A DNA stretch of 61,582 nt. Source: Methylobacter sp. (GTDB lineage Bacteria > Pseudomonadota > Gammaproteobacteria > Methylococcales > Methylomonadaceae). The notes below the pieces were generated by a model. It was given only the letters and a program-made list of their open reading frames with translations, was not told where the DNA came from and did no database searches. Of the stretch, positions 1 through 61,582 are shown in pieces (position 1 is the first letter of the stretch; each line of letters starts with the position of its first letter). Location of the stretch: NCBI GenBank assembly GCA_030653175.1, contig JAURZV010000037.1, forward strand, positions 1 to 61,582, in the 5' to 3' direction. A program made the position numbers and the translations under genes.

Positions 1-8
1 CATTCGCT

Positions 9-109
9 CTCGTTCCCACGCGCTGCGTGGGAATGCGTTATAGGACGCGCCGCGTCCTGCTCTATATACTCCGCATTTCGGCGCGTTGACCGCAGCGCGT
101 GGGAACGAG
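9..109. repeat. Palindromic repeat, CTCGTTCCCACG family
   Basis: The two ends are inverted copies of CTCGTTCCCACGCGCTGCG, enclosing a second hairpin (GGACGCGCCGCGTCC). The same family recurs at 14818-14959 and 49391-49429, always outside genes, so it is a dispersed extragenic palindrome rather than a single-site signal. Confidence 0.8.
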
Positions 110-138
110 ACAAGGGGCCGGACTTATGTAGATACCTA

Positions 139-183
139 TGCCCTGAGGGAGAAGGAGTTGGCGCTCTTAAGTCAACAGTATTG
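139..183. repeat. Dispersed repeat ending in AAGTCAACAGTATTGG
   Basis: About 45 bases starting CCCTGAGGGAGAAGG and ending AAGTCAACAGTATTGG are nearly repeated at 2722-2766. The last 15 bases also form the core of the 29-bp inverted repeat found at 2556-2584 and 7754-7782. Confidence 0.65.
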
Positions 184-242
184 GTGGTAGTAGTAGGCTG
201 CTTTATTTCTCAATTAGGAGATTTTAAATATCCGGACAGCCC

Positions 243-594
243 TTACAGCACAGTCAAATAATCGCTACTCTCGGTATGAGCCAGATCACCGCTGCGTTGC
301 AAAACAAAATAACCGCGTTAACGCTTTTTCTTTGGCATCATCATTGATATGGGAGGCCGCTATGGCGCCATATTGCTTAAATGACTGATAGATCAGAAAC
401 AACTGTTTAAAATACTTCATTTTACGATCTAATTTATCCAGCCCATTTTTATGGGCTTTGTATTTTACCCCAACAACAGCAATGGCATCAACATTAAGCT
501 TGGATAACCTCCCAGATTCAAAATTCCGGACATCGGTACCGACAGCCGAGAGTTTGTCACGCTTGAATAACGGGAATCCCTCCGGGGATCGCAA
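243..594 (-). pseudogene. Frameshifted fragment, C-terminal part of a DUF3782-like protein
   Basis: The minus strand encodes a run containing VDAIAVVGVKYKAH, then KYFKQLFLIYQSF and YGAIAASH. Close to the end a 2-base deletion (relative to the copy at 2218-2425) shifts the frame; the following frame reads GYFVLQRSGDLAHTESS and stops at 243. The pattern (VxVK, FKQLFPxY, YGAIA, GxFVL) resembles the C-terminal region of DUF3782-type coiled-coil, putative nuclease-like proteins. That family assignment is from memory and tentative. There is no start region, so this is a remnant. The second decayed copy lies in the same orientation beyond the protease gene. Confidence 0.45.
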
Positions 595-975
595 TACAAT
601 CGATGATCAAACACACCTTTCGCAAAGAAAACTGTTTGCATATAGTGCAAAACCGAAACCGGTGATTAACAGCGGACACCGAAAAAACGACGTAAATTGT
701 TTATGATAGAATATTTACACCCTACAGCCGTTTTCGTGCACTGTTGTATAATGCTTGGGTGTTGGGTATGATTTATTTTGGGCATTGATGCTGTTTTTAG
801 CCTCAACATGCTACTGATAGCTGCCCTTTTACACATTATAAGCAGACTGCGTGAGTACATTATTGTTTTTTTGTAATTGACTCAGCATCAATATTTATAA
901 ATAAAACCGTCTTGGGTAATTGTCATTATCCGTTTAGGTTTGTCGACTCAAGGCAATCTGTGAGATTTTGTACCT
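595..975. other. Intergenic region upstream of the protease, no gene seen
   Basis: About 380 bases with low coding potential and several AT-rich stretches (700-770, 850-910). No repeat of the families seen elsewhere and no clear terminator was found. It presumably holds the promoter of the protease gene, but no convincing -35/-10 pair stands out. Confidence 0.5.
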
Positions 976-2184
976 ATGGTCACCACCGTTACCCCCTACA
1001 CCGATTCCCGTAACCGTGCCTACATCGGCGAGGGCTACGATGGCGTGGTACGCATCTCTGTAAATGGCTACTACGGCACAGGCGTCCTGCTCAGTGATGG
1101 CCGAACCGTGCTGACGGTGGCGCACTTATTCGCCAACTCCACATCCAGTAGCGTCAATGTTAATTTTGAAACAACGGCTGGCAGCCAGACCATGACCTCC
1201 AGTCATATCACACTGCTCTCGACCTACGATGCCCAGAGTAACAATGACCTTGCCTTGGTGACCCTTTCAAGCAGTGCGCCAGTTACTGCTAATCGTTACA
1301 GCCTTTACCGTAGCAGCGACGAAATTGGACAAACAATGACGATGGTAGGTTACGGCCAACTAGGTACTGGCGACACAGGTACGCTGACTACCTACAGTGG
1401 CAGTCCACTGCGCTTGAAGGCCAGTAATCAGTTCGATGCCGATGCCGCCACGCTCAAAAGCCAGTTCGGTTCGACGATGTCCTGGACACCAACGACGGGC
1501 ACCCAATTGGTGGCCGACTTCGACAACGGCAATAGTGCTCAAGATGCTCTCGGGCAACTTATAAATCGCCCCGGACTAGGTTTAGGGCAGAATGAAGGAA
1601 TGATCTCTCCGGGAGACAGCGGAGGCCCCGCCTTTATTAACGGACAGATAGCCGGTATTGCAAGTTACACCACCAGTCTTAGTCAAGGCAATATTCATCC
1701 TGACATTAACGGGATTACTAACAGCAGTTTCGGCGAGATTGGCGCCTGGCAGCGCATAAGCAACTACCAGCAATGGATAGACCAGAGTCAGCGGGCGCAG
1801 TACCAGAATGCGCCGACGAAACCCAGTGAAGTCCAAACGAATATCGTCGAGAGCAACATTGACACTACATACACCTACTTTCTGCTGCAGTTCACCGGGG
1901 TGCGTAGCGACCCAAACCAACTGCTGAGCGTAGCATACGCAACTCGTGACGACACTGCCAAGGCCGGCCAGGATTACATCGCTGCCAGCGGCACACTGGT
2001 ACTCTATCCTAACGAGAACCAAGCAGTCATCCCGGTGGAGATCATCGCCGATCATCTCGCCGAGCCGAACGAAATCTTCTATCTCGATATGTTCAATCCG
2101 GTGGGCGGTAGCTTTGGCGAAGGCATAATAAAGCTCACTGCAATGCGCACCATTATATCTGATCATAGCGGCCTTTTGGCCTGA
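976..2184 (+). CDS. Trypsin-like serine protease with C-terminal Calx-beta-like domain
   Basis: A 402-residue chymotrypsin-fold (S1 family) protease. The catalytic triad is readable: His50 in TVAHLF, Asp91 in NDLALV and Ser215 in GDSGGP. After the protease domain, residues about 295-385 contain TAKAGQDYIAASGTL and DHLAEPNEIFYL, typical of a Calx-beta repeat, a calcium-binding beta-sandwich common in surface or exported proteins. The N terminus (MVTTVTPYTDSRNR) lacks a hydrophobic signal peptide, so export, if any, would need a non-Sec route such as a type I system; no transporter gene is nearby. The Calx-beta domain ends close to the stop, suggesting a shortened form of longer multi-domain relatives. 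The gene sits between two direct copies of a decayed gene, which suggests it arrived with, or within, a duplicated segment. Confidence 0.85.
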   Translation: MVTTVTPYTDSRNRAYIGEGYDGVVRISVNGYYGTGVLLSDGRTVLTVAHLFANSTSSSVNVNFETTAGSQTMTSSHITLLSTYDAQSNNDLALVTLSSSAPVTANRYSLYRSSDEIGQTMTMVGYGQLGTGDTGTLTTYSGSPLRLKASNQFDADAATLKSQFGSTMSWTPTTGTQLVADFDNGNSAQDALGQLINRPGLGLGQNEGMISPGDSGGPAFINGQIAGIASYTTSLSQGNIHPDINGITNSSFGEIGAWQRISNYQQWIDQSQRAQYQNAPTKPSEVQTNIVESNIDTTYTYFLLQFTGVRSDPNQLLSVAYATRDDTAKAGQDYIAASGTLVLYPNENQAVIPVEIIADHLAEPNEIFYLDMFNPVGGSFGEGIIKLTAMRTIISDHSGLLA

Positions 2185-2217
2185 TTTGGACAACGCACGA
2201 GAGCATCCAAACAGAGG

Positions 2218-2425
2218 TTACAACACCGTCAAATGCTCGCTACTTTCGGCATGAACCAGATCACCGCTACGTTGCAACACAAAATAACCGCTTCTTAACG
2301 CTTCTTCCTTGGCATCATCGTGATTATGGAAGGCAGCTATTGCGCCTCTCGCTTAAATGCCTTATAGATGTCAATGGTTATCGGAAGGTTTGCGCTAAGA
2401 GCTTCATAATTTTAGGCAATTGCTA
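2218..2425 (-). pseudogene. Second decayed copy of the DUF3782-like C terminus
   Basis: The minus strand reads HDDAKEEALRSGYFVLQRSG and continues to DLVHAESSEHLTVL before stopping at 2218. This closely matches the end of the fragment at 243-594, here without the late frameshift. Upstream the match continues at DNA level to about 2425 but is full of stops and indels. Together the copies form degenerate direct repeats about 2 kb apart around the protease gene. Confidence 0.45.
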
Positions 2426-2832
2426 TCAGGCCTTTTTTCTAAATCACCACTAGCAAACGTTAGGCTGGTTCACCAGATATTTTGTTTGTCGAGTTTAAGA
2501 ATAAAACTCTTATCTGCCTTGCCATCTACAAATATAATACTTTAAAGAACCTGATCCTGAGGTCAATACTGTTGACTTAAGCAATGCAAAGCCCTCTCCA
2601 GCGGGACGACTTGCAGGGATGCAGGAGGTAGAGCAACGCAGGAGCAGTTGCCGAGAGAGTTGGGTGAGGGGAAATCAAAATAAGGAAAAAAGCTTATTTG
2701 TATCCCCTCATCCCAGCCTTCTCCCTGAGGGAGAAGGGGCTGACGCTCTAAAGTCAACAGTATTGGATTCTGAGGTATCCCCACGAATTAACCTACCTCC
2801 AACTAATGTGTGTATGTGAGGTAATGGTCCAT
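2426..2832. other. Gene-free stretch composed of repeats
   Basis: Contains, in order: an AT-rich tract; one arm of the 29-bp inverted repeat (2556-2584); a copy of the GATGCAGGAGGTAGAGCAACG repeat family (2615-2655); and a CCCTGAGGGAGAAGG unit ending in AAGTCAACAGTATTGG (2722-2766). No coding sequence is supported. Confidence 0.6.
2615..2655 (+). repeat. GATGCAGGAGGTAGAGCAACG repeat
   Basis: One of at least six copies of a roughly 38-base partly palindromic repeat running from GATGCAGGAGGTAGAGC to AGCAGTTGCCGAG. Other copies lie at 10574-10692 (tandem), 23888-23922, 26586-26627 and 28585-28622; the last two lie inside coding sequence. A shortened reverse copy is at about 5786-5809. Confidence 0.75.
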
Positions 2833-3375
2833 TCAAACAAGCACATAAATTACCGCAATAAAGATATAGAAAGCCAAGTTATAGGCTAAATATACTCTCC
2901 ATAAACCGAGTCCGGGACCTTGTCTTGATCGAAAAAGATATGAAGCAGTCTTCAGTTTAATGTCATAAGCTCTTCGCTTGACAGGATCGGCTAAGACTTG
3001 GTGTGCCTGATTGATTTCAATTAACCTTTTTTCAGTTAAATTATGGCTTGGTGAATTTCGGTATTTCTGGGACAGCGCCCTATAGGCCGCATGAATCATC
3101 TGGACGTCAACATTATCTAACACACCTAGAATTAGATAAAAATCCGAATCTGATTCATAACGCACCCTTTTTTGATCATAGGCTGCTTTCAACAGGGAAT
3201 CCGATAAAGTACTGTAGGCCTCATTGATTTCAGCCATCATTCGATTGGCTGTTTTTTGTTCTTCAAGCCACTTGTCCGGGTGATAGCGATGGGCAAGCAA
3301 CTTAAATGCCGCGCGTATTACCACATCTTCAGCAGTATCAGCCAGCCCTAAAACTCGGTAATAATCTTTAATCAT
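2833..3375 (-). CDS. Tandem J-domain (DnaJ-like) membrane-anchored protein
   Basis: A 180-residue protein starting at ATG 3375 (the frame continues upstream only through TTG codons). Residues about 3-65 form a J domain with the HPD motif intact (HRYHPDKW, near residue 33), so it should be able to stimulate the ATPase of an Hsp70/DnaK partner. Residues about 78-138 form a second J-like fold (DFYLILGV, AYRALSQKY, INQAHQVLADPVKRRAYD) in which HPD is lost, the equivalent position reading YRNSP. The last 20 residues (AYNLAFYIFIAVIYVLV) are a hydrophobic tail consistent with a C-terminal membrane anchor. It begins 9 bases after the stop of the GT41-methyltransferase gene, so the two are probably co-transcribed. 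Two J domains, one degenerate, with a tail anchor is an unusual layout and the client is unknown. Confidence 0.8.
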   Translation of the reverse strand: MIKDYYRVLGLADTAEDVVIRAAFKLLAHRYHPDKWLEEQKTANRMMAEINEAYSTLSDSLLKAAYDQKRVRYESDSDFYLILGVLDNVDVQMIHAAYRALSQKYRNSPSHNLTEKRLIEINQAHQVLADPVKRRAYDIKLKTASYLFRSRQGPGLGLWRVYLAYNLAFYIFIAVIYVLV

Positions 3376-3384
3376 CAACAAGCT

Positions 3385-5562
3385 TCACTTCGGCAACACC
3401 TTCCCTGCAAGCTCACGAATTTCTGCCTCATCCATTGTTCTCTTACTTGCCACTACCCACAAATCAAACCCTCGTGGTCTACGCATCGAAGCGATACTCC
3501 GGAACCCCGCAGATTGAAGTGCTTGGGTCAATGTCTTTTCAGTAAATCCACACTTGTGCGCCATGTAGTGATGCCCATGCGCCAGCGCATCTCTATGACC
3601 ATATAGAATATCCAGCGGGGTTATTGGGCCTGCTTGAGAGGTATAAGCCGCATCAGTTAATTTGTCTTCAGCTACTAACGCACAAACAGTTTGCAAATCT
3701 GGACAGGTGACTAACAAAAAACCGTCAGGCTTCAACACACGTAGAAATTCCTTCAAAACTATCGGCACTTCATGAGCATAAACGTGCTCAATATTGTGAG
3801 CAGAGTGGATAGCATCCACGCTTCCGTTTTCAACTGCTGCCATATCCAGCATTGATCCAACAATATCCGGTTCATTATCAGGATCAATGTCCAAGCGCAC
3901 TTCACGCCAATCCGGCGTTAGGAATACTTGCGGCAGTTTCGATCCGTTTTTTCTATGGCCAGGGCCAATGTGAAGGATGGTTTTGCTGATCATATTGTCT
4001 TTCTCATCGGTGTAGAGTTCTTGGTATAGGTCAATCAGGCACTGCTCAAGCTGATGAGTAAAGTCAGATAAATTCATTAACGGCGAGGTCTGTATCCTCA
4101 TTCGCATTTCTTTCCTTAATACGGCTAGATACTCTTTGTTTTCAGCCAGCGCCACGGCAATACGCACATAATCATCGGCATCTTGCGCCGCTAATTCGGG
4201 CAAGCCAATTGCAGAAAGAAATGCAAATGTTTGTCGGCTAACTACCTGGCTCTGCGGCCAGGTCACAACAGGTAAACCCATCCACAGCGTCTCACAACTG
4301 GTCAACCCACCGGTAAACGGAAATGGATCAAGTGCAATATCAATATCGGCATATTCTTTTAACACATCAACATGAAAGGAAGGACCACGCAGCTCTAGCC
4401 GATCAGAAGCAATACCGCGAGTGGTAAACGCTTGCCGTACCGACTGACCAAAACTGTCGTCGTTGAAAGTTCGCCATTTAAGTACCAGACAGGAATCAGG
4501 CACCGCTGCCAGTATCCTTGCCCACACATCGAATACCTCAGCGTTAAACTTCCCAGTGTTGTTGAAGCAACCAAAGGTGATATGACCCGTCTTCAAGCAT
4601 GGCAACGGAGCAACCTCAGCAGGAGCCCAAGGCACAGGTTGATAGCAGAAGCGGCCAGTTGGCAATCTCACAATGGATTCTATAAACTGTGCTTCAATAT
4701 CGGGTGGTGCATGCCACTGATCCAGCAGTACAGCATCCATGCAGGAAAGACCCGTAGTGGCAAAATAGCCCAGCCAACTCACCTGAACCGGTGCCGGACG
4801 ATGAGTAAAAACCGTCAAGCGTGAACCGGCAGTGTGACCGGAAAGATCCACCAATACATCAATTTTGTCCTCACGAATAAGTTTAGCGAGTGCAAAATCA
4901 TTTAGTGCTGCAACATCACGAAACTGAGTATAAGACTTGACGGCATCCGTCACCCAATCCTTAACCTGCCCTGCGCTGTAGGCAAAAGCTGTCACCTGGG
5001 CAGGATCATGGGTTTTGAGTACATCTTTGACGAAGAGACCTACGGTATGCTGGCAGAAATCAGCAGAAACATAGCCAACACGCAGTTGGCGATTATTGAG
5101 AGGACTCAATTCAGGGCGTGGCCTTATACCACCCGCACTAACCACTGCCCATTCACCCCAAGCCAGTGCCATATTAAGCCGCTCCTTATCCGTTACTACT
5201 GAGTCATATTCCAGACTCACCAGCGCATTACGGCGTATAACCGGATTGTTGGGGAAGCGTATCAGCAGGTTGGAATACAGGTGCCGAGATTCAGCATGCT
5301 CGCCCATATCACGGGCAATATTGGCGAGATTCACCCGTGAACTCAAGTCGTCTGGAGTCAGTACCTGCACACGCATGAAGCACTCCTTTGCTCGGGTGAT
5401 AAAACCAAAATTCTGTAATAGCACGCCGATGTTGAGTAACACGTCTGAGTTACGGGTATTCGTTTCCACTATCTGCTCACACATCGCGAGCATCTCAATA
5501 AATTGGCCGGATTGAGCGTGGATTTGAGCTTGTTGAACGGGTGTCACATAAGAGATATTCAT
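3385..5562 (-). CDS. TPR / GT41 (SPINDLY-type) glycosyltransferase fused to a methyltransferase
   Basis: A 725-residue three-part protein. Residues about 5-125 are TPR-like helical repeats (QSGQFIEMLAMCEQIVETN and similar). Residues about 155-515 match the catalytic region of bacterial O-GlcNAc-transferase-like enzymes of family GT41: RVGYVSADFCQHTVG, VDLSGHTAGSRL, QVSWLGYFATTGL, TFGCFNNTGKF and PFPFTGGLTSCETLWMGLP. Residues about 530-705 are a class I SAM-dependent methyltransferase (ILHIGPG near the start, VDAIHSAHNIEHV, then EFLRVLKPDGFLLVTCPD). GT41 enzymes transfer a sugar from a nucleotide sugar to Ser/Thr of proteins; the fused methyltransferase may modify the glycan or acceptor, which is inference. 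An internal ATG before ISKTILHIGPG could allow separate expression of the methyltransferase. Cytoplasmic, no signal peptide. Confidence 0.85.
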   Translation of the reverse strand: MNISYVTPVQQAQIHAQSGQFIEMLAMCEQIVETNTRNSDVLLNIGVLLQNFGFITRAKECFMRVQVLTPDDLSSRVNLANIARDMGEHAESRHLYSNLLIRFPNNPVIRRNALVSLEYDSVVTDKERLNMALAWGEWAVVSAGGIRPRPELSPLNNRQLRVGYVSADFCQHTVGLFVKDVLKTHDPAQVTAFAYSAGQVKDWVTDAVKSYTQFRDVAALNDFALAKLIREDKIDVLVDLSGHTAGSRLTVFTHRPAPVQVSWLGYFATTGLSCMDAVLLDQWHAPPDIEAQFIESIVRLPTGRFCYQPVPWAPAEVAPLPCLKTGHITFGCFNNTGKFNAEVFDVWARILAAVPDSCLVLKWRTFNDDSFGQSVRQAFTTRGIASDRLELRGPSFHVDVLKEYADIDIALDPFPFTGGLTSCETLWMGLPVVTWPQSQVVSRQTFAFLSAIGLPELAAQDADDYVRIAVALAENKEYLAVLRKEMRMRIQTSPLMNLSDFTHQLEQCLIDLYQELYTDEKDNMISKTILHIGPGHRKNGSKLPQVFLTPDWREVRLDIDPDNEPDIVGSMLDMAAVENGSVDAIHSAHNIEHVYAHEVPIVLKEFLRVLKPDGFLLVTCPDLQTVCALVAEDKLTDAAYTSQAGPITPLDILYGHRDALAHGHHYMAHKCGFTEKTLTQALQSAGFRSIASMRRPRGFDLWVVASKRTMDEAEIRELAGKVLPK

Positions 5563-5954
5563 TGTAAAAGGATAGCAATGTTGTCGATATTAAACAACAA
5601 AATCCACACCATTTTTTGAGTGGCCGGGTCTATTGCACCTCGGTGCCTTAACGACATAAAGCGGTGGCGGATATTTTAACCAGACCCCCATTATTTCAAC
5701 ATCAAAAACAGTCAGGCATCAACAACTCCCCGCGTGGAAAAGTCCAAGCGGGGGTCAATTTAGATCACCCCGATCATGGTGGATTGCCTCGGCAATTGCT
5801 CCTGCGTTGCCTAAAGCGCCTACTTTTGGTGATCTATCTCCTGCATAATCCACAGGAATGTGGTAAATGCGGATATTGCAGGAGCAAATATCTGTCCAGC
5901 TTGGTTTTAATCATACAAGTCGTAGCGGCGAATCCCCTTACAGCTTTCAATCGA
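5563..5954. other. Intergenic repeats between the GT41 gene and RAYT
   Basis: No supported gene. It contains a reverse partial copy of the AGCAACGCAGGAGCAATTGCC repeat (about 5786-5809) and a palindrome of the family that includes GGATATTGCAGGAGCAAATATC (about 5870-5895). A related palindrome lies at 23840-23885. The short open frames across it are accounted for by these repeats. Confidence 0.5.
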
Positions 5955-6480
5955 TCATTCCGAAACAGTTGGTAAATCGACCGTATCGCCGCACCAATCA
6001 AGCGGCAAAATACCGTCGGCAACATAGCGATGAAAAGTTGAATACGGCCAATCGAAAATCCGTTGCACATACCCATGTCTGAGTGGGTTAGCGTAAATAT
6101 AGTCTATATGTTGAGTGTAGTCACGATCAGTAATAATGGTATGTTCCCAATAACGCCGTTGCCAGATACCCCGTTCGCCGCGCCGTTGCCGGGTCGCCGA
6201 TAAGCGTTCGGTGTGCGGCAAACCTTTAGAAAACAGCAATTTAATCAGACGCCAACGCATGGGGAAATCATCGGTATCCGGCGGCAGTGTCCAGATGCAG
6301 TGCAGATGGTCGGGTGAAACCACCCAGGCATCAATGTGGAATGGATGCAAGTGACGCACCCGGCGTACCGAATCACGAAGCAAATCAATATGATCAGTCA
6401 GCAAGGACCGTTGCCGTTCCAACAAGTTAACGGTGAAAAAAACAACCACCCGCCACAAAGTTACGTCGATAGTTGGGCAT
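5955..6480 (-). pseudogene. REP-associated tyrosine transposase (RAYT), frameshifted in a T7 run
   Basis: The gene begins at ATG 6480 with MPNYRRNFVAGGCFF, the usual start of REP-associated Y1 transposases. It continues in another frame from TVNLLERQRSLL to the stop at 5955. The break falls in a run of seven T on the coding strand (A7 at 6436-6442). The HUH-type motif is present (PDHLHCIWTLPPD) as is the typical YANPLRHGYV followed by DWPYSTFHRYV near the end. RAYTs nick single-stranded REP hairpins next to a GTAG-like tetranucleotide. A palindrome headed by GTAG (6535-6562) lies directly upstream. The frameshift could be inactivating or a slippage site; T7 is a plausible slippery sequence. 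Either way the gene family is clear. Confidence 0.8.
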
Positions 6481-7704
6481 ATACCGGCTCCACATCCGTA
6501 TCATAAAAAACAAATTGTAGCATGGTGTAGGTGTAGGGCGGTTTCGCGTAGCAAACCGCCAATCAACTTTGTGGCACTGTCCGGTTTCCACCGCTTCGGA
6601 TGGCACGGACAGTGCGGTAGCAATACGAGCAATGACGCAAACGATAAGAATGGCAAACAGCTCTTGCTGGACGCCATTGACGGTTTTGCTGTGAAAACGT
6701 TCGATCTCGAAGCCAACTTTTTCATCGCGGTAATGGTTCTCGATAGCCCAGCGACGATAATAGAGATCGATAACGCTTTGGCAAGAAAAGGTCTTTTTGT
6801 CGAACAGATTGGTAAGCAACACAGATAGTGTGCCGTCTGGATGAGTTAGGCGAATAATCCGGAGTTTGATGGATTTTAGCGTTTTGCGCTCAGCTTTAGT
6901 CAGCCCGCGCTTAAACATATCGCTGGGCATGAGCCATATAAAACCGTCTTTTTGGCCGCTCCGCACGAAAGATTCAACGGCTGGAAACGTGGATTGCGCC
7001 GGGCAGTGCATCAAAAAATAGCGAGGCTGTTGCAGCAATGCATGAATAAAACCATAGCTTGGATAGCCACGGTCGAACAGACAAACACAAGCTAATGGCA
7101 GTAAATCCAGTAGCTTAAGAGCCTCCTCGCGTTCACCGCTGCCCTTAATAGGGCAGACAGTTCGACCCACCGGCATTCTTCGGAATACGTCAAACACCGT
7201 GTTTACCAAGGCTTGCGGATAATGCCCCTTGCCCGGTTTGTCCAGTCCACTGTCCGGGTCGAATGTCTCGCGGAGTTCGGGGGTTGCCGGCAGGGTATAC
7301 TTGGAACCGTCGAAAGCAAAGGCCGACAGACCACGCCACGTATATTCGTCACGTTGCGGGAATACTTGATAGGCCAAATCGACGACTTTACGCAAAAGCT
7401 CGGCGAACGCTTCCCAGCTGAGTTTGTTACGGGCTTTGGTCAGCGCACTGCGATGCGGTGTTTGGGCTTTCGGCCACAGGCCATTACGCCGCGATAGGTT
7501 GAACAAACCGCCCAATTTAATATCCACTCCGTCATGGCGCGAACCACCAGCGGTTAGATGTAAAAGAGTCGCAATGAGTCTGGGTAAGGGTAGCTTGCGA
7601 GTTCGGGTAAAATACTCCTTCTTCGATTTATCAACCGTTTGGCAAAATGAAGGCAAAAGGCTAATGAGTTGACTATAAAAACTTAGGATGACAGGTGAAT
7701 TCAT
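6427..7704 (-). pseudogene. IS4-family DDE transposase, 3' end lost and fused to REP/RAYT sequence
   Basis: Start chosen at ATG 7704 (MNSPVILSFYSQL); the frame stays open further upstream through the terminal repeat. DDE signatures are readable: FAFDGSKY, then VCLFDRGYPSYGF, then the IS4-type YYRRWAIENHYRDEKVGFEIERF. After IARIATALSVPSEAVETG the reading frame runs into the REP palindrome and then into the first 17 codons of the RAYT gene, stopping at 6427. The normal C-terminal segment is therefore missing, and the element is probably immobile on its own. The upstream terminal repeat at 7754-7782 survives. Confidence 0.75.
6535..6562 (+). repeat. REP-like palindrome with GTAG head beside RAYT
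   Basis: GTAG followed by a palindrome GGCGGTTT...AAACCGCC with an 8-base loop. A GTAG head plus an imperfect hairpin is the classical form of a REP element, and RAYT genes are normally flanked by their cognate REPs. It also cuts into the 3' part of the IS4-type transposase. Confidence 0.65.
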
Positions 7705-7753
7705 TTCTGTTGACCATTGATGTAATGTAACTTTCACAGAAATAAGGTGTGTT

Positions 7754-7782
7754 TTGCTTAAGTCAACAGTATTGACCTCAGG
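7754..7782. repeat. IS terminal inverted repeat (partner at 2556-2584)
   Basis: A perfect 29-base reverse complement of 2556-2584, containing AAGTCAACAGTATTGACC. It lies 50 bases upstream of the first plausible transposase ATG, the usual place for an IS4-type terminal repeat. Confidence 0.7.
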
Positions 7783-7857
7783 GAATATGCCGAACAAAGT
7801 GAAACGCAAGGATAAAATGCCATAATATTCAAGCATTAATGCGATGGTTTTCGCGTT

Positions 7858-7937
7858 GCTCTACCCATCCTACTGGGCTGACACGAACAAAACAAAAGTA
7901 AAAACTTCGTGTCCTTCGTGTCTTCGTGGTGATATGT
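7858..7937. repeat. Short dispersed repeats downstream of mltB
   Basis: CTCTACCCATCCTAC at about 7860-7874 recurs inside the palindrome at 49504-49582. The run CTTCGTGTCCTTCGTGTCTTCGTGG (7905-7930) is one copy of a CACGAAG-type repeat found also at 12158-12180, 23925-23960, 24083-24125, 26943-27003 and 59190-59320. Confidence 0.55.
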
Positions 7938-7948
7938 TTTAAGATGCC

Positions 7949-8938
7949 TTACAAATGCCGCTGCTTAATAGCCTGCGCCAACTGATGCACCGCCATCGCG
8001 TATTTATCGCTGTTATTGTATTTCTTGATCACCTTAAAATTGGGATGGACGTGCCAGTATTCACTCCCGTTAGTTACGCTTAACTCAATAGTCGATCCGC
8101 CGTTATAGCTTTTGGTTTGATCCGCTACCGGCATGCTGTTTTGCCAGCCGTTACGCGAAAAATAATGCGCTACGCTGCCGATCGCATCGCACTGATCCCA
8201 AAGATTACGGTGTCCATCGTTGTTGAAATCGACCGCCAAAGTCCGGAAGCTGCTGGGCATAAATTGACCTAACCCCATCGCTCCGGCCCAGGAGCCCACC
8301 GGTTGCAGCGGCTCGTAGCCTTCTTCGCGGGTCATCAGCAAGTAATTCTCCAGTTCCGCAGTAAAAAATTTGGCGCGTCGTTGGGTGTCGAATGCCAGTG
8401 TAGTCAGGGCATCAAAAGTACGCGTTTTGCCGATATTGCGGCCAAAAAAAGTTTCTACGCCGATAATCGCAACAATATATTCGGGATCAACACCGTAAGT
8501 AACGCTGGCTTTTTGGATAGAATCCGCATTGTTACTCCAAAAGGCTACCCCATTATTGATATGTGCTTCGGTAATAAATTGCTGGCGGTAGCGCGTCCAG
8601 CCTCCAGTCTTGGGGTGGGCAGGTTTAGGGCCGTGGTATTGCGGTGGATTTTCCAGACGAATAACGTAATCCAAGCGTTGGGCCTTGGAAAACAAGCCGT
8701 TTAAATAGCTTTCCGAAAATCTGTGTTCAAGCACCATATGGCGGATAAAGTTCCGCACAGCCAACGAGTTGGCGTAAGTCCCGGTTAAACCCTGAGCTTG
8801 ATGTTCAGTAACATGATCAGGGATAGTGGCTGTATTGTGATACGGTGCATCGGTTTGAATCGCCGGATTGCCGGCACATCCGGTAAGAGTCAGTGTTAAA
8901 GCCAGTTTAAATAAGCGTTTATAGCCTGTGTTGTTCAC
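7949..8938 (-). CDS. mltB: Lytic murein transglycosylase B, lipoprotein
   Basis: A 329-residue enzyme that cleaves the MurNAc-GlcNAc bond of peptidoglycan with 1,6-anhydro product formation. The N terminus KRLFKLALTLTLTGCAGN is a lipoprotein signal with Cys21 as the likely lipidated residue, placing it on the periplasmic face of a membrane. The catalytic Glu is probably Glu162 in IIGVETFFGR. The family motifs WAGAMGLGQFMPSSF and DFNNDGHRNLWDQCDAIGSVAHYF are intact. The start is GTG. It lies downstream of the cobalamin genes on the same strand, with a 69-base gap to cobU. Confidence 0.9.
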   Translation of the reverse strand: MNNTGYKRLFKLALTLTLTGCAGNPAIQTDAPYHNTATIPDHVTEHQAQGLTGTYANSLAVRNFIRHMVLEHRFSESYLNGLFSKAQRLDYVIRLENPPQYHGPKPAHPKTGGWTRYRQQFITEAHINNGVAFWSNNADSIQKASVTYGVDPEYIVAIIGVETFFGRNIGKTRTFDALTTLAFDTQRRAKFFTAELENYLLMTREEGYEPLQPVGSWAGAMGLGQFMPSSFRTLAVDFNNDGHRNLWDQCDAIGSVAHYFSRNGWQNSMPVADQTKSYNGGSTIELSVTNGSEYWHVHPNFKVIKKYNNSDKYAMAVHQLAQAIKQRHL

Positions 8939-9007
8939 GGTGGTCTCTTTTGTTGTTAAATGTATTTAATCGATACGGAATTTATTTATATTCTGTATCA
9001 CTGGCAT

Positions 9008-9505
9008 CTATTTCATTTTTATCTTTAAGCCGGCACTGCAAAAAAACACCCGATCGCAATGCTGTCCCATTAGTTGAGCGGCTTTGCCGGACAGGTCGAC
9101 AAACTGTCTGGCCAAGCGGTTGTCGGCAATGACGCTCAGTCCGACTTCGTTATGCACCAGCACCATGTCGCAAGATAACTGTAGCACCGCTTCCAGTTCT
9201 TGCAAAATGTCCGCTTCGGGGATTTGATGATAAAGCTGGTTGTTCAGCCACATCGACACGCATTCGATCAATACCGGTCTCCGGCATTTTTGTAATACTT
9301 CAAACAGTTTAACGGGTTCTTCGATAGTGACAAATAAATCTTGGCGGCGTTGTTGATGAATGAGTATTCGTGTCTGCATCTCATCATCAAAAAACTCGGT
9401 AGTCGCCAGATAGTACGGTTTACCTGTTGTAGCTTGTTCTAAAATATACGTTTCCGCCAACCGGGACTTGCCGCTTTTGATGCCGCCTGTAAACAGTGTT
9501 TTCAT
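9008..9505 (-). CDS. cobU: Adenosylcobinamide kinase / adenosylcobinamide-phosphate guanylyltransferase
   Basis: A 165-residue P-loop enzyme (CobU, CobP in some naming). It phosphorylates adenosylcobinamide and then transfers GMP from GTP to give adenosylcobinamide-GDP, the substrate of CobS. The Walker A motif GGIKSGKS is at residues 7-14 and a second conserved block reads ECVSMWLNNQL. The C-terminal HNEVGLSVIADNRLARQFVD is typical. Its start overlaps the stop of cbiB by 4 bases (ATGA), indicating translational coupling. The length is slightly shorter than the roughly 180 usual in enterobacteria, with no motif missing. Confidence 0.92.
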   Translation of the reverse strand: MKTLFTGGIKSGKSRLAETYILEQATTGKPYYLATTEFFDDEMQTRILIHQQRRQDLFVTIEEPVKLFEVLQKCRRPVLIECVSMWLNNQLYHQIPEADILQELEAVLQLSCDMVLVHNEVGLSVIADNRLARQFVDLSGKAAQLMGQHCDRVFFCSAGLKIKMK

Positions 9506-10398
9506 GACAGAAAGGCTCCGGCGGCCAAAAGGCTTAGAACGATCAGATTAATGCCGGCTTTCATTTGCAATGCTTTGGCTAATGTAGATTTATCGACCGG
9601 ATTGACAGGCAAGCCCAGCGTCGGCTTATGTTTGATTTGGCCGTGATAACTGGCATCGCCGCCCAACGCAACGCCCAGGGCACCGGCCATCGCCGCAATA
9701 GGGTAGCCGGCATTGGGACTTTCCAGTTTATTGCCGTCGCGCCATAAACACTGCCAGGCGCGTTGTCTGTCTTGCGCCAATAAAACGATTATCAAGGCAG
9801 TTAGCCGTGCAGGGATGTAATTGGCAATATCATCGACTATGGCCGCCGTTTTGCCGAAATAAAAATAACGTTCGGTTTTATAGGCAATCATCGAATCCAT
9901 AGTATTGATGGCTTTATACACGGCAATCCCCGGCAAGCCGAACAGCAACAGGTAGAACAGCGGCGCGATAACGCCGTCGCTGAGATTTTCCGCCCAGGTT
10001 TCAAGGCCGGCTTTATAGATTTCGGTTTCGGTCATGTCCTTGGTATCGCGGCTGACCAGATAGCTTAACGCCTGTTTGGGTTGTTCGGCGGTTAACAGTG
10101 CGGCGACGCTTTCGTGCAACATGTTCATGGCCAGACCGGTGGAGGCGAGTATCGCCAAAACTATCAGCGACAGCCAGGTCGGCAAGAAGCCGCACAGAGT
10201 AACCAGGGTGACGCTAATCAATAAGGTCAATGCGCTTAAGCCGGTCACCAATAGCGCGCCGGGCAAAATCCGGTCGCTGTAAAAACGCCGTTCAAACGCA
10301 TTAATAAAATTACCCATCAATACCACCGGATGTTTGCAGGGGAATTCGCCAAAAAACATATCGAAAAGATACGCTAAAGCCGCTAATTCAAAAAACAT
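9502..10398 (-). CDS. cbiB: Adenosylcobinamide-phosphate synthase CbiB/CobD
   Basis: A 298-residue integral membrane protein that attaches the aminopropanol (phosphate) arm to adenosylcobyric acid. Hydrophobic segments alternate along the whole chain (for example LLVTGLSALTLLISVTLVTL and the final INLIVLSLLAAGAFLS). Family motifs are GEFPCKHPVVLMGNFI at the start and AGYPIAAMAGALGVALGGDA near residue 230. It is translationally coupled to cobU. Upstream, 326 bases of repeats separate it from cobQ, although all genes point the same way. The product should act together with the threonine-phosphate decarboxylase encoded at 12354-13373, which makes the arm. Confidence 0.92.
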   Translation of the reverse strand: MFFELAALAYLFDMFFGEFPCKHPVVLMGNFINAFERRFYSDRILPGALLVTGLSALTLLISVTLVTLCGFLPTWLSLIVLAILASTGLAMNMLHESVAALLTAEQPKQALSYLVSRDTKDMTETEIYKAGLETWAENLSDGVIAPLFYLLLFGLPGIAVYKAINTMDSMIAYKTERYFYFGKTAAIVDDIANYIPARLTALIIVLLAQDRQRAWQCLWRDGNKLESPNAGYPIAAMAGALGVALGGDASYHGQIKHKPTLGLPVNPVDKSTLAKALQMKAGINLIVLSLLAAGAFLS

Positions 10399-10724
10399 CG
10401 CAACTTCTCAGGCCTTCTTTTATTGTGTAGCTGCTCATGCCTTTGGTCTGTTTTAAACGGCCAAAGCAAGCTTTGGACTCCAAGAAATACAGATACCGGA
10501 GTTCAGCTTGCTTTGCCTACATGGATGTAGGTAAGGGGCGTGAGCACGACTGCCATGGATGCAGGACGGCTGCATGGATGCAGGACGACTGCATGGATGC
10601 AGGAGGTAGAGCAACGCAGGGAGCAGTTGCCGAGGTAGAGCAACGCAGGGAGCAGTTGCCGAGGTAGAGCAATGCAGGAGCGATTGCCGAGGAGCGGAAG
10701 CTTTGAAGCTTGCGATTCCAAACA
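10399..10724. repeat. Tandem repeat cluster between cobQ and cbiB
   Basis: Holds an inverted repeat pair AAAGCAAGCTTTGGACTCC...GAGTTCAGCTTGCTTTG (10453-10517, also at 13390-13440). Next come about three tandem copies of a unit containing GCATGGATGCAGGACGACT (about 10554-10600). Then come three tandem copies of a 30-base unit containing GAGGTAGAGCAACGCAGG (10602-10692). No gene is supported. These are local expansions of the repeat that also enters coding sequence at 26586 and 28585. Confidence 0.8.
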
Positions 10725-12125
10725 TCAGTCAGCCTTTAACGCTTGCAAAATGGCGGTTATATCCAGGTTTTCCGCGACCATATCGGCAAAGCCCTGTATT
10801 TCGGCCTCGCGATAATGCGAATAGGTATAGCCCTGGTACTGCGGGTTGATGGCTTTAAAGTAATCGGTCCGAAATGCATCGTCATCAAAAACCCCATGCA
10901 CATGGGTTCCAGCGAACAGGTCGCTCTGATAATACAGCGGATACTTGTCCATGCGGCCGCAATGGATTTCATAGCCGCTGATCTCGGCGTATGAAAACAG
11001 CTGGTACTGTCCGCGTGCGAGTATTTTAGGATTTTGATAAAGCACCGTATCGTCAATAAAACCAAGGCCTATTTCCATTGAGGCGACTTCATGCTCAAGT
11101 GCATCAGGATCGTGCAGACTTTGACACAGCATTTGATAGCCGCCGCAGATACCGAATACCGGCTTGTTGAGCTGTAAAATCTCCTTGAACAAGCCCTGTT
11201 TTTTCAGCCATTGCAAATCGCGGATCACGGTTTTACTGCCCGGCAGCAGCACCATATCGAAGCTTTCCAGCGGGCGGTAGGCGTGGATCAATTCGACGTA
11301 CAATTCAGGATCGCCCATCAACACATCGAGGTCGTTATAATTACTCAGGCCCGGATAGGCGATAACTGCAACGCGGATTTTGGCATCAATCAGGCGTTGC
11401 TGATAATTACGCAACGATTGGGAGTCTTCCATGTCGATATTCAGCGGCTTAAACGGCAGCACACCTAAAACGGGAACGCCGAAGCGCTCGGCGATGATCT
11501 TTTCGCCTTCGTCGAAAAAACGCCGGTCGCCGCGAAACTTGTTGATCACCACCCCGATCAGGTTGCTGCGCATGACCGGATCCATCAGCTCCAGCGTGCC
11601 GTAAATCGACGCAAACACGCCGCCGCGCTCGATGTCCGCCACCAGGATATTTTTGGTATTGAAGCTGTTGGCGACAAAGGTATTGGACAAGTCCTTGTTC
11701 AGCAAATTCAACTCGACCGGGGAACCGGCGCCTTCTGCAACTACCAGATCATAGTCTTTCTTTAGCTGAGAAAATGCCTGCTTGACCTGCTGTTTCAAGC
11801 GGTCGATTTCAGCATAATAAGCGGCAATCGACTGGTTTTGATAAACCAGCCCGTTAACAATCACCTGCACCGAACCGTTGCCATGCGATTTAAGCAGCAC
11901 CGGGTTGAACAGGTAACTCGGCTCCACCCGTGCGGCTTCGGCTTGCAGGCATTGCGCCCTGGAAATCTCCCGGCCTTCTTTGGTGACCGCTGAATTATTG
12001 GAGACGTTTTGCGCCTTAAACGGTGCGACCTTCAAGCCCCGGTCGGCAAAAATCCGACACAAGGCCATGACCAGCGTGGTTTTTCCGGCATCTGAACTGG
12101 TGCCGAAGACGGCTAATGGTTTCAT
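10725..12125 (-). CDS. cobQ: Adenosylcobyric acid synthase (glutamine-hydrolysing)
   Basis: A 466-residue enzyme that amidates four carboxyl side chains (b, d, e, g) of adenosylcobyrinic acid a,c-diamide, using glutamine and ATP. The N-terminal half is a dethiobiotin-synthetase-like ATPase with FGTSSDAGKTTLVMALCR at the start and APFKAQNVSNNSAV, both highly conserved in CobQ/CbiP. The C-terminal half is a glutaminase: VFGICGGYQMLC around residue 325 provides the nucleophilic Cys, and GTHVHGVFDDDAFR near residue 410 the His region. Length matches the family (about 480). The start follows cobD with a 228-base spacer filled by a long palindrome. Confidence 0.93.
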   Translation of the reverse strand: MKPLAVFGTSSDAGKTTLVMALCRIFADRGLKVAPFKAQNVSNNSAVTKEGREISRAQCLQAEAARVEPSYLFNPVLLKSHGNGSVQVIVNGLVYQNQSIAAYYAEIDRLKQQVKQAFSQLKKDYDLVVAEGAGSPVELNLLNKDLSNTFVANSFNTKNILVADIERGGVFASIYGTLELMDPVMRSNLIGVVINKFRGDRRFFDEGEKIIAERFGVPVLGVLPFKPLNIDMEDSQSLRNYQQRLIDAKIRVAVIAYPGLSNYNDLDVLMGDPELYVELIHAYRPLESFDMVLLPGSKTVIRDLQWLKKQGLFKEILQLNKPVFGICGGYQMLCQSLHDPDALEHEVASMEIGLGFIDDTVLYQNPKILARGQYQLFSYAEISGYEIHCGRMDKYPLYYQSDLFAGTHVHGVFDDDAFRTDYFKAINPQYQGYTYSHYREAEIQGFADMVAENLDITAILQALKAD

Positions 12126-12157
12126 TGGTAGTTTCTTTTTAGAGCTGATATGACATA

Positions 12158-12180
12158 AAGCACCACGAAGGCGCGAAGTT
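12158..12180. repeat. CACGAAG-type repeat fragment
   Basis: CACCACGAAGGCGCGAAGTTTT matches the CACGAAG repeat family that is complete at 26943-27003. Intergenic between cobD and cobQ. Confidence 0.5.
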
Positions 12181-12232
12181 TTATCCTACAAATCAGTTTG
12201 GTTTGATATTTCCGCACGACCATACTGCCCAG

Positions 12233-12353
12233 GCGTAGGCCGGAATAAAGCCGACCAAGCGTAGCGCAGGATGGACGTTTCCGGCAATTCGCGCAGTAAT
12301 GCCGGAAACGCCAGTTTTCGCTTTCGCTCAAACAGGCTTATTCCGGCCTACGG
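12233..12353. repeat. Long palindromic repeat headed by GTAGGCCGGAATAA
   Basis: Ends are inverted copies of CGTAGGCCGGAATAA, with an inner inverted pair GTTTCCGGCAA/GCCGGAAACGCC. A second full-length copy lies at 37416-37534. The repeat ends immediately after the stop codon of the threonine-phosphate decarboxylase gene (stop 12354-12356). The GTAG head suggests the REP class. Confidence 0.8.
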
Positions 12354-13373
12354 TCACAAACGGATCTCTTTTAAACTGCGTGCAAGTCGGGCTATGGCCT
12401 GTTCATCTTTCACGGCAAAACGCACATGGCTTTTATCCAGGTCTTCAAAATTGTCGCAGACGCGGATTAAAATTCGCGAAGGCTCCACAAATGCCTGCAA
12501 CCGATAACCATCACCGCCGTTTGCCAAGCGCGACAGCAAAAAATTGGCCTGTCCCGGATAAATCTTATCGAACAAACCTGATTCTTGCAGCGCTTGATGC
12601 AATAAATCCCGTAAATGCGCGGTCTGCTGACGGGTCTGCTCAATAAAAGCGGTATTTGCCAACGCCTGCTGCATATAGGCTATGTCCAGGCTGGATAACT
12701 TCCATGCCGGTTCAAAGCGATGCAGTTCCTTTATCGCCGCTGTTGCCGCCAGAATAAAGCCGATGCGGATACCGGCACAGCCGTAAAACTTACTTAACGA
12801 TTTAATCACATAAAGTTTATCGTAATGCGCTATGTGTCCTGTAACCGAATCGATCTTGCAAAAATCAAGGAACGACTCATCAATAATAATGGTGCAATCT
12901 GCCGCTCGCCATTTTGCCAACAAGTCTTGCAGATCGTAAAGCTGGCCGTCCGGCGTGGATGGATTAACAAAAATCACCGTGCTGTGTTTGGGAATATCTG
13001 CCGTCAATTGGGCGAATCGATTGATGTTATGCACATTGCAACCCAGCTCCCCGGCAATATGCGCATATTCGCCATACAAAGGCGTATACAAAACCAGGTC
13101 TTTCGGCTGCAAGCTGCGCAGCAAGGCGAAGATAGCCGCACTTGCACCGTTAAACAGTTCAATGTCAACGCCCGCAGGAACCGGATAGCGCTGAGCAATC
13201 GCCTGTTTTAACAAGCCGTAATCAGGGTCGGCATACGGTGTAAGCTGCACCTGTTGCAGGCAATTTAAATCGACCGCCTGCTTCGGGTTAATGTTGGCCG
13301 AAAAATCCAGCACCTGTTCCGGCAGGCAGTCGAGTCGCCGGGCAAACTGATAAATATTGCCGCCGTGGTTCAT
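12354..13373 (-). CDS. cobD: L-threonine-O-3-phosphate decarboxylase (PLP, class I aminotransferase fold)
   Basis: Start at ATG 13373 (MNHGGNIYQFARRL), giving 339 residues; the frame extends 9 codons upstream but that part overlaps a repeat. The enzyme makes (R)-1-amino-2-propanol phosphate, the nucleotide-loop linker of cobalamin. The N-terminal HGGN and DFSANINP are the family signature. The PLP lysine is in SLSKFYGCAGIRIGF near residue 210, and DESFLDF provides the conserved Asp. The name cobD follows the Salmonella convention; the same gene is called cobC in other schemes. It lies between cobC and cobQ in the same orientation. Confidence 0.9.
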   Translation of the reverse strand: MNHGGNIYQFARRLDCLPEQVLDFSANINPKQAVDLNCLQQVQLTPYADPDYGLLKQAIAQRYPVPAGVDIELFNGASAAIFALLRSLQPKDLVLYTPLYGEYAHIAGELGCNVHNINRFAQLTADIPKHSTVIFVNPSTPDGQLYDLQDLLAKWRAADCTIIIDESFLDFCKIDSVTGHIAHYDKLYVIKSLSKFYGCAGIRIGFILAATAAIKELHRFEPAWKLSSLDIAYMQQALANTAFIEQTRQQTAHLRDLLHQALQESGLFDKIYPGQANFLLSRLANGGDGYRLQAFVEPSRILIRVCDNFEDLDKSHVRFAVKDEQAIARLARSLKEIRL

Positions 13374-13389
13374 TGATAACCTAAGTATT

Positions 13390-13440
13390 TGCCAAAGCAA
13401 GCTTTGGACTCCAGATACCGGAGTTCAAAGCTTGCTTTGT
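13390..13440. repeat. Inverted repeat AAAGCAAGCTTTGGACTCC
   Basis: CAAAGCAAGCTTTGGACTCC followed by CCGGAGTTCAAAGCTTGCTTTG forms a hairpin with about 20-base arms. A second copy is at 10453-10517, also next to a cobalamin gene. Intergenic. Confidence 0.7.
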
Positions 13441-13462
13441 AACGTATGTAAACACGGTTCAT

Positions 13463-14026
13463 TTATAGATTGATATATTCGATGTAAAGGTAATCGTCAG
13501 CCTGCCGCAGTTTATGCACGGAACCCGAATCAATCCGCAGTTGAAACGAATTGGCTAAGGGCAGATTCAAAGCGCGCGCCAGCAAAGCGCGAATAATGCC
13601 CGCATGGGTTATCACCAAAACCTGCTCTGCTTTGGTGGCTAATAAATCCTGCCAAAAGCTGTTCGCACGCTGATACAAATCTTCAAAATTCTCGCCGTTC
13701 GGCGGGGCTGCGGTCACAAAGTTATTCGTCCAATGCTGTAAAACATCGGCATCAATGTCATCAAAACGTTTGCCTTCCCATTCCCCGAAATCAAGCTCCT
13801 GTAGCCGCACATCGGTGGTCACCGTATCTGAGAACGTCTCGGCCAATTGCAGACAGCGTGTTAACGGGCTGCTAAAAACCTTGCAGGCCTCGTCGAACTC
13901 GGGCAGTTTGTCATGCAGGTTTGCCATCTCGTCGGGAAAACTGTCCGCCAGGGCAATATCGCTTTGACCGTAACACAGTCCCGGATCGGTAGCGGTTTGG
14001 GTGTGGCGAATTAAATAAATATCCAT
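13463..14026 (-). CDS. cobC: Histidine phosphatase family protein, probable alpha-ribazole-5'-phosphate phosphatase
   Basis: Start at ATG 14026 (MDIYLIRHTQT), giving 187 residues; the longer open frame upstream is the shadow of cobS. The RHT motif at residues 7-9 contains the phospho-accepting His, and VITHAGIIRALLA near residue 145 holds the second catalytic His, as in phosphoglycerate-mutase-like phosphatases. In a cobalamin cluster this family member removes the 5'-phosphate of alpha-ribazole-phosphate or of adenosylcobalamin-5'-phosphate. The start overlaps the end of cobS by 16 bases, so the two are likely coupled. Assignment to cobC rather than a generic phosphatase relies on context. 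Confidence 0.88.
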   Translation of the reverse strand: MDIYLIRHTQTATDPGLCYGQSDIALADSFPDEMANLHDKLPEFDEACKVFSSPLTRCLQLAETFSDTVTTDVRLQELDFGEWEGKRFDDIDADVLQHWTNNFVTAAPPNGENFEDLYQRANSFWQDLLATKAEQVLVITHAGIIRALLARALNLPLANSFQLRIDSGSVHKLRQADDYLYIEYINL

Positions 14027-14802
14027 AAGGCACTCACGCTTAAATAAAAAACAGTCTCGGCAACTTGCTGGCTTGCGCCCAGGCAATCGCCGGTATAGCC
14101 GTCGATACGGCGGTAAAAATAATGTCCCAGAAGCAGGGTTGCAACCAATACGGGGATAATTGCCGCCGCACACAATACCGGTAGCAACGCCAGCGGCAAC
14201 AACGCTATAACTGCGGCAAAAGCCAATTCCCGGAAGTTGGGTCGATAAACCGCGCCCGAGGCTTTGCTGTCATTTCCACGCGCATAAGTATAACGCTGCA
14301 TCAGCAACAACGGCGACAAGCGGCTGATGCTGTGTCCGGCCGGCAATACTAAAGGCACTATGGCGGCAGGCATTGCGACTAGCACGCTGATCTTCAACAA
14401 CAGCATCAACAGCAGCCCGATAAATCCGTAAACGCCGATATGGGAATCTTTCATGATTTCCAGAATGCGCTGTTTATTCATGCCGCCGCCGAAACCGTCG
14501 CAGACATCGGCAAAGCCGTCTTCATGCAATGCGCCGGTCAGCAAAATGCCGATGATGAGCGCCAGGATCACCGCCGTAGCCTGCGGCCAAACTAAATCCG
14601 CCAAGTAAAAGCTTAAAGCCGTGATGCCGCCAACCAGCCAACCGATCAACGGCAAGTAAACGGCTGCCTGAGGCAGCTGTTTGTAATCCAATGATTGAGG
14701 ATGGGGTAGGCGGGTGTAGAAGCTGAGGGCTAATAAGAATAGTTGTTTATCGTTCCAGCGTTGCCAAACGCGGCGGAGAAACATCATTAGCTGCATTTCC
14801 AC
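14011..14802 (-). CDS. cobS: Adenosylcobinamide-GDP ribazoletransferase
   Basis: A 263-residue membrane enzyme that joins adenosylcobinamide-GDP with alpha-ribazole(-phosphate) to complete the lower ligand. The conserved acidic motif is clear: ALHEDGFADVCDGFGGGMNKQRILEIMKDSHIG around residues 87-120. Several hydrophobic segments follow (GFIGLLLMLLLKISVLVAMPAAIVPLVL; FAAVIALLPLALLPVLCAAAIIPVLVATLLL). The start is uncertain: GTG 14802, or ATG two codons later, or the ATG pair before FLRRVW. The next gene, cobC, overlaps its 3' end. Confidence 0.92.
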   Translation of the reverse strand: MEMQLMMFLRRVWQRWNDKQLFLLALSFYTRLPHPQSLDYKQLPQAAVYLPLIGWLVGGITALSFYLADLVWPQATAVILALIIGILLTGALHEDGFADVCDGFGGGMNKQRILEIMKDSHIGVYGFIGLLLMLLLKISVLVAMPAAIVPLVLPAGHSISRLSPLLLMQRYTYARGNDSKASGAVYRPNFRELAFAAVIALLPLALLPVLCAAAIIPVLVATLLLGHYFYRRIDGYTGDCLGASQQVAETVFYLSVSALWIFI

Positions 14803-14817
14803 GCTGAAGTATTATTA

Positions 14818-14959
14818 CCTCGTTCCCACGTGCTACGTGGGAACGCAGTATCGGCGCGCTGCGCCGCGTAAAGACTTAGGGTGCGATTCGGCTGTGGTTG
14901 CAGCATTTCAGGACGCGGCGCGTCCTGGATGCATCCCCACGTAGCGCTGGGGAACGAGA
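14818..14959. repeat. Palindromic repeat, CTCGTTCCCACG family, between cobT and cobS
   Basis: Begins CTCGTTCCCACGTGCTACG and ends with the inverted GCTGGGGAACGAG. Inner parts (GGACGCGGCGCGTCC, CGGCGCGCTGCGCCG) match the copy at 9-109. It occupies most of the 228-base gap between cobT and cobS. Confidence 0.75.
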
Positions 14960-15030
14960 AGAATACTTTCAAAGCATGCGAAAAATTCAAGGTAAAAAAA
15001 CCTTGAGCCTTTCGCCTTTCACCTGTTTTT

Positions 15031-16077
15031 TCAACGATCAACCCCAGCCTCGGCAAACGTAGCCATTTCGTTCAAAAACACTACCGCCGATTGCAGCAGC
15101 GGGTAGGCGAGGGCAATGCCGGAACCTTCGCCCAAGCGCAATTCCAGATTCAGCAAGGGTTTTGCATTGAACTGATTTAATAAAGCCTGATGCCCCTGTT
15201 CGCTGGAAACATGGCTGAATACGCAATAATCCAGCACCTGAGGATACAGTTTGTTGGCGACCAACAGCGCGGTGCCGGCAATAAAGCCGTCGACTAAAAT
15301 AAGCATGCCCAGTTCGGCGGCTTTGAGATAAGCGCCGACCATCATCGCGATTTCAAAACCGCCGAAAGTGGCCAGTACGCCTAAAGGCTCGGTCGCATCT
15401 TTATGCTTATTTAACGCCCTCTGCAATACGATTAACTTGTGTTGCAACTGCCCATCATTTAAACCGGTACCGCGGCCGACACAGCGCACCAACGACAGAC
15501 CGGTTAAACGATGCATCAGCACTGCTGCGGATGAGGTATTGCCGATACCCATTTCGCCAAAGCCGATACAGTTACAGCCGCTTTCATATTGCCGCAAAAC
15601 CTGATCTGCCCCAGCTTGCAGGGCGTTGGCGCATTCCTCGGCGGTCATCGCAGGATGGGTTAAAAAGTTTTGGGTGCCTTTGCCGATCTTTGCATTAATC
15701 AGCTTGGGATGGCTGCTCAAATCAGCGTTGACTCCCGCATCGACAATTAATAATTCTATGTCGTGTTGGCGGGCAAAAACGCTGATCGCCGCACCGCCGG
15801 CCAAAAAGTTGGCGACCATTTGCGCGGTAACGGCTTGCGGATAAGCGCTGACTCCGGATTCAACAATGCCGTGGTCTCCGGCAAAAATGAGCATGCACGG
15901 TTTGTTTAAGCGGGGAGTCAGGCTGTTTTGACACAATCCAACCTGTAATGCCAGGGATTCCAATTGCCCCAAAGAACCTCGCGGTTTGGTTTTCTGGTCG
16001 ATTTTGGCTTGTAAAGAGGTTCTAAGTGTTGATGCGAGCGGGGGGATGGCAAAATTTAGCGGCACGGTGTATTCCAA
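15031..16077 (-). CDS. cobT: Nicotinate-nucleotide--dimethylbenzimidazole phosphoribosyltransferase
   Basis: A 348-residue enzyme that makes alpha-ribazole-5'-phosphate from 5,6-dimethylbenzimidazole and nicotinate mononucleotide. Family motifs: KPRGSLGQLESLALQVG near the start, ADLSSHPKL, GFGEMGIGNTSSAAVL around residue 180, and LRLGEGSGIALAYPLLQSA with the catalytic Glu near residue 320. The start is unclear. The longest frame opens with TTG at 16077, overlapping the 3' end of bluB; a GTG four codons later (VPLNFAIPPLAS) is an alternative. Direct overlap with bluB, which makes the dimethylbenzimidazole, fits a two-step lower-ligand module. Confidence 0.93.
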   Translation of the reverse strand: MEYTVPLNFAIPPLASTLRTSLQAKIDQKTKPRGSLGQLESLALQVGLCQNSLTPRLNKPCMLIFAGDHGIVESGVSAYPQAVTAQMVANFLAGGAAISVFARQHDIELLIVDAGVNADLSSHPKLINAKIGKGTQNFLTHPAMTAEECANALQAGADQVLRQYESGCNCIGFGEMGIGNTSSAAVLMHRLTGLSLVRCVGRGTGLNDGQLQHKLIVLQRALNKHKDATEPLGVLATFGGFEIAMMVGAYLKAAELGMLILVDGFIAGTALLVANKLYPQVLDYCVFSHVSSEQGHQALLNQFNAKPLLNLELRLGEGSGIALAYPLLQSAVVFLNEMATFAEAGVDR

Positions 16078-16709
16078 ATATTTTCAAATAATAAATCTTT
16101 AAGGTCTTTACGATCCGCCCATTGCTCTTGTTCCAGCATCGGTTTGTCGTAGAATTTATCGACATGCCCGAGGCATAAAACCGCGAACGGCTGACTGTCT
16201 TCGGGCATGTTTAACAGGGTTTTCAGGGCTTCCGGTTCAAACATCGACACCCAGCCCAAGCCTATGCCTTCCGCTCTTGCCGCCAGCCACATGTTTTGTA
16301 TCGCACAGGCCAGTGATGCCAAGTCCATTTCCGGCAAGGTGCGACGGCCGAATATATACTGTTCCCGCTGTTCGCACAAGGCGGCGACCAGCACTTCCGG
16401 GCACTCCAGTATGCCTTCCACTTTTAGTTTCATAAACTCGTCTTCGCGTTCGTTTAATGCCTTGGCAGTGCGGATACGTTCCTGTTCGACCAGCGTGTGT
16501 ATGGCTTTGCGAAGCTCCAGGCAGCTGATGCGCATAAACCGCCACGGCTGCATAAAACCGACGCTGGGTGCATGATGCGCGGCATTAAGCAGGCGAAGTA
16601 ACAGCTCGGGATCGATAGAATCGGGCAAAAAATGGCGCATATCGCGACGCTCGTAAATGGCGCGATAAATGGCGGCGCATTCATCGTCAGAGTAACGGTT
16701 TTGGGTCAT
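16056..16709 (-). CDS. bluB: 5,6-dimethylbenzimidazole synthase BluB
   Basis: A 217-residue flavin enzyme of nitroreductase fold that fragments reduced FMN with oxygen to form 5,6-dimethylbenzimidazole, the lower ligand of B12. Recognisable blocks are YRAIYERRDMRHFLP, then AAHHAPSVGFMQPWRF, IRTAKALNEREDEFMKLKVEGI and RAEGIGLGWVSMFEP. These match BluB rather than general nitroreductases. Aerobic production of the lower ligand is therefore encoded here. The 3' end overlaps the 5' end of cobT. A strong hairpin (16715-16773) separates it from the rubredoxin reductase gene upstream. Confidence 0.92.
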   Translation of the reverse strand: MTQNRYSDDECAAIYRAIYERRDMRHFLPDSIDPELLLRLLNAAHHAPSVGFMQPWRFMRISCLELRKAIHTLVEQERIRTAKALNEREDEFMKLKVEGILECPEVLVAALCEQREQYIFGRRTLPEMDLASLACAIQNMWLAARAEGIGLGWVSMFEPEALKTLLNMPEDSQPFAVLCLGHVDKFYDKPMLEQEQWADRKDLKDLLFENIWNTPCR

Positions 16710-16714
16710 GTTAT

Positions 16715-16773
16715 AGGTAAAAGGCGAAAGGCGAAGGGCAAAAAGCGTTTTTTTTCGCCCTTCGCCTTTCGCC
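16715..16773. repeat. Hairpin AAAGGCGAAAGGCGAAGGGC
   Basis: The arms AAAGGCGAAAGGCGAAGGGC and GCCCTTCGCCTTTCGCC pair almost perfectly around a GC/T-rich loop with eight T. It could attenuate or terminate transcription between rubredoxin reductase and bluB. Related fragments (GCCTTTCGCCTTTCACC at about 15006; GGTGAAAGGCGAAAAAC at about 48416) make a dispersed repeat the better label. Confidence 0.6.
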
Positions 16774-16781
16774 TGGTTGTA

Positions 16782-17897
16782 TCAAACATTATACGGATGA
16801 ACCGCCTCAAAACCATGCACCTTGGCTTTGGTGGTGAAAACCGGCGGTGTCCAAGCGTCGACTGCCAAGGATGGCGGCCGAGACTGCTCCCGGCAGTCCT
16901 CGGCATTTCCTCCCTCCCTGGAGGTCAGAAGTGTCGCAATCGGTAGGGAACCGATGCGACCCTGTTTTTGTCCGGTCAGAAACTCCGCCAGCCATAAGGC
17001 CTGATTGCGTATCGGCAAAATAAAGGCATAGAGTTTCCCGTTCGGCAACTCGGCCACATCGCCCAGTGCGTAAATGGATTCGTCACTGGTCTGCATTTGC
17101 TGATTAACTTTGATGCCCCTGCCTATTTCCAGGCCTGCAAGTTCCGCCAATTCGGTACGCGGTTTAAATCCGCAGGCGACTATCAGGCCGTCAAACTCGG
17201 CCGTCACCTCGGTTCTTACGCAAACCTTGTCTTCCTCTTTGATGAATTCCTGTACCGCCTGATTTAGCAGCACCTTAACGCCGGAATCCTGCAACACCTT
17301 AAGCAGCAAAGCTGAATCCTCGGCCACCAGTTGACGCTCCATTAACCGGTCCATCGCATGAAACAGCGTAACCTTATCGCCCGCCGCCGCTAAATCGGAA
17401 GCTACTTCACAACCGATTAAACCGCCGCCGACAATCGCCCAGTCAGGGCGTTGGTTTTGATTTAAAAAGCCCTGTCGAAATTTACGCAAGGCTTTCAAAT
17501 CGACCAGACTGTTCAGGCTGAAAAACAGCTTTTCATACGGCCTGAATGGCGGCGGAATGAACGCGGAAGAACCTTGCGCAATGATCAGTTTATCGTATTG
17601 CAGCTCTTTTTCCTGGCAGGAACCGTTGATCGCAATGGATTTGTCTGCACGGTTAATGGCCGTTACTTCGGCGCCGCAAAGCACATTGATATTGTTTTCG
17701 CGCAGCTTATCAAAGGGTTTCAGAATGATGGATTGTTCAATATCGGGCTTGGTGAAACCACGGGACAACAGCGGACGGGAATAATAGCCGTCACGTTCCC
17801 TGGTTACCAGCGTAATCTCATCGTCGGCCGATAACGCGCGGTACTTCTCGGTAAAGCTGACACCGGCTACGCCTGAACCGATTATAACAATCTGCAT
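16782..17897 (-). CDS. Rubredoxin reductase (FAD/NAD(P)H), with an apparent in-frame repeat insertion
   Basis: A 371-residue pyridine-nucleotide-disulfide-oxidoreductase-fold flavoprotein. It starts with the FAD-binding VIIGSGVAGVSF, has a second dinucleotide-binding site WAIVGGGLIGCEVA around residue 154-167, and IYALGDVAELPNGKLY near 275-290. It should pass electrons from NAD(P)H to the rubredoxin encoded just upstream, serving an alkane-type hydroxylase or oxygen/ROS detoxification. Residues about 313-347 (between FLTGQKQ and AWTPPVF) have no counterpart in relatives as I remember them. They are encoded by DNA with two hairpins (16878-16903 and 16933-16960), so they look like a palindromic element translated in frame. 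The end KAKVHGFEAVHPY is family-like, so the frame is kept. Confidence 0.82.
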   Translation of the reverse strand: MQIVIIGSGVAGVSFTEKYRALSADDEITLVTRERDGYYSRPLLSRGFTKPDIEQSIILKPFDKLRENNINVLCGAEVTAINRADKSIAINGSCQEKELQYDKLIIAQGSSAFIPPPFRPYEKLFFSLNSLVDLKALRKFRQGFLNQNQRPDWAIVGGGLIGCEVASDLAAAGDKVTLFHAMDRLMERQLVAEDSALLLKVLQDSGVKVLLNQAVQEFIKEEDKVCVRTEVTAEFDGLIVACGFKPRTELAELAGLEIGRGIKVNQQMQTSDESIYALGDVAELPNGKLYAFILPIRNQALWLAEFLTGQKQGRIGSLPIATLLTSREGGNAEDCREQSRPPSLAVDAWTPPVFTTKAKVHGFEAVHPYNV

Positions 17898-17919
17898 ACT
17901 GTGCTCCGGTAAGGATTGA

Positions 17920-18090
17920 TTAGCCTAGCAAATCATATTCGCTTTTTTCTGCGCCGCATTCGGGGCAGCGCCAATCATCGGGAATATCTTTCCATAAGGC
18001 GCCCGGCGCAATGCCTGAATCAGGATCGCCTTCCGCTTCATCGTAAATATGGCCGCAAACGCCGCACTGGTATCTTTTGTAATCAGGCAT
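17920..18090 (-). CDS. Rubredoxin
   Basis: A 56-residue protein: [20 protein letters not shown] at the start, then [20 protein letters not shown], then [16 protein letters not shown]. Two CxxC pairs (Cys9/Cys12 and Cys42/Cys45) bind a single iron, and the DxxxGIxPGTxWxDIPDDWxCPxCG pattern is diagnostic. It sits 22 bases before the reductase gene on the same strand, so reductase and rubredoxin form an electron-transfer pair. Small, soluble, cytoplasmic. Confidence 0.95.
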
Positions 18091-18182
18091 AATTATTCCT
18101 TGTTTGATGTTTAAAGTACGCCTGACTTTAACAGGTCTATTTTAATTTTCAATCCGAATCTATAGCTTTCAGTCGATGGCTT

Positions 18183-19040
18183 TTAGTCTATAGCTTTCAA
18201 TTTATACAGCGCCGAAATATCTTCATCGCCGTAACCTTCCGCCATTAACCGCTCGTAATCGGCAATAGTCATGTCAATCAGCGTAGTCGATGCGCCGGTT
18301 TGTTTCGCCATGCTTTGGCAGATTTTCAGATCTTTATGGTGCAGCGCAAGTTTAAAGCCCGGAGCAAAGATGCCTCGGGTCATCGTGGAACCGCGATGCT
18401 GCAAAAACCAGTTGCCCGATGCGCCGCCGGAGATGACCTCGATCACTTTTTCCATCGGCAGACCCTGAGCCTGCGCGAAAGCCAGGGCTTCAGTCACCGC
18501 CTGATTGATGCCCGCGCCTATGATTTGATTAACCGCCTTGGTGGCTTGACCTGAACCGGTTGCGCCCATGTGCATAATGCAGCGGGTCATGGTTTCCAGA
18601 ACTGGCCGGGCTTTTTCCAGTGCATCAGCATCGCCGCCGACCATCATCGCCAGAGTGCCGTTTTTAGCGCCCTCAACGCCGCCGGATACCGGCGCATCAA
18701 GAAAAGCGACCTGTTTTTCGGCCAGCATAGCAGCGGCTTGTTTCGCGGTATCGCCGCTGACCGTAGACATGTCGACAGCGATAGTGCCGGGCTTGATGTT
18801 TTTAGCTATCGCCTCAATCATTGCCAGCACATCCTGATCGGCAGAGACGCAAATCAGCACTATGTCGACGTTCGCGGCGAGCGCCCCCGGCTGGTCAAAG
18901 GCTATGATATTCAATTCTTCGGCCAGACTTTGCGCCTTTGCCGCCGTGCGGTTATAAACGCCGGTTAAGTATCCGGCTTTGGCGATATTGTTCGCCATGC
19001 CGATGCCCATCGCACCTAGGCCGATCATGCCTGCTTTCAT
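18183..19040 (-). CDS. NAD(P)-dependent beta-hydroxyacid dehydrogenase (HIBADH / tartronate semialdehyde reductase family)
   Basis: Start at ATG 19040 (MKAGMIGLGAMG), preceded by GGGAAAATAAC, giving 285 residues. The Rossmann motif GLGAMGIGMANNIAKAG is at residues 6-22. The substrate motif DAPVSGGVEGAKNGTLAMMVGG and GATGSGQATKAVNQIIGAG contain the catalytic Lys region of 3-hydroxyisobutyrate dehydrogenase relatives; KDLKICQSMAKQTG follows. Candidate activities are tartronate semialdehyde (2-hydroxy-3-oxopropionate) reductase, 3-hydroxyisobutyrate dehydrogenase or succinic/glyoxylate semialdehyde reductase. The sequence alone does not decide among them, and no glyoxylate carboligase is near. 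Confidence 0.85.
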   Translation of the reverse strand: MKAGMIGLGAMGIGMANNIAKAGYLTGVYNRTAAKAQSLAEELNIIAFDQPGALAANVDIVLICVSADQDVLAMIEAIAKNIKPGTIAVDMSTVSGDTAKQAAAMLAEKQVAFLDAPVSGGVEGAKNGTLAMMVGGDADALEKARPVLETMTRCIMHMGATGSGQATKAVNQIIGAGINQAVTEALAFAQAQGLPMEKVIEVISGGASGNWFLQHRGSTMTRGIFAPGFKLALHHKDLKICQSMAKQTGASTTLIDMTIADYERLMAEGYGDEDISALYKLKAID

Positions 19041-19194
19041 GTTATTTTCCCGAGGTTGTTTAATACCGAAAGTGGGACGGAGCATGTTGTCACATCCCGC
19101 TTGGGCGTAAAAATGAGGTGGATGTGATCATTCCAATACAGGGTGATATTGATTTGACTGGGTACAACCACTAAACACATTAACCATCAACTAC

Positions 19195-19452
19195 CTACGC
19201 AGCATGTGACTGGTAAAACTTTAATCGCAAGCTATCGGCACAAAAATCAATGTCTTGTTCTTGCCATATAATGGAACGTCATTTATTCCCTATTTGTACT
19301 TGATTAAAAACAGCAGGATTCTTTAATAAGGTCATTACACCTTTTTCGATCAATTCTTTAAAATCGGCAATGATAGTGACATTATCGTCATAAGTTATTT
19401 TGATGCTGTAATTAGTTGCATTCGGCTCTATGGTTTTAATAATATAAAACAT
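19195..19452 (-). pseudogene. DUF2442 protein with an internal TGA stop
   Basis: Begins MFYIIKTIEPNATNYSIKITYD four bases after the stop of the DUF4160 gene. After FNQVQIGNK a TGA at 19279-19281 interrupts the frame. The same frame then continues RSIIWQEQDIDFCADSLRLK to a TAG at 19195, the normal end of DUF2442 proteins. Thus the gene is full length except for one nonsense codon, where relatives have Gly (GGA to TGA). DUF2442 genes are typically paired with DUF4160 genes in toxin-antitoxin-like modules of unknown activity. It may yield a 57-residue truncated product or be dead. Confidence 0.7.
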
Positions 19453-19456
19453 GGCG

Positions 19457-19692
19457 TTACTCCAATGGTTCAATAGCAACAGGTGGCTGCATGTTTTTAC
19501 AAAGATCCCAATCGTGCGATAACTCTTCCTGGTGTAAAGCTGTCCATTCTAAAACCATTGATTTAACGCGCTTAGGCGCATCGCCTGTTATGACCAGCTC
19601 ATATTCGCCGTATTCTGCGTGGAAATGCGGGGTGCATGGTCATCAAAAAACATTTTGATTAGAATGCCGTAAAACATGGAAATTGTTGGCAC
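19457..19692 (-). pseudogene. DUF4160 protein, single-base frameshift
   Basis: GTG start at 19692 preceded by AGGAG. The first part reads VPTISMFYGILIKMFFDDHA and the continuation in the next frame reads HFHAEYGEYELVITGDAPK, ending MQPPVAIEPLE at 19457. One base is missing in the C run near 19630 (HAPPHFHAEYGEYE is the family signature). The total length of 236 bases fits a 78-residue protein minus one base. It is immediately upstream of, and was probably translated with, the DUF2442 gene, which is also broken. Confidence 0.7.
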
Positions 19693-19754
19693 GATGTTCT
19701 CCTAAAATCATCGTTTCAATCGCAGCTATGGTTAGTCTGGGGCAACCGCCAAAA

Positions 19755-19866
19755 GCCGGACGGGGCAACATGCCCCATCCGAAACGTTTTGCGTTGGACA
19801 CGTAGCCACTCAGCTTAGACATCACAGAAACGTTAGGAACGGGGTTGCAAACCCCGTCCCGCTTGG
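19755..19866. repeat. 112-bp double-palindrome repeat, copy A
   Basis: Two hairpins, GGACGGGGCA...TGCCCCATCC and GGAACGGGGTTGCAAACCCCG, joined by a conserved linker containing CATCACAGAAACGTTAGGAA. Further copies in the same orientation are at 20096-20208, 20846-20958 and 23967-24079. Its right end provides the C-terminal codons and stop of the small gene at 19833-20006. Confidence 0.85.
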
Positions 19867-20006
19867 ACTTTTAAGTCACCCTCCGCCGTTATGGCAGGCT
19901 GCTCATCCATTAACAGACGAACTCTCAGACGAACCCCATCCGGCACCGTGTCGGGAATTCGGATGGTGTGCCCATGGGCAATGGTTTCAAATTCGATAGC
20001 TTGCAT
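19833..20006 (-). CDS. Antitoxin-like small protein with repeat-derived C terminus
   Basis: Preceded by AGGAGAAAAACT. Encodes 57 residues beginning MQAIEFETIAHGHTIRIPD, a pattern of small antitoxin-like proteins that normally precede PIN-type toxins. The native part runs to about AEGDLKV. The last residues (QAGRGLQPRS) and the TAA come from the 112-bp repeat (copy A), so the original C terminus and any partner toxin are lost. Family membership is inferred from the N-terminal pattern only. It may be a decaying gene or still make a DNA-binding-like stub. Confidence 0.5.
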   Translation of the reverse strand: MQAIEFETIAHGHTIRIPDTVPDGVRLRVRLLMDEQPAITAEGDLKVQAGRGLQPRS

Positions 20007-20095
20007 AGTTTTTCTCCTGTTTTTAAAGGATGTGCCGATTCGTCAGCTATTTCTTCGCTTCCAATCTGAAGTTTGGAAGCCATGGATTCACTAAA

Positions 20096-20208
20096 GCCGG
20101 ACGGGGCATGTTGCCCCGTCCGAAACGTTTTGAGTTGGACATGTAGCCTCTTCGCTCAGACATCACAGAAACGTTAGGAACGGGGTTGCAAACCCCGTTC
20201 CGCTTGGA
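20096..20208. repeat. 112-bp double-palindrome repeat, copy B
   Basis: Same architecture and orientation as 19755-19866. It ends 12 bases beyond the stop of hicB, outside any gene, and is well placed as a 3' hairpin for the hicAB transcript. Confidence 0.85.
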
Positions 20209-20220
20209 ATTTTAGGCGCA

Positions 20221-20631
20221 TCAAACCGACGGGTGGCGCTCGACATACTCCAGGGCCGCTTTCGCTAACAGGCCGGAACGGGTGTCTCCAAAACGGATTG
20301 CAGCTTGGTCGATAGCGGTCAAAACCCGCTCCGGCAGGGTGATATTCACACGTTTGGCTTTGCCAGACAGCTTGGACAAATCCACTTCCACAACGGCCCA
20401 AATCCAGCCTGCAAACTCGGGGTCTGCTTGATGCTTGGCAATGGACGAGGCTTCTGGAATAGGCTCGCCGTCTTCGATAACCGATTCCATCCACAATTCG
20501 ATGGCTTCCTTGGCGTTGCCTATCGCTTCATCCAAGGTATCGCCTGCCGAAAAGCAGCCCGGCAGATCGGGTACAACTACCCCATACGCATGGGCTTCAT
20601 CGCCTGATTCAATTGCAATCGGGTATCTCAT
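20221..20631 (-). CDS. hicB: HicB-family antitoxin
   Basis: A 136-residue antitoxin. The N-terminal degenerate RNase-H-like domain reads YGVVVPDLPGCFSAGDTLDEAIGNAKEAIELW, the HicB hallmark. The C-terminal part KRVNITLPERVLTAIDQAAIRFGDTRSGLLAKAALEYV is a ribbon-helix-helix-type DNA-binding region, so it can autorepress. The start overlaps the stop of hicA by 4 bases (ATGA), the usual toxin-first order of hicAB. Copy B of the 112-bp repeat follows directly. Confidence 0.9.
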   Translation of the reverse strand: MRYPIAIESGDEAHAYGVVVPDLPGCFSAGDTLDEAIGNAKEAIELWMESVIEDGEPIPEASSIAKHQADPEFAGWIWAVVEVDLSKLSGKAKRVNITLPERVLTAIDQAAIRFGDTRSGLLAKAALEYVERHPSV

Positions 20632-20810
20632 TTCAAATCCGCCTGTTTCAATAGTTTATTCACCAGTCCATTTCCCAAATCCTTGCGCGGGTGCGGCACA
20701 CTGACATGCCCGGACTTGGCGGGGTGCGTAAACACATGATGCGAGCCTTTGACGCCTCGCAAAACCCATCCGTCATTTTGCAACCGCTTAATAAGTTCCG
20801 CGCTATTCAT
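20628..20810 (-). CDS. hicA: HicA-family mRNA interferase toxin
   Basis: A 60-residue double-stranded-RNA-binding-like toxin. The fold pattern is typical: MNSAELIKRLQNDGWVL, then the catalytic-His motif GVKGSHHVFTHP, then VSVPHPRKDLGNGLVNKLLKQADL. HicA cleaves mRNA and is neutralised by HicB encoded next. The pair appears intact, in contrast to the broken small genes around it. Confidence 0.9.
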   Translation of the reverse strand: MNSAELIKRLQNDGWVLRGVKGSHHVFTHPAKSGHVSVPHPRKDLGNGLVNKLLKQADLK

Positions 20811-20845
20811 GGTGTGTATTATACCTACTTTAGGCCTACCTTAAA

Positions 20846-20958
20846 GCCGGACGGGGCATGTTGCCCCGTCCGAAACGTTTTGCGTTGGACACGTAGCCAT
20901 TCAGCTTAGACATCACAGAAACGTTAGGAACGGGGTTGCAAACCCCGTTCCGCTTGGA
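20846..20958. repeat. 112-bp double-palindrome repeat, copy C
   Basis: Same unit as 19755-19866, same orientation. Its right end is fused in frame to the short gene at 20924-21013, again providing the residues RGLQPRS and the stop codon. Confidence 0.85.
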
Positions 20959-21013
20959 TTAATTTGTCGCTGGGGATTTGCTTGATTTCATCGATAATTT
21001 GTTCTTGCAGCAT
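20924..21013 (-). pseudogene. N-terminal stub of a small regulatory/antitoxin-like gene, ended by repeat
   Basis: Encodes MLQEQIIDEIKQIPSDKLIQ followed by AERGLQPRS and TAA from the 112-bp repeat. The N terminus (IIDEIKQIPSDKL) resembles small antitoxin-like proteins that usually continue for 50 or more residues, so the rest has been removed. At 29 residues it is unlikely to act. It lies just downstream of speA on the same strand. Confidence 0.5.
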
Positions 21014-21031
21014 GATAGCCTTACTTTTATG

Positions 21032-22870
21032 TTATTTTTCCAAATAAGTATAAGACGTCAATCCCGCAATCAGCTCCTGCTCATATTCCTGCCGTTGCTG
21101 CTCGCTAAGATCGCTGTTAGCCAGTTTTTCCCGGTAGGCGGTTTTCAAATCTTCGCTGTTGATATGCACATAGTCCAGCAGGTCATCGACATGTTCGCCT
21201 TCATGCAGGTCATAAAAATGGTAACCCTTATCGTCGAGTTTTATGTTGATGGAGTGGGTATCGCCAAACAGGTTGTGCATGTCGCCCAATATTTCCTGAT
21301 ACGCGCCGACCATAAAAAAGCCGATCAGGTACGGCTCATTACTGTCGATTTCATGCACCGGCAGGGTTTTTTCGATATTCTGCCCGTCGATGTATTGGTC
21401 GATGCGGCCATCGGAATCGCAGGTTAAATCCTGGATAACGGCGCGGCGCGTGGGCTGCTCGTCCAGCCGGTGGATCGGCATGATTGGGAAGATTTGATCG
21501 ATACCCCAGATGTCGGGCATGGACTGGAACAGCGAGAAATTGCAAAACACCTTGTCGGCCAGTTTCTCGTTCAGCTCCTGCAATATCGCGGCTTCGCTTT
21601 GATTGTTGGGATTCAGCTTATTCTGAAGCTGGCGGCACAACAGCGCATAGTTGTTCTCCGCCTCAGCCAGTCCGGTAATGCTCAATTTGTCCTGGGTAAA
21701 CCGGGCTCGGGCTTCCGATAAATCGAACTGCGCATCGTGATAATGCTCGACCAAGTTGTGCGGTTCGGGCAGGGCTTGCAGCTCGGTGTGGTTGGTGTAA
21801 ACCGATTCTATATCGGTCACGTTGGTGATCAATACCGCATGATGGGCGGTCAGCGCACGGCCCGATTCGGTGATGATGTCCGGCTGCGGAACCTGTTTTT
21901 CGGCGCAAATATCGGCAAAACTGCGCACGATATTCTGGGCATATTCATCCAGGCTGTAATTGATTGACGACTCGCGCCGTGAATGGCTGCCGTCATAATC
22001 CACGCCCAGCCCGCCGCCTGCATCGACGATCTTGATCCCGGCACCCAAACGGTGCAGTTCAACATAAAACTGTCCGGCTTCTTTCAGCGCTATTTTGATG
22101 TCATGAATGTTGGCGATTTGCGAGCCCATGTGGAAGTGCATCAGTTTCAAGGTGTCCAGCAAGCCCGTTTGCTTAAGACGCTCGACCAGCTGCAACACTT
22201 CATGGGCATGGAAGCCGAATTTGGATTTTTCGCCGCCGCTGTTTTGCCATTTTCCGGCGCTGATGCTGGACAGCCTGATCCTGACACCCAGTTGCGGCTT
22301 AACATTCAGGCGCGCCGCTTCTTCGATAATCAATTCCAGTTCCAGGGGTTTTTCAATGACCAGATAAAGATTCAGGCCCATTTTCAGGCCGATCAGCGCC
22401 AAACGGATATAAGCCCGGTCTTTGTAGCCGTTGCAGATCACCACGCCTTTATTGGACAGCGCCATAATCGCAAGCAATTCCGGCTTGCTGCCCGCTTCGA
22501 GGCCGATGTTGTCGGCCGCCAGAATGCCTTCAACCACCTTGCGTTGCTGATTGACCTTGATCGGGTAAACCGGCGTGTAACGGCCTTGATAGTCATTACT
22601 GAGGCAGGCTTTTTGGAAAGCGGAAGACAGCTGAGTCACGCGGTCTTTTAAAATATCGGTAAAACGCACCAGCACCGGCAAGGACAGTTTTTTGTCGTTT
22701 AGCGATTGGGCAATTTCGTACAAATCCAGTACCACGTCCTTATCGGAACTGGGCTTTACAGAAACATGCCCGTCGGCGTTGATAGAAAAATAGCCTTGTC
22801 CCCAGTTGTCTATCGCGTAGGTTTGGGCGGATTGCCCGATCGTCCGGGTTTTGCTTTGATTTAAATTCAA
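21032..22870 (-). CDS. speA: Biosynthetic arginine decarboxylase
   Basis: A 612-residue PLP enzyme of the alanine-racemase-fold class converting arginine to agmatine for polyamine synthesis. The PLP lysine is in YPIKVNQQRKVVEG near residue 102. Other signatures are HFHMGSQIANIHDIK, the glycine-rich VDAGGGLGVDYDGSHS, and NFSLFQSMPDIWGIDQIFPIMPIHRL near residue 470. Length is slightly below E. coli SpeA (658), which has an extra N terminus. Start taken as TTG 22870 with GGAG upstream; the next ATG is deep in the protein. Divergent from speE, sharing an 88-base intergenic region. Confidence 0.93.
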   Translation of the reverse strand: MNLNQSKTRTIGQSAQTYAIDNWGQGYFSINADGHVSVKPSSDKDVVLDLYEIAQSLNDKKLSLPVLVRFTDILKDRVTQLSSAFQKACLSNDYQGRYTPVYPIKVNQQRKVVEGILAADNIGLEAGSKPELLAIMALSNKGVVICNGYKDRAYIRLALIGLKMGLNLYLVIEKPLELELIIEEAARLNVKPQLGVRIRLSSISAGKWQNSGGEKSKFGFHAHEVLQLVERLKQTGLLDTLKLMHFHMGSQIANIHDIKIALKEAGQFYVELHRLGAGIKIVDAGGGLGVDYDGSHSRRESSINYSLDEYAQNIVRSFADICAEKQVPQPDIITESGRALTAHHAVLITNVTDIESVYTNHTELQALPEPHNLVEHYHDAQFDLSEARARFTQDKLSITGLAEAENNYALLCRQLQNKLNPNNQSEAAILQELNEKLADKVFCNFSLFQSMPDIWGIDQIFPIMPIHRLDEQPTRRAVIQDLTCDSDGRIDQYIDGQNIEKTLPVHEIDSNEPYLIGFFMVGAYQEILGDMHNLFGDTHSINIKLDDKGYHFYDLHEGEHVDDLLDYVHINSEDLKTAYREKLANSDLSEQQRQEYEQELIAGLTSYTYLEK

Positions 22871-22910
22871 CTTTATTAACTCCGTTGTGCCGTGAGATGC
22901 CGAATTCTAA

Positions 22911-22916
22911 TATAAT
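22911..22916 (+). promoter_or_regulatory. Candidate -10 box of speE
   Basis: A perfect TATAAT 43 bases before the speE start, in the divergent speA-speE gap. No good -35 hexamer lies at 17 bases; TTGTGC at 22885-22890 is 20 bases away, so this is only a partial promoter match. Confidence 0.35.
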
Positions 22917-22958
22917 GCCCGCTTATTTATTCGTTTATTTTTTTCAGGAATTCACATC

Positions 22959-23807
22959 ATGAACCCATCTGAATGGTTTACCGAGCAACTCCCGGAGGCT
23001 GGATCAGCCTTTTCGTTGAAAATTAAACAAAAGTTGCACGAGGAGCAGTCCGAATTTCAACACCTTGAAATCTATGAAACTGAAACCTTCGGTAATTTGA
23101 TGGTGATTGACGGTTGCACGATGGTATCAACCCGCGACAACTTTTTTTACCATGAAATGATGAGCCATCCGGCGTTATTCACTCACCCCGATCCAAAAAG
23201 GGTGTGGATTATCGGCGGCGGCGATTGCGGCACGTTGAGAGAGGTGTTAAAGCATCAATCGGTAGAACAGGCGGTACAGATTGATATCGATGAGCGGGTA
23301 ACGCGTCTGGCGGAAATTTATTTTCCCGAGTTGTGCGAATCCAATAACGACCCAAGAGCCGATTTGAAATTTATCGACGGCATTAAATGGGTAAAGGATG
23401 CCGAGCCGAATTCGGTGGATATTATTATCGTCGACAGTACCGACCCGGTTGGCCCGGCTTTAGGCTTGTTCAGCGAAGATTTTTACCGAGACTGCTTTAA
23501 CTGTCTGTCGGAAAACGGTATGGTCATACAGCAAAGCGAGTCGGCGCTGTACCACATGAAGCTGATCGGCGAAATGCGCGATGCGATGAGCACAACCGGA
23601 TTTAAGCATTTGCAGACTTTGTTCTTTCCGCAATGCCTGTATCCTTCCGGCTGGTGGAGCGCTACGATTGCCAGCAAAGGCGATTTGAGCAAGTTCAGGG
23701 AACAGGATAGCGCGAACAAGCCGTTCGACACGACATACTACAACGTCGATATACACAAAGCGTCTTTGGCGCAGCCTGAATTTGTTAAAAAAGCGTTTAA
23801 TTTATAA
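22959..23807 (+). CDS. speE: Spermidine synthase (polyamine aminopropyltransferase)
   Basis: A 282-residue enzyme that moves the aminopropyl group of decarboxylated SAM to putrescine. It begins WFTEQLPEAGSAFSLKIKQKLHEEQSEFQHLEIYET, the standard SpeE opening. The nucleotide-binding motif WIIGGGDCGTLREVLKH is at about residues 82-98, the gate/active site reads IIVDSTDPVGPA around residue 155-166, and the end contains FPQCLYPSGWWSAT. Preceded by CAGGAATTCACATC. Together with speA (divergent) this gives two steps of polyamine synthesis; agmatinase or the adenosylmethionine decarboxylase are not in the window. Confidence 0.95.
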   Translation: MNPSEWFTEQLPEAGSAFSLKIKQKLHEEQSEFQHLEIYETETFGNLMVIDGCTMVSTRDNFFYHEMMSHPALFTHPDPKRVWIIGGGDCGTLREVLKHQSVEQAVQIDIDERVTRLAEIYFPELCESNNDPRADLKFIDGIKWVKDAEPNSVDIIIVDSTDPVGPALGLFSEDFYRDCFNCLSENGMVIQQSESALYHMKLIGEMRDAMSTTGFKHLQTLFFPQCLYPSGWWSATIASKGDLSKFREQDSANKPFDTTYYNVDIHKASLAQPEFVKKAFNL

Positions 23808-24172
23808 GTAGATTTTTTACCACGAACGACTGCATGGACAGATATTTGCTTCTGCAATATCTGCATTCCCCGCATCCATGCGGGTTATGCAGGAGGTAGA
23901 GCAATGCAGGAGCAATTGCCGAGACACGAAGAACGCGAAGAAATAAAACTTCGTGTTCCTCACAGTCGGACGGGGCATGTTGCCCCCGTTCGAAACGTTT
24001 TGCATTGGTTGCGTGTAGCTATTTAGCTCAGACATCGCAAAAACGTTAGGGACGGGGTTGTAAACCCCGTCCCGCTTGAGCACACGAAGAAATAAAACTT
24101 CGTGTTCTTCGTGCCTTCGTGGTGATGCTTTATAGATTACCCGACCAACCCTTTTAATATGAGATTGCCATA
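23808..24172. repeat. 365-bp repeat-filled gap between speE and ubiK
   Basis: Contains, in order: a CAGATATTTGCTTCTGCAATATCTG palindrome region (about 23840-23870); a GATGCAGG-type repeat (GCAGGAGGTAGAGCAATGC, 23888-23922); a CACGAAG repeat (23925-23960); copy D of the 112-bp double palindrome (23967-24079); and another CACGAAG/CTTCGTG repeat (24083-24125). No gene supported. Confidence 0.75.
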
Positions 24173-24433
24173 ATGTTTGATCCTAAATCCCTTGATGATA
24201 TTGCCAACCGTTTGGCTGGCGCCATACCTCCCGGCCTAAGCAGCCTGAAAGACGATCTTGAAAAGAGTTTCCATGCCATTTTGCAGGGTGCTTTAAGCAG
24301 ACTGGATTTGGTGACCCGCGAAGAGTTTGAAGTGCAAAAGCTGGTGTTGGCAAAAAACCGCTCGAAACTCGAAGACCTGGAAAAGCGCGTCGCCGAGATG
24401 GAGCAGCAACTGTTAAGCAAAGAAGACATGTAG
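24173..24433 (+). CDS. ubiK: Ubiquinone biosynthesis accessory factor UbiK (BMFP family)
   Basis: An 86-residue protein: MFDPKSLDDIANRLAGAIPPGL at the start and a C-terminal coiled coil (EVQKLVLAKNRSKLEDLEKRVAEMEQQL). This is the BMFP/YqiC pattern. UbiK binds UbiJ and lipids and supports aerobic coenzyme Q synthesis in the Ubi complex. The comM gene follows 19 bases later on the same strand, a common neighbour of ubiK. Confidence 0.9.
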   Translation: MFDPKSLDDIANRLAGAIPPGLSSLKDDLEKSFHAILQGALSRLDLVTREEFEVQKLVLAKNRSKLEDLEKRVAEMEQQLLSKEDM

Positions 24434-24452
24434 GTTTTAGGAAAAAGCAGCC

Positions 24453-25964
24453 ATGTCCTCCTTAGCGGTTGTCTACAGTCGCGGCCGCTCCGGCATAGAA
24501 GCGCCTTTAGTGACCGTTGAAGTTCATATTTCCAACGGCCTGCCTGCGCTTAATATTGTCGGCTTGCCGGAAACGGCGGTCAAGGAAAGCAAGGATCGCG
24601 TTCGGGGCGCGATATTAAACTCCAAGTTTGAGTTTCCGATGCAGCGCATCACCGTCAATCTGGCTCCTGCCGACTTACCCAAGGAAGGCGGGCGATTCGA
24701 TCTGGCTATCGCGTTGGGCATTCTGGCAGCATCCGGCCAGATTCCGATAGCTCATCTTCATCATTACGAGTGTGTAGGGGAGCTGTCGCTGGGCGGCGAA
24801 CTGCGGGCTATCAACGGCGTTTTGCCGATCGCCATACAGGCCAGGAATAATCGCAGAAAACTGATACTGCCCAAGGAAAACACCGCCGAAGCGGCGCTGG
24901 TCAAGGACATTGAAATCATCCCGGCCATGCACTTGCTGGAAGTCTGCGCCCATCTGACCGGACAGCACCTGATACAGGTCGAGTTTCAGCAGGAAGAACA
25001 ACCCATCAAGGCAACCGATGTAAACTTTGCCGATGTGCACGGCCAATATCACGTCAAAAGAGCCTTCGAGATAGCCGCAGCCGGTGCGCATAACTTGATT
25101 ATGCTGGGCCCGCCCGGCACCGGCAAATCGATGATTGCATCGCGCTTGCCGACCATCTTGCCGCAGTTGACCGAGCAACAGGCGCAGGAAACCGCTGCCA
25201 TCGCATCGATCAGCGATCAGGGGCTGGATGTCGCCAACTGGCTCAAGCCTCCGTATCGCGCACCGCATCATACCGCCTCGGCAGCGGCCTTGGTCGGTGG
25301 CGGCAGCAATCCAAGGCCCGGTGAAATATCGCTGGCGCATAACGGCACTTTGTTTCTCGATGAGTTGCCGGAATTCGACCGCAAAGTTCTTGAAGTATTA
25401 AGGGAGCCGCTGGAAACCGGCCACATCACCATTTCCCGCGCCGCACGGCAAGTCGATTTTCCGGCGCGCTTCCAGCTGATCGCGGCGATGAACCCTTGCC
25501 CTTGCGGCTTTCTGGGCGATGCTTCGGGGCGCTGTCATTGCACGTCCGAGCAGGTGATGCGCTATCGGGCAAGAGTGTCCGGGCCGTTGCTGGATCGTAT
25601 CGACATGCATCTGGAAGTGCCAAGAATCTCGCATGAAGTGCTGCGTAAAGGCTCGCCGGATGGCGAAGAAAGCAGCGAGCAAATCAGGGCGCGCGTGGTT
25701 GCTGCACGCAATCTTGCGGTCGCGCGTAGCGGCAAAGCCAATTCGGCGTTGACGGCAAAGGAAGTTAAGCAGCTGTGCGTGCTGTCCGAGCCAAGCCACC
25801 GAATTTTAGAGCAGGCGATGGACAAATTCGGCCTGTCGCATCGGGCTTATCACCGGATTTTGAAATTGGCGAGGACTATTGCTGACCTTGCCCAATCAGA
25901 AAATATAGAAACCGCTCATTTAAGCGAAGCAATTAGCTACCGCAAGCTGGATCGTAAAGTTTAA
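24453..25964 (+). CDS. comM: ComM/YifB-type AAA+ ATPase (branch migration helicase)
   Basis: A 503-residue Mg-chelatase-like AAA+ protein. The N-terminal domain has the typical VEVHISNGLPALNIVGLPETAVKESKDRVR and ITVNLAPADLPKEGGRFDLAIALGI. The Walker A motif MLGPPGTGKSM is near residue 220 and Walker B GTLFLDELPEF near 300. A Cys cluster NPCPCGFLG follows, with the C-terminal Mg_chelatase_C region ending LSEAISYRKLDRKV. ComM is a hexameric helicase that extends heteroduplex formation during natural transformation; genes of this type occur also in non-competent species. Confidence 0.93.
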   Translation: MSSLAVVYSRGRSGIEAPLVTVEVHISNGLPALNIVGLPETAVKESKDRVRGAILNSKFEFPMQRITVNLAPADLPKEGGRFDLAIALGILAASGQIPIAHLHHYECVGELSLGGELRAINGVLPIAIQARNNRRKLILPKENTAEAALVKDIEIIPAMHLLEVCAHLTGQHLIQVEFQQEEQPIKATDVNFADVHGQYHVKRAFEIAAAGAHNLIMLGPPGTGKSMIASRLPTILPQLTEQQAQETAAIASISDQGLDVANWLKPPYRAPHHTASAAALVGGGSNPRPGEISLAHNGTLFLDELPEFDRKVLEVLREPLETGHITISRAARQVDFPARFQLIAAMNPCPCGFLGDASGRCHCTSEQVMRYRARVSGPLLDRIDMHLEVPRISHEVLRKGSPDGEESSEQIRARVVAARNLAVARSGKANSALTAKEVKQLCVLSEPSHRILEQAMDKFGLSHRAYHRILKLARTIADLAQSENIETAHLSEAISYRKLDRKV

Positions 25965-26003
25965 TGCGTTATATGGTTAAGTTAAGCTTGAACGAGGTGT
26001 AAC

Positions 26004-26261
26004 ATGTCCGAACAATGCGCATTTTGTGGTCACAAACACCTTATTAGCAAAACCACGCGCTATATCTACCAAAAAGATGAGCGAATGTTAGTCGTTGAGC
26101 ATGTGCCTTGTCTTGAATGTACGTTTTGCGGTGAGCAATATTTCGATGCGTTGGTTTTAGAGAAAATCGAAAACGATTACCAGGCAATCACTGACCAACA
26201 AAGGCAACCCCAGCGCGTTATGCAGGTTGCGGTCGAGGATTTCGCGACACTGTCTTTATGA
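26004..26261 (+). CDS. YgiT-type zinc finger (MqsA-like) protein, orphan
   Basis: An 85-residue protein with two CxxC pairs, CAFCGHKH at residues 5-12 and CLECTFCGEQYFD near residue 35-47, the zinc-binding N-terminal domain of MqsA/YgiT antitoxins. It ends after DFATLSL with no helix-turn-helix domain. The cognate MqsR-type toxin is not adjacent, since the upstream gene is comM, so it may be an orphan antitoxin or a regulator. Confidence 0.75.
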   Translation: MSEQCAFCGHKHLISKTTRYIYQKDERMLVVEHVPCLECTFCGEQYFDALVLEKIENDYQAITDQQRQPQRVMQVAVEDFATLSL

Positions 26262-26346
26262 AAAAAAACGGTTTTAATAGCCCTGAATTTTGTAAGCTAA
26301 CGATAAACCATAATATTTTTTAAACAACATAACCGGAGTCTTGATC

Positions 26347-26580
26347 ATGAGCTTCACTATTGAACAAATAGCCGAAGAGGCGCTTGCACTCCCTAGCGAT
26401 GCTCGGGCATTGCTTGCAGATCGCTTGGTTGAGAGTCTTGACCCTTTGGAGGATGTTTATATCCGACAGCTTTGGGCGGCTGAAGCTCGCATTCGGCGTG
26501 ACGATGTCAGGAGCGGTGCGGTTACTACCATCCCTGGGCGGGATGCTTTGGCGCATGTGCGGAAGTCTGTTGTACGGTAG
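26347..26580 (+). CDS. Addiction module protein (antitoxin, putative addiction module component family)
   Basis: Start at ATG 26347 preceded by CCGGAG at about 26333, giving 77 residues. The sequence IEQIAEEALALPSDARALLADRLVESLD is the hallmark of the small antitoxins that accompany ParE/RelE-type toxins. Its C-terminal part (AEARIRRDDVRSGAVTTIPGRDALAHV) is intact. The toxin gene starts 5 bases after its stop, within a repeat. Confidence 0.85.
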   Translation: MSFTIEQIAEEALALPSDARALLADRLVESLDPLEDVYIRQLWAAEARIRRDDVRSGAVTTIPGRDALAHVRKSVVR

Positions 26581-26585
26581 ACTGC

Positions 26586-26927
26586 ATGGATGCAGGATGT
26601 AGAGCAATGCATGGAGCAATTGCCGAGAGATTCGAGTTTCATCCAGAGGCGCTTTCCGAATATGAAGATGCCGCTCGATATTATGCAAGTTGTCAGACTG
26701 GATTAGAGCTACGCTTCATGTCAGCGGTCGAGCATGTCATCCAACAAATAGTTGAAGCGCCTGAACGCTGGCCGATAATTGAAGATGACATTCGCCGATG
26801 TTTAACCCGTGTTTTTCCTTATGTCGTTTTTTACTCAATTGAAAAGGATTACGTGCTCATTCTTTCCGTCATGCACTGTCACCGTGAACCAGGATATTGG
26901 CGTAATCGGTCTGCAAAGAATCAGTAA
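26586..26927 (+). CDS. ParE/RelE-family toxin with repeat-encoded N terminus
   Basis: A 113-residue protein. From residue 16 the sequence RFEFHPEALSEYEDAARYYA is a normal ParE/RelE start, followed by the fold's ERWPIIEDDIRRCLTRVFPYVVFY and ILSVMHCHREPGYW. The first 15 residues (MDAGCRAMHGAIAER) are encoded by a copy of the GATGCAGGAGGTAGAGC repeat (26586-26627), which also provides the ATG. Typical relatives begin with a Met just before the FEFHPEA segment. So the repeat inserted at the gene start, keeping the frame. Whether translation begins in the repeat or at a weaker internal codon cannot be told. Toxins of this class target gyrase or ribosome-bound mRNA. Confidence 0.8.
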   Translation: MDAGCRAMHGAIAERFEFHPEALSEYEDAARYYASCQTGLELRFMSAVEHVIQQIVEAPERWPIIEDDIRRCLTRVFPYVVFYSIEKDYVLILSVMHCHREPGYWRNRSAKNQ

Positions 26928-26942
26928 CATAAGTTACAGAAA

Positions 26943-27003
26943 AATACCACGAAGACACGAAGAGCACGAAGTTTTATATTTTTCTTCGTGTTCTTCGTGG
27001 TGA
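26943..27003. repeat. CACGAAG inverted repeat
   Basis: ACCACGAAGACACGAAGAGC on the left arm and TTCTTCGTGTTCTTCGTGGT on the right arm form a long hairpin with an AT loop, just before rep. Related copies lie at 7905, 12158, 23925, 24083 and 59190-59320. Confidence 0.75.
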
Positions 27004-27021
27004 ACTTTTTTATAGGCATCA

Positions 27022-29073
27022 ATGTCCAAACTAAACCCCCAACAACAAGCCGCTGTTAAAGCGATTGATCATCCCTTATTGGTGCTGGCCGGAGCGGGCA
27101 GCGGCAAGACGCGGGTGATTACCGAAAAAATCGCTTACTTGGTCAAGCAAGGCCTGCCTGCGCGGCATATTGCGGCGGTGACCTTCACCAACAAAGCCGC
27201 GCGGGAAATGAAAAGCCGGGTGTCCAAACTGCTGGATGACAAGCAACAGCGCGGCCTGCGGGTATCCACCTTCCATTCCTTGGGCCTGGATATATTGCGG
27301 GCGGAATCCAAGACGCTGGGCTATAAAGCGGGCCTCACCCTGTTTGACGAGCAAGACAAGCACACGCTGCTGCGCAACTTGATCAGCCACGGCGCAAAAG
27401 ACTGCGATATTGACAACATCGATATTTATGCCCGGCAAATCGGGCAATGGAAAAATGCTTTTGTCACGCCGGAGCAGTCCGTGACCATAGCTAAAGCCAA
27501 CGAATACCCGGCGGCCAACCTGTACATCGATTACACTCGCAGCCTAAAAGCCTACAATGCGGTCGATTTCGACGACCTGATTCTGTTGCCGGTGCTGCTG
27601 TTCCAACAACACCCGGCCATTTTGGAAAAATGGCAAAACAAGATCCGCTATTTGCTGGTCGATGAATACCAGGACACCAATATCACCCAATACCAGCTGG
27701 TGCGCTTAATCGCCGGTAACTTGGGGCGGTTTACCGTGGTCGGCGATGATGACCAGTCCATTTATGCCTGGCGCGGCGCACAGCCGGAAAACCTGGCGCA
27801 ATTGCAAAAAGACTACGCCCGCCTGCAAGTCATCAAGCTGGAGCAGAATTACCGCTCCACCGGGCGCATCCTTAAAGTCGCCAACCAGCTGATCGCCAAT
27901 AATCCCCATGCCTTTGAAAAAAGGCTGTGGAGCGAGCTGGGTTACGGCGATCCGCTACGGGTTTTAAGCCATAAAGACGAGCAGATCGAAGCCCAGCAGA
28001 TCGTATCCGAGATCATCCATCATAAGTTCAAGACAGGCAGCAATTACCAGGACTATGCGATTTTATATCGCGGCAACCATCAGTCCCGGTTGTTCGAGAA
28101 GGGCCTTCGGGAAAACAACATCCCGTATTTCATCAGCGGCAGCACCTCGTTTTTCGCCTATTCGGAAATCAAGGACATCCTCGGCTACCTGCGCTTGTTT
28201 GTTAACCAGGATGACGATGCGGCGTTTTTGCGCGTGATCAACACCCCCAAACGGGAAATCGGCCCAAGCACCTTGGAAAAGCTCGGCGCGTATGCCAATG
28301 AGCGTCACATCAGCCTGTTTGCGGCCAGCACCGAGTTCGGCTTGAGCCAAAAGCTGTCCGAAAAAGCCATGCAGCGGCTAACAAAATTCCGCGATTGGGT
28401 GATTGATACCGCAGACCGTATCGAGCGGGGCGATACCTTTGCGGTCATCGAACAGTTCATCGATCAAATCGGTTATTCGCAGCATTTACAGGAAGAAAGC
28501 AAAACCAAGGAATCCGCCGACCGCAAGCTAAAAAATGTCTACGAGCTGGTCGAATGGCTAAAACGCATCGCCGACGACTGCAAGGATGCAGGAGGTAGAG
28601 CAACGCATGGAGCAGTTGCCGACAAGGAAACCGATGGTCAAAAACCGCTGGCGGAAATCGTCGCCAAAATCATGCTGATGGACATCATGGAACGTAATCA
28701 GGAAGACGAAGTCAGCGATCAGGTCAGCCTGATGACCCTGCACGCCGCCAAAGGGCTGGAATTTCCGCATGTGTTTTTGATCGGCATCGAAGAAAATATC
28801 CTGCCCCATCAAAACAGCATTGAAACCGACAACATAGAAGAAGAGCGACGCCTGGCCTACGTCGGCATCACCCGCGCCCAGCGCACCTGCACGTTCAGCT
28901 ACTGCACCCACCGCAAGCGTTACGGCGAAGTCGCCGAATGCGAGCCCAGCCGGTTCTTAAGCGAACTGCCCGAAGACGACCTGGAATGGGTCAACAAAAA
29001 ACAGCTGGCCCCCGAAGTTATCAAAGAGCGCGGCAAGGCGAGCTTAGCGCACTTGAAAACAATGTTGTCGTAA
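27022..29073 (+). CDS. rep: ATP-dependent DNA helicase Rep, with an in-frame repeat insertion
   Basis: A 683-residue SF1A helicase that moves 3' to 5' on single-stranded DNA and clears protein blocks ahead of forks. Motifs in order: AGAGSGKTR (Walker A, about 22-30), [43 protein letters not shown] and [10 protein letters not shown]. The C-terminal LPEDDLEW...SLAHLKTML matches E. coli Rep rather than UvrD. Residues 522-534 ([13 protein letters not shown]) are encoded by a copy of a dispersed repeat (28585-28622). They lie in the 2B/2A junction region between [10 protein letters not shown] and [15 protein letters not shown], where E. coli Rep has a shorter linker. The frame is preserved, so the helicase is probably functional with an extra surface loop. 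Confidence 0.92.
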
Positions 29074-29105
29074 TTACCGGGCTGATCGGTTAGAATATAA
29101 CTCAT

Positions 29106-29182
29106 GCGCCCGTAGCTCAGCTGGATAGAGTACAGCCCTCCGAAGGCTGTGGTCAGAGGTTCGAATCCCCTCGGGCGCGCCA
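29106..29182 (+). tRNA. tRNA-Arg (anticodon CCG)
   Basis: A 77-base cloverleaf: acceptor GCGCCCG pairs with CGGGCGC, with a discriminator G and encoded CCA at 29180-29182. The D-arm has AGCTCAGCTGGATAGAG. The anticodon stem CAGCC/GGCTG has the loop CTCCGAA (anticodon CCG, reading CGG), and the T-loop is GGTTCGAATCC. It starts 32 bases after rep. Confidence 0.95.
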
Positions 29183-29503
29183 TCTATCTTGTTGTAGTTG
29201 CCTTGCTTCCATTTCCGCACGGCAATAACAAGCGTCTCATTCAAGCTTAATTTCACATTCTGTTTTCTCCGGTTATTCTGTATCAGAGCCGCGCCATGCA
29301 TATAAAATGTTTAATGATTCATATATTAATCCGCAGTAGTCGGTTGTCCTGAAAAACAGTTGAACTATTTGTGCAAATTTAAAATGATATTTATCGGAAT
29401 ATTATAGGGTTAGCTGATTGCTCAAATGGTGTTGGGCTAGACAGCAAAGCAAAAATTTGAAAGCATTACCGAATCGGTGGATAAATCCAAATCTGAATTA
29501 TAA
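29183..29503. other. Intergenic region after tRNA-Arg, no gene seen
   Basis: About 320 AT-rich bases. No phage-type integrase, no second copy of the tRNA 3' end and no repeat of the other families was noticed, so there is no evidence for an integrated island at this tRNA. Confidence 0.5.
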
Positions 29504-29536
29504 TTGACGCAATTTTTGGGTGAACTGGATATAACT

Positions 29537-29944
29537 ATGCGGCGAACAATAAAGGCAAAACACGAGCTACGCTTGTATGAGCTTAAAAAAGCGGTGAACG
29601 ATTTTCTTGAGCTCTCTGAAAATTTAACGCTGCTTCAAGCGATTAATGAAAAGGCTCAGGAGATGGCGCAGGCGGTTGATGTGTTGCAACAGTTGTTACA
29701 GCAGGGTTTGGCTGAAAATGCCCTGGTTAAGGCTATTAATGCTTCCGAGGCTGCGGCCCTGCTTGATGAGATTGTCGATGCCGATGCGGTTGGTGAGCTG
29801 GAGGCTTATATGCTGTCGGCCGCAGAAGGTATTGAAGATGCCGAGGTAACGCAGTTTTTAACCGAAGTAATGGACAAGGTTGAGCGTAAATATAATCTAT
29901 TGCTTGAAAAGGCACATGCTTATAATGCGCTAATTAAAGGTTAG
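29537..29944 (+). CDS. Uncharacterised acidic helical protein
   Basis: About 135 residues from ATG 29537; a TTG eleven codons earlier is an alternative start. It starts MRRTIKAKHELRLYELKKAV and is otherwise rich in Ala, Leu, Glu and Asp (LLDEIVDADAVGELEAYMLSAAEG), with long predicted helices and possible coiled coil and no Cys. I recognise no family. It lies convergent to ispB, with 13 bases between the two stops. Confidence 0.6.
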   Translation: MRRTIKAKHELRLYELKKAVNDFLELSENLTLLQAINEKAQEMAQAVDVLQQLLQQGLAENALVKAINASEAAALLDEIVDADAVGELEAYMLSAAEGIEDAEVTQFLTEVMDKVERKYNLLLEKAHAYNALIKG

Positions 29945-29957
29945 GTCTGCGAGGCTT

Positions 29958-30968
29958 TTAATAATTGCGCTGAACGGAAAATTTCGCCAATAAAGTCAAC
30001 GCCTGTTTATATTCTGAAGCAGGCAGGACGCTTAATGCGGATATCGCTTTTTGAGCTTCCTCGTCGGCGCGTCGTTCTGTGTAATCAATGGCTTTAGTGC
30101 TTTGCACGATGGCGTAAACTTCGTTAAAGGCGTCACGGTCGCCATTTTTGATTGCGTCAATAATGATTTTGGCCTCGCTTTCGCTGCTGTTTTGAATGGC
30201 GTAAATTAGTGGTAAGGTCGGTTTGCCTTCGGCAAGGTCGTCGCCGAGATTTTTGCCCAGTTCGTCTTTACTGGCTTTGTAGTCGAGTGCGTCATCAATC
30301 AGTTGAAAAGCGATGCCAAGATGCTGACCGTATAGCGCAAGGCCTTGTTCTGTTTCGGTTGACGCTCCGGCGATAACGGCGGCCAATTTGGTCGCGGCGC
30401 TGAATAAAATAGCGGTTTTTCTGGCAATAACTTCGAGATATTTTTGTTCTGTCGTCTCGGGATTATTACAGTTTAAAAGTTGCAGCACCTCGCCTTCGGC
30501 AATGGCTGTGGTGGTTTTTGACAGGATTTCCATTACCCGCATATTACCGGTACGCACCATCATTTCAAATGCGCTGGAATAAAGGTAATCGCCTACCAGT
30601 ATGCTGGCCGCATTGCCCCAAACAGCATTGGCGGATTCTTTGCCGCGTCTGAGGTCGGAGTCGTCCACAACGTCGTCATGCAGTAGTGTGGCGGTGTGGA
30701 TAAATTCAATGACCGCCGCCAGCAGCAGGTGGTTATCGCTGGCTCCTCCCAGCGCCTTGGCCGCCAGTAACAGTAACATTGGACGTAACCTTTTGCCGCC
30801 GCTGCCGACTATATAATGGCCCATCTGGTTAATGAGGACAACATCGGAACTTAACTCGTTAATAATGAGCTGATCGACAGCTTTTGCCTCAGTTGCAGTT
30901 AATTTTTTGATTGAATCAAAATCAATGGGTGCAGAGATGTTAGTCGAAGATTGTGGATGCGATGCCAT
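29958..30968 (-). CDS. ispB: Polyprenyl (octaprenyl) diphosphate synthase
   Basis: A 336-residue trans-prenyltransferase that makes the side chain of ubiquinone. The first Asp-rich motif is LLHDDVVDDSDLRRG near residue 93 and the second is FQLIDDALDYKASKDELGKNLGDDL near residue 220. It is divergent from rplU-rpmA-obgE, the standard gammaproteobacterial arrangement, which supports ispB over other prenyl synthases. Chain length (C40 or other) cannot be deduced by eye. Confidence 0.92.
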   Translation of the reverse strand: MASHPQSSTNISAPIDFDSIKKLTATEAKAVDQLIINELSSDVVLINQMGHYIVGSGGKRLRPMLLLLAAKALGGASDNHLLLAAVIEFIHTATLLHDDVVDDSDLRRGKESANAVWGNAASILVGDYLYSSAFEMMVRTGNMRVMEILSKTTTAIAEGEVLQLLNCNNPETTEQKYLEVIARKTAILFSAATKLAAVIAGASTETEQGLALYGQHLGIAFQLIDDALDYKASKDELGKNLGDDLAEGKPTLPLIYAIQNSSESEAKIIIDAIKNGDRDAFNEVYAIVQSTKAIDYTERRADEEAQKAISALSVLPASEYKQALTLLAKFSVQRNY

Positions 30969-31225
30969 TATGTAGTGCTGCGTGTAAGTTTGGGTTATTT
31001 TTCATAGTGATAGCTATGAAAATCAAATTCTGTTAGGCTATTATAACTTAATAGAACATTAATCGCCCATGCTATTGATTGTGTTGGTTGAGGGTAATAG
31101 CTTTTTTGTGCTATTTTAATAAGATATTTAGGTTGTCAGTTTAATTTAGATTGACTTAACCTTGTTTTAAAAATATAATTTTTTGTTCACTTTAAACAGA
31201 TTAATGCTTGATGGAGCTTGCGCCG

Positions 31226-31537
31226 ATGTATGCGGTAATTCAAACAGGTGGTAAACAGTACCGCGTAGAAGAAGGTACTTACTTAAAAATAGAAAAACTG
31301 GAGCTAGGCGAAGGCGACAGCATTGAATTCGATAAAGTACTGATGATTCAGTCAGACGATGCTGTTAAGGTCGGCATGCCTTTTATCGAAGGCGGCAAAG
31401 TTACAGCGACTGTCTTGTCTCAAGGTAGACATGCAAAAGTCAAAATTATTAAATTCAGAAGACGTAAGCACCATATGAAACAAATGGGGCATCGTCAGTA
31501 CTATACAGAAATCCAGATTACTGGCATTTCTGCTTAA
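31226..31537 (+). CDS. rplU: 50S ribosomal protein L21
   Basis: Start at ATG 31226 ([17 protein letters not shown]), the invariant L21 N terminus, giving 103 residues; a TTG/ATG further upstream would add six unlikely residues. GGAG at about 31212 serves as a ribosome-binding site. The C-terminal [26 protein letters not shown] is the RNA-binding end. First gene of the rplU-rpmA-obgE-proB group. Confidence 0.95.
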
Positions 31538-31554
31538 GATATCAGGAGTTACAG

Positions 31555-31812
31555 ATGGCTCATAAGAAAGCTGGTGGTAGTACGCGTAACGGACGTGACT
31601 CTAATGCGAAAAGATTAGGTGTTAAGCGTTACGGTGGAGAGAGTGTGACGGCGGGCAATATCATCGTTCGTCAACGTGGAACCAAGTTTCATGCTGGTGA
31701 TAACGTAGGTTGCGGAAAAGATCATACATTGTTTGCAACGGCTGATGGCAAAGTGGTTTTTCAGGTTAAAGGACCTCAGAGCCGCAAATTTATCAGTATT
31801 GTTGCTGCATAA
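31555..31812 (+). CDS. rpmA: 50S ribosomal protein L27
   Basis: An 85-residue protein with the conserved [28 protein letters not shown] start. The N-terminal tail reaches the peptidyl-transferase centre. It follows rplU after 17 bases with AGGAG before the ATG. A strong terminator lies 75 bases downstream. Confidence 0.96.
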
Positions 31813-31884
31813 GACATACGGCTGTATCGCGCCATAGTATGGCGAGACAGTTAGGTCGGGTTTGTGTAACCCGGCAACTTTAAA

Positions 31885-31920
31885 AAGCTCCGCCGTTCAT
31901 GGCGGGGCTTTTTTTGTTTT
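31885..31920 (+). terminator. Rho-independent terminator after rpmA
   Basis: Stem AAGCTCCGCC/GGCGGGGCTT around a short loop, followed by a run of seven T and then GTTTT. It should end most rplU-rpmA transcripts before obgE. Confidence 0.85.
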
Positions 31921-31953
31921 TATCGGTTGAGTTTGAAGTTTGGCGGCATGTGA

Positions 31954-34099
<2,146 letters not shown>

Positions 34100-34111
34100 C
34101 CCATTGATAAT

Positions 34112-34203
34112 AGAACGCGGATGACGCAGATGAATATGATTAACGCGGATAATTCAAAAAATCTTATTTGATCATAACTATCAGCGTCATCAGCGTTCTA
34201 TTT
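34112..34203. repeat. Inverted repeat after proB
   Basis: TAGAACGCGGATGACGC at the left and GCGTCATCAGCGTTCTA at the right are imperfect inverted copies around an AT-rich centre, in the gap between proB and the shared terminator. Confidence 0.5.
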
Positions 34204-34222
34204 TTTAAAAACGACAGGCAAT

Positions 34223-34259
34223 AAAAAAGGCCGTAACTCAATGAGTCCGGCCTTTTTTA
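34223..34259. terminator. Bidirectional terminator between proB and rpsT
   Basis: AAAAAAGGCCG...CGGCCTTTTTT with a short loop containing ACTCAATGAGT. The A and T runs on both sides allow termination from proB on the plus strand and rpsT on the minus strand. Confidence 0.85.
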
Positions 34260-34278
34260 TTGAGCAATGCTAAAGCGA

Positions 34279-34542
34279 TTAAGCGATAGCTTTTACTTTT
34301 GCATTCAGTCTGCTTTTACCGCGTGCGGCTTTATTCTTGTGAATAATGCCTTTGGTAACTGCTGAATCGATAATCGGAACGGCAGTGTTGTAGGCGGCTT
34401 GCGCTTTTTCTTTGTCGCCAAGCTTAACTGCGGCAATGATTTTTTTGATGAAGGTGCGTAAGTTGCTACGTTGTCCTGCGTTGCGAATACGGCTTTTTTC
34501 CGCTTGTCGCGCACGCTTTTTAGCTTGTGCTGTATTAGCCAT
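34279..34542 (-). CDS. rpsT: 30S ribosomal protein S20
   Basis: Start at ATG 34542 ([21 protein letters not shown]), giving 87 residues; the upstream extension in the same frame lies in the promoter region. Highly basic, with RNA-binding N-terminal helices, and conserved [16 protein letters not shown] at the end. Divergent from murJ with about 100 bases between, a common gammaproteobacterial arrangement. Confidence 0.95.
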
Positions 34543-34641
34543 AGTGTCTCGATTCTTGAAATGTAAGTGAATTAAACCGTGTATTATCATTATAAATGAT
34601 ATTATTGTCAAACTTTTTGACTTGTCATAACAGGAGCGGCG

Positions 34642-36183
34642 TTGAGCAGGCAGCTTTTTAAATCAACCGTGGTTGTCGGCGGCATGACTTTGATCTCTCG
34701 TGTTCTAGGGTTTATCCGGGACATGTTGATTGCGCATATTTTCGGTGTGAATTCGGCAACCGATGCGTTTTTTGTAGCATTTAAAATTCCCAATTTTTTG
34801 CGTCGTCTATTTGCCGAGGGCGCTTTTGCACATGCTTTTGTTCCGGTGCTGTCCGATTACAAAGAGCGGGGCAGCAAGGCCGCGTTAAAACAGTTTATCG
34901 ATAAAACCGCAGGAACACTGTCCGTGTTTTTACTGTTGATTACGGTGGTCGGCGTAGTGTCCGCCCCGGTGCTGATCATGTTGCTGGCTCCCGGTTTTAT
35001 GTGGCAAGGAACCCAGTACGAGCTGTCCGTACAATTGCTGCAAATTACGTTTCCTTACCTGTTTTTTATTACTTTGGTGGCTTTTGCCGGTGGCATTTTA
35101 AATGCGCACGGGCAATTTGCCATCCCCGCTTTAACGCCGGTTTTTCTCAATATCTGCATGATTGCCGCCGCAATCTGGCTTGCACCCTTGATGGACGAAC
35201 CTGTTACAGCATTAGCGTGGGGCGTTTTTGCGGCGGGCATCGTGCAGCTGTTGTTTCAGCTTCCCGCGTTGATGCGCTTGGGATTGATGCCGAGATTAAG
35301 ACTGGGTTTTGATGACTCGGGCGTTAAACGGATTATCAGCCTGATGCTACCGGCAATTTTTAGCGTTTCAGTGACGCAGATTAATTTGCTGCTGGATACC
35401 TTGATTGCTTCGTTTTTAACGGTCGGCAGCGTGTCCTGGCTGTATTATTCCGATCGTTTGGTGGAGTTTCCGCTGGGTATTTTGGGTCTTGCGCTGGGGA
35501 CGGTCATTTTACCGAATTTAGCCAAAAGCCATGCTGCGGAAGACACGGCCGCTTTTTCAAATGCGCTGGATTGGGGCTTGCGATTGGTTGTTTTGGTAGG
35601 ATTGCCTGCCACCATCGGTTTGTTATTGCTGGCCGAACCGATGCTGTCGACGCTGTTTCAATACAATGAATTCGGCATCAGCGATGTGCATTTTGCTGGA
35701 AAGAGCTTGAAGGCGTATTCGCTGGGTTTGCTGGGTTTTATTCTGATTAAAGTGTTGGTGCCGGGCTTTACCTCGCGCGGAGACATGAAAACGCCGGTGC
35801 GATACGGGGTTTACGCGATGATCGTCAGCTTGGGTCTGAATCTGGCGCTGGTTTTCCCGCTGGCACATGCGGGGCTGGCTTTGGCGACATCTTTGGGTGC
35901 TTTTTTTAACGCGGCCTTGCTATTGAGAAAATTGCAAAAGGACAATGTTTATCAACCGGCAAGCGGTTGGTGGTTGTTTTTTGTCAGGGTATCGCTGGCT
36001 GCCGGAGCAATGTCGGCAGAATTGTATTATTTTGTCGATCCGGCTTGGTGGAATGACTGGAGTTCCACGGAGCGCGTCATCAATCTGGTGAAATGGATAG
36101 GGCTAGGTTTGGTTTGTTATACGGCAACATTGCTGCTAACGGGCTTAAGGCTAAAGCATTTGAGTGGTCATAGGTATAGGTAA
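34642..36183 (+). CDS. murJ: Lipid II flippase MurJ (MviN)
   Basis: A 513-residue MOP-superfamily inner membrane protein that exports lipid II for peptidoglycan synthesis. Family features: [31 protein letters not shown] at the start, [32 protein letters not shown], and [17 protein letters not shown]. About 14 hydrophobic segments run through the chain. The start is TTG 34642 preceded by CAGGAG. Essential in most bacteria with this gene. Confidence 0.94.
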
Positions 36184-36317
36184 ATCTGTAGTTTCAGCAT
36201 AAAGATACAACAATTTATATTTTTTAAGCGGGATGCACCAAAAGTGGTGCGCCCGTTTATATGCAGCTATTTCAGTAGATTGATTCGATATTTAATTTTT
36301 GGCGTAGGAGTTGGTTT

Positions 36318-37391
36318 TTGAGGAAAACTAAAAAAGTTCGATATAACAAAAACAGGAAAGCAAGCCCACACAAACCAATAAACGCTATAAATACAGAAAA
36401 ATGCGTTAATAGTATTGGACTGGCAGAGAAGATCAAAAAGCACAAAGCTTTCATTTTTGCCTGTTCAATTATTAGCTTATTAGCCTTTGCCTACCCATAT
36501 TTCATGGATTATAAGGATGGTAAGTGGGGTGGAGAAATTAAATTAAAACTGGGTAGTGCAGAACTGCAAGAAAAGGAACCGACATACTTGTTCTACTCAA
36601 TACCTGAAGGAACCCGTGAGGCGAAATTTATGCTCCCTGTTCAATTGTCTGTTCACAATCAATCAAAGAAAGCAGATAAAAATATCCGTATGTTGCTGGC
36701 ATATGATAAATCGAGCAAGAGATCCGTCATCTCAGAAGACCTCATGACCTATTCTGGTAGGGGGTTCAAATCGGACGTAATACATGAGTTAAACAGTACT
36801 ACTCCCATCTTACTCAGAAAACGTTCAACTTATGGTACGTAAAAACTGATTAAGCTAATGAATAACAATAACTTTATCTGCTTTTAAAAAGTAGACGTTT
36901 TTTCGCTCAGATGGGAGTAATTCGCACGACTATTCTAACTATCAAGTCGAATTTCTACCCGTCGATGGCTCGCGTGGTATCACTGATGGAGCGTTCACTT
37001 CAAAAATGGTTCTTGGGAATGATTTTTTTTGTCCCATTCTCTATAGGTACTGGACTAGATGTCAATGTGATTACTTATAGCGAAAACGATACGGAGCGAG
37101 AATGGTTTATTAGATACCGTGGCGTGGATGTTATTGATTCAAAAGGATTAGAATTATGGGTGAGAAATTGGTATGGAAAACAAATTGCTATTGAGATGAG
37201 AAGGGAAAGTGGCTTTTGGAATTATCTGTTCGGTCTATTCTGGACAAAAAAATATAGTAATTTATGGCTTGTCACCTGAATTTCAATATATAGAGAATTA
37301 CAACCTTTATATTCCTAAAGAAGATCTAAAAAGCTACACATGGTTCGAGTTTAACCCATATGTATGGAGCCTCCTGCTAGATTTCGATTGA
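36318..37391 (+). pseudogene. Decayed gene for an unknown membrane-anchored protein
   Basis: The first frame (36318-36842) encodes a basic N terminus and one hydrophobic segment (AFIFACSIISLLAFAYPYF, about residues 49-67), then a beta-rich extracytoplasmic part (LPVQLSVHNQSKKADKNIRM). It ends inside a 122-base insert (36798-36919) with imperfect inverted ends TACTCCCATCT...AGATGGGAGTA. Beyond the insert, coding sense continues in three successive frames. One reads NYQVEFLPVDGSRGITDGAF, then after a T8 run (about 37022) FVPFSIGTGLDVNVITYSE, then after an A7 run (about 37247) IVIYGLSPEFQYIENYNLY to the stop at 37391. Two homopolymer shifts and an insertion suggest a dead gene. I recognise no family. 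Confidence 0.5.
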
Positions 37392-37415
37392 TAAATAGGT
37401 TCTTAGCTCAGCCCA

Positions 37416-37534
37416 GTAGGCCGGAATAAGCCGGTTCGAGCGAGAGTGAGAACAGGCGTTTCCGGCAAACACCACCGGGATTCGCCGGAAACGCCACCTC
37501 GCGCTACGCTTGGGTGGCCTTATTCCAGCCTACG
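37416..37534. repeat. Long palindromic repeat headed by GTAGGCCGGAATAA, second copy
   Basis: Matches 12233-12353: outer arms AGTAGGCCGGAATAAG and CCTTATTCCAGCCTACG, inner pair GGCGTTTCCGGCAAA/TTCGCCGGAAACGCC. It occupies the gap between the decayed gene and the end of purC. Confidence 0.8.
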
Positions 37535-37621
37535 ATCCGGGCAATCTGCCCGTGCTGACCGCCGACCGAGCATGGGCCGATTTGAATATCGATTTAAATA
37601 TTATCCTTGTACGCCCTTAAA

Positions 37622-38515
37622 TCAACCTTGCGTCAACCTGACTTCCGCTTCACGGTATTTTGCCGCGCAATACTCAACCACTTCAGCGGGTAAATGCGGC
37701 CCCGGTGCGGTTTTATCCCAGTCCAGTGTTTCCAGGTAATCACGGATATATTGCTTGTCGAAACTGGGCGGGCTGATGCCTACCTGATATTGATCGGCAG
37801 GCCAGAAGCGTGATGAATCGGGGGTTAAAGCCTCATCAATCAGATATAAAACGCCGTCATCGTCGACGCCGAATTCAAATTTGGTATCGGCAATAATGAT
37901 GCCCCGTTCTTTGGCGTAGGCGGCGGCCTCCTTGTATAATTTCAGGCTGGCGTCGCGCACTTTTTCCGCCAAATCCTGTCCCATCAATTCAACGGTAAGT
38001 TCAAAAGAGACGTTTTCGTCATGCTGATCCACTTCAGCTTTTGTGGACGGCGTATAAATCGGCTCAGGCAATTGCTGAGCTTGCTGCAAACCTTCAGGCA
38101 ATTTAATGCCGCAGACAGTGCCGGATTTTTGATAATCTTTCCAGCCTGAACCGATCAAATAACCGCGCACAATCGCTTCAACCGGCAGCGGCTTCAATAA
38201 TTTAACGACGATGGCGCGGCCTTCAATCTGCGCGCGTTCGGCGGCATCGGGAACCACCTGTTCCAGCGGAATGTCGGACAGGTGATTGGGCATGACGTGC
38301 TTCATTTTTTCAAACCAGAAATTGGATACGTTGGTCAAAACACGGCCTTTACCGGGAATCGGATCAGGCAAGATTACGTCGAATGCAGACAGCCGGTCGG
38401 TGGTTACAATCAGCATGTGCTTGTCGTCAATGTCGTAAATATCCCGCACTTTGCCGCGAGCGCGGAGCTTTAAAGACGACAGTGTTGATTGGTATAGAGC
38501 TTCTGGAGCGGTCAT
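37622..38515 (-). CDS. purC: Phosphoribosylaminoimidazole-succinocarboxamide synthase
   Basis: Start at ATG 38515 ([15 protein letters not shown]), giving 297 residues; the frame is open 34 codons upstream but without family similarity. It joins aspartate to CAIR in purine synthesis. Signatures: [68 protein letters not shown] and [12 protein letters not shown]. It is of the longer PurC type (about 295 residues) common in proteobacteria and yeast. Confidence 0.95.
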
Positions 38516-38640
38516 AAGTTCTCGCTGGGTGTCAAATAGGGTGATTTTACCAGTTATTAATCTTGGAGTCCGCATCATTCCATAAACCGCAGCTGGAGGG
38601 TGTGGAAGCCACTCCACTGCGGTTTTCAGGCTGAATATTC

Positions 38641-39678
38641 CTAGCGGAACATATCCTTATTAACCGCCTTCTCCATGGCCATTTTTGCGGTAATAAGACC
38701 TTTTTCCACCATTTCTTTCATATTCTGATCCAATGTTTGCATGCCGTCCTTGCGTCCGGTTTGAATCGCAGAATACATTTGCGCCACTTTGGCTTCACGA
38801 ATCAGGTTCCTGATAGCGGCTGTACCCACCATGATTTCATGCGCGGCAACACGGCCGCCGCCGATTTTTTTCAGCAAGGTTTGCGAAATAACCGCCTGCA
38901 ACGATTCGGAAAGCATGGCCCGGATCATGTCTTTTTCTGCGGCAGGAAATACGTCGATAATACGGTCGATGGTTTTAGCGGCCGACGTGGTATGCAGTGT
39001 GCCGAACACAAGGTGGCCGGTTTCCGCCGCCGTCATGGCCAGTCGTATGGTTTCAAGATCGCGCATTTCACCGACCAGGATAACATCCGGATCTTCCCGC
39101 AGTGCTGAACGTAGTGCTTCGGTAAAGCCGTGGGTATCACGATGGACTTCCCGTTGGTTAATCAACGATTTTTGGCTCTCATGAACAAACTCGATAGGGT
39201 CTTCTACGGTGAGTATATGTGCGTAATCATTGCAGTTGATATGATTAATCATCGCCGCCAGCGTAGTTGATTTGCCGGAGCCGGTAGGGCCGGTCACCAA
39301 AACCATACCGCGCGGTTTCTGACATAATTCTTCAAAAAACTTGGGCGCTTTTAGGTCTGCCAGACTCAATATTACCGAGGGAATAGTTCTGAATACTGCG
39401 GCGGCGCCACGCTCCTGGTTAAATGCATTAACACGAAACCGGGCAACGCCCGGCAATTCAAACGAAAAATCGGTTTCCAAAAATTCTTCATAATCTTTGC
39501 GTTGCTTGTCATTCATAATGTCATAAATCAGCGCATGCACTTCCTTATGATCCAATGCGGGAATATTGATTCGCCGGATATCGCCGTCAACCCTGATCAT
39601 AGGCGGAAGTCCCGCCGACAAATGCAAATCCGACGCTTTGTTTTTAGCTGAGAAAGCCAGTAATTCGGCAATATCCAT
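38641..39678 (-). CDS. pilT: Twitching motility ATPase PilT
   Basis: A 345-residue type IV pilus retraction ATPase. It begins [27 protein letters not shown]. Walker [16 protein letters not shown] is near residue 130, and the Asp and His boxes are [11 protein letters not shown] and [15 protein letters not shown]...[23 protein letters not shown]. The PilT-specific [21 protein letters not shown] appears near residue 288. Divergent from yggS with about 120 bases between; pilT next to yggS is the common arrangement. No other pilus gene is in the window. Confidence 0.94.
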
Positions 39679-39798
39679 AACATCCTCTTGGAAGACAAAA
39701 ATAAAATTATCTTTATAACATAGTTCATCTTTTTGTTTTTTGAATGTATGTTGTTGTGTTAGTTTTTACTGATTGTGTTACCTAATAATCGACGACCA

Positions 39799-40482
39799 AT
39801 GACAACCATACCCCAAAGACTCAAACAAATACGTTCGCAAATCAGTGATGCAGAACTTGCCTGCAACCGTCAGCCGGGCTCGGTGCTATTACTAGCCGTC
39901 AGCAAAACCAAACCAAGCGAAGATATTGCCGCCGCCTATCAATCCGGGCAACGCCATTTCGGCGAAAATTATTTGCAGGAAGCATTGAGAAAACAGCAGG
40001 AACTGGGGGCTTACGATATTACCTGGCACTTTATCGGCCCCATACAGTCCAATAAAACCAAGCCGTTGGCGACGCATTTCGATTGGGTGCACAGCGTGGA
40101 CAGTTTAAAAATAGCCAAACGTCTCAGCGAACAGCGTCCTGCCCATTTGCCGCCGTTAAATATTTGTCTGCAAGTCAATATCAGCGACGAACAGAGCAAG
40201 TCCGGCATTACCCTGGCCGAATTACCGCAACTGTGCGAACAGATCACCAAACTGCCTAACTTGAAGCTGCGCGGCGTCATGGCCATTCCGGCCCCGCAAC
40301 AGGATTTTGAGCAACAACGCCGGCCCTATAAAATACTTTATCAGGCCGTTGCAAAATTGGGGCAACCCGAGCTGGATACCTTCTCGTTCGGCATGACCGG
40401 GGATTTAAAAGCCGCGATTGCCGAAGGCTCGACTATTGTCAGAATCGGCACCGCATTGTTTGGCGAGAGGGATTATTCCTGA
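39799..40482 (+). CDS. yggS: YggS/YBL036C-family PLP homeostasis protein
   Basis: Start at ATG 39799 (MTTIPQRLKQIRSQI), giving 227 residues. A single TIM-barrel alanine-racemase-like protein binding PLP through the Lys in LLAVSKTKPSEDI near residue 36. Other blocks are HFGENYLQEAL, WHFIGPIQSNKTK and FSFGMTGDLKAAIAEGSTIVRIGTALFG. It keeps free PLP balanced and is not a racemase. Confidence 0.93.
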   Translation: MTTIPQRLKQIRSQISDAELACNRQPGSVLLLAVSKTKPSEDIAAAYQSGQRHFGENYLQEALRKQQELGAYDITWHFIGPIQSNKTKPLATHFDWVHSVDSLKIAKRLSEQRPAHLPPLNICLQVNISDEQSKSGITLAELPQLCEQITKLPNLKLRGVMAIPAPQQDFEQQRRPYKILYQAVAKLGQPELDTFSFGMTGDLKAAIAEGSTIVRIGTALFGERDYS

Positions 40483-40589
40483 TAGAAACTTTTGTTGTAC
40501 GAAGTTTAATCGGTCACCGTAGAGCGAACCTATGGAAAAAACAACCCTGTATTTATATTCTTGCTAGCGGTCGTAATGGAACGCTTTAT

Positions 40590-40760
40590 CCTAAAAAAAT
40601 CAGTTAACCAAAGTGTTGTGAATTGAAATACCTGAATTACTTGCATTGAGCCATGGTATTGCCAGCCAAAGTTATTTACCTAAATGGTGCGGACATTATA
40701 GGGGCGACCGGCCGGTCGCCCCTACGCTCGGGAATATCAAATCCAACTGATTTTTTTAGG
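40590..40760. mobile_element. 171-bp MITE-like element with perfect 16-bp inverted ends
   Basis: Terminal inverted repeats CCTAAAAAAATCAGTT (40590-40605) and AACTGATTTTTTTAGG (40745-40760) are perfect. TTTAT at 40585-40589 is duplicated at 40761-40765 as a 5-bp target repeat, and removal of the element plus one TTTAT rebuilds the GIY-YIG gene. There is no coding capacity, so it must have been moved in trans by a full-length relative not present in this window. A REP palindrome (40697-40725) is nested inside. Confidence 0.85.
40697..40725. repeat. REP palindrome GGGGCGACCGGCCGGTCGCC (intergenic copy)
   Basis: A perfect palindrome with flanking TATAGGGG/CCCCTAC, nested in the MITE-like element. 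The same core occurs at 44725-44748 inside the RecQ-UvrD gene and at 51526-51549 directly after yheS. Confidence 0.85.
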
Positions 40761-41097
40761 TTTATGTCGGGGTAACATCCAATCTTATCGGGCGTGTATA
40801 TCAACATCGCCATAAATTGGTTACTGGGTTTACCCAGCATCTGATTTGGTCTGGTACGAAGTACATGAGCAGATGGAAAGCGCCATTTTGCGTGAAAAAC
40901 AACTCAAAAAGTGGTCTCGCGTGGCAAAAAAACGATTGATCGAACTGCGTAATCCCCTATGGCAAGACTTGTGGCTCGATTTGGCATTGCCATCAATGAC
41001 TTTTGAATCCCTGCATTCCATGCCAGATGACAAGTTGTGTAAGTGCCTTTGCATTGAAAGAGCCAATAAATAGCGTCCGGCCTTCAAGCCTGATACG

Positions 41098-44000
41098 ATG
41101 AATACCGCATTAAACAACTCATCATCGGCAATATATAGTCACACAATGGACTGGCAAACCTTTCAAAACAGCTGCTGTAGCCTGGATTTAGAGACCAATG
41201 AAAACGGCGAAATCTTTGCGATAGGCGCGGTTTTTAATGACAAAACCTTTCTACGCAAAGCGCCGTTTAACATCCAAAAAATACTGGCCGAGTTTGACGA
41301 TTTTGTTCGTGATGCGACTTATCTGTTAGGCCATAACATCCTTGAGCACGATCTCCCGGTTTGCCGGGCTATTTCTTCAGAGCTTAAATTTTTGAACAAA
41401 CCGGCGGTTGATACTTTATTGTTGTCGCCGCTGGCGTTTCCTGAAAATCCCTATCACCGGCTGGTCAAAGACTACAAGCTGGTGCGCGACAGTTTGAACG
41501 ATCCGTTGGCGGACGCGCGTCTGGCCGTGTCGCTGTTTCAGGATCAGTGGGAGGCCTTGCAACAGCAGCAGGCTGAGGGCGGGTTGCTGGATTTTTATCA
41601 TTATGCTTTTTCAGGCAATCCGCAGTTTGCCGGGGTGCAACTGGCGTTGTCGGCAATGGGCGCGAAAGCCGTCGATGCAGCCGGGGCGTTTGATTTATTC
41701 GAGCGCTTAACGTTGGATAAAGTCTGTACTACGGTTCTCCGCCAAATGGCGAATAAATTCGCCCCTACAACGGCTTTAGCTTATTGTCTGGCATGGTTAC
41801 GGGTGGCGGGCGGCAATTCGGTGTTGCCGCCGTGGGTGCGCTTGCGCTTTGACGATGTAGCGCCGATGCTTAACCGGCTAAGGGATATTCCCTGCAATAC
41901 CCCGGCTTGTTCGTATTGCGCACAAATGCATAACCCGGTTATCTGGTTGAAACGGTATTTCGGCTTTGCCGGGTTCAGGCAGGAACCGGCTGCGGCTGAT
42001 GGCGGCAGCTTGCAGGAACAGATCGTCAAGGCCGCGATGTGCGGTAAGCCGCTGTTTGCGATATTGCCGACCGGCGGCGGCAAGTCGCTGTGTTTTCAGC
42101 TTCCGGCTTTGGTGCGCTATCAGCGGCGCGGCGTTTTAACCCTCGTGGTGTCGCCGTTACAGGCGCTGATGAAAGATCAGGTGGATAATCTGCGCAATAA
42201 AACCGGTGCGCCCAACGCCGCCGCTTTAAACGGCATGCTGACTGCGCCGGAGCGCGGCGAGGTATTGCAGGGCATACAATCCGGCGATATTGCGCTGTTG
42301 TATGTGTCGCCGGAGCAGTTACGCAACCTGAGCTTTCAAAAAGCCATCGAATATCGGGAGATCGGCTGCTGGGTGTTTGACGAGGCGCATTGCTTGTCCA
42401 AATGGGGTCATGATTTCAGGCCTGATTATTTGTATGCGGCGCGCTTTATTAAAGAGTTTGCGCTAAGGCAAAAAGCCGTGCTGCCGCCGGTGCAGTGTTT
42501 TACCGCCACCGCGAAACAGGACGTGAAAGATGAAATCATCGACTATTTTAAAGCCGAATTGGCGCAGGACTTGGTTCTATTCGAAGGCGGCGTAGAAAGG
42601 GACAAACTGCATTTTGAAGTACAGACCGTCAATGCTGCCGATAAATATCCACGCATCAACACGTTGTTAGCCGAGCGCTTGGCCCCGGAGGACGGCGGCG
42701 GCAGTGCGATTATTTATTGTTCGACGCGCAAAAACACCGAAGAAATCGCCGAGTATTTGCAGCAGCAAGGCTGGCAGGTTGAGGCGTTCCATGCAGGCAA
42801 GGATACCGCCGAGAAAAAGCATATCCAGGAAAATTTTGTAACCGGCACCACGCGCATCATCACGGCGACCAATGCATTCGGCATGGGCATAGACAAGGAA
42901 GATGTGCGGCTGGTGATCCACGCGGATATTCCCGGTTCCATCGAAAATTACCTACAGGAAGCGGGGCGCGCAGGGCGGGATCAAAAAGATGCGGAATGTG
43001 TATTGTTGTTCGATGAAAACGACATCGAGACTCAGTTTAAATTGTCGGCGTCCTCGCAAATCAACCAGCGCGATATTGCGCAGATTTTAAGGGGCCTGCG
43101 TAAAACCAAAAAAGATAAATCCGGCAATGTGGTGCTGACGACCGGTGAATTGCTGATGGACGACGATGTGCAGACTTCATTCGATAATGAAGATCATGCT
43201 GCCGATACCAAGGTTAAAATGGCCGTGTCGTGGCTGGAACGCGGCGGATTCATCAAGCGCAACGAAAACCTTACCCAGGTTTTCCAGGGCCGTCCGCTGG
43301 TTAAAAATATGGATGAGGCCAAAAGCAAAGTTGAAAAACTGGGCATGTCGCAACGACAACAAAACCGCTGGCTGGCAATTTTAGAAGCATTGTTTAACGC
43401 AGAAAGCGACGAGGGTTTCAGCGCCGACGAACTGGCTTTGCATGGCGCTTTTAAAGACAGCAAGGACGATCATAAACCCGGAAAGACTGATGAGACCGCC
43501 AGCCAGCGGGTAATCAGGACGTTATACGACATGGCCGAGGCGGGGCTGATTCAAAAGAGCCTGTTGTTGACGGTGTTCGTCCGTTACAAGGTCAGCAATT
43601 CGTCCGTCGCCGCGCTGGAAAAAGTCTGCGCGTTGGAACGGGTCATGCTCAAGGCGCTGCAAGAGCAAGCGCCCGATACCGACACCGGGCAATGGCAAAC
43701 CTTGTCGTTGCGACATCTGAATCAGAGCCTGTTAAACGACGGTCACGAAAACAGCAATCCCGAGATATTGCGCCTGTTGCTCGGCAGTCTGGCTAAAGAC
43801 GGCAAGGGCTTGGCCGGACAAAAAGGCAGCCTGACGCTTCGGCACAAAGGACTGGATCAGTATGCGGTCAAGCTTAACCGGGGCTGGAAAGCGCTGAATG
43901 CTACGGCGGAAATACGTCAAGCGGTAGCCAAGATTGTCTTGGACGGCATCATGCAGCGCATCCCCGACAACACCAAACCGTCCGCCGATTTGCTGGTTGA

Positions 44001-46308
44001 GTTTTCCGCTGAGGATTTGCTGGCCGTCTTAAACCAGGATTTGGTCGCGTCGTCAGAAGTCAAAGATCCGCTGGCCGCCGTCGAGCGCGCCTTGAATTTT
44101 CTGCACGAACAAAAAATCATCACCCTGCAAAAAGGCTTGGCGGTATTCCGTCAGGCGATGACCATTCAGGTGTTGCCCGAATCCAAAGGCCGCCAATACA
44201 ACAAAGGCGATTTTGAGCCCTTGTCCCAGCATTACAGCGAGCGCATTTTCCAGGTGCATGTGATCAACGAGTACGCCAAATACGGGTTGGACAAAATCAG
44301 CCATGCGCTGGCGTTTGTGGTCGCGTATTTTTCGCAGGATAAAACCGAGTTTGTGAAGCGTTATTTTTCCGATCGTAAAGACATCCTCGAACGCGCCACC
44401 AGCCAGCAATCGTTTCAACGCATTGTTAACGACCTGCAAAATCCCGAGCAGATGGCGCTGGTGGCAAGCGGCGAAGACGATAATTTATTGATTCTGGCAG
44501 GCCCCGGTTCCGGCAAAACCCGTGTGGTTGTGCATCGTTGCGCCTATTTATTACGGGTCAAACGCGTTCCGGCCAGGGGTGTTTTGGTGCTTTGTTTTAA
44601 CCGCAATGCGGTAAGCCAATTGCGGCGACGCTTGCTTGATTTGGTCGGTGACGATGCTCGGGGAGTGACGATCCAGACTTACCACGGCTTAAGCCTGCGC
44701 CTGACCGGCCACACGATAACAACTGTAGGGGCGACCGGCCGGTCGCCCTTCGCCGAGATTATTGAAGAAGCGACCGCTTTATTGCGCGGCGACAAGCCGC
44801 TGCTGGGCATCGATGCGGATGAAACGCGGGAACGGTTATTGGCGGGTTATCGCTATATCCTGGTCGATGAATATCAGGATATTGATGCCGAGCAATACCA
44901 GTTGATTTCGGCCATCGCCGGGCGCACCCAGGACGACGACCGCAAGCTGGGCATTCTGGCGGTAGGCGACGACGACCAGAATATCTACCAGTTTCGCGGC
45001 GCTAACGTCGGTTTTATCCGCCAGTTTAAAGACGATTACCAGGCCAAGGTGCATTATCTGGTGGAGAATTACCGTTCCAGCGCGCACATCATCGCCGCTT
45101 CCAACCAGCTGATCCAGCACAACCGGGATAGGATGAAACAGCAGCAGCCGATTCGCATCAATCGCGGCAGAAAAACTCTGGATGCAGGAGGGCGCTGGCA
45201 AAAGCTCGATCCCGTCGGCAAAGGTCGGGTACAGCAACTCATTGCCGCCAATGAATACAGTCAGGCGGTTGCCGTGGTTGACGAATTACTGCGCTTGCGG
45301 CAGCTCGACAGCCGCCTGGACTGGTCGCAATGCGCGGTGCTGGCGACCGCATGGCGCTTGCTCGATCCGGTAAGAACATTACTGGAGCAGCACGACATTC
45401 CGATCAGCATCATGTTGCCCGCCGACCGGCAACCGCCGCTGCCTAGAATCAGGGAAAATGCCGATTTACTGGATGCGATCAAGCAGTCGCCGGAACCGTT
45501 AAGCAAGGCTGGCGACTGGCTGCGCTATCTGGACGACAATTACGGCAACGAACCGGGCAATATCTGGCTAAACCAGCTCAAAGCCATTTTGCAGGATTGG
45601 CAGGACGAAACCGACAACGGCGCGGCGCCCAATCAGCAAACGCTGGAATTTCTTTATGAAGTTTTGGCCGAGCAACGCCGCGAACGCTGTTTGGGGCAGG
45701 GCGTTTTCCTGAGCACCGTGCATTCGGTAAAAGGCATGGAGTTTGCGCATTTGACGATACTTGACGGCGGTTGGGCAACACCTGCCACCGAAGAGCAGCG
45801 GCGCTTGTTTTATGTCGCGATGACCCGCGCCAAGGAAACCTTATGTTTAATGCAGCGACAAGATCAGCGGAACCCTTTTTTAGCTGAAATAACCGGCGAC
45901 CATCTTTTATTGAGAGCAGTTAATCTTTCGCCGCAAACCGGCTCGCTTACCAAGCAATACGCCATTTTAGGCATGAAGGATGTCGACCTGAGTTATGCCG
46001 GAAGTTTTGATGCGTCTCACCCCATTCATCAGCATCTTGCCCGGCTGAACACCGGCTCCCGGCTTAGTATGGAGCATAATAACGGCAAGGTGATTTTAAA
46101 AGATCAAGACAGGATTGTCGCGGTGTTATCGAAACAGGCCGCTCAGTTTTGGTCGGCTAAAATCAACGGCATTGAGTCAGTTACGGTATTAGCCATGATC
46201 AGGCGTTATCGGGATGACAGTGAAGAAGGGTATCAGTCGCGGTGCAAGATAGAGCAATGGGAACTGCCTTTGGTTGAGGTTGTTTTTGATGATAGCTTAA
46301 GGCAATGA
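41098..46308 (+). CDS. DEDD exonuclease-RecQ helicase-UvrD-like helicase fusion
   Basis: A 1,736-residue protein of three parts. Residues about 25-165 are a DnaQ/RNase T-like exonuclease (SLDLETNENGEIFAIG, LLGHNILEHDLPV, DPLADARLAVSLF). Residues about 300-650 are a RecQ-type helicase (ILPTGGGKSLCFQLPAL, VFDEAHCLSKWGHDFRPDY, ITATNAFGMGIDKEDVR, QEAGRAGRDQKD). A long middle region has winged-helix-like segments. Residues about 1130-1600 are a UvrD-like SF1 helicase (ILAGPGSGKTRVVVHRC, LVDEYQDIDAEQYQ, GDDDQNIYQFRGA, TVHSVKGMEF, LFYVAMTRAKETL). The combination points to DNA repair or defence; its exact role is unknown. The codons at 44725-44748 are a REP palindrome, and 41748-41768 may be another, both in frame. 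The start could be ATG 41098 or ATG 41146 (MDWQTFQ). Confidence 0.9.
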   Translation: MNTALNNSSSAIYSHTMDWQTFQNSCCSLDLETNENGEIFAIGAVFNDKTFLRKAPFNIQKILAEFDDFVRDATYLLGHNILEHDLPVCRAISSELKFLNKPAVDTLLLSPLAFPENPYHRLVKDYKLVRDSLNDPLADARLAVSLFQDQWEALQQQQAEGGLLDFYHYAFSGNPQFAGVQLALSAMGAKAVDAAGAFDLFERLTLDKVCTTVLRQMANKFAPTTALAYCLAWLRVAGGNSVLPPWVRLRFDDVAPMLNRLRDIPCNTPACSYCAQMHNPVIWLKRYFGFAGFRQEPAAADGGSLQEQIVKAAMCGKPLFAILPTGGGKSLCFQLPALVRYQRRGVLTLVVSPLQALMKDQVDNLRNKTGAPNAAALNGMLTAPERGEVLQGIQSGDIALLYVSPEQLRNLSFQKAIEYREIGCWVFDEAHCLSKWGHDFRPDYLYAARFIKEFALRQKAVLPPVQCFTATAKQDVKDEIIDYFKAELAQDLVLFEGGVERDKLHFEVQTVNAADKYPRINTLLAERLAPEDGGGSAIIYCSTRKNTEEIAEYLQQQGWQVEAFHAGKDTAEKKHIQENFVTGTTRIITATNAFGMGIDKEDVRLVIHADIPGSIENYLQEAGRAGRDQKDAECVLLFDENDIETQFKLSASSQINQRDIAQILRGLRKTKKDKSGNVVLTTGELLMDDDVQTSFDNEDHAADTKVKMAVSWLERGGFIKRNENLTQVFQGRPLVKNMDEAKSKVEKLGMSQRQQNRWLAILEALFNAESDEGFSADELALHGAFKDSKDDHKPGKTDETASQRVIRTLYDMAEAGLIQKSLLLTVFVRYKVSNSSVAALEKVCALERVMLKALQEQAPDTDTGQWQTLSLRHLNQSLLNDGHENSNPEILRLLLGSLAKDGKGLAGQKGSLTLRHKGLDQYAVKLNRGWKALNATAEIRQAVAKIVLDGIMQRIPDNTKPSADLLVEFSAEDLLAVLNQDLVASSEVKDPLAAVERALNFLHEQKIITLQKGLAVFRQAMTIQVLPESKGRQYNKGDFEPLSQHYSERIFQVHVINEYAKYGLDKISHALAFVVAYFSQDKTEFVKRYFSDRKDILERATSQQSFQRIVNDLQNPEQMALVASGEDDNLLILAGPGSGKTRVVVHRCAYLLRVKRVPARGVLVLCFNRNAVSQLRRRLLDLVGDDARGVTIQTYHGLSLRLTGHTITTVGATGRSPFAEIIEEATALLRGDKPLLGIDADETRERLLAGYRYILVDEYQDIDAEQYQLISAIAGRTQDDDRKLGILAVGDDDQNIYQFRGANVGFIRQFKDDYQAKVHYLVENYRSSAHIIAASNQLIQHNRDRMKQQQPIRINRGRKTLDAGGRWQKLDPVGKGRVQQLIAANEYSQAVAVVDELLRLRQLDSRLDWSQCAVLATAWRLLDPVRTLLEQHDIPISIMLPADRQPPLPRIRENADLLDAIKQSPEPLSKAGDWLRYLDDNYGNEPGNIWLNQLKAILQDWQDETDNGAAPNQQTLEFLYEVLAEQRRERCLGQGVFLSTVHSVKGMEFAHLTILDGGWATPATEEQRRLFYVAMTRAKETLCLMQRQDQRNPFLAEITGDHLLLRAVNLSPQTGSLTKQYAILGMKDVDLSYAGSFDASHPIHQHLARLNTGSRLSMEHNNGKVILKDQDRIVAVLSKQAAQFWSAKINGIESVTVLAMIRRYRDDSEEGYQSRCKIEQWELPLVEVVFDDSLRQ
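44725..44748. repeat. REP palindrome inside the RecQ-UvrD coding sequence
   Basis: GTAGGGGCGACCGGCCGGTC followed by GCCC, identical to the cores at 40697-40725 and 51526-51549. Here it encodes VGATGRSP (about residues 1210-1217) between the conserved TYHGLSLRLTGHTIT and FAEIIEEATALL, without changing the frame. Confidence 0.85.
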
Positions 46309-46440
46309 TTCCGGCGGTTTCGAGTTGCTTTAATGGCAACAGTGCGCGGGTACCGACCTTCATAAACTTAGCGCTAAATCAAAACTCAGCCTATTGCTAA
46401 TTCAAGCTTAGTAAAATCGGTCATTACGGAGTTGATTCGA

Positions 46441-46446
46441 TATAAT
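46441..46446 (+). promoter_or_regulatory. Candidate -10 box of the NDH-2 gene
   Basis: A perfect TATAAT 41 bases before the likely start codon at 46488. No strong -35 hexamer is found at the usual spacing, so confidence is modest. Confidence 0.35.
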
Positions 46447-46487
46447 GCTACGGTGCAGAAAAATAATAGTTTTAGAGGGGGATGACA

Positions 46488-47795
46488 ATGACTGATAAGA
46501 ATAATGAAAAACACAAGATAGTGATTGTTGGCGGCGGGGCGGCGGGTCTTGAGCTTGCCACCAGTCTGGGTAAAAAGTTAGGCAAAAAAAGCTTGGCCGA
46601 GATTACGCTGCTGGATGCTTCGCCGACGCATATCTGGAAGCCGTTGTTGCATGAGGTTGCGGCCGGTACGTTGGATGAATCCGAGCAGATTGAATATCTG
46701 GCCCAGGCGCATCGGAACCATTTTCGTTTCAGGCTGGGTAAAATGGAAGGCTTGAACCGGCAGAAAAAGGAAATTTATGTCAGTCCCACGCTGAGCGACA
46801 GCGGCGAGGAATTAATCCCCAGGCGGACTTTCAGTTACGATACGCTGGTGATGTCGGTCGGCAGTGTCAGTAACACCTTTAATATTAAGGGCGTGGCTGA
46901 ACACTGTTTGTTCCTGGACACAACCGCACAGGCTTTTAAGTTTCAAAAGCAATTGGTTGAATCGTATATTAAAAGCCATGCAGGTAAAAACAATGCCGAC
47001 GATAAGACCTTGTCTATCGTTATCATTGGCGCGGGAGCTACCGGCGTCGAGTTGTCGGCGCAATTGCATGAAGTGACCAATCTGCTGGCGGTTTACGGTC
47101 TGGATGAGTCCAGCGATGTGAAATTGACCATTATTGAAGCGGCTAATCAATTGTTGCCCGCATTGCCCGTCAAATTAGCCAATGCGACACAACAACAGCT
47201 GGTCAAGCTGGGCATTGACCTTAAACTGGGTCGCCGGGTGATTGAGGTCACTAAAGACGGCGTTCATACCCACGATGGTGAAATAATACCGGCGAACCTT
47301 AAAGTCTGGTCGGCGGGCATTAAAGCGCCGGATTGGATGCAAGACCTGGATGGACTGGAAGTTAACAGGATCAATCAACTGGTGGTCGATGAAACCTTGA
47401 AAACCGGTGATGATAATATTTTCGCGATGGGCGATTGCGCGGCCTGTCCCTGGCCGGGACATGACGTCAATGTCCCGCCGCGAGCGCAGGCGGCGCATCA
47501 GCAGGCATCGACTTTAAGCAAATCGATAGTCAACCGGCTACAGGGCGGCAAGTTGGTGAAGTATGTCTATCTCGATTACGGGTCGCTGGTTGCACTTGGC
47601 AAATACACTACGGTCGGCAACCTGATGGGCAATTTGATGGGGTCGGTAAGCATCGGGGGATTTATTGCCAGAGTGGTTTATCTGTCCTTGTATAAAATGC
47701 ATCAGGTGGCCGTACACGGTTATTTTAGGACGTCAATGTTGACGCTTTCCAATCTATTCAGACGTAGCGCTCATGCAAAAATAAAAATGCATTAG
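46488..47795 (+). CDS. ndh: Type II NADH:quinone oxidoreductase (NDH-2)
   Basis: Start taken at ATG 46488, which has GAGGGGG at a proper distance; ATG 46482 would be too close. Gives 435 residues. The FAD-binding VIVGGGAAGLELATSLGKK is at the N terminus, the NADH-binding IVIIGAGATGVELSAQLHEV around residue 180, and the second FAD motif IFAMGDCAACPW near 305. The C terminus (YLSLYKMHQVAVHGYFRTSML) is the amphipathic membrane-anchoring end of NDH-2. It transfers electrons from NADH to quinone without proton pumping. Confidence 0.9.
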   Translation: MTDKNNEKHKIVIVGGGAAGLELATSLGKKLGKKSLAEITLLDASPTHIWKPLLHEVAAGTLDESEQIEYLAQAHRNHFRFRLGKMEGLNRQKKEIYVSPTLSDSGEELIPRRTFSYDTLVMSVGSVSNTFNIKGVAEHCLFLDTTAQAFKFQKQLVESYIKSHAGKNNADDKTLSIVIIGAGATGVELSAQLHEVTNLLAVYGLDESSDVKLTIIEAANQLLPALPVKLANATQQQLVKLGIDLKLGRRVIEVTKDGVHTHDGEIIPANLKVWSAGIKAPDWMQDLDGLEVNRINQLVVDETLKTGDDNIFAMGDCAACPWPGHDVNVPPRAQAAHQQASTLSKSIVNRLQGGKLVKYVYLDYGSLVALGKYTTVGNLMGNLMGSVSIGGFIARVVYLSLYKMHQVAVHGYFRTSMLTLSNLFRRSAHAKIKMH

Positions 47796-47880
47796 AATTT
47801 TTATGTATCTGTGCGTGTTTTTATTAAACTCTTAATCACCTGCGTAGTTACTTTTATAACCATTTACAAAGATCAAAAAC

Positions 47881-48411
47881 ATGTTTGAAATTGAATACGA
47901 ATTCCGCGAAGAAGATTTAATCCATTTTAATGAAATACAGTTCATGAGAAATGAAGATATACAAAACAATATAAGAAAAAACCGCTGGATAGTGCCGGGC
48001 ATCATGGGGCTTATCGGTTCGTTTTATTATTTTTATTATGGCGACATGAAATCATCGGGGTATATCGTGGTTATTGCGATACTTTGGGCGTTGTTGTCGC
48101 CCAAAATAATGATGCTGGATTTGCGCAGGCAGATACTTAAAAACTATTCTCCTAAAGAAAAGATCAATATGTTCGGCACTTATACGCTGACTATAGATCC
48201 TGCCAATCCCAATTATCTGTTGGAAAAATCACCCAGCGGCAAACATAAAATGGCTTGGGGCGATTTGGTTCGGGTGGAATACGGCAAACGCTATGTATAT
48301 ATCTATATCAATTTGAGTACCGCGCTGGTTATTCCGGTAGAAACTGTCAAAAAAGGCAATCTTGAGCAATTTGCCGAGCAGGCGGAAAAGATGATTGAGC
48401 GGTTTGCGTAA
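47881..48411 (+). CDS. YcxB-like membrane protein
   Basis: A 176-residue protein: an acidic N terminus (FEIEYEFREEDLIHFNEIQF), two adjacent hydrophobic segments (WIVPGIMGLIGSFYYFYYG and SSGYIVVIAILWALLSPKIM), and a C-terminal beta-rich domain (MAWGDLVRVEYGKRYVYIYINLSTALVIPVETV). This is the YcxB-like layout; function unknown. It follows the NDH-2 gene by 85 bases. Confidence 0.7.
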   Translation: MFEIEYEFREEDLIHFNEIQFMRNEDIQNNIRKNRWIVPGIMGLIGSFYYFYYGDMKSSGYIVVIAILWALLSPKIMMLDLRRQILKNYSPKEKINMFGTYTLTIDPANPNYLLEKSPSGKHKMAWGDLVRVEYGKRYVYIYINLSTALVIPVETVKKGNLEQFAEQAEKMIERFA

Positions 48412-48429
48412 ATCAGGTGAAAGGCGAAA

Positions 48430-48530
48430 AACTCTAAGAGTAACGGGGTTTGCAATCCCGTTACTCACGGTTTATAAATTGTTGCTGCGTTCAAACGTTC
48501 CGGTCGGTGTTACAAACCCCGGCCAGCTTC
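48430..48530. repeat. Diverged double palindrome with GTAACGGGGTTTGCAATCCC core
   Basis: GAGTAACGGGGTTTGCAATC...CCCGTTACTC is a hairpin like the second hairpin of the 112-bp repeat. AACGTTCCGGTCGGTGTTAC and AAACCCCGGCCAGC look like worn parts of the same family. The rest of the gap to 48651 shows no gene. Confidence 0.5.
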
Positions 48531-48651
48531 GGTATTACTACACAATGGGAACCAACATCCTGCGCTATACGGCACGGCTATCGCCTATTTCGCCTTATCG
48601 AGCTTGACTACCAGTTAATTCCAACGTTAGAACACAAAGTTTGAGCACCGT

Positions 48652-49275
48652 ATGTTACTTCTTCACAGGGCACAACAAATGTACCAGATTCAAGAACCGA
48701 TGCCATCACTTAGTCGAATGATGGTCTTTATCGACGGAGAGAATATTGTCGCACGATACCAATCAATGCTCAATGCTGGGCGGCGTGCGGTGGACGGCGT
48801 CCAGCATCAAAAGGATGTTTTCGCATGGGTGTACCACGCTGTCTGGCCAGGCTTAAACGTCGTTCAACGAGCGACTTTATATACATATGTCGTTGGTGAT
48901 GAAAAAGCAGCCAATGATGCCGCAACGGCTATTCAAGCACTAACTTTTGGTCAGTATGCCCTACCCGGGCAACACTTTACTGGTAGACTCATAAACACAC
49001 TTTATCCCCGCGTATTCAAAAAACAAAGGAATCGTTCAGGCAAGGGGGTTGATATACAGATGACTGTAGACATCCTATGTAATGTTTATCAGAACAATCT
49101 CGATACGGTGTACCTAATTTCAGGTGATGGAGATTACGAGCCAATAATCCACGAATGTCAGCGAATGGGAAAACAGGTGGTCGTCGCTGCTCTTTCCGAC
49201 GGACTGAGCCCAAAGTTGAAGCTTATCGCTGACCGATTCATCGATCTGGATAACAGTTTCTTTGGTGAGCAATGA
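48652..49275 (+). CDS. NYN-domain (PIN-like) protein
   Basis: A 207-residue protein; start could be ATG 48652 or an ATG at about 48700 (MPSLSRMMVF). NYN/LabA-like fold with the conserved acidic residues: MVFIDGENIVARY (Asp near residue 28), KGVDIQMTVDILCNVYQNN (Asp near 134) and VYLISGDGDYEPIIHECQRMGK (Asp near 160). Such proteins are putative RNases related to PIN domains. It stands alone between repeats, with no partner gene. Its C-terminal DRFIDLDNSFFG follows the usual pattern. Confidence 0.8.
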   Translation: MLLLHRAQQMYQIQEPMPSLSRMMVFIDGENIVARYQSMLNAGRRAVDGVQHQKDVFAWVYHAVWPGLNVVQRATLYTYVVGDEKAANDAATAIQALTFGQYALPGQHFTGRLINTLYPRVFKKQRNRSGKGVDIQMTVDILCNVYQNNLDTVYLISGDGDYEPIIHECQRMGKQVVVAALSDGLSPKLKLIADRFIDLDNSFFGEQ

Positions 49276-49639
49276 CAACAAGCCCGTAGGCCGGGCGCAG
49301 CGTCTGGCAACGGTGATTTTATCATTCCCACGCTGGAGTGGGAATGATGCAACTTTTTACCTTGAACATTAATGCTAAACTTTAAAAATATTCCCCTCGT
49401 TCCCACGCGCTGCGTGGGAACGAGGGGAATTTATCTATTAATCGGCTTGGCAATATTGAATATATCATTTCTGGCGTTTATTGGATCGCTTAAACTTTAG
49501 TGCGTAGATGGGTAGAGCGCAGCGAAACCCATCGCATAGGTGATTGTTCATGATGGGTTTCGGCTATAGCCTCTACCCATCCTACAACCTACGAACCAGC
49601 GTAATGTCTTTCACCTTGAACCTTTTACCTTGAACCTCA
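49276..49639. repeat. Repeat-filled gap upstream of yheS
   Basis: Contains ATCATTCCCACG...GTGGGAATGAT (about 49321-49349); a perfect 39-base palindrome with core CTCGTTCCCACGCGCTGCG (49391-49429); and an inverted repeat GATGGGTAGAGCGCAGCGAA...GCCTCTACCCATC (49504-49582). It also has a small direct repeat TTTACCTTGAACAT/TTTACCTTGAACCT flanking part of it (49358, 49625). No gene seen. Confidence 0.75.
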
Positions 49640-51523
49640 ATGCTAAATTTTAGAAATATAACCCTCCGCCGTGGCGCGCGGGTACTGTTTGCCAACTCTT
49701 CTTTCACCATCCACAAAGGCCAGAAAGTAGGTTTTACCGGCGTAAACGGCGCGGGTAAGTCCAGTTTTTTTGCGTTGGTTAGAGGTGAGTTGCATTTGGA
49801 TGAGGGCGATTTTTCGATGCCGCCTGGACTGGAAATCGCTCACGTTGCCCAGGAATCGCCCGCCACATCCAGTTCTGCGATTGATTATGTTATTGACGGC
49901 GATCAGCAATTAAGACGCTTGCAAGAGCAATTGCTTATTGCCGAACAGGCCGATGACGGCTTGAAACAGGCCGAATTGCATGCCGCCCTGGAAACCATCG
50001 GCGGATATACCGCACAAGCCAGAGCCTCACGGTTAATGAGCGGTTTGGGTTTCACTGCCGATCAGGAAACCAATGCCGTTAATTCGTTTTCCGGCGGCTG
50101 GCGCATGCGTCTTAATCTGGCCCAGGCCTTGATGTGCCGCTCGGATGTATTATTGCTTGATGAGCCCACCAACCATCTGGATCTGGATGCGGTGATCTGG
50201 TTGCAGGACTGGTTGTGCAAATATCCAGGTACCTTGTTGCTGATTTCCCATGACCGGGATTTCCTGGATACCATTACCGATCACATCGTGCATATTGAGC
50301 AGAATAAGGCCGAAATTTATACCGGTAATTATTCGGCCTTTGAGCGCATGTGTGCGGAAAAGCTGGCCCAACAACAATCATCCTATCTAAAGCAGCAACG
50401 GGAAATCGCCCATATGCAGAGCTTTGTCGACCGCTTTAAGGCGCAGGCGACTAAAGCGAGACAGGCACAAAGCCGGATCAAAGCCCTGGAACGCATGGAG
50501 TTGATTGCGCAGGCGCATGTCGATTCGCCGTTCGATTTCAGTTTTGCCAAACCGGGAAAAATGCCTAATCCCTTAATAACGCTGGATAAGGTTGATATTG
50601 GCTATGGTCAAACCTGCGTTATTAAACAAGCGGGACTGTCCATATCGCCGGGCGATCGTATCGGTTTGCTCGGGCCGAATGGCGCGGGTAAATCCAGCTT
50701 GATCAAAGTGCTGGCAGGCGATATGCAGCCGTTATCAGGCAAAAGGAATGAAGCGGAAACGTTAAAAATCGGTTATTTTGCTCAGCATCAGCTTGAGCAG
50801 TTACGTATTGATGAAAGCCCTTTGTGGCACTTGCAACAACTGGACAAGCAGGCAACAGAGAAGGATTTACGCAATTTTCTGGGCGGTTTCGATTTTCGCG
50901 GCGACAAGGTTATGGAAGCCGTTAAACCCTTTTCCGGCGGCGAAAAAGCGCGGTTGGTGTTGGCGCTGCTGGTTTATCAAAACCCCAATCTATTGCTGTT
51001 GGATGAACCGACCAACCATTTGGATCTGGAAATGCGGCATGCCTTGAGCGTGGCTTTACAGGACTATGAAGGCGCGATAGTGGTCGTTTCGCATGACCGG
51101 CATTTATTGCGCTCGGTTACTGATCAGTTATTATTGGTATCAGGCGGCGAAGTGCAGCCCTTTGATGGCGATCTTGACGATTACCGCGTGTGGCTGACGG
51201 AGCAGAAAAAAGGCGAAGAAAAAACCGTTGTTGATAATGCACAGACAGTGTCGCGGAAAGATCAAAGAAAATTGGATGCAGAACGCAGACAAAAACATAA
51301 GCCTTTGTTTGACTCGCTGAAAAAAGCTGAAATCGCCGTTGAAAAATATCATAATGAACAGCGGCAACTGGAACATCAATTGGCCGATCCTGCAATTTAT
51401 GCGGAATCGGAAAAGGTGCAATTAAAAAAGCTGATGGACCGGAAAGTAAAAATCGATAAGGCGCTGGATGACGCAGAAGCGGCCTGGATGGAGGCTGAGG
51501 AAAAGCTTGAAGCGGCTAAATAG
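49640..51523 (+). CDS. yheS: ABC-F family ATPase YheS
   Basis: A 627-residue soluble protein with two ABC ATPase domains and no membrane segment. First Walker A GVNGAGKSSFF near residue 35, ABC signature NSFSGGWRMRLNLAQAL, Walker B LLLDEPTNHLDLDAVIWLQ. Second Walker A GPNGAGKSSLIKVL near residue 350, signature PFSGGEKARLVLALL, Walker B again LLLDEPTNHLDLE. The interdomain linker (QQQSSYLKQQREIAHMQSFVDRFKAQATKARQAQSRIKALERME) is typical of ABC-F translation factors, and the C-terminal coiled coil is charged. The opening MLNFRNITLRRGARVLF fits YheS rather than Uup or EttA. A REP palindrome begins 3 bases after the stop. Confidence 0.9.
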   Translation: MLNFRNITLRRGARVLFANSSFTIHKGQKVGFTGVNGAGKSSFFALVRGELHLDEGDFSMPPGLEIAHVAQESPATSSSAIDYVIDGDQQLRRLQEQLLIAEQADDGLKQAELHAALETIGGYTAQARASRLMSGLGFTADQETNAVNSFSGGWRMRLNLAQALMCRSDVLLLDEPTNHLDLDAVIWLQDWLCKYPGTLLLISHDRDFLDTITDHIVHIEQNKAEIYTGNYSAFERMCAEKLAQQQSSYLKQQREIAHMQSFVDRFKAQATKARQAQSRIKALERMELIAQAHVDSPFDFSFAKPGKMPNPLITLDKVDIGYGQTCVIKQAGLSISPGDRIGLLGPNGAGKSSLIKVLAGDMQPLSGKRNEAETLKIGYFAQHQLEQLRIDESPLWHLQQLDKQATEKDLRNFLGGFDFRGDKVMEAVKPFSGGEKARLVLALLVYQNPNLLLLDEPTNHLDLEMRHALSVALQDYEGAIVVVSHDRHLLRSVTDQLLLVSGGEVQPFDGDLDDYRVWLTEQKKGEEKTVVDNAQTVSRKDQRKLDAERRQKHKPLFDSLKKAEIAVEKYHNEQRQLEHQLADPAIYAESEKVQLKKLMDRKVKIDKALDDAEAAWMEAEEKLEAAK

Positions 51524-51525
51524 GT

Positions 51526-51549
51526 GTAGGGGCGACCGGCCGGTCGCCC
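51526..51549. repeat. REP palindrome directly after yheS
   Basis: The same GTAGGGGCGACCGGCCGGTC core as at 40697 and 44725, here 3 bases after the yheS stop. In this position it can act as a 3' mRNA hairpin. Confidence 0.85.
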
Positions 51550-51566
51550 GCTAACAGGGAAAAATC

Positions 51567-52079
51567 ATGTTTGAAGTCATAAAACTATTATTTGAAATTT
51601 GCCTGTTTAAAAAAGGCCCGCAGAATTTACCGCCTTCCGTATGGTTGTTGCGGCTGTTGGTTGTTGTTGATGTTATCGTTAGTTTTTTAATGATAAGTAT
51701 CCATACGAACTGGCTTAACTCGCTGTTACAGGCTATTGTTGGAGCTTTGTTGGTCGTCGGATTTAGCTGGCTGATGTTATATGCAGGCCGAAAGTCGGAG
51801 CGATTTTATCAAACGAGCGGCGCCTTGCTGGGTACCGATGCATTGATTAGTTTTTTTGCCCTGCCGGGAATGGCCTCAATGATGATTGGAAGAGGCACTT
51901 TACTGGCATTTACTATAACAATAGCTTTAATGATTTGGCATTGGGCGGTTACCGGGCATATTTTTCGCAATGCGCTGGGACAAACCTGGACTTTTAGTTT
52001 AGGCTTGGCGTTTTTATACATACTGGGATCTTATCAGGTGATGGCTTTATTGTTTCCTGAAGTTACCGGTGTTAAATAG
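51567..52079 (+). CDS. Uncharacterised membrane protein
   Basis: A 170-residue protein with about four to five hydrophobic segments (LLRLLVVVDVIVSFLMISI, LQAIVGALLVVGFSWLMLYA, LIGTDALISFFALPGMASMMI-like region, LLAFTITIALMIWHWAV, FSLGLAFLYILGSYQVMALLF). The N terminus MFEVIKLLFEICLFKKGPQNLP resembles small proteobacterial inner membrane proteins of unknown function. The next gene (universal stress protein) starts 8 bases after its stop, so they are likely co-transcribed. Confidence 0.75.
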   Translation: MFEVIKLLFEICLFKKGPQNLPPSVWLLRLLVVVDVIVSFLMISIHTNWLNSLLQAIVGALLVVGFSWLMLYAGRKSERFYQTSGALLGTDALISFFALPGMASMMIGRGTLLAFTITIALMIWHWAVTGHIFRNALGQTWTFSLGLAFLYILGSYQVMALLFPEVTGVK

Positions 52080-52087
52080 GAGGTATC

Positions 52088-52531
52088 ATGGAAAACTATA
52101 AACATATATTACTGGCGGCTGACTTTTCCGAGCATGGCGAGGCCGTTGCCAATAGAGCGAAGGATTTATCCGAAAAATATCAGGCAAAACTGAGTATTGT
52201 TCATGTGATGGATAATTTGTTGATTACCGATGCGGCTTATGGATCGACTATTCCTTTTGATCTTGATTTAACTGCCGAGTTAATGGCGGCGGCAAAAAAG
52301 AGACTGGCCAATTTGGCTGACAAACTTAATATTGCTGAAGATTGTCGGTGGATGGAAACGGGCAGTCCTAAATTGGAAATAATCAGGGTTGCTGAAGAAA
52401 GCAAGGTGGATTTAATCGTAGTCGGCTCCCATGGCCGGCATGGTTTCGCCCTGTTGCTGGGTTCAACCGCAAACGGAGTGTTGCATCACGCGCTGTGTGA
52501 TGTTTTAGCCGTACGTTTGCATGATGAGTAA
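52088..52531 (+). CDS. Universal stress protein (UspA family)
   Basis: A 147-residue single Usp domain: YKHILLAADFSEHGEAVANRAKDL at the start, and the nucleotide-binding loop VGSHGRHGFALLLGSTANGVLHHALCDVLAVR at the end (G-2x-G-9x-G-S/T type). It probably binds ATP. GGAGG stands 6 bases before the ATG. Linked to the membrane protein upstream. Confidence 0.9.
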   Translation: MENYKHILLAADFSEHGEAVANRAKDLSEKYQAKLSIVHVMDNLLITDAAYGSTIPFDLDLTAELMAAAKKRLANLADKLNIAEDCRWMETGSPKLEIIRVAEESKVDLIVVGSHGRHGFALLLGSTANGVLHHALCDVLAVRLHDE

Positions 52532-52626
52532 TCTTACTGGTGTTGTAGTGTTCACAGGGTGCTTGTGACCCTGGCGGTTATAAATGGCGGCCAATAGGGT
52601 GTCTTAATTTTAAAGGTAGATGGTAA

Positions 52627-53055
52627 ATGATTGGACAGATTGAAAGTTATGATCCCGATTCGCAAACCGGGGTGATAAAAACCGAGGGAGCGTTGTTTAC
52701 GTTTCATTTAGAGGGTTGGGTCGCGGACGTACCGCCGGACGAAGGCGATGACGTTAACTTTGATGCCGAAGGAACAATTGCGAGCAACATTAATCTGGTG
52801 GGCGCATATTTGGAGCCGCCTAAAGCCGTTAAATATAAATACCTGGCCGCTGTGCTGGCGTTATTTTTGGGCTGGACAGGGGCGCATAGGTTTTATCTGG
52901 GCTTTTACAGGTTGGCCTTTATGCAGTTAACGCTGACGGTGATACTTTACGTAACCGGACTGCCCGGATTTGCGGCGCTCTGGGGGTTTATAGAAAGCGT
53001 TCTGCTTTTTGGCGGACAGATCAACAAAGATGCTAAAGGTCGTCCGTTAAAATAA
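52627..53055 (+). CDS. Cold-shock-like OB domain fused to a TM2 membrane domain
   Basis: A 142-residue protein. Residues about 1-63 (MIGQIESYDPDSQTGVIKTEGALFTFHLEGW...GDDVNFDAEG) follow the spacing of a cold-shock/OB fold. Residues about 68-135 form a TM2 domain with two hydrophobic segments and the motif LALFLGWTGAHRFYLGFYRLAFMQL. The OB part lacks the RNP1 aromatic pattern of true CspA (KGFGFI), so nucleic-acid binding is uncertain. The function of TM2 proteins is unknown. Confidence 0.75.
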   Translation: MIGQIESYDPDSQTGVIKTEGALFTFHLEGWVADVPPDEGDDVNFDAEGTIASNINLVGAYLEPPKAVKYKYLAAVLALFLGWTGAHRFYLGFYRLAFMQLTLTVILYVTGLPGFAALWGFIESVLLFGGQINKDAKGRPLK

Positions 53056-53073
53056 TTTTAAAAACAGGAAGAC

Positions 53074-53113
53074 AAAAAAAGCCCTTGTGAGTTATCACAA
53101 GGGCTTTTTTTAA
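53074..53113. terminator. Bidirectional terminator between the TM2 gene and csp
   Basis: AAAAAAAGCCCTTGTGA and TCACAAGGGCTTTTTTT form a perfect stem with a 4-base loop and A/T runs on both sides. It serves the plus-strand TM2 gene and the minus-strand cold-shock gene. Confidence 0.92.
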
Positions 53114-53126
53114 AGCTGTTTATTCC

Positions 53127-53330
53127 TTATTTGGAATAAACATTAGCAGCAGTTAAGCCTTTTGGACCTGATTCGATGTCAAAAGTGACTGTGTCGCCTT
53201 CAGTCAGAGTTTTAAATCCTTCGCCCTGAATAACCGAATGATGAACAAAAACATCTTCGCCGCCATCAGCAGGTGCAATAAAACCAAAACCCTTCGTGTT
53301 GTTAAACCACTTTACGGTGCCTGTTGCCAT
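53127..53330 (-). CDS. Cold-shock protein (CspA family)
   Basis: Start at ATG 53330 ([20 protein letters not shown]), preceded by TAGGAG, giving 67 residues. RNP1 (KGFGFI) and RNP2 (VFVHHSVI) are intact, so it should bind single-stranded RNA/DNA and melt structures. The upstream extension in the same frame is the 5' untranslated region. A promoter at 53445-53474 implies a leader of about 110 bases, in line with post-transcriptionally controlled csp genes. Confidence 0.95.
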
Positions 53331-53673
53331 TTTGAAACTCCTAAAATAAAAACTTACGGTTAACACAGAACTACAACATTGATAACCGGACAACCTAACA
53401 ATTTAGGAATCCCTTAACTCAACATCTGTTTTCTGACTTGGTGTATTGTACTGTTTTTTTTATGATATTGTCATTAGCGGATTTTATAAAAAGCTGTCTG
53501 TCGGTAAAAAGTTGGGGCCGGATAGTTGTTGTGCGCGGGTGAGAAGAAAGTCTGACATTTATACGCTCAACCTAACATGACTCTACGAAGAATATAGAAA
53601 AGCCAAGGTAAAAAAATGCGTGGTTTATTAATCAATCTGTTTTATTGGTGCACCCAAAACGCATGTGCTTTAA
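53331..53673. other. Gap between tatC and the cold-shock gene
   Basis: Holds the csp leader and promoter (see 53445-53474) and about 150 AT-rich bases next to the 3' end of tatC. No repeat or gene recognised in the rest. Confidence 0.5.
53445..53474 (-). promoter_or_regulatory. Sigma-70 promoter of the cold-shock gene
   Basis: On the minus strand ATGACA (-35, 53469-53474), an 18-base spacer rich in A, and TACAAT (-10, 53445-53450). Each box differs from consensus at one position. Transcription would start near 53438, leaving a leader of about 108 bases before the ATG. Confidence 0.6.
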
Positions 53674-54486
53674 TTATTCATCTTCTTGCCGTTCAATTTT
53701 ATCCAGTCGGGCGTCCATTTCGGCATCATCGGGCGATTGATAATCGCTATCAGGCTTGGGTACAAAAAGCCGGGAACATAACAAGCCCAGCTCAAACAGC
53801 ATCCACATCGGTACCGCTAATAATGTTTGCGAGATGGCATCGGGCGGCGTTAAAACCGCTCCGATGATAAACGCGCCGACGATGACATAAGGACGTTTAT
53901 CGGCGAGGTCGGCGGGTGTTACCAGTCCGGTCCAGACCAATACGATGGTGAATATCGGTACTTCAAAACAAACGCCAAACGCAAAAAATAAGGATAAAAC
54001 AAAATCGAGATACTTGGCAATATCGGTCATTACCGCCACGCCATCGGGTGCGGCGGCTGTCAAGAAGCCAAAAACCAGCGGGAAAACCACGAAGTAGGCA
54101 AAGGCTACGCCCATATAAAACAGCAGGGTGCTGGCAACCAGCAACGGTAAAATCATGCGTCGCTCCCGTTTATACAAGCCTGGCGCTACAAAGGCCCAGA
54201 ACTGATAAAGAATAAAGGGAACGGAAATAAATACCGAAACTATCAGCGCCAGTTTAAACGGCGTGAAAAAGGGAGAGGCCACATCAATAGCGATCATGGT
54301 GCTATTTTTCGGCATATGCTGCATTAGGGGACCGGCCAGCATGCTGTAGATTTCATTGGCGTATGAAGCCAGCCCCAAAAATATAACTAATACGCATAAA
54401 ACCGCTTTCAACAGGCGGTTACGCAATTCAATCAGATGACTGATAAAGGAGTGCTCTCCAGCCTCGTTAAAATTATTTTGGCTCAT
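53674..54486 (-). CDS. tatC: Sec-independent protein translocase TatC
   Basis: A 270-residue inner membrane protein with six hydrophobic segments; it recognises twin-arginine signal peptides together with TatB. Family motifs: [17 protein letters not shown] near the N terminus with the conserved E-L-R-R/N-R-L, then [23 protein letters not shown] near residue 90, and [21 protein letters not shown]. The acidic C-terminal tail ([18 protein letters not shown]) is longer than in E. coli. Its start overlaps tatB by 14 bases. Confidence 0.95.
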
Positions 54487-54853
54487 GCTGTTCGGCTTTA
54501 TCTATCGGCACCTGTTTCTTATGTTGCTCCGGTTCGGCAACCGTTCCTGCATTCAGGTCGTCCTGCGCCCTTGAAGTCGTGGATAACGGATCAATCGTGG
54601 ACTTGAGTGTGTCAGAGGTTTCATCGAGTATTTGCTGAATATCTTCCATGCCGGACTGCTCCTTGAATATCTGGCGTAATTCTTCGGCTTGCAGTTCCAG
54701 CTTGATTTCTTCCTTGACGGAGGCCACCATACTGCGTGTTTTGCCGAGCCAGAATCCTGCAAGTCTAGCCACCTTGGGCAATCTTTCAGGACCTATCACC
54801 AATAAGCTGACCAAGCCGATCAGACAAAGTTCCGAGAATCCTACATCAAACAT
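54473..54853 (-). CDS. tatB: Sec-independent protein translocase TatB
   Basis: A 126-residue protein with a single N-terminal hydrophobic helix ([26 protein letters not shown]), the hinge GPERLP with the conserved Glu, and an amphipathic helix ([28 protein letters not shown]). The rest is a charged low-complexity tail. It forms the substrate-recognition complex with TatC. Confidence 0.93.
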
Positions 54854-54858
54854 AGGTG

Positions 54859-55074
54859 CTAATCTTTATCGGTTTTTTTGGAAGTGACTTCGCCTTCGAT
54901 GGCTTCACTCTTATTTTCGGCGGGCTTATCTTCTTCTTCGCCTTCTTTAAGGGCCGTACGAAAGCTTTTGATGGCTCCGCCCAGATCAGCGCCAATATTG
55001 CGCAAACGCTTGGTGCCAAAAACAATAATGACGATGGCTAATACAACTAATAAGTGAGTAACGCTGAGACCCAT
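54859..55074 (-). CDS. tatA: Sec-independent protein translocase TatA
   Basis: Start at ATG 55074 ([28 protein letters not shown]), giving 71 residues; the open frame upstream is hisE shadow and repeat. One short membrane helix, the [10 protein letters not shown] hinge and an amphipathic helix [13 protein letters not shown] define TatA, the pore-forming subunit. The charged tail [15 protein letters not shown] follows. Order tatA-tatB-tatC downstream of the his genes. Confidence 0.95.
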
Positions 55075-55141
55075 TTCTAACTCCAATGGAGACGTTGCAT
55101 TGCAACGCCTTATTTGATGGAGACCTTGCAGCGCAAGATCT

Positions 55142-55459
55142 TTACTTGTTACGTTGCGCCTTTTCTTCCAGACCGGACAAGCCAAAACGACGCTGCAGTT
55201 CCTGCAATACATCATCAGGCCCCAGTCCCTGATCGGCCAGCAACACCATACAATGAAACCACAAATCGGCAGTTTCATAAATAATCTGTTTTTTATCGCC
55301 GTCTTTAGCGGCGATAACCGTTTCTGTCGCTTCTTCGCCGATTTTTTTCAGTATGCTGTCCAACCCTTTGGCATACAGACTGGCGACATAGGATTTATCG
55401 GCAGGCTCCAGTTTACGCTGTTCCAGAATTTGCGCCAGTTGTTGTAATATGTCGCTCAT
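55142..55459 (-). CDS. hisE: Phosphoribosyl-ATP pyrophosphatase
   Basis: A 105-residue all-alpha MazG-like enzyme (second step of histidine synthesis). Motifs: [47 protein letters not shown], containing the metal-binding EExxE and the downstream Asp. Separate from hisI here, whereas E. coli has a fused HisIE. The start overlaps hisI by 4 bases. Confidence 0.95.
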
Positions 55460-55851
55460 GATTTTTTATAAATAGCTTCAGGATCTTTCAAAACCGGCTC
55501 GACAGCTTGCCATTGCCCGTCAACCAAGCCGCGATAAAAACAGCTGTTACGACCTGTGTGGCAGGCAATGCCGCCTTCCTGTTCAATTTTAAGCAAAATA
55601 ACGTCCTCATCGCAATCAAGAAATAAACCGATCACCTTCTGCCGGTTTCCGGACTCCTCGCCTTTGCGCCATAATCTTCCGCGCGACCTCGACCAGTAAA
55701 CCGCATAACCTTCGGCGACGGTTAAGGCTAACGACTCGCGGTTCATCCAGGCGAACATCAGTACTGTTCCGGTTTCTGCCTGTTGCGCGATAACCGGCAC
55801 CAGTCCGTCTTCGGCCCAGCGTATTTCATCCAGCCACGATGCGTCACTCAT
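55456..55851 (-). CDS. hisI: Phosphoribosyl-AMP cyclohydrolase
   Basis: A 131-residue enzyme opening the purine ring of PR-AMP. Conserved: [42 protein letters not shown], the metal-binding [13 protein letters not shown] and the zinc ligands in [14 protein letters not shown]. It overlaps hisF and hisE by 4 bases each, indicating tight translational coupling. Confidence 0.95.
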
Positions 55852-56621
55852 AAACGCACCTCTATGCCGCGTGAGGCCATGTGTTGTTTGGCCTGTTCAA
55901 TGGTGTATTCGGCAAAATGAAAAATGCTGGCGGCCAATACCGCATCCGCCTTGCCTTCAATAATGCCGTCGGCCAGGTGATCAAGACACCCGACGCCGCC
56001 GGATGCAATCACCGGCACCGTTACCGCCTCGCTGATGGCGCGGGTTAACGGCAAATCAAAACCTTCGCGGGTTCCGTCCCTGTCCATGCTGGTTAACAGG
56101 ATTTCCCCTGCACCGTAGTCGACCATTTTTTTTGCCCAGGCAACCGCTTCGATGCCAGTCGGCTTCCGGCCGCCGTGGGTAAAAATCTCCCACCGACTCG
56201 GTTCGTCAGGTGAACTGACTTTTTTAGCGTCTATGGCTACCACAATACATTGCGAGCCGAAACGCTCCGCCGCCTCGCGGACAAAATCCGGATTTGAAAC
56301 CGCCGCGCTGTTAATGCCGACTTTATCGGCGCCCGCATTCAGCATGCGGCGAATATCTTCCAGAGTTCTGATGCCGCCGCCGACCGTCAGCGGAATAAAA
56401 ACCTCGCCGGCCACCTGCTCAACGACATGAACAATGGTGTCCCGATTGTCATGCGTGGCGGTAATGTCCAGAAAAGTGATTTCATCCGCGCCTTCACGGT
56501 CATAACGTCTGGCGATTTCTACAGGGTCGCCGGCATCGCGAATATCGACAAATTTTACGCCTTTAACGACGCGGCCATTATCGACATCCAGACAGGGAAT
56601 AATGCGTTTGGCTAAGCTCAT
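55848..56621 (-). CDS. hisF: Imidazole glycerol phosphate synthase cyclase subunit HisF
   Basis: A 257-residue (beta/alpha)8 barrel. Signature elements: [24 protein letters not shown] with catalytic Asp11, [44 protein letters not shown] with catalytic Asp near residue 130, and IASGGVG. It works with HisH to make imidazole-glycerol phosphate and AICAR. hisA ends 2 bases upstream. Confidence 0.96.
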
Positions 56622-56623
56622 GG

Positions 56624-57358
56624 TTATTGAAATGATTCCGCTAATTTTTCGGCCGCTTCAAAATCCAGCGTGCCTTCGTAAATTGCCCGGCCGGTGATGG
56701 CGCCCATAATACCTTCATGAGCGACTGCACCCAAGGCCCTGATGTCATCCATATTGGTAATGCCGCCGGACGCAATAACGGGAATCCGAATGGCGCGTGC
56801 CAATTTCGCGGTGGCTTCGATATTGACGCCGGACATCATGCCGTCTCTGGAAATATCGGTGTAGATAATGGCTTCGACGCCGTCTTCCTCAAAATGCTGG
56901 GCCAGATCGATCACATCATGTTTGGACAGCTTGGACCAGCCGTCAATAGCCACTTTGCCGTCTTTTGCATCCAGCCCGACGATGATGTGACGCGGATATT
57001 CGAGCGCCATATCCCTGACAAAATGCGGCTCATTAACTGCCTTGGTGCCGATAATAACGTATTCCACACCGGCGTTAAGATAAGCCTGGATAGTTTCTTC
57101 ATCGCGAATACCGCCGCCTATCTGTATCGGCACGTCGGGATAGGCGGAGGCAATGGCATGAATAACGTCGGCATTTCTCGGCTTTCCGGCAAACGCGCCA
57201 TCCAGGTCAACCAAATGAAGTCTTTTCGCGCCGGCGGCAACCCACTTGCCTGCTACAGCGACCGGGTCATCGGAAAAAATCGTATTATCATCCATTCGTC
57301 CCTGACGCAAACGAACACATTTTCCTTCTTTTAAATCGATTGCAGGTATTAACAACAT
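56624..57358 (-). CDS. hisA: ProFAR isomerase HisA
   Basis: A 244-residue (beta/alpha)8 barrel, paralogue of His[25 protein letters not shown] at the start with catalytic Asp8, [30 protein letters not shown], and [14 protein letters not shown] with the second catalytic Asp. Performs the Amadori rearrangement of ProFAR. Confidence 0.96.
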
Positions 57359-57384
57359 AACTTATAAAATCCTCAGCGGCGTGT

Positions 57385-57415
57385 AATTATTATAGGGGCG
57401 GATTTATCCGCCCAA
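57385..57415. repeat. REP-like palindrome between hisH and hisA
   Basis: TATAGGGGCGGATTTATCCGCCC: a GGGCGGAT/ATCCGCCC hairpin with the TAGGGGCG head of the REP family, closely like the 41748-41768 sequence inside the RecQ-UvrD gene. It interrupts the otherwise tight his cluster. Confidence 0.65.
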
Positions 57416-57454
57416 AGACGACGAAATACCCAGAGGGCACAAGTGAATTCATCC

Positions 57455-58099
57455 CTATGCCTGTCCATCCCAATGCATAAAATTCTCCAGCAGTTGCAAG
57501 CCAACTGCCTGACTTTTTTCGGGGTGAAATTGTACGGCAAAAACATTATCTTGTGCCAAGGCGCAGGTAAATGCATCCGGGTATTGCGCAGTTGCCGCCA
57601 TTATCGCTGCATCATCCGGCTGTGCATAATAACTATGCACAAAATAAAAGCGGCTGTCTTGGGGAATATCTTCCCATAACGGATGTTGTTGCAGTTGATG
57701 AACCTGATTCCAGCCCATGTGCGGAATTTTGAGTAAATTTCCGGCGCTGTCTTTTAACGATTCGGGGAAATGTACGACGTGCCCGGAAAAAACGTCCAGG
57801 CATTTTGTGCCGCCGTTTTCTTCGCTGTCGGTCAATAAGGCCTGCATGCCTAAGCAAATTCCCAGTAAAGGCTTGCTTTTGGCAACCTGCTGGATAACAT
57901 CGGATAAGCCCGATTGATTGAGCGCCCGCATACAATCCCGTATCGCGCCGACACCGGGGAAAACCACCCTGTCGGCACGGAGGATCGAATCGGCATCGGA
58001 CACACAAACAACATCGACTTCAGGCGCTGCATGCTGCAGGGCTTTTACGATCGAATGCAGATTACCCATTCCATAATCAATGACAGCGACAGAAGACAT
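57455..58099 (-). CDS. hisH: Imidazole glycerol phosphate synthase glutaminase subunit HisH
   Basis: A 214-residue class I glutaminase providing ammonia to HisF. The nucleophile Cys is in PLLGICLGMQALLTDSEENGG near residue 80, with the His/Glu pair in VFAVQFHPEKSQAVGLQLLENF near the end. The oxyanion strand motif reads PGVGAIRDCM. A REP-like palindrome lies between it and hisA. Confidence 0.95.
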   Translation of the reverse strand: MSSVAVIDYGMGNLHSIVKALQHAAPEVDVVCVSDADSILRADRVVFPGVGAIRDCMRALNQSGLSDVIQQVAKSKPLLGICLGMQALLTDSEENGGTKCLDVFSGHVVHFPESLKDSAGNLLKIPHMGWNQVHQLQQHPLWEDIPQDSRFYFVHSYYAQPDDAAIMAATAQYPDAFTCALAQDNVFAVQFHPEKSQAVGLQLLENFMHWDGQA

Positions 58100-58124
58100 A
58101 AGAAATACAGGCTAAAGGTTAAGG

Positions 58125-58718
58125 TTAAAGGCTGCCCTTGGTTGACGGCATTATGCCCGCCATACGCGGGTCGGCGGTAATCGCCATGCGTATGGCTCGA
58201 CCCATGGCTTTAAAGATAGTTTCTGCAATATGATGGGCATTGGCGCCTTTCAGGTTGTCGATATGCAAAGTCACTCCGGCATGGTTGACAAAGCCCTGAA
58301 AAAACTCGCGGAACAAATCAACGTCAAAACGGCCGATCATGGCTTTCGGGTATTTAACCTCATAAAACAAGCCGGGGCGTCCGGAAAAATCAATTACGAC
58401 TCGCGATAAGGCTTCATCCAAAGGTACGTAAGCATGTCCGTAACGATAAATGCCTTTTTTGTCTTGCATGGCTTTGGCAAATGCCTGCCCTAAGGTAATG
58501 CCGATGTCTTCAACAGTGTGGTGATCATCAATATCCAAATCGCCTTTGGCTACAATGTCCATGTCAATCAGGCCGTGTCTGGCAATCTGATCGAGCATGT
58601 GTTCAAGAAAAGGTACGCCGGTCGAAAATGAGGCCTTACCCGACCCGTCCAGGTTAATTTTAATTTTGATTTGAGTTTCAAGCGTATTTCGCTCTACTTC
58701 TGCAGTACGTTGATCCAT
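58125..58718 (-). CDS. hisB: Imidazoleglycerol-phosphate dehydratase
   Basis: Start at ATG 58718 ([25 protein letters not shown]), giving 197 residues; monofunctional, unlike the phosphatase fusion of enterobacteria. Metal-binding motifs: [22 protein letters not shown] and [13 protein letters not shown], then [14 protein letters not shown] and [14 protein letters not shown]. First of hisB-hisH-hisA-hisF-hisI-hisE, all on the minus strand. hisG, hisC and hisD are outside the window. Confidence 0.95.
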
Positions 58719-59002
58719 GTTTACATTATTTATATTTAAAGGCTGACAGCATTTTACTATGACAAGCAAGATTTTGCAGTGTTTGTTATTTATTGTAAAT
58801 CTTGGAAATGTGCAGTTTATAAAATATAGGCGTCGGCTTCATGGATGCAGGTCCAGTTGCGGAGAAGACAATGTTTTTGATCAGCAATTGAACATACCCG
58901 CGCAATGTCGAGCCTACTTAGCCCGATGCCGATGTAATTTTAAGCGCACATTATTTTAATCTTTAACTGACTTTTTTTATGGTTATTTTTTGAGACAATA
59001 GC
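58719..59002. other. hisB upstream region
   Basis: AT-rich gap containing a fragment (CATGGATGCAGGTCCAGTTGC, about 58849-58870) of the GATGCAGG repeat, and the candidate GacA-type site at 58933-58950. The hisB promoter should be here on the minus strand, but no clear pair of boxes was found. Confidence 0.45.
58933..58950 (+). promoter_or_regulatory. Possible GacA (UvrY) upstream activating site
   Basis: TGTAATTTTAAGCGCACA resembles the GacA box TGTAAG-N6-CTTACA (TGTAA at the left, ACA and one further base at the right). It lies about 60-70 bases before the presumed start of the candidate CsrA-binding RNA, the usual position. The match is imperfect. Confidence 0.35.
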
Positions 59003-59129
59003 CATGTCGCCAAAAGAGGAGACGGATTTTAAGAAAGTTCAATAGGATGTTGCCAAGGATGGAACGAAATGCCAACCAAACAGGCGACTTTTAGTCCCGG
59101 CACACCCCGTGTTCTGGGACTTTTTTTTT
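59003..59129 (+). ncRNA. Candidate CsrA-sequestering small RNA (RsmY/RsmZ-like)
   Basis: About 125 bases with five GGA motifs in the first 65 (AGAGGAG, ACGGAT, ATAGGATGTT, CAAGGATGG, TGGAAC); two of them match the CsrA site core AGGATG. The segment ends in a strong hairpin (AGTCCCGGCAC...GTGTTCTGGGACT, 59093-59121) followed by nine T. A GACAAT -10-like box stands at about 58994 and a GacA-like site at 58933. There is no open frame. This is the layout of Gac/Rsm small RNAs that titrate CsrA; the identity is inferred from motifs and structure only. Confidence 0.45.
59093..59129 (+). terminator. Rho-independent terminator of the candidate small RNA
   Basis: Stem AGTCCCGGCAC pairs with GTGTTCTGGGACT with a short loop, then a run of nine T. 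No plus-strand gene precedes it, so it supports a small transcript. Confidence 0.8.
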
Positions 59130-59584
59130 GAAATCAGCAAAACGTACTCACGGTGTAAACGACCATTCACCCTAAAAACCGCAGTTAGTCCACGAAAAGC
59201 ACGAAAGACACGAAAGAAATCAGTATGTTGTATTACACAGCCATTCACCCTTTGGGTGACGATCTACAATTTGGTATCTATTTGAATATTTTCGTGCTTT
59301 TCGTGTTTTTCGTGGATCAAATGATTTTTCTAGGTTCACACATTCCGGTGTGGATAAACTTGTCCTGCGGTTTTTCTGCCATTAAGTGTGGTTTTTTAAT
59401 AATGTGCTACCCTTCAAATTTGGTTATCTTGTTAATTTAAATATTGCTTCCGTTTTTCGCCTACCAACAGTAGGCGCTTCTCCTAAAGCGCATACTGTTG
59501 GCGATGATCAGATGGCTAAAAAATGGCTGGTTTCTCAATATTTTTATTCTTGATAGGCCGCAATGATCCTCCAAGGAGCAAGCT
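59130..59584. other. Gap upstream of the DUF342 gene with repeats
   Basis: Contains CCACGAAAAGCACGAAAGAC (about 59192-59216) and its inverted partner GTGCTTTTCGTGTTTTTCGTGG (about 59293-59316), together about 125 bases long. A second inverted unit has CGCCTACCAACAGTAGGCG plus GCATACTGTTGGCG (59458-59500). The short open frame across this stretch has no family similarity and is not called. Confidence 0.6.
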
Positions 59585-61264
59585 GTGAATGATGCGTCAC
59601 CTACCGATGTACTGACTTTTAAGCTGAGCGATGACGGTAAGTTGCTTGCAATATTTGAAGCGTGTGAATGCAAGCCCCGGCTGGATGAAGCAACGGTCAA
59701 AGCGGCACTGGCTAAGCAAGGCCTGTCCAATCTGTTTCTGCATGAAAACGCCCTCTCAAATCTGGTAAAACAGTACAACAGTCCTAGTGAAGGCTTTGTG
59801 CTGGAAATCGGTGAGCGCCGGGATGGCGGCTGTACACTCAAAATTGACGACGACAAAATGACCGCCAGGCTTACTTTAATCCCTCCATACGGCGGCGCTC
59901 CAGTCGCTTTATTTCAAATCCAGCTGGCTTTGCAGGAAAAGGGGGTAGTCAGAGGCATCATGACAAATGAAATCGAGGCCGCCTTAAAGCAAGGCTACGC
60001 CGCAGAACATATCATCGCCCAAGGGGTGCGCCCTGTGCGGGGTATTGACGCACGGTTCCAAAGCCTGATACCGCAAATAAGAGAGCGGAAACCCCAGGTA
60101 GACGCGCGCGGTATCGCTAACTACCGCGATCTTGGGCAGCTTATTGTCGTAAGGCCTGGTGACCCGCTGATGTGCCGCACTCCACCCACTGAAGGTAAAA
60201 AAGGCTGGGATATTACCGGGCAAGCACTTATGCCTCAATCAGGGCAGGACGTGCAGTTTGCCTCGGGGCTACAAGGTGTAGAGTTGGCCCCGGATGCCGA
60301 GCTTGATCCTGATAATAACAGTCTATTGTTGGCTGCGATCACCGGCCAACCAAAGTTGGTTCCTAATGGTGTTGTGGTGGAACCTACCATCGACCTGTCG
60401 CTGGTAGATATTTCAACCGGAAACATGAGTTTCGATGGCACGATTAATATCAAAGGCGATGTCAAGGATGGGATGAAAGTTCACGCGACTGGAGACGTGT
60501 TCGTGGGAGGAACCGTCGAAGCGGCAGAAATTGAAGCGGGTGGGAATATCGTTATAAAAGGCGGCGTGATCGGTCATAGCGAACATAGCGGCGATCCAAA
60601 CGAAGTTCCCACCTTTAACGCGATAATTATCAGCAAAGGTTCAATCAACGTACACTTTGCCGAAAATGTCTGTATGGAAGCGGGCGTAGATATCATTATT
60701 GAAGAATTTTCCATGCATAACCATTTGACCGCACTCAATCGGGTATTGGTGGGAAAATCCGGCGGAAAAAAAGGCCGTATCATCGGCGGCATTACCAGTG
60801 CATCAGATCTGGTAAAAACAGCCATAATTGGTTCGAGCGCGGGTTTTGTAACCAAGGTCAGGGCAGGCTTCAACCCTTACCTTCAGGCGGAGCAGGACAG
60901 GCTTAAGCTTGAGATTGACGCCCTTGAAAAGGAGCAGGAAGACCTGAAGAAAATTATTGCCTTCGTATTGGCGCATCCCGAAAAAGACAAAAACGGTTTG
61001 TTAAACAAAGCTCTCCACACCAGGGAAAAAATTGAAATTGATTGCACCCGGCTTCATGCCGACCGAACTCACCTTCTGTCGGAAATGACCCTTGCCGAGC
61101 ATGTCCAGGTTATTGTAGAAGAAGCTGTTCATGCAGGCGCCGAAATCCAGATTGGAAATGCTGTTTGGAAAAATAATGAAGAACGAGGTAAAGGTGTTTT
61201 TCAAATCGTCGAGGGTGAAATTGTTTTTGGAAACATCATGTTGAGTGTCAACGAATCACACTGA
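59585..61264 (+). CDS. DUF342 (FapA-like) protein
   Basis: A 559-residue protein starting at GTG 59585 with AAGGAG upstream. Residues about 140-390 form the FapA beta-helical core: VDARGIANYRDLGQLIVVRPGDPLMCRTPPTEGKKGWDITGQ, then Gly-rich turns (GTINIKGDVKDGMKVHATGDVFVGGTVEAAEIEAGGNIVIKGG) and GRIIGGITSASDLVKTAIIGS. Residues about 430-510 are a coiled coil (LKLEIDALEKEQEDLKK). FapA-type proteins (flagellar assembly protein A family, as in Vibrio) influence polar positioning and flagellar assembly; many proteobacterial members are unstudied. No flagellar gene is next to it. It lies downstream of the candidate CsrA-binding RNA, possibly without functional link. Confidence 0.85.
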   Translation: MNDASPTDVLTFKLSDDGKLLAIFEACECKPRLDEATVKAALAKQGLSNLFLHENALSNLVKQYNSPSEGFVLEIGERRDGGCTLKIDDDKMTARLTLIPPYGGAPVALFQIQLALQEKGVVRGIMTNEIEAALKQGYAAEHIIAQGVRPVRGIDARFQSLIPQIRERKPQVDARGIANYRDLGQLIVVRPGDPLMCRTPPTEGKKGWDITGQALMPQSGQDVQFASGLQGVELAPDAELDPDNNSLLLAAITGQPKLVPNGVVVEPTIDLSLVDISTGNMSFDGTINIKGDVKDGMKVHATGDVFVGGTVEAAEIEAGGNIVIKGGVIGHSEHSGDPNEVPTFNAIIISKGSINVHFAENVCMEAGVDIIIEEFSMHNHLTALNRVLVGKSGGKKGRIIGGITSASDLVKTAIIGSSAGFVTKVRAGFNPYLQAEQDRLKLEIDALEKEQEDLKKIIAFVLAHPEKDKNGLLNKALHTREKIEIDCTRLHADRTHLLSEMTLAEHVQVIVEEAVHAGAEIQIGNAVWKNNEERGKGVFQIVEGEIVFGNIMLSVNESH

Positions 61265-61582
61265 AACAGAAAAATTCTATCTCTTGGTTTGATTATTGAC
61301 AAGGATAGTAGTTGCTTATTTTCGATGTGGTAAAATTCCTCTCGGGAGAACACAAGCGGGGATATTATGTATTGCCCGCTATCTTCGGCTATACCAAAAC
61401 TTCCACTCCTGCTCACGTCCTTTACCTGCATGGACGAGGGAAATGCAGATATTGCATAACGCGGAATGGCGTGTAGTAAAGTAATGCAGGAGCAAATATA
61501 GGCAACCGAGGTTATAAAGAATCATTTGCTCTTTTCAATCAAACTCTCTTCGAGAGAAAAGAGGGCCGGAATGTTGTTTAAT
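61265..61582. other. Window end, repeats only
   Basis: Includes a worn GATGCAGG-type repeat (CATGGACGAGGGAAATGCAG, then GCAGATATTGCATAA, then TAATGCAGGAGCAAATA, about 61430-61512). Close to the end is an inverted repeat CTCTTTTC...TCTCTTCGAGAGAAAAGAG (about 61531-61564). No gene supported. Confidence 0.5.

Follow-up and report, generated by a model that had tools for sequence, protein, structure and literature searches.

A dispersed 48-bp palindromic element inserted in frame in the Rep helicase gene of Methylobacter and related methanotrophs

The rep gene of Methylobacter sp. assembly GCA_030653175.1 raises the question of how a short dispersed repeat comes to stand in frame within the gene for a DNA helicase. 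The window, meaning the whole stretch of 61,582 nucleotides that was analysed (contig JAURZV010000037.1), contained a 683-aa ORF at 27022-29073 that matched the TIGR01074 rep profile at 956.1 bits (cut-off 951.45) and the PF00580 and PF13361 domains; its best solved relative was 1uaa (E=2.6e-226), named there as Rep helicase. A sequence-only reading of this DNA had claimed that a repeat found at no fewer than five further sites is translated in frame within Rep. Consistent with this claim, the 17-mer GATGCAGGAGGTAGAGC occurred exactly at 28585, in frame inside the ORF scoring above the TIGR01074 cut-off, and at five other places in the window with up to three mismatches, against a chance mean of 0.11. 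The length of 38 bases assigned to the repeat proved too short, as the unit spans 48 bp (28575-28622) and the 38 bases form its right part. The statement that E. coli Rep is shorter in this stretch was borne out by alignment with 1uaa, which showed gaps of 11 and 4 residues. The features of the gene and its insert are as follows.

27022..29073, plus strand: rep gene (DNA helicase Rep), 683-aa ORF including the insert; matches to TIGR01074, PF00580, PF13361 and 1uaa.
28575..28622, plus strand: 48-bp palindromic element, an in-frame insertion of 16 aa in Rep; alignment of filled and empty sites, boundaries from 56 copies.
28578..28591, plus strand: left hairpin CTGCA-AGGA-TGCAG; fold and covarying pair 5-16.
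28595..28598, plus strand: GTAG tetranucleotide 5' of the right hairpin, a REP-like tag; sequence, with GTAG given as a REP tag in excerpts of PMC3733652 and PMC8266576.
28600..28619, plus strand: right hairpin GCAACGC-ATGGA-GC(A)GTTGC with one bulged A; fold and covarying pair 30-41.
28570..28575, plus strand: left GCCGAC copy, the empty-site sequence; sequence and filled/empty alignment.
28618..28623, plus strand: right GCCGAC copy, of which GCCGA is the element's own end; sequence, filled/empty alignment and the boundaries of 56 copies.

As in GTAG-tagged REPs, the GTAG at 28595-28598 stands beside an imperfect palindrome, one base ahead of the right hairpin. Because GCCGAC flanks the insert on both sides, its placement is ambiguous over 28570-28623. 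Taken alone, the Rep site may permit a 6-bp target duplication of GCCGAC; it was not counted as such because GCCGA ends the element in other copies. A tRNA-Arg gene (ccg; window 29106-29182) lies immediately downstream of rep.

Across the 4.0-Mb assembly of 109 contigs, the core 17-mer was found at 142 places with at most two mismatches, compared with 2 for a reversed-pattern control, a dispersed high copy number like that of GTAG-tagged REPs. Inspection covered 102 copies: stretches over 94 of 100 places taken from the 142, plus the window, yielded 96 distinct copies, 56 of which fit a strict full-length pattern, and the remaining six places yielded six more copies, none strict. Strict copies measured 48 bp (30 copies), 47 bp (24) or 49 bp (2), and their consensus was CGACTGCATGGATGCAGGAGGTAGAGCAAYGCANGGAGCARTTGCCGA. 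The base 5' of the element was A in 51/56 strict copies and the base 3' was G in 48/56. By eye, the left and right flanks of the 56 copies shared no repeat beyond the near-constant A, which is possibly the element's own, and no terminal inverted repeats were seen at the element ends. The element was present in 92 of 237 family genomes, representing 18 of 29 genera. The other copies in the window are listed below.

2607..2654, plus strand: element copy; 17-mer match with strict ends.
5831..5847, minus strand: core of a diverged copy, interrupted by another repeat; 17-mer match.
10586..10690, plus strand: composite copy of the element with repeated right halves; sequence comparison.
23886..23923, plus strand: copy with a different left part; 17-mer match.
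26577..26624, plus strand: copy at the junction of antitoxin and ParE-like genes, ends approximate; 17-mer match.

The last of these, at about 26577-26624, overlaps the start of the ParE-like ORF and is not purely intergenic. A PF09720 antitoxin-like ORF is followed there by a PF05016 ParE-like toxin ORF (26341-26924); the first residues of the latter, MDAGCRAMHGAIAE, are encoded by the element copy, and its true start may lie further on.

Folded as a single strand, the element formed two hairpins, with z scores of -3.9, -2.9 and -3.9 in three variants. Paired changes were found in both hairpins: among 19 distinct 48-mers, pair 30-41 was C-G in 14 and T-A in 5, pair 5-16 was T-A in 18 and G-C in 1, and one other hairpin pair was broken in 1. 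These counts draw on 19 of 21 distinct 48-mers (18 from this genome and 1 from relatives), leaving aside two with a shifted left arm and all six distinct 47-mers. Two subterminal hairpins without terminal inverted repeats (the latter judged by eye) are also a trait of PATEs, as is the lack of target duplication, which was seen by eye over the 56 copies, with a DNA-level empty site from rep alone.

Element copies also nested within their own kind at GGA^GGTAG, giving 96 bp, and by eye many sat inside other palindromes. A third repeat, CGACTGCCATGGATGGYGG...GTGTCGCAAYCGGTA^GGGAACCGATGCGACC, hosted nested copies at five loci (L235, L184, L168, L164 and L185), four of them in long ORFs; its left hairpin resembles that of the element and its right hairpin does not. 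A preference for hairpin loops as targets is not claimed: in 55 joined sites the excess over 2200 random A^GR sites from the same loci was slight (p=0.008 and 0.02).

If the extra residues were an ordinary part of Rep, they would be expected in orthologues from genomes that lack the repeat. Among 24 aligned sequences of the genus, the 16 residues were present in four (G000, the genome of the window; G013, G002 and G005), each with 48 extra bases; carriers of the element apart, they were seen in none of the other Reps aligned from the genus, the family and further Gammaproteobacteria. Sixteen of the remaining 20, one from a partial gene, had the plain site (...CGCATC GCCGAC AAG...). G006, G011, G018 and, less clearly, G019 carried other extra bases 4-9 bp downstream, a range set by the placement of the first insert. 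The 48-bp element is an insertion in rep, in frame, adding 16 residues. One carrier, G002, had both a rep with the insert (L011) and a second rep without it that was cut by a contig end (L032), and may be a mixed assembly or contaminated.

The element also interrupted unrelated proteins, compared here as protein sequences; empty sites were aligned at the DNA level for rep alone. Inserts of 16 aa were present in G000 alone of 23 rows of aligned MurE orthologues and of 20 rows of a NirB-like flavoprotein, and in 3 of 18 aligned rows of FlgJ, for which 7 of 25 matches, pieces from G008, G014 and G019 (L323-L329), were left unaligned. RpoS had a clear insert in six of 24 rows (G000, G002, G021 and G011, with longer ones in G013 and G008), three rows with diverged or unclear extra residues (G006, G018, G019), 14 empty rows and one partial row. 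In Rep, RpoS, MurE, the NirB-like protein and FlgJ the element thus behaves like Rickettsia palindromic elements, entering unrelated genes in frame where orthologues are empty. Judged from family models alone, the element site was also spanned in NifN, YhdP, CcmI, an ATP-grasp protein and a GAF domain belonging to a hybrid histidine kinase; for a RAYT-like ORF the match came in two pieces. The gene murE is essential in bacteria generally. Since the MurE and NirB-like inserts were confined to G000, the element was probably still moving after the species had diverged; the tree of MurE and NirB was built with the inserts left in and is a rough guide.

Insertion within genes was associated with preservation of the reading frame. 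A copy was counted as genic when joining its flanks restored an interrupted ORF of 200 aa or more that reached 40 aa to either side of the site; the stretches were about 2.5 kb, which truncated long ORFs. By this definition 16 of the 56 strict copies were genic, and 15 of these 16 had lengths that were multiples of three, compared with 14 of 40 elsewhere (Fisher p=6e-5); the six further copies, none strict, left the test unchanged. The sole exception, a 47-bp copy, shifts the frame of an IS21 transposase (258 bits, cut-off 160). Because several genic copies share one host repeat (L235, L184, L168 and L164), they are not fully independent, and at four of the 16 (L184, L212, L164, L158) no model clearly spanned the site. 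Genic copies used three reading frames, including GNCSMHCSTSCIHAVV on the opposite strand, and five of the six frames of the window copy were free of stops. The proposal of the sequence-only reading that a mobile palindromic element had inserted was upheld by an element that is multicopy, palindromic, polymorphic among species and in frame in other genes with empty orthologues.

An AlphaFold model of Rep, with P0001 and 40 of 80 related loci as input, had a mean pLDDT of 84.5. Values fell below 50 at residues 524-539, in a loop between helices 496-523 and 543-559 that we take to be probably the end of the 2B subdomain. As the insert occupies about residues 518-534, most of it lies inside this low-confidence loop, and the loop with the insert is predicted to be loose.

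These observations are very probably explained by insertion of a non-autonomous mobile palindrome in rep, with the frame kept and the loop lengthened. A 48-bp palindrome with two near-terminal hairpins and an internal GTAG would have entered rep as a non-autonomous mobile element, and its 16 residues would have joined the loop between the two helices. The reading frame would have survived because the element measures 3 x 16 bp and is stop-free in five of six frames. Selection would then remove copies that break the frame of a useful gene, so that genes retain copies that keep the frame, while 47- and 48-bp copies both occur elsewhere. The inserted 16-aa peptide is presumably made, and Rep with the insert presumably still works.

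The same Rep linker was compared across the family, where 206 of 237 genomes yielded a Rep match (E up to 1e-200) and linkers were read from 30 returned loci, 20 fetched loci picked mostly for unusual length, and the genus members. The 48-bp element was present at the corresponding position in two genomes of another genus, g10 (G045 and G047), and absent from two others of g10 (G046 and G048). By eye, a diverged form lay several codons further on in Rep of Methylomonas koyamae (G106) and of G107. A second palindrome, of the GTTCCCACGC...GCRTGGGAAC type, occurred in 23/23 genus genomes and lay within Rep of G006, G011 and G018; diverged relatives of it were recognised by eye in the Rep linkers of G034, G035, G052, G055 and G061, and linkers of the same length without a clear palindrome were found in G057 and G067-G070. 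In the linkers read, three genera carry the element, intact or diverged, and others carry the second palindrome or its apparent decayed form, which suggests that this loop was a target on more than one occasion. Copies of the second palindrome (CGTTCCCACGC...GCGTGGGAACG) also lie in the window at 12-34, 14822-14844 and 49399-49421. In G147 (L373), the same place in the linker holds a long D/E run.

Between g1 and g10, the Rep inserts were identical at 45, 44, 44 and 43 of 48 positions, compared with 76.6-77.6% of 397 in the flanks, an excess with p=0.005, 0.023, 0.024 and 0.061 over four non-independent pairs. No such excess was found between G106 and G000 (65.7% of 35 in the insert vs 66.6%), and the window insert was hardly more similar to that of G013 than its flanks were (93.8% vs 92.0%). 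Because the g1 and g10 inserts are more alike than their flanks, these comparisons give moderate preference to separate arrival, or to homogenisation between copies, over simple vertical descent of the Rep insert.

If rep had received the element once, long ago, and descendants had lost it precisely many times by slippage between the GCCGAC repeats, the scatter of the element would record losses and not new hits. The four carriers were indeed scattered among empty alleles in the Rep tree (built without the partial G007 row), which had weak support and did not decide the inheritance; the inserts of G013, G002 and G005 were identical at 48/48 positions, hairpins and 6-bp direct repeats would favour precise deletion, and G045 and G047 of g10 are filled at the corresponding position. 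However, this history, which we consider rather unlikely, does not account for the excess of insert over flank identity between g1 and g10 (p=0.005 to 0.061, four non-independent pairs), for the displaced position in M. koyamae and G107 noted by eye, or for MurE and NirB-like inserts in one genome alone, which point to an element that probably moved since the species split.

Slightly less probable still is a spread or homogenisation of the insert, not through repeated transposition but through transfer of rep segments between alleles or through gene conversion templated by copies elsewhere in the genome. The identical inserts of G013, G002 and G005 lie between flanks that differ by about 8% (92.0-92.5% identity of G002 and G005 to G013), and the chance of 48/48 matches at a rate of 0.92 is about 0.018. 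Against transfer, the empty allele G021 was the nearest or equal nearest to each of the four carriers within 300 bp, and first arrival of the element is left unexplained. Two further accounts can be set aside as extremely improbable: an ordinary indel in the linker with a chance likeness to the repeat, which could appeal to Rep linkers varying by some residues in other Gammaproteobacteria but is refuted by the filled and empty Rep sites, by the fit of the 48 bases to the genomic consensus (chance 0.11 for the 17-mer in the window) and by recurrence of the unit in other genes; and an assembly artefact, since short repeats can misassemble and the genome is in 109 contigs, yet three further assemblies of the genus and two of another have the insert at this position, and 48 bp is shorter than the usual read.

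Insertion of a mobile palindrome, the preferred reading, has a wider form that we offer tentatively and hold to be somewhat short of probable. The Rep loop would be a recurrent landing pad: palindromes unrelated to one another would have been captured there on separate occasions in several genera of methanotrophs, would have stayed in frame and would then have decayed to linker peptide, the longer loop being perhaps tolerated or even helicase-tuning.

The element presumably moves by way of a transposase of the HUH/Y1 type that acts on single strands, for instance a RAYT: the hairpins, GTAG, bulge, absence of a clear duplication and presence of RAYT genes fit single-strand transposition by a Y1 enzyme. 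In the parts of PMC8266576 consulted here, GTAG and the bulge are described as important for cleavage of E. coli REPs, and an excerpt of PMC2817692 states that RAYT genes are always flanked by their REPs. The genome had 13 Y1_Tnp matches; nine were scanned, eight of them above the RAYT cut-off. Strict hairpins were found within about 1.5 kb (less at contig ends) of none of these 13 loci in G000 and none of 19 from relatives, a subset of the relatives' loci, and looser hairpin motifs gave scattered short matches only. At these 32 Y1 loci, no RAYT flanked by the 48-bp element, the arrangement that defines REP/RAYT units, and no IS605-type parent sharing its ends was found. Three RAYT genes (L146, L144, L149) adjoin other GTAG repeats (e.g., GGATGGGTAGAGCGGTAGCGAAACCCATC), not the 48-bp element, and repeats that look similar by eye serve as landing sites for the element. 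Outside the 13 loci, a RAYT-like ORF (L215:2540-3796, minus strand) contains an element copy at 2784-2831, and an inverted copy (L215:1203-1250) lies 1.3 kb past its end; this arrangement may reflect accidental nesting within another repeat, or it may be what is left of a former unit. An upstream part of this ORF reads as repeated RGDRPVAPT, apparently another GC-rich repeat that is translated.

Palindromes that invade proteins are already known. In its available text, PMC3733652 (Di Nocera 2013) describes GTAG-tagged REPs inside genes, including UvrD/REP helicase and other repair genes, and discusses the Rickettsia elements; "methylo", "empty" and "duplication" are absent from its main text as available. 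Its intragenic REPs resemble the present element in being short GTAG-tagged stem-loops with many copies, some intragenic, but here each 48-bp unit has two hairpins and no flanking RAYT was found among the scanned loci. Excerpts of PMC2817692 and PMC8266576 describe REPs/BIMEs with RAYTs that share GTAG, a bulged stem and RAYT genes in the genome; unlike those, the three RAYT genes here whose flanks were read adjoin other GTAG repeats. Rickettsia palindromic elements (Ogata 2000, 2002), as described in passages of PMC3733652 and PMC10969869, are translated in frame in unrelated proteins, and the latter, which reviews in-frame palindromes, gives their length as about 150 bp. The earlier comparison with them holds as an analogy of behaviour, palindromes in frame within unrelated proteins; the host here is, to judge by the names of its relatives, a free-living methanotroph, and the element is 48 bp. 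The two-palindrome PATEs, some only 52 bp and among them terminal-only derivatives of IS605 in Haloquadratum (PMC3119063, in part), likewise have near-terminal palindromes without terminal inverted repeats or target duplication, and their insertions are strain-specific as those of the 48-bp element are species-specific; in contrast, here there are in-frame protein insertions, with no IS605 parent with these ends among 32 Y1 loci. Among the literature matches listed, none concerned Methylobacter repeats or a 48-bp family in methanotrophs.

To these systems the present analysis adds an element family, matched filled and empty alleles, and a single loop of Rep that appears to have been used repeatedly. 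The frame-keeping length of 48 bp has a frame-breaking sibling of 47 bp, and one protein loop holds two kinds of palindrome. The genus allows the entry of palindromes into proteins to be tracked by comparing species through filled and empty alleles, as in murE, and a long-standing question, whether selfish palindromes give rise to new parts of proteins, becomes testable on matched alleles.
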